Virus record (IMG/VR): IMGVR_UViG_3300030098_002685
Location: 1-38,937 of that record
Source of the DNA: a virus
DNA: 38,937 nt
Direction: 5' to 3' (one strand)
In this document: positions 1 to 38,937 of the stretch, piece by piece
How the letters are laid out: every line of letters begins with the position of its first letter
Position numbering within the stretch: position 1 is the stretch's first letter
The notes under the pieces: generated by a model
Told to the model about the DNA's origin: nothing
Database searches by the model: none
What the model saw: the letters and a program-made list of their open reading frames with translations, nothing else
Position numbers and translations under genes: made by a program

Positions 1-250
1 CAATTGTATATGTGCCAGTTTTTAAGTTGGCATAAATTTTAAGGGGTATAAAAACTGGTTTTTCCGCTAACCCATCTTCCGTTCTAACTTTAGTTCCTTG
101 AACAGCTTTGTATAAAAGTATTTCTTTTTTACTTTTAATAGTATCTAAAACATCCTTTATATTTGTACAAAGAACAGGCTTGTCATTCCATTCAGCAGTG
201 TAAGCATGAAATGGAAAAAGAAAAAATATTACAATTAATAAGTATTTCAT
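1..250 (-). CDS. Secreted small protein, N-terminal part (gene crosses the contig ends)
   Basis: Start ATG is at 250-248. The frame is open to base 1 and continues from 38883 down to a TAA at 38804-38802, giving 109 residues in all. Residues 1-19 (MKYLLIVIFFLFPFHAYTA) are a clear signal peptide with likely cleavage before Glu20. The mature part has two cysteines (Cys28 and Cys94), which could form a periplasmic disulfide. The start overlaps the stop of the upstream basic mini-gene as ATGA, so translation is probably coupled. The stop is immediately followed by the ATG of the holin gene (TAAATG). Its position just before the holin suggests a role in lysis or the envelope, but I do not recognise the family. 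Confidence 0.85.
   Translation of the reverse strand, partial: MKYLLIVIFFLFPFHAYTAEWNDKPVLCTNIKDVLDTIKSKKEILLYKAVQGTKVRTEDGLAEKPVFIPLKIYANLKTGTYTI
3..56. repeat. Terminal overlap, left copy
   Basis: These 54 bases are identical to 38884-38937. The match continues two more bases outward with one mismatch (A at 2, G at 38883; the C at 1 matches 38882). Joining the ends restores a reading frame that crosses the junction, so this is the overlap of a circular or circularly permuted genome rather than a pair of functional repeats. The mismatch is in a third codon position and keeps isoleucine. Confidence 0.9.
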
Positions 251-366
251 TTTTTCTTAGGTTTCTTTTTTGTCATAGAGCCATTTTTTTTTGGTTTCAT
301 ACCTTGCATTGGTTTTTTCTTAGGTCTACCAATTTTATTTCCATATGTTCCAGTACCGTAGGGCAT
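247..366 (-). CDS. 39-aa lysine-rich protein with an AT-hook-like motif
   Basis: ATG at 366-364 preceded by AAAGGA at a good distance; TGA overlaps the next start (ATGA). The 39-residue product is extremely basic: about half of residues 11-39 are Lys or Arg, with only one or two hydrophobic side chains. Residues 13-18 read GRPKKK, which resembles the Gly-Arg-Pro core of an AT-hook that binds the minor groove of AT-rich DNA. Proximal Gly/Tyr residues (PYGTGTYGN) precede it. It could be a DNA-condensing or packaged nucleic-acid-binding peptide. Function is inference; the reading frame, RBS and coupling to its neighbour are seen. Confidence 0.7.
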   Translation of the reverse strand: MPYGTGTYGNKIGRPKKKPMQGMKPKKNGSMTKKKPKKK

Positions 367-382
367 AATAGTTATCCTTTCT

Positions 383-595
383 TTATTTTTTCTTTCCTAT
401 ATTTGCAAAACCAAAATAAGCACCAACCATAGCACTTAAAGAACCATACATCATCATTATTATAGATTCAGCAGGTTTTATTCTGTCAGGCCATAATAAT
501 ACTACAATAGTTACAATAGCCATAATAATTAAAGCAGACCAAGCCATATACCTTCTGTTTTTCTGCCATATTGATTTATCAGGAACATCAATCAT
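383..595 (-). CDS. Small two-TM membrane protein
   Basis: The 70-residue product has a short charged N-terminus (IDVPDKSIWQKNRR) and two hydrophobic segments, about residues 17-36 and 45-64, separated by a polar turn, ending in GKKK. I prefer the ATG at 595 because GGAG lies six bases upstream; an in-frame ATG at 607 has a weaker site. It overlaps the previous gene's end by 8 bases. The topology is that of a class II holin, but a better holin match lies at 38418-38801, so this could be an antiholin or another inner-membrane factor. Confidence 0.65.
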   Translation of the reverse strand: MIDVPDKSIWQKNRRYMAWSALIIMAIVTIVVLLWPDRIKPAESIIMMMYGSLSAMVGAYFGFANIGKKK

Positions 596-1034
596 GTGTA
601 TCTCCATTTGCGCCTATATCGGCAAGTTCATCTTGTAATTGTTCTCGTCTTTCTGATCTAGTCCTGTGTTTAGCTTTTCTATGACCAATATCCCATACAG
701 CTCTAGCTGTTGTGTCGTGGTCATAAACTTCTTCTGCTAACAGACGTACTCTATCTATTAGTCTAACAACCATTGTTTTGATTTGAGTTATTTCAGCTCT
801 AGTGTTATGAGCTTCTTCTTCTAAATTTTGTTCTAAATTTTCTATAGCTTTAACAGTATCAATTTTAATTTGTTCAATATTTTTCATTCGGTCTACTTGT
901 TGTTTACCGACTAAATCTTGTACAAATTTTAAAGTATATGTTCCTAACTTATATAAAATTACTATAGATATTAAAGCAATAACTATTGGAAAACCTAATT
1001 CCGATATTGCTGATGTTAAAGATTTTATTTCCAT
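588..1034 (-). CDS. Membrane-anchored coiled-coil protein
   Basis: 148 residues. Residues about 14-33 form one transmembrane segment (FPIVIALISIVILYKL). They are followed by a long charged helix, residues 40-100, with heptad-like spacing, then a basic tail (HRKAKHRTRSERR). The start overlaps the stop of the oxygenase gene by one base (TAATG), so it is translated as part of the late operon. One anchor plus a coiled coil fits an envelope-acting late protein, such as a spanin-like or holin accessory, or a minor virion protein. No family recognised. Confidence 0.7.
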   Translation of the reverse strand: MEIKSLTSAISELGFPIVIALISIVILYKLGTYTLKFVQDLVGKQQVDRMKNIEQIKIDTVKAIENLEQNLEEEAHNTRAEITQIKTMVVRLIDRVRLLAEEVYDHDTTARAVWDIGHRKAKHRTRSERREQLQDELADIGANGDTHD

Positions 1035-1612
1035 TATACTAATTCAAACCATCCTGCGGTTATATATTTCTCTTGATTTGGTGAAGGTACGCCTCTATGT
1101 AAATGTGACCATTCACTTGGAAATATTATGGTTCTACCTTTCTTTGCTTTAATTCTTCTTTGCTGTAATGCAAACTCTGTTTCTCCACCAACATCAACAT
1201 CATTTAAATAAGTAATAAACGACAACACTCTTAAACTTGTTTTTGCATCACTATTCATTCTTTCACAATGCCAAGCTTTATATGCACCATCTTTCGGATA
1301 TTTTTGTATATTAAATGAATCACTTATTTTTACATTTACAAAAGATAAAGTTGGAAAAAGTTTTTTATAATCATTTAAAAATTTATGCAAAATAGTAAGA
1401 TACTTATAAATTGTTTTATCACTACAATTTGCAGAAATGTTTTTATCAAAAGATTCTTTTATATCCTTAGATGGGTTTTTTTCGTTAGCAGTTACACCTT
1501 TAACTGTATGAAACATTGTATCATTTTTGTAAAACTCAAGTAAATCATCACAAATTTTTTCATCTAAATCTGCATACCCAATCAAAGAGTTTGGTGCTTC
1601 CAGTTTTTTCAT
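1034..1612 (-). CDS. 2OG-Fe(II) dioxygenase, prolyl 4-hydroxylase-like
   Basis: 192 residues. The C-terminal half carries the iron- and oxoglutarate-binding signature of the prolyl-4-hydroxylase-type superfamily: His115-x-Glu117 (in AWHCER, using Glu where many members have Asp), the distal His172 (HRGVPSP) and Lys182 ten residues later, which would bind the 2-oxoglutarate carboxylate. 'GGETEF' at 142-147 is also typical of phage members. The N-terminal 100 residues are less recognisable. It lies among tail-fibre genes and just before lysis genes in the late operon, so a substrate in fibre proteins or the host surface is possible; that is inference. Confidence 0.85.
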   Translation of the reverse strand: MKKLEAPNSLIGYADLDEKICDDLLEFYKNDTMFHTVKGVTANEKNPSKDIKESFDKNISANCSDKTIYKYLTILHKFLNDYKKLFPTLSFVNVKISDSFNIQKYPKDGAYKAWHCERMNSDAKTSLRVLSFITYLNDVDVGGETEFALQQRRIKAKKGRTIIFPSEWSHLHRGVPSPNQEKYITAGWFELV

Positions 1613-1797
1613 TAATCAAAAGTATGTGTTCCAATAGTGTTACCAGCATCTACCCACCTTAAAACTGCACGATAATGTCTATTTTGTGTATTTAATGGTA
1701 TGTGTTTATCTTGACCATCAATAATCGCAACTATTCTTTCAACTTTGTTGCCATTTTCATTAGTAGTCTCATATTTATTTGCTTGTGTTACAATCAT
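1612..1797 (-). CDS. Conserved small tail-region protein
   Basis: 61 residues with an AAGGATA ribosome site upstream; its stop overlaps the next start by one base. Short proteins of this pattern (a KY...V..IID....PL.T.NRHY..V..WV..GNTI core, residues 8-58) are a recurring companion of fibre genes in marine phages. That link rests on memory of the pattern rather than a search. It has no membrane segment or catalytic motif. It may be a fibre accessory or chaperone. Confidence 0.7.
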   Translation of the reverse strand: MIVTQANKYETTNENGNKVERIVAIIDGQDKHIPLNTQNRHYRAVLRWVDAGNTIGTHTFD

Positions 1798-1807
1798 TTA
1801 TTTATCC

Positions 1808-2878
1808 TTACATTTCTGCGTCAGCAATTACAGCACCAAACATCAAATCATTTGCGTGACTTGAATCAAGAGATGTATCGTTTATGTGTAATCCAGATAC
1901 TTCTGAATTGTCACTAACGGCTTCTGTCGTGCCATCATTTGCATTTCTGAATACACCATTAGCAGCACCATTTGGGTAAGTATTAACAACAGTCACAGAT
2001 GGGTCTGTTCTCAATTCTATTGCAAGTTTATGGTCAACAAGAAAATCCCCATGATCGTCAGCAATTGTGAAAAAAGAATAACCATTACCTACTCCTGTAT
2101 TGCCAGATTTTGATACATCGTGACCAATACTAGAAAAAAAGTATCGTTGACAATCAGACCATTCTTCTGCAAAAGATTTTCTGTCATATGTTCCAGCGAC
2201 ATCTGCAACTTCTAATTGAACATCTGTAATATATAAAATATCTCCAACATTATTAGTTTCAGTTTGCGACCAGATAAAGACAGCAATATTATTTGTTGAT
2301 GAGGTATCAACAGCAATACCCTCTATTGTATATGTAGCAAAAGAAGTAGTTAAAGCTAAACTTGCAGCCGTATTTTCATAGGTCCAATTTGTAGCTAATG
2401 TAGGTACAGTTGAGGCATTTTCCCAAGCATTAACAACATCACTTGTAACTGAATCAGCAGTTCCATCCCACGAAATAACAGCAGCCCTAACATCTGTTAA
2501 TCTAGCATTACTAACTTTAGCTTTAAACTGTAAAGATACTGTTTGACCAATAGCAGCGTGACTGTCAGCAGACTCAAGAAATTGCACAATACCAAATTTT
2601 TTATCGTCTGTTTCTACATCTAAAGCAATAGTATTAGGTGAGCCACCATCAGGTGCTGTTGTACTACGAGTAACATCCACAATATCATTACCATCAGAAA
2701 CTAAATTCCATCTGTCCAAAGTATAACTGTCGTCGTTGTTGTTATAAGTTGAAGCAGAAGTTATTGCTGCTCCACCACCTCTTTGATTGACCATCATAGC
2801 TCCATTAATCAATAAATTTTTATTATTGTTTAAATTTCCTACAGGAACATCTGTTGGTCTAGCACCTAAATATGGCAT
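1808..2878 (-). CDS. Tail fibre / receptor-binding protein with carbohydrate-binding-like module
   Basis: 356 residues. It begins MPYLGARPTDVP, an N-terminal tag shared with the adhesin at 3135-3761 (MPYLGKEPNASP), which suggests both dock to the same tail component. Residues 21-34 (NLLINGAMMVNQRG) are a common opening of phage fibre modules. They are followed by a beta-rich, Thr/Ser/Asn-rich region that resembles a carbohydrate-binding jelly roll up to about 230, then a collar (AEEWSDCQRYFFSS) and a C-terminal tip. The start overlaps the stop of the upstream small gene by one base. Probably displayed on the virion and involved in host recognition. Confidence 0.8.
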   Translation of the reverse strand: MPYLGARPTDVPVGNLNNNKNLLINGAMMVNQRGGGAAITSASTYNNNDDSYTLDRWNLVSDGNDIVDVTRSTTAPDGGSPNTIALDVETDDKKFGIVQFLESADSHAAIGQTVSLQFKAKVSNARLTDVRAAVISWDGTADSVTSDVVNAWENASTVPTLATNWTYENTAASLALTTSFATYTIEGIAVDTSSTNNIAVFIWSQTETNNVGDILYITDVQLEVADVAGTYDRKSFAEEWSDCQRYFFSSIGHDVSKSGNTGVGNGYSFFTIADDHGDFLVDHKLAIELRTDPSVTVVNTYPNGAANGVFRNANDGTTEAVSDNSEVSGLHINDTSLDSSHANDLMFGAVIADAEM

Positions 2879-3123
2879 TATTCCACTCCAAGTCTTTTGT
2901 TTCTATCGGCAGCAGTTTCTATTGTAGCATTTGTAATAGTAGTATTCTTAGTGCTATCTGAAGCCTTTTTGCTTACACCCTCTATATCACAATAATAGTC
3001 AATCGCTTTTCTAGCTTTATTGCTAACAGCGTTTTCTAGCCATGTTTGGATGTCTACTATTTGACCATTCATAGCTTTTTGTTGAACGTCATTTAGGGTT
3101 ACTTTATATTCTTTGTCTGCCAT
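2878..3123 (-). CDS. Small fibre-region protein, unknown
   Basis: 81 residues, mostly helical and charged, with an AAGGAGAAAACA ribosome site. The N-terminus (YKVTLNDVQQKAM) is followed by a DIQTWLENAVSNKARKAIDYYCDIE helix pair and a Thr/Asn-rich tail. It sits between two adhesin genes. It may be a fibre chaperone or assembly factor. No family recognised. Confidence 0.65.
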   Translation of the reverse strand: MADKEYKVTLNDVQQKAMNGQIVDIQTWLENAVSNKARKAIDYYCDIEGVSKKASDSTKNTTITNATIETAADRNKRLGVE

Positions 3124-3134
3124 TGTTTTCTCCT

Positions 3135-3761
3135 TTAGGCTATTTTCTGAACATTAAACCAAGTATATTCTTTTGATCCAGTCATATTTGTAGCACCACC
3201 AAAATTATGATGGACAAACACTTCTAAATAATCATTTGCATCTAATAATGCAATGCCAGTAGTGTTAGCAGCCATAGAAGCTGAAGCAGAAGCATGAGTC
3301 CTTGTTCTAAATAAATCTCCACCATTTTTTTGAATATAAATAATTAAGTTGTCAGCATCTGTTCCAGTAGTATGAACACTTGCAATAGCTAAATACAAAC
3401 CATCAACAGGTGCTGTAAAACGATAATTTGTTGAGCTATCAAAATCATTATTGCGGTCATAAACTTCTGTAGCCAAAGAAAGTTTTGTAATAGTGGTATT
3501 GTTTACAGATTGATTACTAGCTAGATGAGCATGAACCGCAGGTTGTAATGGCATATCCATAATACCATTTGTATCAAATGTCATACTTGTAGTAGTTCCT
3601 AGTGTTGAGCCTTTTCCAAAAGTTAATTTATCAGCAGAGTCATCTAGACCTATGTGGTAATCAACAGCATTACCATCTAGCTTCAATAAAATATCTTCTG
3701 CTGCACCTGTTCCTAGTGTTTGGCTAGGTGAAGCGTTTGGTTCTTTACCTAGATATGGCAT
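3135..3761 (-). CDS. Adhesin with C1q-like C-terminal domain
   Basis: 208 residues. The N-terminal MPYLG tag matches the fibre at 1808-2878. Residues about 15-75 repeat the 'TGAAEDILLKLDG...DDSADKLTFGKGS' pattern of phage fibre shafts. Residues about 105-208 have the C1q/TNF-like jelly-roll signature: YRFTAPVDGLYL, then alternating strands with IYIQKNGG and a final EYTWFNVQKI strand. C1q-like tips trimerise and bind surface ligands. The stop overlaps the upstream gene's context closely, as expected in the fibre operon. It is probably a trimeric side fibre or receptor-binding tip. Confidence 0.8.
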   Translation of the reverse strand: MPYLGKEPNASPSQTLGTGAAEDILLKLDGNAVDYHIGLDDSADKLTFGKGSTLGTTTSMTFDTNGIMDMPLQPAVHAHLASNQSVNNTTITKLSLATEVYDRNNDFDSSTNYRFTAPVDGLYLAIASVHTTGTDADNLIIYIQKNGGDLFRTRTHASASASMAANTTGIALLDANDYLEVFVHHNFGGATNMTGSKEYTWFNVQKIA

Positions 3762-4108
3762 TATGTAATCTCCATTACTGAAATTGAAATATCAGCAGCA
3801 GCACTAGCTGTTAGTTTTACTACATCGGTAGTTTCAAGCACTATTTTATTACCCTGCATTACTTCTAAGGAAGAATTTGCAGGTATAGTTGTGGAAGTAA
3901 GAAGCTCAACATTTTGGTTAGCTTCGTCATTGTTTCCTGACCTATTAGCGGTATCAGTTTCAATGGTAAGTGTAACTGTTATGTCTGAGCTTTGGGTGTT
4001 ACCAATTATAAGTCCTAGAACTACTGTAGTAGTAGAACTAGCAACCGTATAAATTACATCAGCCGAAGTAACTCCAGCTTTACTAATTTGTTTAAAGGTA
4101 TTGGCCAT
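3761..4108 (-). CDS. Small beta-sandwich virion protein
   Basis: 115 residues, Thr/Ser/Ile/Val-rich, with alternating polar and hydrophobic strands over its full length (VLGLIIGNTQSSDITVTLTIE, IVLETTDVVKLTA). It ends in a strand (ISISVMEIT). The composition and position next to the main fibre suggest an immunoglobulin-like or jelly-roll decoration of the tail. The start follows an AGGAGAAAA ribosome site. Assignment is by pattern only. Confidence 0.65.
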   Translation of the reverse strand: MANTFKQISKAGVTSADVIYTVASSTTTVVLGLIIGNTQSSDITVTLTIETDTANRSGNNDEANQNVELLTSTTIPANSSLEVMQGNKIVLETTDVVKLTASAAADISISVMEIT

Positions 4109-4118
4109 ATTTTTTCTC

Positions 4119-6872
4119 CTATCCTAAAGCAATGATTAAGCCAATAGCCGAGGCTTCTGATATACCTGATGATGCTGTTCCCCATTCTGGAGCATTTTCA
4201 CCAGAGTTAACTTGTAAAACTTGACCAGCAGAACCTATGCCTAATTTAGAAATAGTTGTACTTCCAGAAGCGTATAGTATATCTCCAGCTGTATATGAAG
4301 TTATATTTGTTCCACCTTTAGCAGCACCTACAGTAGCTAAATTTGCATTGGGTAAACTACCTGTTACTTCGTCTGTTAAATCAACTCCACCAGATTTAAT
4401 TGTGATTGTTCCAGAGCTTGCTGCAAAATTATCTGAGCTAAATTGGGCAACACCTTTGGCTGATGTCGAAGCATCATCACCAGCAACGGTAATTGTGTCT
4501 GTAGCGGAACCTGAAGTAGTTATACCTGAGCCACCAGCAATAGTTAAAGTGTTGCCTGTATTAATTGTTTGGTTAGAACCACCATCACCTGCTGCTGTAA
4601 ATGATCCAGCGGTCCCAGTAAAAGTTATTGTGTCGGAAGAAGCATTTGTAGTTATTGCTACTGTTCCTGCGCCAGCTAATGTTAAAGAATCTGTTGCTGA
4701 ATCTGCTACAACATCATCTTGTCCTGATACAGATATAGTCTTAAACACATTGGAAGCATCTGATCCTTGATCTCCAGTTCTAGTAAAATGTAACGCAACA
4801 GCATCATTATTAGTAAAACTTCCTGTTCCTGTAACATATGTCAACGCTAACTTAGAATATCCAGAAGCATCAGTAGATGCTCCAGTAATGTTCCATATAG
4901 CATAAATGCTTGGGTTAGTTCGTTTTCTCATGGTTATAGTACCACGTAACGATGTTGTAGTAGAGTCATCCCAACTTAATACTAACGCTTCTATATCGGC
5001 ACCATCGGCATCTGCGTCATCTATATAGGCAATTGTGGCACTACCTAGTGTAGAATTATTAAATCGTATTACTCCACTACCAGGATCGGAATCTGTGGTT
5101 GTTGTGCTATATGTTAAATGAATACCAGCAGCAGCACCTAAATCTCCGTTTTTAGTAAAGTTAACATCTAAACTGTCTCCATTACTAAACGAACCGCTAC
5201 CTGCAACATAAGCAACAGGAACTTGTGTCCATCCACTTTCATCAGTTACAGCAGCATTTACTTTATATAAGGCATAAGTTGTAGGTGTGCCTCTTTTTTC
5301 TATTCTAACGTAACCTTTTACTGCATCTGTGCTGTCATCCCATGATTGAACAAAAGCTGATATATCTGTGCTATTTTGGTCTGCATCATCGACATACAAT
5401 ACTGTTACGCTTGCTGGTGTTCCGTGATTAAATGCTATTTCACCAGCTCCAGGGTCAGCATTACTAGTACCATTATCAAATACTAGATGTAATCCAGAAA
5501 ACCCTGCTGTACCTGTTTGTGTAAAAAACAAGTCTAAATCATCACTAGCACTATATGTTCCATTAGATACAACGTGAGTAACAGGCACTTTAGTGTAACC
5601 ACTAGCATTTGTTGTAGCACCACTTACCTTGTATATTGCGTATGTTGAGGGTGTACCTCGTTTTTGTATTTTAATAAAACCTTTATTAGAAGCATCTGTT
5701 GAGTCGTCGAATGACTGTATAAAAGATGATACTGTTACTCCATTTTGATCAGCATCATCTATGTATAATATTGTTACACTTCCTACAGTTCCATGATTAA
5801 AGGCTATTTCTCCTGCACCTGGATCTGTATCTGATGTGCCATCATCAAATTTAAAATATAACCCTGCTTGTGCAACATCACCTGATGGGGAAAAGTTAAC
5901 GGATACTTCAGCATTATTGCTAATACTGGTACTACCAGCTACATAAGTAACATTAACTTTTGTATAACCAGATGCATCTGTTAATCCAGTTACTTTAAAT
6001 ATTACTAATGGACTTGAGCTATTAGGATTACCAGCTATGGTTAAAAACCCTGCATTTGCTGAATTAGAGTCATCCCAAGTGGCTACCCAAGCACTTATAT
6101 CGTTTGTTCCGTCAGAATCATCAATATACAGTAAAGACGCACTATTTAAGCTAGTATTGTTAAATCGAATAAAACCTGCTCCTGGGTCGCTGTCTGTAGT
6201 TGTGGTACTGTACTGCATAGAAATACCACCCATCATACCAGTAGCACCCACAGGCAATCCTAGGGATAATGCTAAAGCTCCTGTGCTTGTTGTAAAGCTA
6301 GCAGAACCAGTTGCGCTTTGTGCAGCACCATTACTAACGCCTACGGTGCTTGTAGAGGCACTTACAGAGCTTACTCTTCCTGTTGTTGCTTCTATACTCA
6401 ATCCATCAGATGCAATACCTAAGAGCTTACCATCGTTAACAGATGGATCTGGCATAGTTGCAGACACAGAATCTGGAGCTGATACTGGTAATACCATAGC
6501 TCTTCCGCTATCTCTTTGTAGCTGTTGTGCAATCATAGTTAATTTATCTAAGGCAGATTCATGGGTTTCTGCTGGAAATGCGTCGTTTTCTATATAATCT
6601 ACAGTTTGAGTTAAAGGCACTTCTCTTGAAATAACTAGGGTTTCTGCTGATGATGGAGGTGTACCCATAACAACATTACCTCCACTAGCTGAACCAGCAC
6701 CAGTTACCGTATAATGGGTCGTAATTGTTTTTAAAGCACTAGCACCTGTAGCAGTAGTAACTACATAAACTTTAAGGTCAGAATCCTGTATTATCTTAAA
6801 ATCATAGGCAAATGTGTCAGTAGACCCATTACCTGTATATTCTTTACGTGCTGTTGTAGTTGTTATAGTCAT
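4119..6872 (-). CDS. Main tail fibre, T7 gp17-like N-terminus with four internal repeats
   Basis: 917 residues. Residues 8-125 match the T7-type fibre attachment domain (ARKEYTGNGSTDTFAYDF, later VDYIENDAFPAETHESALDKLTMIAQQLQR), which anchors fibres at the tail-tube junction. Residues about 217-704 hold four tandem repeats of roughly 120 residues. Each repeat has a DPGxGxIxFN motif, an IDDAD motif, a WDDS motif, and a YAIYKV...SGYTKVxVTYV end. The C-terminal 210 residues are a Thr/Ser/Gly-rich shaft ending in AKGGTNITSYTAGDILYA and GQVLQVNSGENAPEWG, a frequent fibre terminus. The repeats probably extend the shaft or present several ligand sites. The attachment domain makes the overall call secure. 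Confidence 0.92.
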   Translation of the reverse strand: MTITTTTARKEYTGNGSTDTFAYDFKIIQDSDLKVYVVTTATGASALKTITTHYTVTGAGSASGGNVVMGTPPSSAETLVISREVPLTQTVDYIENDAFPAETHESALDKLTMIAQQLQRDSGRAMVLPVSAPDSVSATMPDPSVNDGKLLGIASDGLSIEATTGRVSSVSASTSTVGVSNGAAQSATGSASFTTSTGALALSLGLPVGATGMMGGISMQYSTTTTDSDPGAGFIRFNNTSLNSASLLYIDDSDGTNDISAWVATWDDSNSANAGFLTIAGNPNSSSPLVIFKVTGLTDASGYTKVNVTYVAGSTSISNNAEVSVNFSPSGDVAQAGLYFKFDDGTSDTDPGAGEIAFNHGTVGSVTILYIDDADQNGVTVSSFIQSFDDSTDASNKGFIKIQKRGTPSTYAIYKVSGATTNASGYTKVPVTHVVSNGTYSASDDLDLFFTQTGTAGFSGLHLVFDNGTSNADPGAGEIAFNHGTPASVTVLYVDDADQNSTDISAFVQSWDDSTDAVKGYVRIEKRGTPTTYALYKVNAAVTDESGWTQVPVAYVAGSGSFSNGDSLDVNFTKNGDLGAAAGIHLTYSTTTTDSDPGSGVIRFNNSTLGSATIAYIDDADADGADIEALVLSWDDSTTTSLRGTITMRKRTNPSIYAIWNITGASTDASGYSKLALTYVTGTGSFTNNDAVALHFTRTGDQGSDASNVFKTISVSGQDDVVADSATDSLTLAGAGTVAITTNASSDTITFTGTAGSFTAAGDGGSNQTINTGNTLTIAGGSGITTSGSATDTITVAGDDASTSAKGVAQFSSDNFAASSGTITIKSGGVDLTDEVTGSLPNANLATVGAAKGGTNITSYTAGDILYASGSTTISKLGIGSAGQVLQVNSGENAPEWGTASSGISEASAIGLIIALG
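4761..6224 (-). repeat. Four tandem ~360-bp repeats inside the tail fibre gene
   Basis: The coding repeats correspond to residues about 217-336, 337-456, 458-580 and 582-704 of the fibre. They are diverged at DNA level but keep the spacing of the DPGxG, IDDAD, WDDS and SGYTKV blocks. Copies 2 and 3 are the closest pair (both have GEIAFNHGT and KRGTP.TYA.YKV). Copies 1 and 4 share YSTTTTDSDPG and IRFNN, so the array alternates two subtypes in the order A-B-B-A. Confidence 0.85.
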
Positions 6873-6898
6873 AATACACCTTTATATAGAAAAAAAAC

Positions 6899-9800
6899 TT
6901 ATTCGTCATTATTTAATCTGTCAAACATATTGTTTAATCCCCAAACTCTAAACAATTTTAGCCAGAATATATCTTTATAAGGAAGAGGAGCATTGCTCAT
7001 ATCGCCACCTTTTATAGCATCAAAAGCGTTTAATAATGTACTCCCTACAGGTAAAAACGTATTAGCTGTTTTTCCTAAAAACTCAGGTTGTTGTTTTCCT
7101 GTTATAGCTTCTTCAAATGAGCTTCCTGTCAAAGAATGAAGTATATTATCTATTTCCATATATATCCCTAATATACCACTTCTTTTAATACCATTAACAA
7201 CAGCTTCTTCTGTAGTATAAGATTTATCTTTGCCTTCTAAACTATCTTTTATAGCTTGGCTTTGATGGCCTAAATAAACCATCATAAAAAGACCCATTAA
7301 TTGTTGTCTGTCTTGTTGCTGTATTGCAGGAACTAAAACTTTATTTGCTGCTGCAAAAGCAAACGATTTGTATTGACCAATAAATCTTCCCCATGAACTA
7401 TGAACCCATAATGGCTGATCTCCTGCTCCTGGAGTAACAATAGTTTGGTCTACATTTTTTGCTAAAGCTGCTCTAAATTTTCTACGTAACTTTGTAATTT
7501 GAGAATCAGTTATTGACGCAGTAGATCTTCGTTGTTTTTCTGTTTTTTTCATAAAATCTAATGCTCTTTTATTTGTTAAATTTTCATAATCTGCATCAAC
7601 AGGATCACCTTTAAGACGTTTTTTTGGATTTGGAAATTTAGCATGCATAATTTCATGTGCTTTAACAAAATCAAACCATTCGTCTGCATTTTTAAAATCA
7701 TAGTCAATAGGTTTTACTCCTTTTACTTTTGGAGAAAGCCATGCTTTTGCTTTATATTGTTCTCCTTTTATATATTCTTCATCTAAAGTTATAGTTTTTG
7801 TTTTTCTGTTATTACTTGCGCTTTTATAAACATTATTTTTTATAGTATTTTTTCCTATAACAATTTTATAACCTTTAGGTAAATCAGGAGTAATTGAAGG
7901 TGCAAAACCTTTCCAATCTTGAGTATTAAGTATTCTAACATTATCAACAGTTTCACCATATTTGTTAAATAATTTTTCTATTAATTTTGCATCTTTTTCT
8001 TCTAAACCCATTTGTAAAAGTTTATTTTTATTCTTGGTCGATATAGTGCCTTTACTCCAATTTGCGCTTTGTTTAACAATATTACTTGTAACCATAATTC
8101 CTGTTGTTTGTTTTAACCATGCGTTCCAAGGAGATAACAAATTTGCTATAAAAAATCCATTAGTAGCGACTCCTATATAAGACTCTAATCTAGAAAATCT
8201 AGGCGGCAAACTTGCTGTTCCAAATAATGCTAACGCTGTTTGATGCATCATCATATCTAAAGATGTTCCTGCTAATTTAACTTCATGAGCAGCAGCTCTA
8301 TATTTTTTCCAATGTTTAGTCATAAATTGTAATTGATCAAACGATTCTTTTAGACCATTTGTCATAGCAATTCTTCCTAAATCAGGCATAGAAGAAACAA
8401 CAGCTCCTCCCAAAGCAACCATATTATTAAAATCTAATGCAATTCTTGCTGCTCTACTTGATAAAGCATAAGGATTTTCTGGCAATCCGTATATTCCTCT
8501 AAGCACATCTCTCATAGCACTTAAAACTTTTATATTATCTTCTGCTTCTTGTGATATTTTAGCAATCTTATTTACATCTTTAATGCTATCTAATTTAGAA
8601 ATCATTTCTTTAGCTTCATCTAAAATATCATCAAAAACTTTTTGCATATCTACAGAACCAAAAGCTTTTGCTATTTCAATATCAGCACTAGCAACTCTTA
8701 CATAAGAAGATAATACATCTCTTGCATCATTCATTAAAAAATCTTCAAATTCATCATCGAATAAATCTAGTTTTCTTTTAGAAAAAATACCTCTTGGTCC
8801 TGCTATATTAGCTCCTTCTATATTTGAACCACCATTAATAATTGCATCAACAGCATCTTCTACTTCCTTTTTTGATAAAATATTCCAACCTTGTTTTGCT
8901 CCATATTTTTCTTGATGTTGAATTATTCTATTAATTAATTGACTTCTATTCTTTGATACAGCAACTATATCCCATGCTCTAGGAACATAATTTTTAATTA
9001 CACCTTCTTCACGTAATATTTTTGCAAATTTTGCTTCTTCAGCATAATCATCAAAAAATGTTCTAAATTTGGATATAGACTCTAGGACTTCTTTTTCACC
9101 TTGTTTTTCTAAATTTTTTATTACAACATCACCTTCTCTTTCAATTTTTCGTAAATTGACCATAATCATTTTGTAATATTCTGATATATTTGGAGCTGTA
9201 TTTTTTCCAGTTATTGATCTAACTAAAGGTGAATCAACTATAGGACTTAATTTTGTATAATTTGGAGTTCCTTTTTCTGCTGTTAATCTATTTCTATAAT
9301 TTATAAAATCTTTTTTAACATTATTTAAAAGAGCATATTGAGCGCCAAAATGTCCTTTGATAAAACTTTGAACAGCTTGAGGAGCTGCTAAACCATCTTT
9401 TATAGTTCTTTTCATATAACCAGATGACTCAACAAGTTTAGCGTTTGCTTCTGATGCTGATTTAAAAATTGATGCAGCTACTTTTGCACTAGGATTCCAA
9501 AACTTTTGAGCCATGTCTAAAAGTCTAATTGTTTCTTGATTAGCAAATGAGCTACTAGAAGATACTTTACTTGTGCCTTTTATTGCTTGTAATTCTGGAA
9601 AAATAGATTCTCCAGTTTCCTTTTTTGGAATATATGTAAATGGCGAAGTAGTTGATAAAAGTTCGCTTTGCGTTTTAGGCCATGTATTTGTAAGCGGTTC
9701 TACATTATTATAAGGGACCTTTTGTTCCATAGAAAATTTTACATCATCAATATCATCCATTATACGATCAGTAAATTTTTTCAAAGTTGCATCGTCTAAT

Positions 9801-10393
9801 TTTCCACGTACTAAATGTCTTACACCTTCTCCAATTCCCCAAAATGCTCCACTAAAAACTGTTACTGCAATACTTTCCTCTATTGGTCTTACTTGTTGTT
9901 GATTTTGAAACATAAGTTCTTGACCACCACCAACGGTTGCACCTGCTGCAATAGCGGATCTTACGCCTTTAACAGATAAAAATAATAAATTAAAAGGATC
10001 AGGAACAGAAGCACCTGTTATAGCAGCAAAAGATCCCCATCCAGATAAACTATCGACAACTTTTCTGTCTTTTGTTTCTTGATTTAAACGAGAAATTATA
10101 GCTGTTGATTCTTCGTAACTATTAGAATCAGCTATTGCTGAAAAAATTTTAGCATCTACAGCTCTTGGGTCTTGCGTAAAATCGTAAAGATTTGATGCGT
10201 TACGATTGTTAAATTTTTCTGTTCTTTCTTCGTCACTTTCCCAACTTGCTATAGAAGAGCCTACGCTATTGTATAATCTAAAAACTGCTCCTGCTATTTC
10301 TGCGGCAGATGGTTCAAAGTCATCATATTTCATTTCAGCTAAAGGCTGATACAATGTATTTTTATAAGGTTCTTTTCTATCTACTAAAGGCAT
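6899..10393 (-). CDS. Large internal virion (ejection) protein with embedded HExxH motif
   Basis: 1164 residues, the third large protein after tail tubular B, the position of T7 gp16. Hydrophobic stretches near residues 130-180 (FNLLFLSVKGVRSAIAAGATVGG) and 650-770 (VALGGAVVSSMPDLGRIAM, GVATNGFFIANLLSPW) and again near 1040-1100 alternate with long charged helices. That suits a protein ejected to make a channel through the host envelope. Between them, residues 913-917 read HEIMH, a zinc-protease-like motif set in a short AT-rich insert-like stretch (about residues 830-960). No lysozyme or transglycosylase motif is evident. Function by position and composition. Confidence 0.8.
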   Translation of the reverse strand: MPLVDRKEPYKNTLYQPLAEMKYDDFEPSAAEIAGAVFRLYNSVGSSIASWESDEERTEKFNNRNASNLYDFTQDPRAVDAKIFSAIADSNSYEESTAIISRLNQETKDRKVVDSLSGWGSFAAITGASVPDPFNLLFLSVKGVRSAIAAGATVGGGQELMFQNQQQVRPIEESIAVTVFSGAFWGIGEGVRHLVRGKLDDATLKKFTDRIMDDIDDVKFSMEQKVPYNNVEPLTNTWPKTQSELLSTTSPFTYIPKKETGESIFPELQAIKGTSKVSSSSSFANQETIRLLDMAQKFWNPSAKVAASIFKSASEANAKLVESSGYMKRTIKDGLAAPQAVQSFIKGHFGAQYALLNNVKKDFINYRNRLTAEKGTPNYTKLSPIVDSPLVRSITGKNTAPNISEYYKMIMVNLRKIEREGDVVIKNLEKQGEKEVLESISKFRTFFDDYAEEAKFAKILREEGVIKNYVPRAWDIVAVSKNRSQLINRIIQHQEKYGAKQGWNILSKKEVEDAVDAIINGGSNIEGANIAGPRGIFSKRKLDLFDDEFEDFLMNDARDVLSSYVRVASADIEIAKAFGSVDMQKVFDDILDEAKEMISKLDSIKDVNKIAKISQEAEDNIKVLSAMRDVLRGIYGLPENPYALSSRAARIALDFNNMVALGGAVVSSMPDLGRIAMTNGLKESFDQLQFMTKHWKKYRAAAHEVKLAGTSLDMMMHQTALALFGTASLPPRFSRLESYIGVATNGFFIANLLSPWNAWLKQTTGIMVTSNIVKQSANWSKGTISTKNKNKLLQMGLEEKDAKLIEKLFNKYGETVDNVRILNTQDWKGFAPSITPDLPKGYKIVIGKNTIKNNVYKSASNNRKTKTITLDEEYIKGEQYKAKAWLSPKVKGVKPIDYDFKNADEWFDFVKAHEIMHAKFPNPKKRLKGDPVDADYENLTNKRALDFMKKTEKQRRSTASITDSQITKLRRKFRAALAKNVDQTIVTPGAGDQPLWVHSSWGRFIGQYKSFAFAAANKVLVPAIQQQDRQQLMGLFMMVYLGHQSQAIKDSLEGKDKSYTTEEAVVNGIKRSGILGIYMEIDNILHSLTGSSFEEAITGKQQPEFLGKTANTFLPVGSTLLNAFDAIKGGDMSNAPLPYKDIFWLKLFRVWGLNNMFDRLNNDE

Positions 10394-13390
10394 TTATTTC
10401 ATACCTAATATTTTTGATTCACCAGGTTTTACTGTTAATTTCTCTAATAACTTTTCCAGATCTTCAGGCAATTTTTGCACTACATCTCCTGTTTGTTTTA
10501 TAGCTTCTACTCTCGTGCTATTTGACAACGAACCAAATAGTATATCTTGTAATATATTGTCTGGTATTACATTATCCAAAAACGGAAATAATTTTTTCTT
10601 TTGCATAGTATTTAAACGAACTCTTTTATCTCTAATATCATTAGGCGGTACATCAGAGTACCATCTTGCAACTTGTCCATTTTTTGTTTCTAAAGGTTCA
10701 TTTTTGTAATATAACTTCCATCTAGGTACTCTTTCTTTTTTTGTATTAGTAACTTGTGACCATATTCTGTAATTTTGACCTTTGTCTTTATTATTAATAG
10801 ATAAAGCTCTTCTAGAATGATAATTATCAAATGTGTCACCTAACATATTGCGAGTTACATCAATAAATTCAAAACCATCTGGTACAAATTGCACTTTATC
10901 TAAATCTAAATAACTAACAGTTTGTCCATCGGAATTAGGTTGTACACCTATTACTGCTAACATTTCTAAATTGCTTGCGCTTGGATGTAAACGTGCCAAA
11001 GGATCTTTACCAATAAATTTATTACTTACATTTTTTGTAACTACAATATCTTTATATATTTCTGGATCTATCTTATCTTTTAAACTTAGAGCAGCATTAT
11101 TTGTTATATGCTCTAATGGCATACCATGTTTTTTTGAATATATAGAATTTATTTCTACACTTCCTGTTTTGTAATCATAATCTGTTATATTAATGACTTC
11201 ATTTACAGTATTTAAAAACAAAGAAGAATTTTGATATGCACCTTCTCTTTCATTTAGTTTATAACTTTTAAAAAGTTCAGGATCACTTTCTATTTTATTA
11301 ATAACTCTTCTTATTGTTTCATTTAGAATTACTTCTACTTGCTCAGGTCTTATTTTTACATCTTCAGGTTTTACTACGGAAACATCGTCTGTTATACTTT
11401 TAAAAATTCTTCCTGCAAGAGTTCCTGTGCCTTTACTTGCTTTAAATCTTTTTATTATATCATCTTTTATTTTGTTTTGGTCTGCTGGGTCGCCAAGGTA
11501 ATCATCTCCAGTTAGTTGAGATATTTTTAAAATAGCGTCATTCTTAAGTAGTTGTTTCTCAGCAAACGCTATTTCTGAATCAGGAAAAACACGCATATAA
11601 ATTAATTTACCAAGTTTTTGTGGTTGAGTCCTATAAACTTCCATGTTGGCGTATTGATTATAAACATTTATCATTTCATTTATTTTAGTATTACCTTCAC
11701 CTTGAACATACAATGTGTTGCCCACAGCTCTATTTACATGAATTAATTGTCTAAGATAATTGGGTAAAGCAGCCGCTTCTTCTGGTTCGCTTATATTAAC
11801 ATTGAGTGCTAAATTGGTTAAATTACTTGTAATACCAGGAGGTACATAACCTAAATTTTGAGCCATAGGTATTGTAAAACGATAAAAATGATCTGATGGA
11901 GATCCATCTTCTTTACTAGTGTTAGATAAAATAGAAGATACAGGGCTATTAATATTTATCCCCATATCTTCTAACATTTTTCTATAATCTTCACTATTCA
12001 CAACAATTCGTTTATCAAGAATTTCTTTTTTTATAATTTTTTGTTGATTTGCAGTAGGTCGTTGTGAGTTTAAAGCGTCTTTTAAATTTAAATTAGTATC
12101 TATAATCTTTTGAAATTTAGATACTTGCCCTTTCAATGAATTACGAATTTTTACCATTTCCGCTTGATATTCTAAAGATCTACTAGTATTATTAATTTCT
12201 TTATCGAAAAAATTAAACAAACCTTTAACTCGTTTTTCAGCCATTACATCTGGTATTATACTTGGATTTTGCATTGATTCTTTTATTGATTCTTGGGCAT
12301 CCAAAAATGTTCCTGATGTCCATACTCCAACTTGAGCTGCTTTAAGTTTTTCTGCTGTTTTTTGAATTTTTAATAGATCTTCTTTGTAATCTTTGCTTTG
12401 TGGATCAAGCTTTGCAGCAACATTGTTTAATCTTACAAAATTATGATTTATATTGTTTTGTAAATTTTGTACATTTTCTGGTGTGTTTAATTCTTCTGAT
12501 ATCATAATATCTTTAATGTTTCTTAGATTATTACCTATTTGAGATATTGCATCATCAGTAGCAGCATCTATAGCAGTTAATTCTTCTTTTCTTTCTTTTT
12601 TTAATTGCTTTATATTTGCAGCGTACTGTCTTTTTGCTTGTCCTTGTAAAGTAGGTCCTTTTTCTGTGTACTTAAATTGATAACCAGTAATACCTTCTTC
12701 TTCTGCAAATAAGTCTGGAACAAAAGGTCCATAGTTACCAGATTCTATTTGTGCTTTAGCCCAAGCGTGTTCTAAAGAACCTAACATAGAATCAATATAT
12801 AATTGAGTAGAAGCATCACCTATAAGGGGTGATTTGTTTTGTATAAATTGTCTAGTTTGTTCTAATTTATCTTGTAAAAATCTATCGTCTGGATGTTTGC
12901 CTTGAGCATCCATAATTAAATCATTAATTGCTTTTTTTATTTGTGGTACTGCTAACGATTTTCTTGCTGTTCTTTGTCTTGATAAAACTTGACTTTTAAT
13001 GGATGTTTCTTGATCACTAGTATACTTATTAAATGCTTTTAAAAATTTAGGATTTAAAGTTTTAGCTTTTTCTTTGTATTTTTTGTCTAATGCCAATCGT
13101 TTTTTTTCTACACTATCTCCCCATTCACCATATTTTGTAACATCACTAGTTTCGCTATCTATTAAAGATAAAACTTCTCTGTCATATTCACCAGTCATTT
13201 CATGATATAAATCACTGCTATAATCATCAGATATTTTTGTTGCAAATTGATTTAAAGCAGATGCAATATTACTAATAGATTGTAATTTCATTGTGTCAGT
13301 ATCAGTAGGAACTCTTGGACTAACACCTCTTGTAGCAACATTTATATTTTGTTGTTGCGCTCTACGTATACCTTGAAAATTAATTGCCAT
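10394..13390 (-). CDS. Internal virion protein, gp15-like
   Basis: 998 residues, with its stop abutting the start of the next gene (one base between frames). It is helix-rich and highly charged: many K/E/Q/N heptads between 60 and 470 and no membrane segments. The N-terminal INFQGIRRAQQQN and the order (tail tubular B, gp14-like, this protein, gp16-like) match the T7 ejectosome layout. In that family gp15 forms the periplasmic tube together with gp16. I see no enzyme motif. Confidence 0.75.
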   Translation of the reverse strand: MAINFQGIRRAQQQNINVATRGVSPRVPTDTDTMKLQSISNIASALNQFATKISDDYSSDLYHEMTGEYDREVLSLIDSETSDVTKYGEWGDSVEKKRLALDKKYKEKAKTLNPKFLKAFNKYTSDQETSIKSQVLSRQRTARKSLAVPQIKKAINDLIMDAQGKHPDDRFLQDKLEQTRQFIQNKSPLIGDASTQLYIDSMLGSLEHAWAKAQIESGNYGPFVPDLFAEEEGITGYQFKYTEKGPTLQGQAKRQYAANIKQLKKERKEELTAIDAATDDAISQIGNNLRNIKDIMISEELNTPENVQNLQNNINHNFVRLNNVAAKLDPQSKDYKEDLLKIQKTAEKLKAAQVGVWTSGTFLDAQESIKESMQNPSIIPDVMAEKRVKGLFNFFDKEINNTSRSLEYQAEMVKIRNSLKGQVSKFQKIIDTNLNLKDALNSQRPTANQQKIIKKEILDKRIVVNSEDYRKMLEDMGININSPVSSILSNTSKEDGSPSDHFYRFTIPMAQNLGYVPPGITSNLTNLALNVNISEPEEAAALPNYLRQLIHVNRAVGNTLYVQGEGNTKINEMINVYNQYANMEVYRTQPQKLGKLIYMRVFPDSEIAFAEKQLLKNDAILKISQLTGDDYLGDPADQNKIKDDIIKRFKASKGTGTLAGRIFKSITDDVSVVKPEDVKIRPEQVEVILNETIRRVINKIESDPELFKSYKLNEREGAYQNSSLFLNTVNEVINITDYDYKTGSVEINSIYSKKHGMPLEHITNNAALSLKDKIDPEIYKDIVVTKNVSNKFIGKDPLARLHPSASNLEMLAVIGVQPNSDGQTVSYLDLDKVQFVPDGFEFIDVTRNMLGDTFDNYHSRRALSINNKDKGQNYRIWSQVTNTKKERVPRWKLYYKNEPLETKNGQVARWYSDVPPNDIRDKRVRLNTMQKKKLFPFLDNVIPDNILQDILFGSLSNSTRVEAIKQTGDVVQKLPEDLEKLLEKLTVKPGESKILGMK

Positions 13391-13399
13391 TGTGTTTTC

Positions 13400-14503
13400 C
13401 TATTCATCAATTCCATAATCACCAAAAGCATCAAAACCAAAGGTAAAGTCGTCAAATGCTTGAAATGCTTGCTCTTGTCCTTCTGGTGTTGTTATGTCTG
13501 CTGTCGCAGTGCCAGCACGACCTTCTATAGCACCAAAAGGTGTATTAAAACTAAAAGGTGTTCCGCTACCAGGAACAGTAATTACATTTTGTGGATTTGT
13601 AATAGTAGGATCTATATTTGATCGCAATCTTTCTTCTTCTTCTCTTCTTGTTCTATCTCTATCTGATTGTTCTTCTGGAGTTAAACGATTAGGAGAATCA
13701 TCTGGTATACTAATTCCTTGTAATGCTGCTATATGTCTTGCTGTTTTTTCTCTTTCAATATTCATTTCTCTTTCAAAATCTATTCGTTCTTGTCCTAACT
13801 CTTGATTTCTTAAATTAATTTTTTCTTGTATACCTGCATCAAATAAAGCATCTTCAAATTGTTGCTGTAATTCTAATCTGCTTTGATCTAACTGACCTAA
13901 CTGCAATGTAAGTTGTCCTCTAGCAAATTCTGATTCTCTTGTTATTTCTTCTTCTTGCAATTTTATTTGTCCAGAAGAAACTCTTATACCTCTAGCAGCT
14001 GCACTTGCAGCAACAGTACCCATAAGTTGTTCTTCTTGTTTTGCAAGTTGTCTAAATTTTTCTCCTAAAGTTCCACCTTCTCTTTCTAATGTTGCTGTTT
14101 GAAAACCTAAAGCTCTAGACATTCTTGCTCTTTGTTCTACTAATTGTTCTGATTCTAAAGCAGCTCCAGATGCTAATGCTGCTTCTTCTGCTACTAAAGC
14201 ACGTTCTTTTATAGGAAAAAATTTAATAGCTTCAAGTGTGTTTGCAGCTTGTATTCTATTAGCTATATCTGCTTGTCTTATTTGTTCCCTATTGGAAGAA
14301 AAAGAGCTAAACAAATTTAACCCTTGCACACCTAAACCAATAGCTTTTCCAATACCAGAACTTTGAAAACCACCAATTAAACTTCCTAATCCACCACCAG
14401 CTGTTCCACCAAAAGCACTACCTAATCCACCTAACAATGGTCCACCTATAAGTCCACCTATAGCTATAGGAGCAATCTTTTTTAGAAAATTACCTAATCC
14501 CAT
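13400..14503 (-). CDS. Internal virion protein, gp14-like
   Basis: 367 residues. Residues 8-62 are Gly/Ala/Ile/Leu-rich (IAPIAIGGLIGG, LGSAFGGTAGGG) and could insert in a membrane. Residues about 75-265 are a long Glu/Gln/Arg-rich helix likely to be a coiled coil. The tail is Pro/Thr/Gly-rich and ends acidic. A hydrophobic glycine-rich N-terminus followed by a coiled coil, located directly after tail tubular B, is typical of the T7 gp14 class, which forms the outer-membrane part of the ejection channel. Its start overlaps the tail tubular B stop by one base. Confidence 0.78.
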   Translation of the reverse strand: MGLGNFLKKIAPIAIGGLIGGPLLGGLGSAFGGTAGGGLGSLIGGFQSSGIGKAIGLGVQGLNLFSSFSSNREQIRQADIANRIQAANTLEAIKFFPIKERALVAEEAALASGAALESEQLVEQRARMSRALGFQTATLEREGGTLGEKFRQLAKQEEQLMGTVAASAAARGIRVSSGQIKLQEEEITRESEFARGQLTLQLGQLDQSRLELQQQFEDALFDAGIQEKINLRNQELGQERIDFEREMNIEREKTARHIAALQGISIPDDSPNRLTPEEQSDRDRTRREEEERLRSNIDPTITNPQNVITVPGSGTPFSFNTPFGAIEGRAGTATADITTPEGQEQAFQAFDDFTFGFDAFGDYGIDE

Positions 14504-17070
14504 TATCTGTCCTCAACATTCGTTATTAAAACCAAACCATTTAAATTAAAATTATATGGTTGTGATCCTGTTATTGTTACTTCACCAGACCTACTAAATG
14601 CTGTATTAGGCACTATTTGTAATATACCTGTAAAGGGGTCTGGCGCACTATCCATTTCATCACTAGAATCCCTAAACAAAATAGGATCTCCATCTACTGT
14701 GCCACCCAAAGAATCCCTTAATAACAACATAGCTTGTGTTATACGTCTTTTTGTTCCTAAAGTAGAGCCTTTTCTTAGGGTTACATCCATTGGTAGTGTT
14801 GATATGGTATGACTAAACTCTATTCCTGCTTCTACAGCAGTTGCATTAGAACCTAATGTAATATCGCCCATTGATACACGTTGAGCAGCAACAACAGCAC
14901 CATCTTTTTTAATTGTTGCTGTATGGTTTAACAGGTGCCACAATCCCCCAGGAGTTGTAGTACTACTACCACTATAGAGCATAGCACAATCAGTATTAGT
15001 GGAATCATCTTCATATTCAATATACCTTTTAGTTGTTGTCCCTCCAGTAAAATTAGTTACGGCTAAACGTGTAGGATCAGAAGATGTAACAGTTGTATTA
15101 GCTCCTCCTGCAACATCTCTAATTACTGTAATAACATTAGCAGCAGGATTGGCTGCACTAAAACCATCTACTGCATTAATACCAAATGCTGAACCAGTAC
15201 CTACAGCAATATTATCCGCAACACCATTATTACTTCCATCACCAAGAGAAAACGACAATGCATCTGATGGCGGATCATCTGCTGTTGCTGTTAATGTTGT
15301 TGATACACCGTCTTGCGTTGTGAAGGTTAAAGTTGTTCCAGCAGCAATATTAGATGCATCTGTTACTGTAATAGTACAGCTTGCAGGTGTATCTAGTTCT
15401 CTTTTAACACATGTCCAAACTCTATCTGTTTGTTCAATAGTTGTTGCAGAAGCATCAACGGAAGCTACTGCTACAGATTCATAGTTGCCTGATGTTTCCC
15501 ATGTAGACCAAGCAGTAACTCCCTGCTTTCGATCATACGTACAACACGCTATTTTTCCATCATTTCTTAATGCTAATATACTTCTATAAGGATAATGAGA
15601 ATATGCTAACTGTTTGTAACCACCACCAGCAATATGATCAGCTGTGTAACTTAAATTAGTATTTTCAAAAGTAGGTATTTGTTGCCCTAAACTTTTAACT
15701 GTCAATGCTTGAATTAACGATTTTGTTTGATGGACATAAACTATGGCTTCTGGTGATTCTACTGGCTCAACATTAGCAGAACCTTCATATCCTATACACC
15801 GTATAGCTGCATCGGCAGGTGTAACTTTACCTGTTCTTCTCCATTCACTAGCACTTGTTCCTGATATAACATCTGATTCAATACCAGATACCCAACGAAC
15901 AGGATTTGCTCTTCTGGATGCAATGTCGTATGATGTAGCATCATCATCATCAGTACCAGGTGTGAAATCTTCTAAAAACCCAGATTTGGAGTAAAAATAT
16001 GTTTGTGATTTATCCGTTGTACCTGCGAGGATTAACCGTTGTTCAGCAATAAAAGCAGCGGAAGGAAAACCTGTGGTTGTGCTGAAAGCACCGAGCCTAA
16101 AGGTAGAAAAAGCACCAGTTCCGGAGAATGTGCCTGTGGAAGATTGGATTGCACCGGTTACGACAGTTGCAGATGTAAAAGCAGTGATTTTGATGTATCT
16201 CTTGTTGCTGCCGTCGGTAATTTGGATTAACCGATCATAAAGACCAGTACCATTAGTTCCTGTAGTGTCGGTTGCTGCAAATGTTGAGCTAGATGCTGTA
16301 ACAGATACACTTCCACTAGTACCACCTAATGTAAGTGTTGCACCTGTTGTATCGTCTGGTAAATAAGGCCCATCTATAAAATCAACATTTGCTAATGTCC
16401 AGCTTGTATCACTAGCTCTTGTTAGTTTTTTGGTTGGATGGTCAGGATGCACAAGATACATTGTTCCTTGATCTTGTACTGTTTGTATCTCAAATAACTG
16501 GGCTTCTGTATACGCTGTAGTTATTTCATAAACTTTTTCAGCTCTACCTGCTGTGCCACTATGCGTACCATATCCTTCAGAAGCGGAAGTATCGACACCA
16601 GATAATTCAAATGTGTTTGTTGTTTTGTTAGCAACAGTAAAACGTCTGTTATTAACTTGCGTCATACCAGCAACGCTGTGTATAAACACATGATCTCCAT
16701 TAGAATACCCATGACTACTAGATGTAACTACACCTGGATTTGCATTAGTTATTCCTGTTATTGTTTTTGCAGCTTCTCTTATTTGGTCTGTATCTTTAAA
16801 AAATCGCATTTTAAGATTAGACAATTCGATAATATAGGCTTCTGCTGTACTTTCCTCAAAAGTAATTAATCGAGAAACTTTCGTATGGTCTGCTGCTTCT
16901 GCACAGAATACAGTACCAGAACGTCTATCTGCTCCGCCTTGTGGTCTTACTCTTATATTTGTTAATGTTTTTGCAGCATTGTTGTATAGCCTTAAATCAG
17001 ATCTTCCATACATACTTGGTGAAAACTCACCACCCACAAAAGAATTAACAATCTCATTACTTGTTGTCAT
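14503..17070 (-). CDS. Tail tubular protein B (tail nozzle)
   Basis: 855 residues. The opening (NSFVGGEFSPSMYGRSDLRLYNNAAKTLTNIRVRPQGGADRRSGTVF, residues 8-54) is diagnostic of the T7 gp12-like nozzle family. 'AFIAEQRLILAGTTDKSQTYFYSKSG' near residues 335-360 and SEWRRTG near 410 are other conserved blocks. It forms the distal tail tube that plugs the virion. It follows tail tubular A with a 4-base overlap. A stretch at about 16020-16260 (residues 271-350) is about 45% GC and uses many C-ending codons (TTC, ACC, ATC, CTC), unlike its AT-rich flanks. Confidence 0.93.
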   Translation of the reverse strand: MTTSNEIVNSFVGGEFSPSMYGRSDLRLYNNAAKTLTNIRVRPQGGADRRSGTVFCAEAADHTKVSRLITFEESTAEAYIIELSNLKMRFFKDTDQIREAAKTITGITNANPGVVTSSSHGYSNGDHVFIHSVAGMTQVNNRRFTVANKTTNTFELSGVDTSASEGYGTHSGTAGRAEKVYEITTAYTEAQLFEIQTVQDQGTMYLVHPDHPTKKLTRASDTSWTLANVDFIDGPYLPDDTTGATLTLGGTSGSVSVTASSSTFAATDTTGTNGTGLYDRLIQITDGSNKRYIKITAFTSATVVTGAIQSSTGTFSGTGAFSTFRLGAFSTTTGFPSAAFIAEQRLILAGTTDKSQTYFYSKSGFLEDFTPGTDDDDATSYDIASRRANPVRWVSGIESDVISGTSASEWRRTGKVTPADAAIRCIGYEGSANVEPVESPEAIVYVHQTKSLIQALTVKSLGQQIPTFENTNLSYTADHIAGGGYKQLAYSHYPYRSILALRNDGKIACCTYDRKQGVTAWSTWETSGNYESVAVASVDASATTIEQTDRVWTCVKRELDTPASCTITVTDASNIAAGTTLTFTTQDGVSTTLTATADDPPSDALSFSLGDGSNNGVADNIAVGTGSAFGINAVDGFSAANPAANVITVIRDVAGGANTTVTSSDPTRLAVTNFTGGTTTKRYIEYEDDSTNTDCAMLYSGSSTTTPGGLWHLLNHTATIKKDGAVVAAQRVSMGDITLGSNATAVEAGIEFSHTISTLPMDVTLRKGSTLGTKRRITQAMLLLRDSLGGTVDGDPILFRDSSDEMDSAPDPFTGILQIVPNTAFSRSGEVTITGSQPYNFNLNGLVLITNVEDR

Positions 17071-17639
17071 AATCTTTCATCAGCAAATATTGTAGCATTA
17101 ATACTTTCTACTTCACCTTCTTGACCACTAGCAGACCTTGCTTCTTGCATATGTTCGTCAAAATCTCTACGCAACATATTACGCAAGTTTTCATCACTAG
17201 TTAAACGCATACATATTTGTATAGATATACGTGTTGCTAGTGCGACACTAAACAATGGGTCAAATTGCATTGGGTCAGTAATAATTGATATATATCTTAT
17301 ATTGGCAGTAGAAAAATCACCTAATAATTTTCTACCTTCTACGGTCCATTCATCTTGTCGATATTCTTCTACATCTAAAACTCGTAAACAATACGGATCT
17401 GTTGGTAATGTAAATTCATATGACCAACCCCATGTAGGGGTTGTACTTAAAGATGCAAGGCTGGCCCTAGCCCGAGCAAATCTCCAAGGATGGGAACGAA
17501 GCAAACCATTCCTTAGGTGCTCATAGACAGAATTACAGGCCCTTGCTGCCTCAGTGTTATCTGTCAAGGCTCCAATACGCTCGTCGCCTAAAAGGGCTAG
17601 AGCCATATTGCAAATACTTGTTTCGGAAACTGTTGTCAT
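17067..17639 (-). CDS. Tail tubular protein A (adaptor)
   Basis: 190 residues. It has the gp11-type pattern: SICNMALALLGDERIGALTDNTEAARACNSVYEHLRNGLLRSHPWRFARARA over residues 8-59, and FDPLFSVALATRISIQICMRLT further on. The protein forms the dodecameric adaptor between portal and nozzle. Its length is normal for the family. The start ATG at 17639 has AAGGA six bases upstream. It is the first gene after the hairpin that separates head from tail genes. Confidence 0.93.
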   Translation of the reverse strand: MTTVSETSICNMALALLGDERIGALTDNTEAARACNSVYEHLRNGLLRSHPWRFARARASLASLSTTPTWGWSYEFTLPTDPYCLRVLDVEEYRQDEWTVEGRKLLGDFSTANIRYISIITDPMQFDPLFSVALATRISIQICMRLTSDENLRNMLRRDFDEHMQEARSASGQEGEVESINATIFADERL

Positions 17640-17656
17640 AGTAATCCTTAAAATAA

Positions 17657-17681
17657 TGAGGGAGCCGTTAAGACTCCCTCA
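17657..17681. terminator. 8-bp GC-rich hairpin between head and tail genes
   Basis: TGAGGGAG (17657-17664) pairs perfectly with CTCCCTCA (17674-17681) around a 9-base loop, in the 52-bp gap between the head protein stop and tail tubular A start. On the transcribed (leftward) strand it is followed by ATTATTTTA, too weak a T-run for a strong terminator. It may be a partial attenuator or an RNA-processing site that raises capsid message over tail message. Confidence 0.6.
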
Positions 17682-17691
17682 CGTTTATATA

Positions 17692-18180
17692 TTAGTCAAT
17701 CACGTATACAAAATACCCTTTGATTGTTGCAGCAGCAGGTAATGTTCCATCATTAACTTGTGCAGTTAACACAACACCTTCTTGAGATTCAAAAAGATAT
17801 GTTTCGTGCGTTCCTACAGTCCCACCTGGATTAAATGCTACAGCAGATGAAACATCTACTCCATCATCTAAACCGTTAGGATCGGCAGATACACTAGCAC
17901 CATCATCATCTGTATATGCTATCCAACCAAGGTCCATTGTTCTACTTGATCCAAGTGCAGATGAATGTACTCGGCTCAAAGGAAGAATCAAACGAACTTT
18001 ACCAGCAGGTAGCTTAATTAAGTAAGCTAATGATGTAGCGTCACCAGCGTCAGATCCTTGAGTAAACTCAAAAAATCCTATTCTAAGGCGACCCATCCAT
18101 TCGTGTGACTCAGGAACTTTAGCAGGAACAGTTATGTATGATTCTGTGTACTGACTTGAGTATTCAGTTGTTACAGCCAT
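17692..18180 (-). CDS. Head-associated structural protein, unknown
   Basis: 162 residues directly after the capsid gene and before tail tubular A. The sequence alternates short strands with Gly/Asp/Ser turns and lacks long helices (LRIGFFEFTQ, KLPAGKVRLILPLSRV, ATIKGYFVYVID), so it is probably an all-beta protein. Position and fold suggest a decoration, head fibre or head-completion protein. Start ATG at 18180 has GGGAGAGA upstream. No family identified. Confidence 0.7.
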   Translation of the reverse strand: MAVTTEYSSQYTESYITVPAKVPESHEWMGRLRIGFFEFTQGSDAGDATSLAYLIKLPAGKVRLILPLSRVHSSALGSSRTMDLGWIAYTDDDGASVSADPNGLDDGVDVSSAVAFNPGGTVGTHETYLFESQEGVVLTAQVNDGTLPAAATIKGYFVYVID

Positions 18181-18195
18181 TTTCTATCTCTCCCT

Positions 18196-19101
18196 CTAAG
18201 TTGGATCACAAGCTATTTCAACAACTTTTTCATCTTCTATCCTGGTTGCACCTACAGATAGCTCACAGTAAATTTGTGTTGAATAGTTCTTGTCAGCACG
18301 TTCTGAAATTTTGACATTGACGTCTTGGCCCATTGCTAGACCAACAGCATTTCTGCTGAAGCAGTAAACTAATTGATCACTACTTGTATCAGTGCTTAAA
18401 CTTTCATAACGCACAAATTGAAAGCCCATGAAACGATTAACTCTACCTTGAACTAGAGCTTGCACATCTGTGAAATCTCTACTTGTAACAGTAGTTTCAG
18501 TCATTAGTTTCATAAGTTGTTTACCACTGGTAACGCAAAACAATGGCTCATCATCATCTATTGCATCAGCTGTTAAAAGAATATCTTTTGCAGCTAAGAG
18601 TTTACCAACAGTTAACCCTACATCGCCAGAACCAGAATCAAAAGTATGGTTATTAACCGCTACTTTTTGACCTGCTGGTAAAGCGACTGTGCTTGCAGCG
18701 TCATCCTCATCCATTGAATAAGCATTTCCACCAAAAGCACCATAAATGGCAGTATCAATTTGTCTGCCAGCAGCATATACAGCATTTTGGACATATGTAC
18801 CCTCAGGGTCTGCCAACATTTTTGCTCTATCTGCTGTGTCGATAAGATCAGCCCAAGTATAGTCCTCAAGCGTAATTCGCCTTCTACTATGGGGGGTTGA
18901 AATTAACGGTGTATCCGCATGACGTGAGGTCCTTCGTTGCATGGCTGTTGAGCCAATTCTATCGAAGTACCCTGCTTTGCCACGAAGAAAATCAGGATCA
19001 TCTCGCACTACACCACGCATACGAGATCCTTTCTGTTGTGAAAGCAGAATAAAGTTATCTTTAAACTGTTCCACAAAAGAGACTGGGATTTCAGTACTCA
19101 T
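18196..19101 (-). CDS. Major capsid protein
   Basis: 301 residues between scaffold and tail genes. Features of the podoviral HK97-fold coat group are present: an N-terminal helix (VSFVEQFKDNFILLSQQ), the long E-loop-like basic stretch (RRTSRHADTPLISTPHSRRRITLEDYTWADLID, residues 57-89), a P-domain helix region and the C-terminal ISERADKNYSTQIYCELSVGATRIEDEKVVEI, typical of marine podovirus coats. A good AGGAG ribosome site precedes ATG 19101. A structured leader lies upstream. Confidence 0.9.
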   Translation of the reverse strand: MSTEIPVSFVEQFKDNFILLSQQKGSRMRGVVRDDPDFLRGKAGYFDRIGSTAMQRRTSRHADTPLISTPHSRRRITLEDYTWADLIDTADRAKMLADPEGTYVQNAVYAAGRQIDTAIYGAFGGNAYSMDEDDAASTVALPAGQKVAVNNHTFDSGSGDVGLTVGKLLAAKDILLTADAIDDDEPLFCVTSGKQLMKLMTETTVTSRDFTDVQALVQGRVNRFMGFQFVRYESLSTDTSSDQLVYCFSRNAVGLAMGQDVNVKISERADKNYSTQIYCELSVGATRIEDEKVVEIACDPT

Positions 19102-19160
19102 TACTTTCTCCTAGTTAATAGACAAAATTAAGCGGTATAAGTAATCCAAAAAATTTTGGG

Positions 19161-19206
19161 CCTATCCTGGAAGCTAACGTGCTTCTGAAACGTACCTTGC
19201 GATAGG
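19161..19206 (-). promoter_or_regulatory. Structured leader element upstream of the capsid gene
   Basis: In the 145-bp non-coding gap 19102-19246, CCTATC (19161-19166) pairs with GATAGG (19201-19206) and encloses GAAGC/GCTTC (19170-19174 with 19181-19185). On the transcribed strand the inner loop contains ACGT, which is complementary to an ACGT just 5' of the inner hairpin, so a pseudoknot is possible. A near-palindrome CCAAAA-TT-TTTTGG follows. A 9-base direct repeat AAGTAATCC (19139-19147 and 19223-19231) brackets the element. It may regulate or process the capsid message. Confidence 0.45.
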
Positions 19207-19246
19207 GTCAGGGCTTTAGAAAAAGTAATCCTTACTATATTAATAC

Positions 19247-19417
19247 TTACTTTGAAGATGTTTTTCTAGTGTTTTTTTTAGTTTTCGGTTCATTCAATAG
19301 CCATTCGTAATATTTTTCTGCATTTTCTAGTATTCCAGTATTAGCAGTTGCCATATTACAAGCTAATCTTAACGATTCTAATCTAAAAAAATCTTTTCTT
19401 TCTGGATTATTCGACAT
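19247..19417 (-). CDS. 56-aa protein between scaffold and capsid
   Basis: ATG at 19417 overlaps the end of the scaffold gene by 11 bases and has AAGG nine bases upstream; TAA at 19249. Residues 4-43 are a likely helical hairpin (NPERKDFFRLESLRLA, then AEKYYEWLLNE), followed by a basic tail (KTKKNTRKTSSK). Small ORFs of this style sit next to the coat gene in related marine podoviruses as I remember them. Function unknown; it may be an assembly cofactor. Confidence 0.65.
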   Translation of the reverse strand: MSNNPERKDFFRLESLRLACNMATANTGILENAEKYYEWLLNEPKTKKNTRKTSSK

Positions 19418-20228
19418 TATCATAAGCCTTTTTGTATAACTGATTCATAACTTCAGCAGCTTGTTTATGATTAGGATGTTGTTTGTTCCAGTATGGATGT
19501 TCTTTATCGCCTTGTATTTTTTGTATTTCTGCTTTTGCATCTTCTCTAGTTGGTGCTGAATTAGACATTGTTCCCTCTCTGCTCGTTGGTGTTTCTGATA
19601 TTTGTGAACCTATTTGCGATAAACTTTTCATTAATCCTGGGTATTGTGCTGATGCTTGTTTTAACAACGCACCATCTTCTTTAGAAAAAAATTGAGATAA
19701 TGCTGTATCAACATTACCCATATTTTTATCATAATTAACTCCCCATTCTGTTCTGAGTTCTTTTGATGCTTTATCAGCAGACTCAGCTAATTGCCTTGCT
19801 TGTTCTTGTAGTTGTTGACTAAAGCCAGATTGAACATGATCCATCATACCGTTAGCTTGTTTTTTAGTTAAACCAAGTTCATGCGCTTTTTCTTTAAATG
19901 CTTTCACATTAGCATCATTAACAGCAGTTACACCTTCTAAACCTTCTACAGCTTTTGGTGCAAAATCATAACCATCTATAGTTTCTGGTCTGCCAATACG
20001 ATTATAAAACTTTGCTCTTGTTTCACCATCAGCATCATCTCCAGGTATTGTTACCATAGACCCAATTTTTTCTTTGGTATTAACATAAGACTTTGCTAAA
20101 TCTGCTGCTGTTTTAAAATCTTTTAAAGCGTTAATATCTTTTAATTCTGCTGGTAACATATCCTGCAAAGACTGTGGCTCACTTGCAGGTGTTGGTGTAG
20201 TATCGTCTACATTGCTTTCATCAGTCAT
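19407..20228 (-). CDS. Capsid assembly scaffolding protein
   Basis: 273 residues, acidic, Gln/Ala/Lys-rich and mostly helical, directly upstream of the capsid gene. Residues 17-60 (PQSLQDMLPAELKDINALKDFKTAADLAKSYVNTKEKIG) and the FYNRIGRPETIDGYDF block near 75-90 are characteristic of T7-like podoviral scaffolds. The C-terminus (EHPYWNKQHPNHKQAAEVMNQLYKKAY) is the usual coat-binding basic helix region. ATG overlaps the stop of the preceding gene by 8 bases, so translation is coupled. Confidence 0.9.
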   Translation of the reverse strand: MTDESNVDDTTPTPASEPQSLQDMLPAELKDINALKDFKTAADLAKSYVNTKEKIGSMVTIPGDDADGETRAKFYNRIGRPETIDGYDFAPKAVEGLEGVTAVNDANVKAFKEKAHELGLTKKQANGMMDHVQSGFSQQLQEQARQLAESADKASKELRTEWGVNYDKNMGNVDTALSQFFSKEDGALLKQASAQYPGLMKSLSQIGSQISETPTSREGTMSNSAPTREDAKAEIQKIQGDKEHPYWNKQHPNHKQAAEVMNQLYKKAYDNVE

Positions 20229-20460
20229 CGGTTAACCTTTCTGCTTCTGTTTCAATAGTGTTAGGATTTAAATTAGATAAATGTATCATTCGAAGATATA
20301 CGCTACGTTGGCCTTCATTGAACGCAGTTTTTCTATCTGAGTCTGGGTCAAAGGATAGCCGTTTACCGTATTGACGATACATTTCTTTCATCAACTCTTG
20401 TCCATCAGGAGTCGATAAAACCTTTTGATAAAGCTCCGCTACTTTTTTTAATGCAATCAT
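20221..20460 (-). CDS. Bbp19-like small virion protein
   Basis: 79 residues between portal and scaffold. The pattern VLSTPDGQELMKEMYRQYGKR...FNEGQRSVYLRMIHL resembles the Bbp19 phage structural family, where a short N-terminal helix pair precedes a conserved Glu-Gly-x-Arg motif (here residues 49-52). The start overlaps the portal stop as ATGA and its stop overlaps the scaffold start, so all three are co-translated. The role in the virion is unknown. Confidence 0.7.
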   Translation of the reverse strand: MIALKKVAELYQKVLSTPDGQELMKEMYRQYGKRLSFDPDSDRKTAFNEGQRSVYLRMIHLSNLNPNTIETEAERLTDD

Positions 20461-22082
20461 TCTCTAGTTAATTTATCTGCTCTTGCTAAACTTTCTATAA
20501 TCTGTGCTTGTTCCACGCCTTGTTGTTGTTGAGTTTGCGCTTGCTGTGCTTCAGCACGTGCATTTCTCATCTCTTCCATTTCATCAGGGGAACGTAATAT
20601 TGTTTCTGGTACATCTTGATTATCTGCCATAAACCTAGCAGCTTCTTCATGATTAATAATATCATAAACAGTTGGGTCAATTTGTGCTGCTTGCGCCAAG
20701 CTCTCATACAGTCTTTGTACAGAAAAGACCTCAGACATTCTTTCGGATCTAGCTAAAGGACCACTATACTTAACATCTATAGACTGACTGCTACCAAAAG
20801 CCTCTACAAGTTCTTCTGGCGCCTCTGGCAATGCACCGCCTCTTTCTAAAATACCAAAAACACGATCTATTAAAGGATTAAGAAACTCTGTTTCTAATCT
20901 TCCTAGAGTTGGGCCTAGTACTCTTTGCATAAGCTCAACACGTGTTCGTATTTCTTCTGCCGTCATTCTGTCAGAACGTGGCAGTTCTAATTGGTCAGCA
21001 AAGAAAGTTTTACGTATGCCTTCACGTAACTCTTGGAATTTAATACGGCCTATATCGGCACGGCCTCGGAACTCGTAAAACCACAGTGCATCTCTATCTC
21101 TAATAATGGTTCCTTTTCCTGGCCTTAAATCCACTTTGCCAATAACTCCATCATCTAGCACAAAGAACGGTGGGTCAATGAATTTTGCCCATGCATTTAA
21201 CTCTAATTCAGTTGACTTATTTAAAACCTTAATATCAGCCAATGCTGTATTGCCTGGACCTCTACCATAGACTTCACCACTATTACGGCTCCAGCGTGTT
21301 ACCATACTTGGCATTTCATTGTAACCGCTTTCTTCCACTATCTCTGCGCTAGTAATATCCACCCAACAAGAAGCATACTCCATATTCTTAGTATCTACTT
21401 TGTAAGGATCTCTGTCACCTCTAGGCAATATCCAATGCAAGAATGGAAACTTCTCATGGGGATTGCTCTCATGGGCATTTTGCATTTTTTCTGGTAACTC
21501 AAAATCAGGAAATCTTTTACGTATTTGTCGAGTAGTCCACGCATAAATATAACAACAGGCGTTAGCTCTACCCCAGTAATCTTCTTCAAAAACGTAACTT
21601 TCTATAGGATGTGTTACAAATTGTAACCCATTATATTTTTTTGGCCCTGGTGTTGGCTCACACATAATAGAAGCTGTACCAAAACCAGTAAGGTCAATAT
21701 AAAATTCATGAACAGCAGAATGAAAGTTAGACGCATTAATAGCGTTCCACATTCTTTTAGAGCTTTCTTGTAGCCATTGCCGTATTGCTGGTACTTTGTT
21801 TAACTCATCATTGTTAGCAATTTGTAAATCAAACCATCTAAAAGAACGACTAGTAAGCGTTCCTTGTAAATTTGCTGCTAAAACATCTAAAGCATGCATA
21901 GGTTCTGATGCAAACCTTTTAGTATGGGCTTTAGTTCCTGGAGTACGTACTGTTGTAATTGTTGCTTTTCTTGGTATTAAATGATCTGCTAATTCCTGCC
22001 AATGATCTTCCCAAGTGCGTCTATTGTTACGCAATGATTCAAATCTTTCAATTAGTTCTCTACCTGTATATTCTTGTGCCAT
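20457..22082 (-). CDS. Portal (head-tail connector) protein
   Basis: 541 residues, the usual length of the T7 gp8 connector family. Clear family blocks: ELIERFESLRNNRRTWEDHWQELADHLIPRKA at 9-40, LDVLAANLQGTLTSRSFRWFDL at 64-85, and DRMTAEEIRTRVELMQRVLGPTLGRLETEFLNPLIDRVFGIL near 364-405, the helical stem and crown. A Gln-rich C-terminus (QAQTQQQQGVEQAQ) follows. It forms the dodecameric ring through which DNA is packaged and ejected. AAGGGATATT precedes the ATG. Confidence 0.95.
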   Translation of the reverse strand: MAQEYTGRELIERFESLRNNRRTWEDHWQELADHLIPRKATITTVRTPGTKAHTKRFASEPMHALDVLAANLQGTLTSRSFRWFDLQIANNDELNKVPAIRQWLQESSKRMWNAINASNFHSAVHEFYIDLTGFGTASIMCEPTPGPKKYNGLQFVTHPIESYVFEEDYWGRANACCYIYAWTTRQIRKRFPDFELPEKMQNAHESNPHEKFPFLHWILPRGDRDPYKVDTKNMEYASCWVDITSAEIVEESGYNEMPSMVTRWSRNSGEVYGRGPGNTALADIKVLNKSTELELNAWAKFIDPPFFVLDDGVIGKVDLRPGKGTIIRDRDALWFYEFRGRADIGRIKFQELREGIRKTFFADQLELPRSDRMTAEEIRTRVELMQRVLGPTLGRLETEFLNPLIDRVFGILERGGALPEAPEELVEAFGSSQSIDVKYSGPLARSERMSEVFSVQRLYESLAQAAQIDPTVYDIINHEEAARFMADNQDVPETILRSPDEMEEMRNARAEAQQAQTQQQQGVEQAQIIESLARADKLTRE

Positions 22083-22094
22083 AATATCCCTTAA

Positions 22095-23540
22095 TTATTG
22101 TAATACGTCATAATCACCGACAGTCATTAATACTTCAGGTCGTCTTTGTGAATCACCTGGTAGTCTTGCATATTTTAATGACATAATACAATACCTAGTT
22201 GCATCCATAAGATCGTCTTTCTCTTTTACAATCTTTCCATCTTTGCGATGGTACATTCTAAACTCTTCCCACCAATCGGCAAGATGGTCTGCTATTCTTA
22301 TCCTATTTGTCTCCATTCTGTCCAGTAATTGTGTTACACCAGCTTCAACAGAGAAACCACCTTTTTCCCATTGAGCATGATCTTTTAACATACGAACGCC
22401 ATCTTGTCTCCATAGTTCTGATATAGGTTTACCAGATTGCCGATCATGTTTATGACCATCATGAGGCCACGCAATAGGAATCCACTCTCCTCTAGACCTT
22501 ACTGCTTTTGTATGTACCGCCAACTTCTCCCTGCTACGCCTATAACAGTCATAGATATACAATGTATCAGAATCACGATCAATCCTAGCAAAGACAGCAG
22601 CAATAGGATGATCCCAATCCCCAAAGTCAACAGCGCCAATGCAAGGCCAGTAAGATGGAAATCCAGATTTAAAATCTGATATTTTGAAAGTAATATCCTC
22701 TTCGTTAATTGGGTAAACACGACCACTTCCTAACATTGGTACACCAGCAGTACGAGCTTCCCTCTCATGTGCTGGATATTGTTCTAGTATCTTTTTCTTT
22801 TGTTCATCATCATAATGATCTGCATCATCTAACGTCATTTGAACATAATGTCTAGTTTTCTTACCACCTTCTGTTGGTTGCAAAAATCTTCTTACCACTT
22901 CTGACATACCTAGCAATGGTGTAAAGGTAATTAACACAGGGCCTTGACTAACATTCAATCTTGTTAAACCCTCTGTATAAATATCTATAGGAGGCTCTTC
23001 ATCATACCATTCTCCGTCTAATGTTTCCCCTTGCCACTTCTCACGACCTTTCTCATAAGACTTGAGCCAACAATACGATAAACCCCCTGACTCATGCCTG
23101 ACAGTAAAGTTGTCAACCAAGTCTGGAGTTCCCCTTGCGAGTTGGACAGCTTCAATGCAATCAAGAGGAACCATACCAGTACCATAGTTTCTCTTTTGAC
23201 CAAGCAACACCCTTTGCGGATTATCTCTTGTACTTTCACCTGTAACACCTGCTACCCACCATTTTGTTGGTTTATCAAAACGATATCCATCCCACCAATC
23301 AGGATATTGACCAGTCATATGCATAGCTACCTCTGCACCAGCACACCAAGTCTTTCCTACTTGGTTTGCAGCAATTAACATACGTTCTCGAAACTGCGAC
23401 CCAGAGTTATGAAAGTCTTTTTGTTTGGGATAAGGTTGATATAACTTTAATTTATTATAAAGATGGTATTGTTCTAACTCTTCTGTTATCTGAGCTAACT
23501 CAGCAATCTTTTCATCTCGTTCTTCATCTGTAATAGTCAT
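22095..23540 (-). CDS. terL: Terminase large subunit
   Basis: 481 residues. The ATPase Walker A is NQVGKT at 59-64 and Walker B is LDGEWYDEEP at 174-183. A coupling motif (PVLITFTPLLG) follows at 201-211. The nuclease domain shows Asp305 (IGAVDFG), Asp361 (AWPHDG) and Asp446 (KDDLMDATRY), the expected acidic triad of the RNase H-like fold. It translocates DNA into the procapsid and cuts the concatemer. The start overlaps the upstream gene as ATGA. The circular permutation suggested by the contig would fit headful cutting, but this is not proven. Confidence 0.95.
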   Translation of the reverse strand: MTITDEERDEKIAELAQITEELEQYHLYNKLKLYQPYPKQKDFHNSGSQFRERMLIAANQVGKTWCAGAEVAMHMTGQYPDWWDGYRFDKPTKWWVAGVTGESTRDNPQRVLLGQKRNYGTGMVPLDCIEAVQLARGTPDLVDNFTVRHESGGLSYCWLKSYEKGREKWQGETLDGEWYDEEPPIDIYTEGLTRLNVSQGPVLITFTPLLGMSEVVRRFLQPTEGGKKTRHYVQMTLDDADHYDDEQKKKILEQYPAHEREARTAGVPMLGSGRVYPINEEDITFKISDFKSGFPSYWPCIGAVDFGDWDHPIAAVFARIDRDSDTLYIYDCYRRSREKLAVHTKAVRSRGEWIPIAWPHDGHKHDRQSGKPISELWRQDGVRMLKDHAQWEKGGFSVEAGVTQLLDRMETNRIRIADHLADWWEEFRMYHRKDGKIVKEKDDLMDATRYCIMSLKYARLPGDSQRRPEVLMTVGDYDVLQ

Positions 23541-23992
23541 TTAAGATTCTTTGCAATCCACCTCATCAAGTGAGGATTATCTCTAATTACTTGTGTCATA
23601 TACGTTGCCATTACAGCAACAGCTCGTTCTTCTTCTTGGCCTTTGTCCTTCAACTGACCTATAGCCCATATAGCGTGAAATACCTCATGCAACAATGTGT
23701 CAACTAATGCTCCACCTGTCAAACGTGAATCTACACGAATTTGACTTTTAGTGTAAGTAAAATCTCCAAAACTGTCATTATCACCTGGAACAAAGAATAC
23801 CTTAATATCCATTGGACCAACCTTAATAATCATATCTGCGTTTTCTGAAACCATGACTTTATATATAATATATATACTAAGAGTGACTATACTGGCATAG
23901 ATTTCTTTTTTATACAATCGAATCAACGATTTGAGGATAGGTACCTCTGACTTTTTGTGACACCAGTGCCTAGTCATAGGCAAATCTGTCAC
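23537..23992 (-). CDS. Small HExxH zinc peptidase-like protein
   Basis: His102-Glu-Val-Phe-His106 in TLLHEVFHAIWAIGQL, with a following EEERAVAVMATYM helix (Glu120-122) that could supply the third zinc ligand, is the gluzincin/SprT-like pattern. This small protein recurs near terminase genes in marine phages. The start is uncertain: the longest frame begins with GTG at 23992 and would add a transmembrane segment (YASIVTLSIYIIYKV, residues 32-46), while Met47 (23854) or Met54 would give a soluble protein. None of these has a strong ribosome site. A role in head maturation, host attack or regulation is possible. Confidence 0.7.
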   Translation of the reverse strand: MTDLPMTRHWCHKKSEVPILKSLIRLYKKEIYASIVTLSIYIIYKVMVSENADMIIKVGPMDIKVFFVPGDNDSFGDFTYTKSQIRVDSRLTGGALVDTLLHEVFHAIWAIGQLKDKGQEEERAVAVMATYMTQVIRDNPHLMRWIAKNLK

Positions 23993-24028
23993 TCAGGTTT
24001 TTCAGAACAATGTATGTTGGGGTCTTTT

Positions 24029-24045
24029 ATTTTTAGCGACACTAT
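24029..24045 (-). promoter_or_regulatory. Copy A of the ATAGTGTYGCTAAAAA motif
   Basis: On the leftward strand this reads ATAGTGTCGCTAAAAAT. The same 16-base core occurs at 24652-24670 (opposite strand, exact core) and at 25079-25097 (same strand, one change), the two feet of the giant inverted repeat. Copy A is outside the repeat, beyond the small terminase gene. The context AGTAC-N(11-14)-motif-TAAAA is shared with the 25097 copy. It may be a protein-binding site, possibly for packaging or transcription. Confidence 0.5.
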
Positions 24046-24050
24046 GCCTT

Positions 24051-24065
24051 GGGGGTACTCCCCCC
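24051..24065 (+). terminator. G5/C5 hairpin followed by a T-rich run
   Basis: GGGGG (24051-24055), a 4-5 base loop and a run of six C (24060-24065) are followed on the + strand by TTTATTT. It would terminate rightward transcription. No rightward gene precedes it, so it may block antisense transcription or be a processing site in the leftward message between terS and the HExxH gene. Confidence 0.4.
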
Positions 24066-24128
24066 TTTATTTGTGGAATATTTCTTGCAATCACTCCGCT
24101 TCCGTAGGTTTTGTCTCTTGTTTACAGC

Positions 24129-24596
24129 CTAATGGACTGACTCCTCATTGTTTCCGATGTCGGTAGACTCGGATTTACTATCATCTAAGGTATTAGCCTG
24201 TTTATTTAGCCCTTCGATAAGCTCTTTAGCCCTGCTCTGAAGTGCTTTAATGTCACTAGGGGATTGGGCAGACATGTTCAAAACCCTTTCTACAGGGCGG
24301 TGTCCAGACCTATCTAGCAGGTCTTTGAGCGCATCGAACTGTACCTTTTCTGACCTTGCGTCTGTGGCTAACCTGACTAACCTATCGAGCAACTTTGGTG
24401 CTAGACCTGCAAAGGTATTGTGTGTCAATTCGTGTATTCTATCCAGTACATGTGTCTTGTTCAGTAATCTATTTGCTTCGACCGCAGCTGACTCTACAGC
24501 ATACCCTGCGTCGATTGCGGATTTCTGTTTTTGCCCACCGTTCTTCACATAGGCTTGTGCGAACTCTTCCTGCTTAGGTGTTAAAGTACGTGCCAT
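24129..24596 (-). CDS. terS: Terminase small subunit
   Basis: 155 residues. The N-terminus LTPKQEEFAQAYVKNGGQKQKSAIDAGYAVESAAVEANRLLNKTHVLDRIHEL (residues 5-57) is the Terminase_2-type DNA-binding helix-turn-helix, followed by an oligomerising helical middle and a Ser/Asp/Glu-rich tail. It should recognise the packaging site and load TerL. The gene is GC-richer than its surroundings: two sampled 60-bp blocks here are 47-50% GC, against 25-38% in blocks from the internal virion genes. It is the first gene of the late operon, preceded by the giant structured leader and a 7-bp hairpin. Confidence 0.9.
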   Translation of the reverse strand: MARTLTPKQEEFAQAYVKNGGQKQKSAIDAGYAVESAAVEANRLLNKTHVLDRIHELTHNTFAGLAPKLLDRLVRLATDARSEKVQFDALKDLLDRSGHRPVERVLNMSAQSPSDIKALQSRAKELIEGLNKQANTLDDSKSESTDIGNNEESVH

Positions 24597-24619
24597 ACTA
24601 TCATATCTTTCATTGTTGA

Positions 24620-24637
24620 ATATTCCTTACGGAATAT
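24620..24637 (-). promoter_or_regulatory. 7-bp hairpin with GUAA loop in the terS leader
   Basis: ATATTCC (24620-24626) pairs with GGAATAT (24631-24637). On the leftward strand the loop reads GTAA, i.e. a GNRA-type RNA tetraloop (GUAA); on the other strand it is TTAC. This supports formation in the leftward transcript, 24 bases before the terS start codon. It could protect the message end after processing or modulate terS translation. Confidence 0.5.
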
Positions 24638-24651
24638 ACTTTGGTTAGTTT

Positions 24652-25097
24652 ATAGTGTCGCTAAAAAAATATCAGCTACAGAATTTTTTGTCCACAATAC
24701 ATTTTCCCCCATCTTGCTAAGTACTCCCAAAAAGGTTTATCGGATATATGTTTCCCCCCTAACTTCCGACAGCACTCTTTTACAATGCTCTAATTTGATT
24801 CCAACTATGTAGTGATAAGATACCCTAACGATAGAGGCAAATATCCCCTAATGCAAGTTAACCTGTACCAGGAGGAGCTTCGCTCCTAACTTGCATCAGT
24901 TAATATTTCCCTCCACTTCGAAGGGTATCCTAATCACAACATAGTGTGGTCAAATTAGGATTGAAAAAGAGCACCGTCGAAAGAGGGCAGAATACATATA
25001 CCACGAGAAACCTTAGGTCATACTAAGCAAGGTGGGACAAAATGGTGAACAATAAAATCCTCTAGCTCATATTTTTTTATTTTTTTAGCAACACTAT
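24652..25097 (-). ncRNA. Giant rod-shaped structured element (446 nt imperfect inverted repeat)
   Basis: The two halves are complementary from end to end. Helices, outside to tip (left/right): 24652-24670/25079-25097; 24674-24678/25063-25067; 24680-24687/25054-25061; 24688-24695/25045-25052; 24700-24705/25039-25044; 24708-24718/25026-25036; 24720-24723/25021-25024; 24732-24738/25008-25014; 24745-24751/24994-25000; 24757-24760/24984-24987; 24763-24770/24976-24983; 24775-24781/24965-24971; 24783-24786/24960-24963; 24790-24798/24950-24958; 24805-24810/24939-24944; 24812-24816/24933-24937; 24819-24826/24922-24929; 24834-24844/24903-24913; 24851-24860/24887-24896. The tip holds CCTG-TAC-CAGG and AGGAGC-TTC-GCTCCT hairpins. 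I count about 148 pairs, broken by small bulges. The region has no gene. Four C-A mismatches become G-U on the leftward strand against one in the other sense, favouring leftward transcription as leader RNA or separate RNA. An origin or packaging site is the alternative. Confidence 0.6.
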
Positions 25098-25098
25098 T

Positions 25099-25126
25099 TT
25101 GGTTTTTAGTACTTATAAATTATTAA
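25099..25126 (+). promoter_or_regulatory. Candidate rightward early promoter
   Basis: TTGGTT (25099-25104), 16 bases, TATTAA (25121-25126) could drive the early operon with a short leader. The surroundings are so AT-rich that other choices exist. It lies face to face with the candidate leftward promoter. Confidence 0.3.
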
Positions 25127-25141
25127 CAATTATTTAAACAA
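25112..25141 (-). promoter_or_regulatory. Candidate leftward (late) promoter
   Basis: On the leftward strand TTGTTT (25141-25136) is followed after 18 bases by TATAAG (25117-25112); shifting the -10 to TTATAA gives 17 bases. Transcription would begin near 25105, only about eight bases before the foot of the giant rod at 25097, and run into terS. It overlaps the ribosome site of the first early gene, so early and late transcription would interfere. Consensus match is moderate in AT-rich DNA. Confidence 0.4.
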
Positions 25142-25152
25142 AGGAGAACATC

Positions 25153-25425
25153 ATGAAACTATCACTTAAAGAAAAACTTTCTCAACTATCATTCTTTAAT
25201 AAGTTTTATAAATCGGAAATAGAATCCCTCAAAAAACAAGTAGAAGAAATGGAAGCTGATTATTGGCATCAACAAACAACCATAGATTTATTAGTAGATG
25301 ACATTAACTTCATGAAACAAGGCGGTAGCTTTGATGAAATGTTAGAACAAACTGCATTTGGGATGCATCCTTGTGTAGATGCAGAAGAAGCAGAATACAT
25401 AGAAGCAATGCAAGGAAGGGGGTAA
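25153..25425 (+). CDS. Early coiled-coil protein, unknown
   Basis: 90 residues, first gene of the early operon, with AAGGAG eight bases before the ATG. Residues 17-42 (FYKSEIESLKKQVEEMEADYWHQQTT) form a coiled-coil helix. The C-terminal half is acidic (VDAEEAEYIEAMQ). Small early coiled-coil proteins often bind host factors, but nothing specific is seen here. Confidence 0.7.
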   Translation: MKLSLKEKLSQLSFFNKFYKSEIESLKKQVEEMEADYWHQQTTIDLLVDDINFMKQGGSFDEMLEQTAFGMHPCVDAEEAEYIEAMQGRG

Positions 25426-25427
25426 CA

Positions 25428-25607
25428 ATGACTTTTATATTATTATTATTTACATCATTTGCAATATTCATATTATCAGCATTTATAACTGATATAGGTA
25501 TATTAAATAACAGAAATCATGGAATAAGATTTCCTTATTACTTTACAATTACACTAAATTTTATTGGTGTAACAGTATTTATACTATCATTTATTATAGG
25601 ATTTTAA
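25428..25607 (+). CDS. Small two-TM early membrane protein
   Basis: 59 residues from ATG 25428, chosen because AAGGGGG lies just upstream. Residues 1-21 (MTFILLLFTSFAIFILSAFIT) and about 35-57 (YYFTITLNFIGVTVFILSFIIG) are hydrophobic helices, joined by a short polar loop (DIGILNNRNHGIRF). It begins two bases after the previous stop. Expected in the inner membrane. No family recognised. Confidence 0.65.
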   Translation: MTFILLLFTSFAIFILSAFITDIGILNNRNHGIRFPYYFTITLNFIGVTVFILSFIIGF

Positions 25608-25608
25608 C

Positions 25609-25746
25609 ATGGATACCATATTTAATTTCATAATCTTTGAATTGTTTTTTATTCTTATGATTTTTGGTATTAGTATTTTAGTAATAGAAAAAATTGTCAT
25701 ATCATATTTTAAAAGGAGGCTTAACAATGACAAAAAGAATAAGTGA
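25609..25746 (+). CDS. Small single-TM early membrane protein
   Basis: 45 residues, start ATG 25609 with AGGA seven bases upstream. Residues 4-31 are one long hydrophobic segment (IFNFIIFELFFILMIFGISILVIEKIV), then a basic tail (FKRRLNNDKKNK). Its last 20 bases overlap the next gene in another frame. It is too short for automatic calling, but the RBS, overlap and composition match its neighbours. Confidence 0.55.
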   Translation: MDTIFNFIIFELFFILMIFGISILVIEKIVISYFKRRLNNDKKNK

Positions 25747-25969
25747 TAACGAATTTAACCAAGAAGAGTTTGTAAAAAATATAAATAAAACTCTACAAAG
25801 TAAATGGTTTTGGATTCAATTAACTATAGGTTTACTTTTAGGTTTAATATTATTCTCACCAGCCATACTAGTTTTTGTAGTTGGTATTATGGGTATTGCT
25901 TTAATTCAAGCATTTTACAAACCAATAAATAAAATATTTGATGATTTGAAAGGTAATAAAAATGGATAA
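25727..25969 (+). CDS. Early membrane protein, two-TM
   Basis: 80 residues from ATG 25727, which has a very strong AAAGGAGG site; a longer TTG-started form would lack one. N-terminal 30 residues are soluble and charged. Residues about 31-67 are a long hydrophobic region, likely a helical hairpin (WIQLTIGLLLGLILFSPAILVFVVGIMGIALIQAF). The tail is basic. Unknown function, possibly superinfection exclusion or inner-membrane remodelling. Confidence 0.65.
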   Translation: MTKRISDNEFNQEEFVKNINKTLQSKWFWIQLTIGLLLGLILFSPAILVFVVGIMGIALIQAFYKPINKIFDDLKGNKNG

Positions 25970-26129
25970 TTTTTTTAATAAATATGTAAATAAAATTTCT
26001 TGCATTGACCAAGAAACAAGAATTAGAGAATTGTGGAATTTAGTTTATAAAGAGGATTATGATGAAACCAAAGATAATACTATCATTGACACCTATAAAC
26101 CCACAAGACAATGTAGTAAAACAGCGTAG
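25962..26129 (+). CDS. 55-aa early protein, unknown
   Basis: ATG 25962 overlaps the previous stop by 8 bases and has AAAGG eight bases upstream; TAG at 26127. The 55 residues are soluble and charged, with two cysteines (Cys14, Cys51) and a WNLVYKEDYDETKD acidic middle. It overlaps the next small gene by 68 bases in another frame. No family recognised. Confidence 0.5.
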   Translation: MDNFFNKYVNKISCIDQETRIRELWNLVYKEDYDETKDNTIIDTYKPTRQCSKTA

Positions 26130-26217
26130 TTTTTTTGGTAAAGTTTATTATAATTTTATAACAATAATAATTATCATGCTCCTATTAGGAGCTGGTAAAG
26201 CAATTTTATATATTTAA
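26062..26217 (+). CDS. 51-aa single-TM early protein
   Basis: ATG 26062 is preceded by GAGG at good spacing; TAA at 26215. Residues about 30-50 (YNFITIIIIMLLLGAGKAILYI) form one transmembrane helix after a basic N-terminal part (KQRSFFGKVYY). It overlaps the previous frame by 68 bases, so only one of the two may matter; both have ribosome sites. Confidence 0.5.
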   Translation: MKPKIILSLTPINPQDNVVKQRSFFGKVYYNFITIIIIMLLLGAGKAILYI

Positions 26218-26231
26218 ACAAAGGATTTATT

Positions 26232-26786
26232 ATGAATAATACACAATTAATTCCAGTAGATACAAATACAGAAGATAAAACTTTTATAGATGTACAAGAT
26301 AATTGGTGGTATAGAGATGCAGATGACCGTGCGTCTGCAATACTATCATTCTTAGGTTCCTTAGAAAAACAGTTTGTAGAAACTGACCCATACTATGTAA
26401 CCAGAATGTACCAAAACCAAATTTTTGCTCATAACTCAGATTGGGATGCTAATGAGCGTCTACCAAAACAAATGGATATTGTCTCTAACTACCGAGCCTC
26501 TAACCGTAATGATGAAATATCCAAAACAAAGTTAGCTTCATCTGTTGATTATCTTAACAACATAGTAAACAACATAGAAGTAAATGACAAAATAGTTAGT
26601 TTACTTCAAGAAGCTTTCGACCAATACCTTGTTAGAGTCAATGGTATGACACTACCAAATGGTCAAACTTACGAATACTCAAAAGGTAAAAAAGCAAAAA
26701 CTACAAAGCGTATAACTTCTGAGGATTTAGAAGCAGATGAAGTGCTTGCTTTAGCGTCTAAATACAGAACCAAAAAGAAAAAATAA
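26232..26786 (+). CDS. Early protein, unknown (184 aa)
   Basis: 184 residues with AAAGG before the ATG, ending just before a strong terminator. The N-terminal half is acidic and aromatic (DVQDNWWYRDADDRASAILSFLGSLEKQF). The centre is helical (SVDYLNNIVNNIEVNDKIVSLLQEAFDQYL). The C-terminus is Lys-rich (KGKKAKTTKR, YRTKKKK). The basic tail may bind nucleic acid. No known family recognised; it is the last gene of the first early transcription unit. Confidence 0.7.
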   Translation: MNNTQLIPVDTNTEDKTFIDVQDNWWYRDADDRASAILSFLGSLEKQFVETDPYYVTRMYQNQIFAHNSDWDANERLPKQMDIVSNYRASNRNDEISKTKLASSVDYLNNIVNNIEVNDKIVSLLQEAFDQYLVRVNGMTLPNGQTYEYSKGKKAKTTKRITSEDLEADEVLALASKYRTKKKK

Positions 26787-26796
26787 CTACTATCAT

Positions 26797-26836
26797 AAAG
26801 GATGCCTAGTCTAACAGCTAGGTATCCTTTTTTTTT
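26797..26836 (+). terminator. Strong intrinsic terminator
   Basis: Thirteen base pairs (26797-26809 with 26818-26830, one G-U at 26804/26823), an 8-base loop and a run of nine T (26828-26836). The G-U pair fits rightward transcription. It ends the first early unit right after the 184-aa gene. Confidence 0.92.
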
Positions 26837-26876
26837 GGTATTTTCAGTGCATAATTATTACATGCATTTCACTTGT

Positions 26877-26922
26877 GCGGACGTAACTATCATAATTTTG
26901 CGGACGTAACTATCATAATTTT
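26877..26922 (+). repeat. Two exact tandem 23-bp repeats upstream of the second early unit
   Basis: GCGGACGTAACTATCATAAT plus TTT occurs at 26877-26899 and again at 26900-26922 with no spacer. They lie between the terminator and the ATG at 26943. Each copy has a TATCATAAT that can serve as a -10 region. The 23-bp period is about two helical turns, so a protein could bind both copies on one face. Probably paired operators, or duplicated promoter elements. Confidence 0.7.
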
Positions 26923-26942
26923 TTTAGAAAGGGATATTTTAA

Positions 26943-27158
26943 ATGAATCCGTTATACGCCATTGGCATAATAGAAACTATAAAATTATTATCACAAAGCA
27001 CAGTTGCACGTTCTATAAAAAACAAAATTGGTTTTGATGAGGATTTCAGTTTGCACAAAAAAATAGATTCTTTAGAAGCAAGAATGTGGGAACTAGAACA
27101 AATGATTCATAAATTATGCCAAATAGAAAGGAAGCAAAATGAGAAACATGATTTTTAA
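26943..27158 (+). CDS. Early small protein, unknown (71 aa)
   Basis: 71 residues; AAAGGGATATTTTAA precedes the ATG. N-terminal IGIIETIKLLSQSTVARSIKNKIGF could be an amphipathic helix. Residues 40-70 form a charged coiled-coil helix (LHKKIDSLEARMWELEQMIHKLCQIER). It overlaps the next gene by 20 bases. Confidence 0.6.
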   Translation: MNPLYAIGIIETIKLLSQSTVARSIKNKIGFDEDFSLHKKIDSLEARMWELEQMIHKLCQIERKQNEKHDF

Positions 27159-27354
27159 AATTAACCAATTATGGGATAAATTTGGCCCTGCACCTGTACA
27201 TTATGCAATTATGAAAAACAAAGATGGTTTGTGGTATGTCGCATTATTACGCAAACAACTTAAACATAGAGTAGGGCCTTTATTCAAAAGCGAAGGAGAT
27301 GCATTTAGGTTTTTTGACGCAATCACAACCAAAGGAGAGGCAAAATATGAGTAA
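27139..27354 (+). CDS. Early small protein, unknown (71 aa)
   Basis: 71 residues, with AAAGGAAGC before the ATG. Compact mixed alpha/beta appearance: KINQLWDKFGPAPVHYAIMKNKDGLWYVALLRKQ then GPLFKSEGDAFRFFDAI. The pattern of a short strand pair with an aromatic core followed by a helix suggests a small folded domain. It overlaps the next start by 8 bases. Family not recognised. Confidence 0.65.
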   Translation: MRNMIFKINQLWDKFGPAPVHYAIMKNKDGLWYVALLRKQLKHRVGPLFKSEGDAFRFFDAITTKGEAKYE

Positions 27355-27622
27355 AGAATTAACATACGAAGAAGAAATGGTCATTGACACATCAGTTAAA
27401 GACGTAATTGATTCTATTAACAACTTATCAAAAATTTTAGATGGCGAACATGCGGAGCGTCTTGCAGGTGATTCTGTACGCTTACAAATCGTTTCTGAAA
27501 GACTGCAAATACTTATTGTAAAACTTAAAAATATAGAATTAAAAATTGAAGATGCAGCAGAACAAGCTGCGTATCACAGTCAATTTGATAATTATCCAAT
27601 AGGTTATGCAGGAGATAAATAA
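27347..27622 (+). CDS. Early small helical protein (91 aa)
   Basis: 91 residues from ATG 27347, chosen for its AAAGGAGAGG site. Entirely helical and acidic, with long amphipathic stretches (VKDVIDSINNLSKILDGEHAERLAGDSVRLQIVSERLQILIVKLKNIELKIEDAAEQ) likely to form a coiled coil. Its stop overlaps the next start by one base (TAATG). Confidence 0.65.
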   Translation: MSKELTYEEEMVIDTSVKDVIDSINNLSKILDGEHAERLAGDSVRLQIVSERLQILIVKLKNIELKIEDAAEQAAYHSQFDNYPIGYAGDK

Positions 27623-27834
27623 TGATTATAGCAGGTATATTAACAGCATTAGGATTTCTAGTGCTGTTTTGGAAATTAGGTTTTAGGAAATTTAAATTAC
27701 TAGAAGTTCCTATAGACTTAGGCGTAACAGCAGTAATGGCATTGTTATTCTGGGGTACTTTTAGCGGAATGATGACTGCGATTGTTGGTGGTTTAGTATT
27801 TTCGTTGTTGTTTAGAGTAGCGGTAAGAGCATGA
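27622..27834 (+). CDS. Early polytopic membrane protein (70 aa)
   Basis: 70 residues with three hydrophobic stretches: 2-19 (IIAGILTALGFLVLFWKL), 30-47 (VPIDLGVTAVMALLFWG) and 48-67 (SGMMTAIVGGLVFSLLF). Basic loop RKFK between the first two. Coupled to the previous gene by TAATG and to the next by ATGA. Expected in the inner membrane. No family recognised. Confidence 0.65.
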   Translation: MIIAGILTALGFLVLFWKLGFRKFKLLEVPIDLGVTAVMALLFWGTFSGMMTAIVGGLVFSLLFRVAVRA

Positions 27835-28049
27835 CGTACATAATACTCACACAGTTATGTTATATTATTAATAACCAGGTAAGTATACCGTCATATTATG
27901 AAATAGAACCAGTCAAAATTGTTTTTTGCATGGATGCACACGAAAACTTTTTACGTGAGCCTTACAATGGTAAATGTTTTGAAGGGTATATTTGCAAAAC
28001 AAAAAAACTTTTTATTCCTAAACAAAGGAGATTACACAATGTTAAATGA
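27831..28049 (+). CDS. Small cysteine-containing early protein
   Basis: 72 residues. The start overlaps the previous stop as ATGA; the end overlaps the next gene by 11 bases. The first 20 residues are moderately hydrophobic (ILTQLCYIINNQVSIPSYY). Cysteines fall at positions 10, 33, 49 and 55. The Lys/Arg-rich end is partly the next gene's ribosome site. Less certain than its neighbours because of the biased composition. Confidence 0.45.
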   Translation: MTYIILTQLCYIINNQVSIPSYYEIEPVKIVFCMDAHENFLREPYNGKCFEGYICKTKKLFIPKQRRLHNVK

Positions 28050-28950
28050 TTACTTAGAACACAATGAAACGCAATGGTTATTGCCTGACGCATTGTTATT
28101 TGATACAGACTTAGAAGATACAGAAGTCGCACACAAGAAAAAACTTGTTAAAATACAACATGACGGCACACGGCAAGTTGCTGATATTGTTGGATATATG
28201 CAAGGAACAATACCTCATCATGAAGTATTTGGTCAAATTATTACAGCTTTAAAGAACCAACTTGCACCTGTTGATTTTCAATCAGCAGACGTAAAATGGA
28301 CTTCTTGTCATAACGATTTATATGCTGTTATGGATATACGATTTCCTACGATTAAAGCTATATTTCAAGAAAACTACGAATATAGCTGGTGGGAAAAATC
28401 ATTACGATTGATTGTTGTTCGTTCTATTAACGGTAGTTGTTCTACTAATGCGTTTTTTGGTGATATAGATTGGTTTTGTTTAAACACATTAATATCAGGT
28501 GATTTTCAAAGCGTAACACAACGTAACACTACAAACTTTAGTGCTGCTGGATTCGCTGTTAAAATTCCAGATATGAAAACTATGTTTTTAGAAAAAATAG
28601 AAACCGAAAAGAAAATGTTAGCAACACCTACTAACCATTTGTATTTAAAGGAGTTATTTCATTCTTTTTGGCCTAATTGCAAAACACAAGAAGGTAAAAT
28701 TCGTAGAAATTATAAACTTACAGAATTTACAGAACTGTATGACTATGAAGCCGAAGAACGTGGCGATAACGTGTATGCTGCTCTTTCAGCTTTCTCACGT
28801 TATGGCGCACATAAGAATCTTAAAGAACCAAGAACTAGGCATTGGAATACTGCTGCTAAAAGAGACCACTTGCGTGAGTTAGAAGTTAAAAAGTATTTAG
28901 AAAGCGATGCTTGGAATAATTTTTTATCTAGTCACAACATTATCAATTAG
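28039..28950 (+). CDS. DUF932-like phage protein
   Basis: 303 residues from ATG 28039 (AAAGGAG seven bases upstream; a longer frame exists without a site). The middle has the DUF932/TIGR03299 style pattern: LRLIVVRSINGSCSTNAFFGDIDWFCLNTLISG, where a 'hDGs' type strand and a CxNTL motif (Cys148 to Leu152 in FCLNTL) stand at the usual spacing. N-terminal and C-terminal regions fit the family loosely. Members are common in phages and plasmids and their biochemical role is unknown. It is followed 9 bases later by a ParB-like gene. Confidence 0.6.
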   Translation: MLNDYLEHNETQWLLPDALLFDTDLEDTEVAHKKKLVKIQHDGTRQVADIVGYMQGTIPHHEVFGQIITALKNQLAPVDFQSADVKWTSCHNDLYAVMDIRFPTIKAIFQENYEYSWWEKSLRLIVVRSINGSCSTNAFFGDIDWFCLNTLISGDFQSVTQRNTTNFSAAGFAVKIPDMKTMFLEKIETEKKMLATPTNHLYLKELFHSFWPNCKTQEGKIRRNYKLTEFTELYDYEAEERGDNVYAALSAFSRYGAHKNLKEPRTRHWNTAAKRDHLRELEVKKYLESDAWNNFLSSHNIIN

Positions 28951-28959
28951 GAGGTTAAA

Positions 28960-29742
28960 ATGAGTATATTTGCTGCCGTAAATGAAGATAATAATGGATG
29001 GACTGATGAAAAAATTCACATAACTGAAAATCTTGAACAGTTTAAGATTTTAAAAGGCAACAGAAAAATAGTCAAATCATGGGTACTTAAATTAAAAGGA
29101 TTAATTGAAAAAAATGATTTACAAGTTCCTATTCTTGTAGATGAAAATATGTATATTTTAGATGGACAACACAGAGTTGAAGCATACAAATTACTTAATT
29201 ATCCAGTTTTATACATTATAAAACATGGTTGGACTTTAAAAAACGTAAGAGAAATTAATAGTCATCAGAAATCATGGTCACACTTTGATATTGTAAAATC
29301 TTATTCTGATAACAATTATAGTGATTACACATCATTAAAATGGTTTATTGAATATTATGGTTTTGCGGTTATACCTTCTATAGCTATGTTAAATGGTAAA
29401 AGTTATATTAGTGGAAAAATTATGACTGAATTTAAACACGGTCATTTCAAAATTGACAATTTAGAATGGGGAAAAAAGCAAGCTGAAAGATTGCTATGGT
29501 TAAGAGACTATACTGAACATTACAAAAAAAGGACTTTTATAAGTGCAATGCTTGCTTGTTTTAAAGCTGAAAAAGAAGAGAACAGTTTTAAATGGCGAAC
29601 ATTTCAATCACAATTAAAAAACAATTCTATGGCATTAAAGAATCAAGGAAGTAGAAATGGTTTTATAATAAATATTGAACAAATTTATAATAAACGATTA
29701 CATCCTTCCAATAAAATTAGATTAGATATATACGAAAATTAG
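28960..29742 (+). CDS. ParB N-terminal domain (ParB/Srx-fold) protein
   Basis: 260 residues. Residues 54-77 (LQVPILVDENMYILDGQHRVEAYK) show the ParB-fold signature with the DGQHR nucleotide-binding motif (Asp68-Arg72). This fold is used by CTPases, sulfiredoxin-like and nuclease-like phage proteins. The remaining 180 residues are helical and Lys-rich without the ParB HTH that I can recognise. Not a partition protein by context: no ParA and no parS-like repeats. It may regulate transcription or act on host DNA. Confidence 0.7.
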   Translation: MSIFAAVNEDNNGWTDEKIHITENLEQFKILKGNRKIVKSWVLKLKGLIEKNDLQVPILVDENMYILDGQHRVEAYKLLNYPVLYIIKHGWTLKNVREINSHQKSWSHFDIVKSYSDNNYSDYTSLKWFIEYYGFAVIPSIAMLNGKSYISGKIMTEFKHGHFKIDNLEWGKKQAERLLWLRDYTEHYKKRTFISAMLACFKAEKEENSFKWRTFQSQLKNNSMALKNQGSRNGFIINIEQIYNKRLHPSNKIRLDIYEN

Positions 29743-29755
29743 AAAGGATTAAACA

Positions 29756-30127
29756 ATGGGTAGATATTACAACGGAGATATTGAAGGTAAATTTTGGTTT
29801 GCTGTTCAAAGCAGTGACGATGCTGATTTTTTTGGTGTAGAAGGTACATCAGGTTTTTTGCATTATCATTTTGATGAAGATGATTTACCTAACATAAAAA
29901 AAGGTATAGAAACCTGTTTTGAAGAATTAGGTTTGTATCATATGCGTTTAAAAAGTTATTTTGAACAAAACAATGGTTATAATTCCTCAGAATTATCTGA
30001 ACATTTAAAAATATCAGAAAATAAATTAACAGATTTTTTACAATGGTATGCCAGATTAGAATTAGGCCAAAAAATACGTTCATGTGTTGAGCGAACAGGT
30101 GAATGTAGTTTTGAAGCTGAACTATAA
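29756..30127 (+). CDS. Early protein, unknown (123 aa)
   Basis: 123 residues, last gene of the early operon, with AAAGGATTAAACA before the ATG. N-terminal part is aromatic (GRYYNGDIEGKFWFAVQSSDDADFFGVEG, FLHYHFDEDDL). The rest is helical with an ELSEHLKISENKLTDFLQWYARLELGQKI block. The N-terminus looks like a conserved small fold, but I cannot name it. Confidence 0.65.
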   Translation: MGRYYNGDIEGKFWFAVQSSDDADFFGVEGTSGFLHYHFDEDDLPNIKKGIETCFEELGLYHMRLKSYFEQNNGYNSSELSEHLKISENKLTDFLQWYARLELGQKIRSCVERTGECSFEAEL

Positions 30128-30131
30128 AAAA

Positions 30132-30161
30132 AGACCCCAGGGAGGTTAAAAACTGGGGTCT
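30132..30161 (-). terminator. Intrinsic terminator of the helicase operon
   Basis: AGACCCCAG (30132-30140) pairs with CTGGGGTCT (30153-30161) around a 12-base loop. On the leftward strand the stem is followed by a run of seven T, so it terminates the leftward replication unit. On the + strand it follows the early operon but lacks a T-run. Confidence 0.88.
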
Positions 30162-30191
30162 CAGATTTATACTAAACAGAGGATCTTGAAA

Positions 30192-30206
30192 ACTATTAAG
30201 AATAGT
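30192..30206. promoter_or_regulatory. Small palindrome in the convergent gap
   Basis: ACTATT-AAG-AATAGT, a perfect 6-bp stem with a 3-base loop, lies between the terminator and the end of the DnaB-like gene. It may slow leftward transcripts ahead of the terminator; weak evidence. Confidence 0.3.
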
Positions 30207-30223
30207 CAATAAAGATTATACAC

Positions 30224-31009
30224 TTATATTTGTGAAAAGAAAGGACCATTTTGTTCTAATTTGAGTCCAGGTTTATTTTTACTGCCAATATTGACATAAG
30301 ATGTATAACGACTCTCTGTCATTTCTAGATATGCGTCTGATTTAAACTTATCTCTATGTAAGTTGAAGACCATATCAAACGCTAACAACATACCTTCGCC
30401 TCCACGTGTGTTGTTTTCTTGGTTGAGTTGTGCTGCGACAATGCACCATATCTGCCGTTGTCGCACCAATCCAGCCAATGATTGCGCTACGTATTCGAGG
30501 TGTTCTGTTCTATTTTGACTAGTACCTTTTATTAGTTGTAAATAGTCAACAATAACACCTTGAATACCAAGCTCATCAATACCTTTATGTATAAGACGTT
30601 CTAATTCTGTTAACGTAATACCAGAAGCGTTAGCATAATACACATTATCTGGAGCATCTTTTAAATACTGTTGTATTTCTTTTGCATCAATTTTGCCATC
30701 CATAAAAGAAATACTGTTTTTATTCAATGCTCTAGCTAATTGACGGTGTTCTAACTCTTGGTCATTCATTTCTGCTGTTACCCATAAATGTTTTGTACCA
30801 AGCATATTAAGATTATAAGATATTGTTCCTAATAAAATAGTTTTACCAACTTTTTTACGAGCTTGTAATCCATAGGCTTTACCAGCATATAGACCACCAC
30901 CCATAGCTTTATCAAGTTTAGATAAACCAGTGGAATCACAACGACCAGGGTCTTCTAATCGTTGTAAAACAGACGTAATAGCTGTCTTACGGCTACGGAA
31001 ACTAATCAT
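30224..31009 (-). CDS. DnaB-like replicative helicase (ATPase core only)
   Basis: 261 residues with RecA-fold motifs: Walker A ARKKVGKT (50-57), TAEM at 78-81, Walker B GVIVDYLQLI (151-160, Asp155), and WCIVAAQLNQE (188-198, Gln194 as sensor). The N-terminal DnaB primase-interaction domain is missing; typical DnaB is about 450 residues. Short phage DnaB-C helicases of this kind are known. The upstream partner encodes a wHTH plus loader-like domain and overlaps by 4 bases, which supports a role at the fork. Confidence 0.88.
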   Translation of the reverse strand: MISFRSRKTAITSVLQRLEDPGRCDSTGLSKLDKAMGGGLYAGKAYGLQARKKVGKTILLGTISYNLNMLGTKHLWVTAEMNDQELEHRQLARALNKNSISFMDGKIDAKEIQQYLKDAPDNVYYANASGITLTELERLIHKGIDELGIQGVIVDYLQLIKGTSQNRTEHLEYVAQSLAGLVRQRQIWCIVAAQLNQENNTRGGEGMLLAFDMVFNLHRDKFKSDAYLEMTESRYTSYVNIGSKNKPGLKLEQNGPFFSQI

Positions 31010-31515
31010 ATTGTTTCTGGTGCAAGATCTTGGTTAGTAGATGTATCAATAGCTCGTCGTAAATCTTCGTCTTGCCAGCGCTCTTGGTTAAGCCATGTAG
31101 CAGGATGAGGAATATAACGTGTTTCAGTATTTCGTTCTTCAACAAGAACGGCAAACTGCTTCGCAGCATTGATAATAACATAAGGGTGTGTACCTCTTTT
31201 TATAGCGTTGTTAAATGATTTTTCAGCATTTCTACGTGCTTGTTTACGTGGATATGATTCATAAAATTCATTAAATTGTTTTGTGTAATTTTGTGTAGGT
31301 TTTGTATCTTCTGGTTCAATAAAAAACTCTGGATGTTCTTCTAGTGTTTTTTTATATCTATAAAAAGAACGAGAAGATATACGTAACTTTTCACAAGCCT
31401 TTTTATAATTTAATAAACATATTGGTACGTTTTTGGTGTGTGCATAAACTAATAATCGAAATGCACCATCATCAATGTCTGATATACAAGCATTGTATAG
31501 GTTGTTATTCTTCAT
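31006..31515 (-). CDS. Replication initiator / helicase-loader-like protein
   Basis: 169 residues from ATG 31515 (GAGGG upstream), overlapping the resolvase end by 11 bases. The N-terminal 75 residues look like a winged helix (DDGAFRLLVYAHTK..., KACEKLRISSRSFYRYKKTLEEHPEF). The C-terminus has the phage replisome-organiser signature: FNEFYESYPRKQARRNAEKSFNNAIKRG ... YIPHPATWLNQERWQDE, shared with lambda O-like and DnaT-like proteins. It probably binds the origin and recruits the helicase encoded directly downstream. Confidence 0.75.
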   Translation of the reverse strand: MKNNNLYNACISDIDDGAFRLLVYAHTKNVPICLLNYKKACEKLRISSRSFYRYKKTLEEHPEFFIEPEDTKPTQNYTKQFNEFYESYPRKQARRNAEKSFNNAIKRGTHPYVIINAAKQFAVLVEERNTETRYIPHPATWLNQERWQDEDLRRAIDTSTNQDLAPETI

Positions 31516-31999
31516 TTTCAAAATCCCTCAAAGTTTTATTTTCGATAAAATACCGATAAATCCAAAAAGCATCGGCAGAATGACTTGAGCTTACTTGTTC
31601 TTGAAGATTAGGTAATCCTTCAAAATAAGATTGTGCTGTAGCAATCATCTCATCTTTAGTGGCATTACCTTTACCAGTTGCTTGTTTTTTTATCCATGAA
31701 GGATGTATAGCCCATACAGCTTTACACGTAGGGGTATGTGCAGCAATTAAATTTATAATGCCAATCATACCATATTGCATACGTGCTGCTTTATGAGACC
31801 GAACATAAGGTTCTTCATAAACTATATGTTCAATATTTTTAGCCATACGTAAACCATGCTCGAAAAAGGCATAGTAAACTTCTGCATGTGATTTGTGGTT
31901 ACATTGTAAAGTATAGATTTCTGGAAGATCTATATCTTCATAGGTACCCACTAACCACGCAGAGTGTCTGCCTGGATCAATGCAAAGTAAGTTAGTCAT
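31505..31999 (-). CDS. RuvC-like Holliday junction resolvase
   Basis: 164 residues. RNase H-fold resolvase pattern: Asp8 in LLCIDPGRHSAW, Glu62 in IVYEEPYV, a Lys/Arg-rich loop (HPSWIKKQATGKGNATKDEM, residues 99-118), and Asp143 in SSSHSADAFWIYRYF. The catalytic acids and spacing fit RuvC (usual length 155-175). It would resolve branched DNA before packaging. First gene of the leftward replication unit. Confidence 0.88.
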   Translation of the reverse strand: MTNLLCIDPGRHSAWLVGTYEDIDLPEIYTLQCNHKSHAEVYYAFFEHGLRMAKNIEHIVYEEPYVRSHKAARMQYGMIGIINLIAAHTPTCKAVWAIHPSWIKKQATGKGNATKDEMIATAQSYFEGLPNLQEQVSSSHSADAFWIYRYFIENKTLRDFENEE

Positions 32000-32023
32000 T
32001 TTTTTTATCCGTTTAATATAAAA

Positions 32024-32039
32024 TGGTGGAAAACCACCA
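32024..32039. promoter_or_regulatory. Palindromic operator candidate between divergent replication units
   Basis: TGGTGG-AAAA-CCACCA is a perfect 6-bp inverted repeat in the 94-bp gap between the resolvase and ERF genes. It overlaps the -35 region of the rightward promoter, so a bound protein could shut both units. As RNA it would be a small hairpin with an AAAA loop. Confidence 0.5.
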
Positions 32040-32056
32040 AGTAAACATGGTATAAT
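32028..32056 (+). promoter_or_regulatory. Rightward promoter for the ERF-SSB-primase operon
   Basis: The -10 is a perfect TATAAT at 32051-32056. Seventeen bases upstream only GGAAAA is found, so the -35 is poor and coincides with the palindrome at 32024-32039. A short leader leads to AAAGGAG before ATG 32094. Confidence 0.7.
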
Positions 32057-32093
32057 ATAGTAGATTTATACATAAACAAAGGAGAAAATAATC

Positions 32094-32717
32094 ATGAATA
32101 CTAAAAAAAATACTTCACCTGCAGAAACAGGTGGAAACATATATCAGCGCCTAGCGTCTGCTATACAAGAAATACCAACAGTTGTTAAAACTAAAAACAA
32201 GGGTATGCCTTTTAAAACAGTCAGTCACGATGATGTATTGGAAGCTGTAAGAGGACCATTACTACGGAACGGTATTATTGCAATACCTTCTAAATTAGAA
32301 TTTACACAAGATGGCAATAGGTCTCAAGCTGTTATGAATATTCGTTTTCAAAATATTTATAACAAAGATGATTATCAAGTTGTTCCATCTGTAGGTCAAG
32401 GTATTGGTAATGATGACAAAGGCCCAGGTAAGGCTATGAGTTATGCATTTAAGTATGCGTTGCTGAAAACACTAGCTATTAAAACTGGTGATGATGCTGA
32501 CAATGAGCATACAGAAGATAAGTTTATCAACAAAGATGCTGATGCAGCTAAGAAACGTATCGAAATGCAAATACAATCTATAGAAACAGAGGAGGACTTA
32601 AAAGAATTTAGAGCAAATGACAAACTAAAAGAAGATTTAAAAACTGTTCATCAATCTAATCCCAAAATAGCGGATCAGCTTAGACAAGCAGTTAAAGATA
32701 TTCAATTAACCAAATAA
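32094..32717 (+). CDS. erf: ERF-family single-strand annealing protein
   Basis: 207 residues. The ERF superfamily core is clear: NIYQRLASAIQEIPTVVKTKNKGMPFKTVSHDDVLEAVRGPLLRNGI (15-61) and GQGIGNDDKGPGKAMSYAFKYALLKTLAIKTGDDAD (102-137), where the KGPGKAMSYAFKYAL motif is typical. The C-terminal third is Lys/Glu-rich helical. It anneals single strands in recombination-dependent replication, in partnership with the exonuclease at 34202-35017 and SSB directly downstream. Confidence 0.93.
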   Translation: MNTKKNTSPAETGGNIYQRLASAIQEIPTVVKTKNKGMPFKTVSHDDVLEAVRGPLLRNGIIAIPSKLEFTQDGNRSQAVMNIRFQNIYNKDDYQVVPSVGQGIGNDDKGPGKAMSYAFKYALLKTLAIKTGDDADNEHTEDKFINKDADAAKKRIEMQIQSIETEEDLKEFRANDKLKEDLKTVHQSNPKIADQLRQAVKDIQLTK

Positions 32718-32732
32718 TCAGAGGAGTATAAT

Positions 32733-33077
32733 ATGATTATAGCAAACGTAATAGGTAATCTTGGCAGAGCTGCCGAGCAAAAAAGTTTAGACAATGGTTC
32801 TGTAACTAACTTTTCTATTGCCTCTACAGACTACAATAGCAAAACCAAAAGTAAAGATACTACTTGGGTTGAGTGTAGTATGTGGGGTAAAAGAGGTGAA
32901 TCATTATCTCAATACCTTGTCAAAGGTCAAAAAGTTGCAGTAAGTGGCAAACTATCTGTAGAGTCTTATACTAAAAAAGACGGTGAGATTGGTTTCTCTA
33001 CTAAACTTAATGTTGACCAAATAGAGTTATGTGGTGGAAAATCAGATAACGCTAATGACGAAGATATACCTTGGTAG
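32733..33077 (+). CDS. ssb: Single-stranded DNA-binding protein
   Basis: 114 residues. OB-fold SSB pattern: NVIGNLGRAAEQK (4-16), VTNFSIASTDY, TTWVECSMWGKRGESLSQYLVKGQKVAVSGKLSVESYTKKDGE (43-85). The C-terminal tip DEDIPW is the acidic protein-interaction tail, ending in Trp where bacterial SSBs end in Phe. It is shorter than E. coli SSB (178) because the linker is nearly absent. AGAGGAG precedes the ATG. The stop codon region also takes part in a predicted RNA hairpin. Confidence 0.95.
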   Translation: MIIANVIGNLGRAAEQKSLDNGSVTNFSIASTDYNSKTKSKDTTWVECSMWGKRGESLSQYLVKGQKVAVSGKLSVESYTKKDGEIGFSTKLNVDQIELCGGKSDNANDEDIPW

Positions 33078-33192
33078 TTTTGGGTTTGGCTCCTTTCACC
33101 ATCTCCTACTAAGGTCGTTTGGGGTATTAGAAAGTATGGAACACACGATGATGTAGCTCTCAGTGATTCCTGGGAATCGAAGTACCCCAAAC
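33069..33192 (+). ncRNA. Structured RNA element between ssb and prim-pol
   Basis: This 135-bp gap stands out among tightly packed genes. P1: CCTTGGTAG (33069-33077, including the ssb stop) pairs with CTACTAAGG (33106-33114), with one G-U. P2: GTTTGGGGTA (33117-33126) pairs perfectly with TACCCCAAAC (33183-33192). Inside P2, GATTC (33165-33169) pairs with GAATC (33174-33178). An alternative left arm within P1 (GTTTGG, 33081-33091 region) can pair with the same CCAAAC, so two exclusive folds exist. This suggests a cis-regulatory switch for prim-pol or a small RNA. The ribosome site GAGAGGAT lies after it. Confidence 0.45.
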
Positions 33193-33212
33193 ACAAAACG
33201 AAGAGAGGATAA

Positions 33213-34073
33213 ATGTTTGGAAAACACGCACGCAATTTATATGAATTAGGTTGGAACATAATACCTGTTCATGGTAAACGACCTGTAATTCCGTATTGGT
33301 CGCAGTATTCTGATATACCGCCATCTAAATATGAAATAAAAAGATGGTCAGAAAAATATCGTGATGAAAATATAGGATTAGTTTTAGGTGGATCTAGTGG
33401 CATTATTGCTATTGATATTGACCTTGATGATGAAGATTTATCTACTGCTATTCAAAATGCAATTCACGAAACAGTAGGCACTACTCCAATAATACGTTTT
33501 GGTAGATACCCTAGAGCTGTAATGCTTTTCAAAGGATTAGATATTAAAACAAGTGTTGGACCTGTTGAGTTTCTTAGCACAGGCAGACAAGTTGTTATAT
33601 TTGGTAAACATCCGTTAACTAAAAAAGACTATTGGTATTCTGATTTTAGTCCTTTAGAGGTGGAACCTGAGTCTTTACCGTCTTTAAGTCTATGTTGCAT
33701 TGATAAAATTAAAAAAATAATACAGCCCTTATTACCTAAAAAAGAATGGAACGGACATACTAATATTGGTGATACAGATTATTTCGAAGCTTTAAAAGAC
33801 CAACGTAAAGCATTAACAGCGTACAAACGTAGGGCTAAGATTTGTGAACAGTTACAAGGTGCAGAGCCAGGTAACTTACACAATACGTTAGTTTCGTGTG
33901 TTGCTGCTTTAGCTTCTGATGGATGTTCACCACAAAGAATTAAGCAAATAGTAGAGCATAATTACAATGCACCAAAAGACGGTATGTATAGTGATGTGTG
34001 GAAAAGATTAGACAGGCTTATTGCCTCAACTGTAAAAAAGTTTGGAAAAAATTATGAAAAAAATAAGACCTAG
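33213..34073 (+). CDS. Bifunctional primase-polymerase (prim-pol N-terminal type)
   Basis: 286 residues. Residues 6-35 (ARNLYELGWNIIPVHGKRPVIPYWSQYS) and 53-73 (NIGLVLGGSSGIIAIDIDLDD) match the archaeo-eukaryotic-type prim-pol domain; Asp68 and Asp70 are the catalytic pair and GRQVVIFGKHP (124-134, His133) is the third motif. The 160-290 part is a helical primase C-terminal-like region. No helicase domain is fused. It should prime and may extend strands with the separate DnaB-like helicase. Confidence 0.9.
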   Translation: MFGKHARNLYELGWNIIPVHGKRPVIPYWSQYSDIPPSKYEIKRWSEKYRDENIGLVLGGSSGIIAIDIDLDDEDLSTAIQNAIHETVGTTPIIRFGRYPRAVMLFKGLDIKTSVGPVEFLSTGRQVVIFGKHPLTKKDYWYSDFSPLEVEPESLPSLSLCCIDKIKKIIQPLLPKKEWNGHTNIGDTDYFEALKDQRKALTAYKRRAKICEQLQGAEPGNLHNTLVSCVAALASDGCSPQRIKQIVEHNYNAPKDGMYSDVWKRLDRLIASTVKKFGKNYEKNKT

Positions 34074-34212
34074 CCAAGAAATAGCCAATGCATTAGAGGA
34101 AATGGTAACTAGTCGTTTAGAAGATTTAACTAAAAGCGAGTGGTTTCATATGTTGATTGAACAAGCTGTTATTAATCAAATGTTAAAAAGTGAGAAAAAT
34201 AATGACTTATAA
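34054..34212 (+). CDS. 52-aa small helical protein
   Basis: ATG 34054 lies inside the end of the prim-pol gene (20-base overlap) and TAA at 34210 lies 11 bases inside the exonuclease gene. The 52 residues are helical (SQEIANALEEMVTSRLEDLTKSEWFHMLIEQAVINQML). The start has only a weak GGAAAA site. The overlaps on both sides are typical of real phage genes. Unknown function. Confidence 0.6.
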   Translation: MKKIRPSQEIANALEEMVTSRLEDLTKSEWFHMLIEQAVINQMLKSEKNNDL

Positions 34213-35017
34213 AGAACACAATAAAATAGGTGGTACTGCTGCTAATGTAATTGCGCACGGTAAAGTTTACGATACAGACGTTATAGAGTTATGGCGACAG
34301 TTTACAGGTCGTTCTCCAAGGCCTGACTTATCGGATTCTTTACCTGTGCGTATTGGTCAAGCAACAGAAAGAACTAATGCAGAATGGTTAGCTAAGATGC
34401 GTGAGGTTGTTGTTGATACAGAATCAGCAACGGATCAGCTATACACACATAGCAATGGATTTATGATTGCACAAATAGACGGTCTCGTTCATGAAGATGG
34501 CGAGACAGGGCTTTTTGAAGCCAAGCATACTGGTATGCATAAGAAGATGACCGATTTGATTGATTTGTATTATCCGCAAATTCAACACTATATGTCAGTA
34601 ATGGCACTTCCTTGGGCATATCTGTCAGTCTTTTTTGGTAATTCTAAACATGAATATGAGAAGATATACTTCGATTCTATTTATACAGATGCGTTAATTA
34701 AAAAAGAAAAACGCTTTTGGGATTGTGTTGTTAATGATATAGAACCTATACCTGGTAAACCTATTAAACCTAAAAAAGAAGAGTTTAGTAAATACACAAG
34801 AAAAGTTAGTTTTGTTCAAAACAATCGCTTTACAGAACTAGAAGCACAGTACTATACATCTAAGAAAGAGCACACTATTCATGAAGATACTATTAAAGAA
34901 CTTAAAGAAATGATGCCTGATGGGTCAAAAGAAATTTATGGTAACAATTTACGTGTAACAAGAGACAGAAGGGGAGCTAAAAGAATTTGCCTAGTAACAA
35001 AGAAAAACAACTCTTAA
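34202..35017 (+). CDS. YqaJ-type (lambda exonuclease fold) recombination nuclease
   Basis: 271 residues from ATG 34202; an upstream GTG (34190) adds four residues. Motifs: IGGTAANVIAHG near 9-20, IGQATERTNAEWL near 54-66 (catalytic Glu), and IAQIDGLVHEDGETGLFEAKHTG (94-116) carrying the Asp-Gly ... Glu-x-Lys active site. YYPQIQHYMSVM gives the Gln-rich helix typical of YqaJ. With ERF and SSB it forms a Red-like exonuclease/annealase pair. Confidence 0.9.
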   Translation: MTYKEHNKIGGTAANVIAHGKVYDTDVIELWRQFTGRSPRPDLSDSLPVRIGQATERTNAEWLAKMREVVVDTESATDQLYTHSNGFMIAQIDGLVHEDGETGLFEAKHTGMHKKMTDLIDLYYPQIQHYMSVMALPWAYLSVFFGNSKHEYEKIYFDSIYTDALIKKEKRFWDCVVNDIEPIPGKPIKPKKEEFSKYTRKVSFVQNNRFTELEAQYYTSKKEHTIHEDTIKELKEMMPDGSKEIYGNNLRVTRDRRGAKRICLVTKKNNS

Positions 35018-35208
35018 CGTACTGGGCTGCATCCTGTTTAGTACGTGATCAAAATATATTTCAAGATATTACACCTTTAGATAAAGGAAGGTTAACTAGA
35101 AGCATTAGACGACTTTCACGCTCTCATTGGCAAAAACTCGCAGTATCCGCAGTAAAGCTAGGCGCAGAGTACAAAGAACGTAAATTACAGCATAAAAAGG
35201 AGCTATAA
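34987..35208 (+). CDS. Small basic protein, TTG start
   Basis: 73 residues. No ATG is available; TTG at 34987 has GGGGAG ten bases upstream and overlaps the exonuclease end by 31 bases. Basic and helical (GRLTRSIRRLSRSHWQKLAVSAVKLGAEYKERKLQHKK), likely a nucleic-acid-binding helper. Family unknown. Confidence 0.6.
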   Translation: MPSNKEKQLLTYWAASCLVRDQNIFQDITPLDKGRLTRSIRRLSRSHWQKLAVSAVKLGAEYKERKLQHKKEL

Positions 35209-35409
35209 ATGCACTACAACGCACGTTTAGGCACTAAACCAGGTAAGAACCACCAAAATGGACTAAAATGGCCTGAGGGCGCTTATATTGGCGATAAACC
35301 AGTTTTATGCAAAAAGTGTCAACATTATGGCAATTTATTAGTTTCTGATACTGGTTGGTACTGTGAAGGTTGTGAAACTAAAGTTATAAACTTAGGAGAT
35401 AAAGTATGA
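35209..35409 (+). CDS. Zinc-ribbon protein
   Basis: 66 residues. Cys34-x2-Cys37 and Cys52-x2-Cys55 form a four-cysteine zinc ribbon (LCKKCQHYG...WYCEGCE). An N-terminal basic part (GTKPGKNHQNGLKWPEG) may contact DNA. It starts right after the preceding stop and overlaps the next start by 4 bases. A possible transcription or replication cofactor. Confidence 0.7.
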   Translation: MHYNARLGTKPGKNHQNGLKWPEGAYIGDKPVLCKKCQHYGNLLVSDTGWYCEGCETKVINLGDKV

Positions 35410-35612
35410 CTAAATTAAAAGATGCAATATATGTAAGTAACGATGATGGAGATATTATTGCGGTTAGCGAAGATACACCTGAAGTTGATTTACCTTTTGC
35501 TGCGATTGCAGGGTCCTCAGATTGTTTTCATACTATGAATTTAAAAAAAGGAAATTACATTTTGTTTAAAGCGATTGATGCAATAACTATTGATGGAGAT
35601 ACAAATGACTAA
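35406..35612 (+). CDS. Small beta-rich protein, unknown
   Basis: 68 residues, ATGA overlap with the preceding gene. Sequence is acidic with alternating strands (AIYVSNDDGDIIAVSED, NYILFKAIDAITIDG). No family recognised. The stop overlaps the next start by 8 bases. Confidence 0.6.
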   Translation: MTKLKDAIYVSNDDGDIIAVSEDTPEVDLPFAAIAGSSDCFHTMNLKKGNYILFKAIDAITIDGDTND

Positions 35613-35919
35613 TAATAAGGAAGAAGAATCTAGAGATTTTATGGTAGGTTTATTAGAAAATGCTCTTAAACAAGTAACTGAAACAAAACACAAACAACAT
35701 GGCGACGCATTAGAGTCATTTACATTTGTGGCAGAAGTGTGGTCAAGCTATTTAAAGGCTACCGTAAAACCTCATGACGTACCACAAATGATGACGATTA
35801 TAAAAATAGCTCGTATGAAATTTGGTGAATACAATGTAGATGATCATATTGATGCTGTAGGCTATACAGCTCTTACAGCAAAGCTACATTCTCATGCTAA
35901 TGGTATTGATATTTTTTAA
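35605..35919 (+). CDS. DUF6378-like phage protein
   Basis: 104 residues from ATG 35605, six bases after GGAG; a longer start at 35590 is unlikely. The family pattern KHKQHGDALESFTFVAEVWSSYL, DVPQMMTIIKIARMKFG, DDHIDAVGYTALTAK (residues 29-90) is a frequent phage protein related in style to nucleotide-pool or MazG-like helical folds; function not established. Last gene of the rightward operon, 3 bases from the convergent gene. Confidence 0.75.
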   Translation: MTNNKEEESRDFMVGLLENALKQVTETKHKQHGDALESFTFVAEVWSSYLKATVKPHDVPQMMTIIKIARMKFGEYNVDDHIDAVGYTALTAKLHSHANGIDIF

Positions 35920-35922
35920 AGG

Positions 35923-36162
35923 TTAACCACCACTTTTACCAGAGAGTGCATCCCAATCTATGCCGTCTGTGCAAGGCACATCACCATAGACTTCTGATTC
36001 TGCTAAATCATAAACAGATGCTCTTTCTCCATTGCAGCAATCTTCTACAACCTTCTTACAATTCCTACATTGATAATGACCCTGCACATACTCTAAACGT
36101 GTCCATTGTCCACACCAAGGACAGTCAGTTGCAGGTTCGTTTGGTCTATCGTGTATTTCCAT
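35923..36162 (-). CDS. Zinc-ribbon protein, late operon end
   Basis: 79 residues. Cys14-Pro-Trp-Cys17 and Cys32-x2-Cys35 (TDCPWCGQW ... YQCRNCKK) form a zinc ribbon; further cysteines follow at 42, 43 and 63. Acidic C-terminus ends in SGKSGG. Last gene of the late operon after the endolysin. The other zinc ribbon (35209-35409) lies on the opposite strand nearby. Confidence 0.7.
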   Translation of the reverse strand: MEIHDRPNEPATDCPWCGQWTRLEYVQGHYQCRNCKKVVEDCCNGERASVYDLAESEVYGDVPCTDGIDWDALSGKSGG

Positions 36163-36561
36163 TTAATCAGCCTTTATTAATTCATAATGCGGTAGGTCAT
36201 GAAATGACTGGTCTTCAAATAATCTATTAGAGTTCCAATCACCACCCCAACGTAGTTGTATACCCATTTCTTCTGCTATCCCTTGTACAAATCCTGCAAA
36301 ATGATAAAACTGTTTGGTATCATCCCAATCTACAGGATAAGGTATTACGTCTGCTGCTAACGCAGGTTGTCTGTTATGTTTGGACTTGGGGTACTGCAAC
36401 TTAGACTTTCCAGAATGGAATGCTGCATCTTGTTCTTCTTTCCCTCGATAGCCCTCTATTACAGAGCAATCATACGATTGTATGACTTTATTAAATACTT
36501 TTTGCAAATCTGGATGACACTCACTCAGATTGGCTTTTGATTTAGCACCAAAACTTGGCAT
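36163..36561 (-). CDS. Endolysin, M15 L-alanyl-D-glutamate / D,D-peptidase-like
   Basis: 132 residues from ATG 36561 (the frame extends to a TTG at 36582 without support). M15 metallopeptidase pattern: SKHNRQPALAADVIPYP gives zinc ligands His62 and Asp71, and SFHDLPHYEL gives His125 with the DLPHxEL motif. The N-terminus (SFGAKSKANLSECHPDLQKVFNKVI) is the usual start of T5-like endolysins. It cleaves the peptidoglycan peptide. No signal peptide, so it needs the holin. The start overlaps a 37-aa frame as TAATG. Confidence 0.9.
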   Translation of the reverse strand: MPSFGAKSKANLSECHPDLQKVFNKVIQSYDCSVIEGYRGKEEQDAAFHSGKSKLQYPKSKHNRQPALAADVIPYPVDWDDTKQFYHFAGFVQGIAEEMGIQLRWGGDWNSNRLFEDQSFHDLPHYELIKAD

Positions 36562-36674
36562 TATCGTTTTATCTCTTTCCAAAGCTCTTTACACACAGAT
36601 ATTAAGAATCTGACCGCTGCTTTGATTTTTTCTATTATCCATTGTAGTTGCATTATCATTTTTCTTATCTCCAT
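36561..36674 (-). CDS. 37-aa amphipathic peptide coupled to the endolysin
   Basis: ATG 36674 to TAA 36563, overlapping the endolysin start as TAATG. The product (MEIRKMIMQLQWIIEKIKAA, then VRFLISVCKELWKEIKR) alternates hydrophobic and Lys/Arg/Glu residues and would be one amphipathic helix of about 35 residues. It lies in the 190-bp gap between the phosphoesterase and endolysin genes. I infer a lysis helper or regulatory peptide. Another frame here (36589-36771, GTG) looks less likely. Confidence 0.5.
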   Translation of the reverse strand: MEIRKMIMQLQWIIEKIKAAVRFLISVCKELWKEIKR

Positions 36675-36748
36675 TTGTATTGCGTTTTGTATCACTAATT
36701 TTAACTACTTTAGTAGAGTTTAGTGTGTGTCTGTAAAATAATAAATTT

Positions 36749-37699
36749 CTATAATTTAATATATTCACCACGAAATGCTACAACATTATGATCTAGCACA
36801 TATACAATTTCTGGAGGTAATAAGTTACCATCTTTTATAGTCAATATGCAAAAACCAGATCGCCAATTTCTAGGGTTATCTTCCATATAGTCTGAAAATT
36901 GTAACCCATATACGTCAGCAAGTGTACCACAATCTACACCCCAACGTGTACCGTTATAATCTGTAAATGGTGTTACCTTAGCACTGTGCAAATGTCCAGT
37001 AATAATTGTTTTACCAGACGTAACAGTATTGTTATGTGTTGCATGGATACCACCTTTATAGCGGTGTTTAACGATTATGTTATCATTTATCCATACACTC
37101 CAACCTGGCTGCCAATAAGGAAAATGGTCTTTTAAATGCACACCTTCTACTTTGGCATACTCTGGAGCTATATTGGCTAGTCTTGTTTCAAATCGTGCGT
37201 CATGATTACCTAAAGTCCAAAACAAATTACCATTGGGCATCTCTGCTTCTATTTCTGCTAACCTATCTTTACAGGCTTCTATTTCATCTATAAGTCTTGG
37301 CTTGTGTTCCCAACCAATAGAAGCATGACGACTAATAGTAGCACCATCTAAAACATCACCATTTAATATAACGGCCTTAGGTTTCATTTCATGTATAAGT
37401 TGCACAAATGCTCTATGGGCAGTACTGACATAATTAGGCCAATAATGGGCATCGCTGCCTATGAATATTGTACCATCTTTACATTTAAAATCTAACCGAC
37501 CACGAATAAGCGTTGGTTGTATAAAGTATTCTTTTGATGGTGGTGTTAGTTTTACTTGTAATCGTTTTTCAAGTGTACGTCTTTTTTTATAAATTTGACG
37601 AACATCTATGTTTAACTCAGTTGATAAAAGTTTGGGTCCTTTTTGTTCAAAAGCTACAGCAAATTCTTCATCTGATATATCTTTTAAAGTAAAAGTCAT
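36749..37699 (-). CDS. Metallophosphoesterase with N-terminal HTH-like segment
   Basis: 316 residues. Calcineurin-like motifs are all present: GSDAHYWP (Asp83, His85), NGDVLDG (Asp115), LGNHD (Asn165, His166), His212 in VKHRYKGG, and TGHLHSAK (His236, His238). Residues 5-50 resemble a Trf/HTH-like helical DNA-binding segment (FAVAFEQKGPKLLSTELNIDVRQIYKKRRTLEKRL). Phage members act on nucleic acids or nucleotides. Sits in the late operon between the HNH-like gene and the endolysin. Confidence 0.9.
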   Translation of the reverse strand: MTFTLKDISDEEFAVAFEQKGPKLLSTELNIDVRQIYKKRRTLEKRLQVKLTPPSKEYFIQPTLIRGRLDFKCKDGTIFIGSDAHYWPNYVSTAHRAFVQLIHEMKPKAVILNGDVLDGATISRHASIGWEHKPRLIDEIEACKDRLAEIEAEMPNGNLFWTLGNHDARFETRLANIAPEYAKVEGVHLKDHFPYWQPGWSVWINDNIIVKHRYKGGIHATHNNTVTSGKTIITGHLHSAKVTPFTDYNGTRWGVDCGTLADVYGLQFSDYMEDNPRNWRSGFCILTIKDGNLLPPEIVYVLDHNVVAFRGEYIKL

Positions 37700-37701
37700 A
37701 G

Positions 37702-37920
37702 TTATGTCTTTCTAGAACGATTCCTAGATTTTGACATAACACTAAGATTCTTCCTGCTGTTATTTTTAGGATTGCCATCTTTATGATGAACATCTTTACC
37801 TTTTACGTTAGTGCCGTTTTTTTTAAGTTTGTTACGAGCAGCATTACGTGAGGCACGGTTCTTTTTTTGTTTTGATGTGCTGTGGTAATTATCATACTCT
37901 GATCTATAATTACGAGCCAT
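37702..37920 (-). CDS. Mini HNH-like protein
   Basis: 72 residues. The N-terminal two-thirds are very basic (KQKKNRASRNAARNKLKKNG). Residues 40-58 (GKDVHHKDGNPKNNSRKNL) are a compact HNH motif (HHxDGNPxNNxxxNL). Proteins of this size with a 'YRSEYDNYHS' start are abundant in marine phages. Possibly a nicking endonuclease at packaging or a DNA-binding relic. A strong AGGAGG site precedes the ATG. Confidence 0.75.
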   Translation of the reverse strand: MARNYRSEYDNYHSTSKQKKNRASRNAARNKLKKNGTNVKGKDVHHKDGNPKNNSRKNLSVMSKSRNRSRKT

Positions 37921-37950
37921 AGTAGCCTCCTGTGGATAAGTTTGGCAGAA

Positions 37951-38418
37951 TTACAGGGATTTGTCAAATTCCCATAACCGTTCCCAATTATATCCTTCCA
38001 TCAGTTTTTGCAAATTACCTGTTTGAGATTCAAAATAATACATTCGCCATTTACCATCGTCATCAAAGTTAACAGTAAGAATAGACCCATCAAATGCTAC
38101 ACCAGATGATTTATTATATTCTTGTTCCCATTTGTTACCTGTAACTGGTACACACAATGCTGTAGGATCAGACTTAGGACTAATTAACAATGACCATTGA
38201 CCTCTAGTGTTTACTGTTAAAATAACTAACATATGTGTATTAGATTCTATTCCTCTTTCTGATTCTCTTTCTGCAAAACGTCTTTCTATAGAACCTACTA
38301 AAAGATCACCTGGCCCACATACAACTCTTTGAGATAACGCTGGACTAGTAAACCAACATATTAAAAATACTGCTGTAGCTGTTATAGTTAAAATAACTCG
38401 TTTAATATCTTCTTGCAT
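37951..38418 (-). CDS. Membrane-anchored periplasmic protein, lysis region
   Basis: 155 residues. Residues 9-28 (ILTITATAVFLICWFTSPALS) are a signal anchor or signal peptide, followed by a soluble beta-rich domain with Cys34 and Cys88 (VVCGPGD..., ALCVPVTG). Overlaps the holin stop by one base. Placement next to holin suggests an envelope or lysis role (spanin-like or lysis inhibitor), but it lacks the lipobox or coiled-coil of a typical spanin. Confidence 0.65.
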   Translation of the reverse strand: MQEDIKRVILTITATAVFLICWFTSPALSQRVVCGPGDLLVGSIERRFAERESERGIESNTHMLVILTVNTRGQWSLLISPKSDPTALCVPVTGNKWEQEYNKSSGVAFDGSILTVNFDDDGKWRMYYFESQTGNLQKLMEGYNWERLWEFDKSL

Positions 38419-38801
38419 TATTTTCTTCTAAAGAATTTAGTAGCTGCACGTACACCAAAACTACTAGCAACAATTACACCTAAAGAGTATTGATACCATT
38501 CAGGCATTTGTTCTAATACTGAAAAACCATTTAATACTACTAACTCCATGTTAGGAACAAAAGCTAGTATTAGAGGTATAGAAAATAAAATTACGAGCCA
38601 CTCGTCTTTCCAAGAATTTCTTGCACCACGGATAGCTTCTAAATCCCAGTCTATTTCACCAGTAGCTTGTTTCTCCATAATTTTGGCTTTAGCTTTAGCT
38701 GTAGCTACTTTAACTTCAGTATTAGCTTTGGCTTTTTCTAACCTGCCTTGTAGAAACGTACCTGCTAAATTAGCAATAGGACCTATTAATCCTCCAATCA
38801 T
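38418..38801 (-). CDS. Holin, GTA_holin_3TM-like
   Basis: 127 residues. Pattern GGLIGPIANLAGTFLQGRLEKAKANTEVKVATAKAKAKIM (2-43), then WKDEWLVILFSIPLILAFVP (64-83) and MPEWYQYSLGVIVASSFGVRAATKFFRRK (99-127) match the 3TM holin family first seen in gene-transfer-agent clusters. Hydrophobic spans at about 2-18, 67-85 and 104-120. It releases endolysin through the inner membrane. Starts directly at the stop of the secreted protein gene. Confidence 0.85.
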   Translation of the reverse strand: MIGGLIGPIANLAGTFLQGRLEKAKANTEVKVATAKAKAKIMEKQATGEIDWDLEAIRGARNSWKDEWLVILFSIPLILAFVPNMELVVLNGFSVLEQMPEWYQYSLGVIVASSFGVRAATKFFRRK

Positions 38802-38937
38802 TTAACTCCCTTTTCCTAATTGATTAAACTTAACCCCCATACTAATAACGCAATGACTTTCATAACTTGAATGAAACTCTACGATTGTATATGTGCCAGT
38901 TTTTAAGTTGGCATAAATTTTAAGGGGTATAAAAACT
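38802..38937 (-). CDS. Secreted small protein, C-terminal part (gene crosses the contig ends)
   Basis: Residues 64 to 109 of the protein whose start is at 250, including the 54-bp overlap. The last codons are KFNQLGKGS, then TAA (38804-38802), which is followed at once by the holin ATG. Cys94 is in SSYESHCVISMG. At the join, ATC here versus ATT at base 2 both encode Ile83. Confidence 0.85.
   Translation of the reverse strand, partial: VFIPLKIYANLKTGTYTIVEFHSSYESHCVISMGVKFNQLGKGS
38884..38937. repeat. Terminal overlap, right copy
   Basis: Exact 54-bp copy of 3-56. See the left copy; it represents the overlap of a circular assembly. Confidence 0.9.

Follow-up and report, generated by a model that had tools for sequence, protein, structure and literature searches.

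A long rod-like fold upstream of terS is conserved on the late strand of three related podovirus contigs

Three related podovirus contigs share a rod-like fold of 388-446 nt, which selection on pairing conserves on their late (terS-sense) strand. We analysed the 38,937-base virus record IMGVR_UViG_3300030098_002685, here called the window, in its whole length, and found homologous rods in two relatives, contigs L004 and L005. The rod is a real, selected RNA-like structure and, by the tests available, a new RNA family. As for its role, we tentatively prefer, at somewhat less than even confidence, the explanation that the rod is the 5' leader of a late transcript of roughly 24 kb and acts in cis, transcription being untested.

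The late operon of the window, which contains the TerS, TerL, portal, capsid and tail genes, runs leftward, the early region runs rightward, and the rod element fills the gene-free gap between them. A previous reading, made from the sequence alone, had placed a giant inverted structure at 24652-25097, between divergent early and late operons and upstream of terS; the location held and the coordinates proved exact, the rod being bounded by the inverted terminal motif ATAGTGTTGC / GCGACACTAT (late strand). It lies outside genes and 55 nt upstream of terS in the window, and the distance between rod and terS is ~55-110 nt in all three rods. The elements of the locus are the following.

24652..25097, minus (late) strand: rod-like RNA element, 446 nt (fold z = -21.4; homologous rods in L004 and L005)
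24129..24596, minus strand: terS, terminase small subunit, first gene downstream of the rod (phrog_51, E = 6e-16)
25153..25425, plus strand: first gene of the rightward early region, of unknown function and divergent from the rod
24619..24640, minus strand: small hairpin between rod and terS, GTATATTCC-GTAA-GGAATATTC, doubled in L004 and absent as such from L005

In the window and in L089, which is the same contig as L005, the stretch from the rod to terS showed no terminator-like site, and a consensus scan of the minus strand just right of the rod found no convincing sigma-70 promoter. In L005, the early gene starts only 40 nt from the rod. ARAGORN detected no tRNA genes in the window; of the proteins scanned, none was recognised as a phage RNA polymerase, and no antiterminator gene was recognised. 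The GC skew switches direction at the rod site. In the early region of the window, we also observed a strong intrinsic terminator (26797-26837) and, after it, two perfect 23-bp tandem repeats (TGCGGACGTAACTATCATAATTT, 26876-26922), possibly an operator.

Folded as RNA, the minus strand of the 446 nt reaches -231.1 kcal/mol, compared with -108.5 +/- 5.7 kcal/mol for shuffled sequences (z = -21.4), and the plus strand reaches -170.5 kcal/mol (z = -15.0); on either strand, none of 100 shuffles was as good. The sequence-only reading had argued that arms complementary from end to end could not be due to chance, and the shuffle control that it proposed indeed gave a large energy advantage on both strands. 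It had left the strand unchosen: the fold of the minus strand is better than that of the plus strand by 60 kcal/mol, and the strand of the rod is the minus, late strand. This fold comprises 189 pairs in 29 helices, mostly parted by 1x1 mismatches, with 85% of the bases paired. The long collinear pairing was thus correctly described, while the first counts of ~148 pairs and ~20 helices were too low. The overall shape is a single long rod that branches nowhere but at its very tip, where the single two-hairpin structure already proposed is real.

24887..25097, minus strand: 5' arm (rod positions 1-211, from the collinear pairing list)
24862..24886, minus strand: two-hairpin tip, GGAGC-GAA-GCUCC and CCUG-GUA-CAGG, both with GNA triloops
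24652..24861, minus strand: 3' arm (rod positions 237-446, from the collinear pairing list)

In the relatives, the tip hairpins read GAUCC-GCA-GGAUC and CCUC-GAA-GAGG, with compensatory changes in the stems and the GNA loops kept.

Homologous rods come from the closest relatives of the window. A TerL search returned seven contigs at ~87-100% identity, after which identity drops to ~54%. Two contigs of this close group, besides the window, cover the rod site, and both carry a rod directly upstream of terS, of 439 nt in L004 (L004:6-444, z = -20.1) and of 388 nt in L005 (L005:4454-4841, z = -23.8). The inner parts of L004 and L005 are nearly the same, so the number of independent observations is below three. 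Three patterns taken from the rod, two of exact DNA and one gapped, retrieved only the L004 and L005 relatives from viral contigs, a covariance model built on the inner 150 nt revealed nothing new in 78 sources or in 12 whole records, and blastn of the rod against 50,697 phage records gave 0 matches. No other full copy of the rod was found in the window or in the viral-contig pattern scans. With Rfam 15 at the gathering threshold, there were 0 matches in the window, and 0 between 24500 and 25200 even at E<=5; no ribozyme family of Rfam matched in the rod region. A full-text literature search of incomplete coverage gave no precedent for a rod-like or long-hairpin phage RNA. Together with the absence of an Rfam match, this agrees with the initial impression that no phage RNA of such form has been described. 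Two apparent candidates were discarded: a palindrome of 83% upstream of TerL (L127:1-362) is a perfect contig-end fold-back of coding sequence, most likely an assembly artefact, and a contig-end fold-back in L008 was set aside on its position and 94% identity only. The one distant relative from a scan of genome contigs sits in a contig that bears the label Gemmatimonadetes MAG, which is unreliable as a host call.

To evaluate selection on pairing, swap energies were used in the outer rod, which is misaligned by sequence-only alignment. Outer arms gained -64 to -70 kcal/mol of binding with their own partner arm and -15 to -25 kcal/mol with foreign arms, and swapping arms between relatives costs ~40-55 kcal/mol of binding. 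In the sequence alignment of the three rods, both sides had changed at 20 pairs, versus 8.8 +/- 2.3 in shuffles, and 87% of the cells were paired, versus 40-47% with partners slid. This double-change test carries the caveat that the structure was derived from one of the tested sequences and that the shuffles leave relatedness in. More specifically, in the inner 150 nt, which are reliably aligned, 10 of 56 pairs were changed on both sides (permutation p about 5e-5): paired positions carry 16 substitutions on the 5' side and 14 on the 3' side, and 10 of them coincide in the same pair. Eight of these ten double changes lead from one Watson-Crick pair to another, one leads to G-U and one turns a mismatch into a pair, so that nine of ten exchange a standard pair for another standard pair. 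Pairing is therefore kept while the sequence drifts, indicating that the fold itself is preserved. A maintained RNA fold, and not a recent DNA inversion, had been suspected from the many small loops, and the compensatory changes at paired positions of the homologues, together with the energy advantage over shuffles, support this view.

The kinds of pairs also point to one strand. G-U pairs exceed A-C oppositions on the late strand by 16:1, 19:2 and 17:0 in the three rods, in an alignment that scores both alike. We rejected mutational strand bias as the cause of this excess, because four-fold sites of the late genes on the same strand are skewed in the opposite way, with C over G (-0.15) where the rod has G over C (+0.17). 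An excess of G-U on the late strand, opposite to the skew of the four-fold sites, suggests that a specific single strand is under selection, most likely as RNA. G-G and U-U are the better tolerated mismatches in RNA, and in the rod they are in excess over A-A and C-C; since this could make part of the G-U bias compositional, a contribution that we cannot exclude, the weight was put on the arm-swap and double-change tests.

Besides its pairing, the rod shows conservation of sequence at both ends and in one segment of the 5' arm. The ten terminal bases of each rod end are almost invariant, and the adjoining outer rod is variable.

25088..25097, minus strand: terminal motif ATAGTGTYGC, invariant in the three aligned rods except at Y
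24652..24661, minus strand: terminal motif GCGACACTAT, invariant in the three aligned rods
24930..24992, minus strand: conserved 63-nt segment of the 5' arm, of the same length in all three rods
24930..25004, minus strand: candidate short leader reading frame ending in NPNLTTLCCD-stop (weak, three sequences only)

The 63-nt segment has 2 substitutions per comparison, against 5-10 substitutions plus gaps in its 3' partner. The NPNLTTLCCD C-terminus and the stop of the reading frame are kept in L004 and L005, the upstream starts differ, and the frame in L004 differs by compensating frameshifts. This segment may encode a leader peptide, or serve as a promoter or as a binding site for a protein, and three sequences cannot decide. 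The rod ends, GCRACACTAT when read outward, overlap outward-facing -10-like sequences, TATAAA or TATTTT; in the window and in L005, TATAAA overlaps the outer edge of the GCGACACTAT motif, its reading as a promoter being an inference. A pair of divergent promoters at the ends of the rod therefore remains a serious alternative, under which the rod would need its own transcription. The 3' terminal sequence of the rod also recurs in the window between terS and the next gene (24030-24045), as an exact inverted copy of 16 nt, which is absent from L002, L004 and L005. A suspected terminase-binding repeat after terS was rejected, as it was judged by eye to sit in a coding start.

Other relatives carry different structured regions upstream of terS. 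In three contigs with TerL identities of 58-64%, a region of ~630 nt (624-637) directly upstream of terS is structured on the terS strand (L095:1320-1956, L096:2720-3343 and L167 ~2870-3500), with z = -9.0 in L095, where the opposite strand has -6.6, and z = -8.4 in L096. Laying the L095 fold on L096 gave 10 both-side changes that keep pairing versus 3 that break it; 26 single breaks make this fold less certain. No match to the ~630-nt region was found in phage records. Another terS-upstream structured region, with two copies of a hairpin module, lies at L098:2300-2718 (TerL 61%, z = -5.4). At these loci no Rfam family matched, save for one chance-level match (E = 0.69). We infer, without proof, that these phages recurrently carry a large structured RNA ahead of terS. 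Separately, the phage record MW202898 has a long branched hairpin across an annotated gene boundary (L165:14250-14650, z = -8.2), and HTVC010P (KC465898) has a noncoding region upstream of the late genes that is mildly structured on the plus strand (L163:60-720, z = -4.3), a value owed partly to a terminator-like hairpin.

Judged by its strand and position, the rod is more likely a late leader, or a noncoding RNA of the late strand, than an origin, although these functions are untested. If the rod is a leader, leftward transcription would put it at the 5' end of a packaging and morphogenesis message of roughly 24 kb, and once the 3' arm is made the leader would close up, so that this message begins with a long, duplex-like rod. 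The closed rod may block single-strand nucleases and access to the 5' end, and RNase III or other dsRNA-binding proteins of the host may use it as a substrate or land on it; in these ways it would set the stability and processing of the late mRNA. A ribosome translating the short frame in the 63-nt segment could delay closure of the rod, resulting in an attenuator-like timing. Transcription, the leader role and the interaction with RNase III or ribosomes are all inferred; the placement as a leader is better supported than the specific biochemical step, which is a guess.

In support of the leader, the rod is on the sense strand of the operon and directly upstream of its first gene, the minus strand folds better and carries the G-U bias, and pairing is maintained, as seen from the arm swap and the both-side changes. 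The rod is near terS in all three contigs, without a terminator-like site between them in the window and L089, its 5' arm is under extra sequence constraint, and the proteins scanned included no recognisable phage RNA polymerase. Different structured regions at the same site in other relatives are consistent with a leader position, but they are not sequence-homologous to the rod. Also against the leader, the scan just right of the rod showed no convincing sigma-70 promoter, the gap to the early gene is only 40 nt in L005, its 189 pairs are more than a leader needs, and the short frame rests on three sequences without a conserved start. The main weakness lies in the outward -10-like sequences and the divergent promoters that they may form: with such sequences at both outer rod ends, late transcription may start on the terS side and skip the rod.

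The main rival to the leader, possible though on balance unlikely in our view, is a trans-acting and abundant dsRNA-like noncoding RNA, which could occupy a host dsRNA-binding protein or defence sensor as a decoy or sponge, or be a structural RNA comparable to the large phage RNAs whose function is unknown. The outer half of the rod conserves pairing and not sequence, as expected if any dsRNA suffices, and large abundant noncoding RNAs do exist in phages (GOLLD, ROOL, ICP1; PMC12286853, PMC7567579). A CBASS cyclase senses a structured terS-terL RNA of ~400 nt (PMC10686824), but this cabRNA triggers rather than blocks immunity, and it lies within genes. A separate RNA would require processing, as no terminator was recognised ahead of terS in the window and L089, and the position beside terS is fixed in all three contigs.

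We consider it improbable that the rod is a packaging element, recognised by the terminase as RNA or as a DNA inverted repeat (a pac or cos site, or a part like pRNA). The rod is directly upstream of terS, a place where small-terminase recognition sites are often found; its invariant terminal motif has the further copy just after terS in the window. However, this extra copy is missing in L002, L004 and L005, the strand-specific G-U bias speaks against a site in duplex DNA, and size and form are unlike those of phi29 pRNA.

A structure of single-stranded DNA, such as a replication origin or a priming or assembly site, or a cruciform, has slight credit. The minus strand folds as DNA too (z = -19.4), the GC skew changes direction at the rod, and a G-T mismatch is well tolerated in DNA as well. 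On the other hand, the change in skew follows the change in gene direction, no direct-repeat array adjoins the rod, and G-U makes up 8-11% of the rod pairs, a share typical of RNA helices. Formally, the late strand could still fold as single-stranded DNA, but the G-U share favours RNA. Finally, a decaying MITE-like inverted-repeat mobile element or a functionless inverted duplication is very improbable, because, despite the terminal inverted repeat ATAGTGTYGC / GCGACACTAT and its solitary end-like copy at 24030-24045, the compensatory changes and the G-U bias indicate selection and not decay, the site is the same in all three contigs, and no dispersed full copies accompany the repeats in the window or in the viral-contig pattern scans.

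A DNA phage that keeps a rod RNA by compensatory evolution, at a fixed position ahead of its packaging and structural genes, would represent a new RNA family, one that offers an obvious experimental handle. As a leader, the rod would point to a mechanism, so far unrecognised, by which late messages are timed or protected; as a free RNA, it would be a candidate for a dsRNA decoy, or for a trigger, in the conflict between phage and host. The unrelated large structured regions at the same spot in other relatives suggest a wider, unexplored trait. We offer, as a speculation with the odds against it, that the rod defines a new class of phage RNA, a long and nearly continuous double-stranded rod of the late strand in which selection keeps double-strandedness and not sequence in the outer half, which steers late expression or engages host dsRNA-binding or defence proteins, and which, in related phages, has functional equivalents in the form of large, differently shaped RNAs at the same site upstream of terS.

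The best-known examples of dedicated rod-shaped RNAs belong to viroids and delta-like agents. Viroids and hepatitis delta-type rods are circular RNA replicons; they are rod-like and self-complementary along the whole length, as is the rod described here, and viroids are of similar size, whereas this rod is encoded in phage DNA and matched no ribozyme family in Rfam. HK022 put and lambda nut are cis-acting structured RNAs near a phage operon start, tens of nucleotides long; the rod likewise is structured and near the start of a long phage operon, but it has 446 nt in a single duplex-like rod, and no antiterminator gene was recognised. The phi29 pRNA, of ~170 nt and with a three-way-junction fold, shares with the rod a conserved structure and a variable sequence; the rod is longer (388-446 nt) with a junction only at the tip, its phage has TerS and TerL, and its link to packaging is by position only. 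GOLLD and ROOL are, like the rod, large, highly structured, phage-borne and of unknown function (PMC12286853). They form elaborately branched, multi-copy cages, often near tRNAs, whereas the rod is unbranched and upstream of terS, and neither their models nor any other in Rfam matched it; tRNA neighbours are frequent and not universal for GOLLD and ROOL, and the window has no tRNA. The phage ICP1 and its satellite produce abundant noncoding RNAs, and one of them, the IIR RNA of the satellite PLE, is flanked by terminal inverted repeats as the rod is, but it is not described there as a full-length rod (PMC7567579). The cabRNA of staphylococcal phages, which activates CBASS, resembles the rod in being structured, ~400 nt long and from the terS region (PMC10686824); it originates inside the terS and terL genes, whereas the rod is a dedicated intergenic element outside genes.
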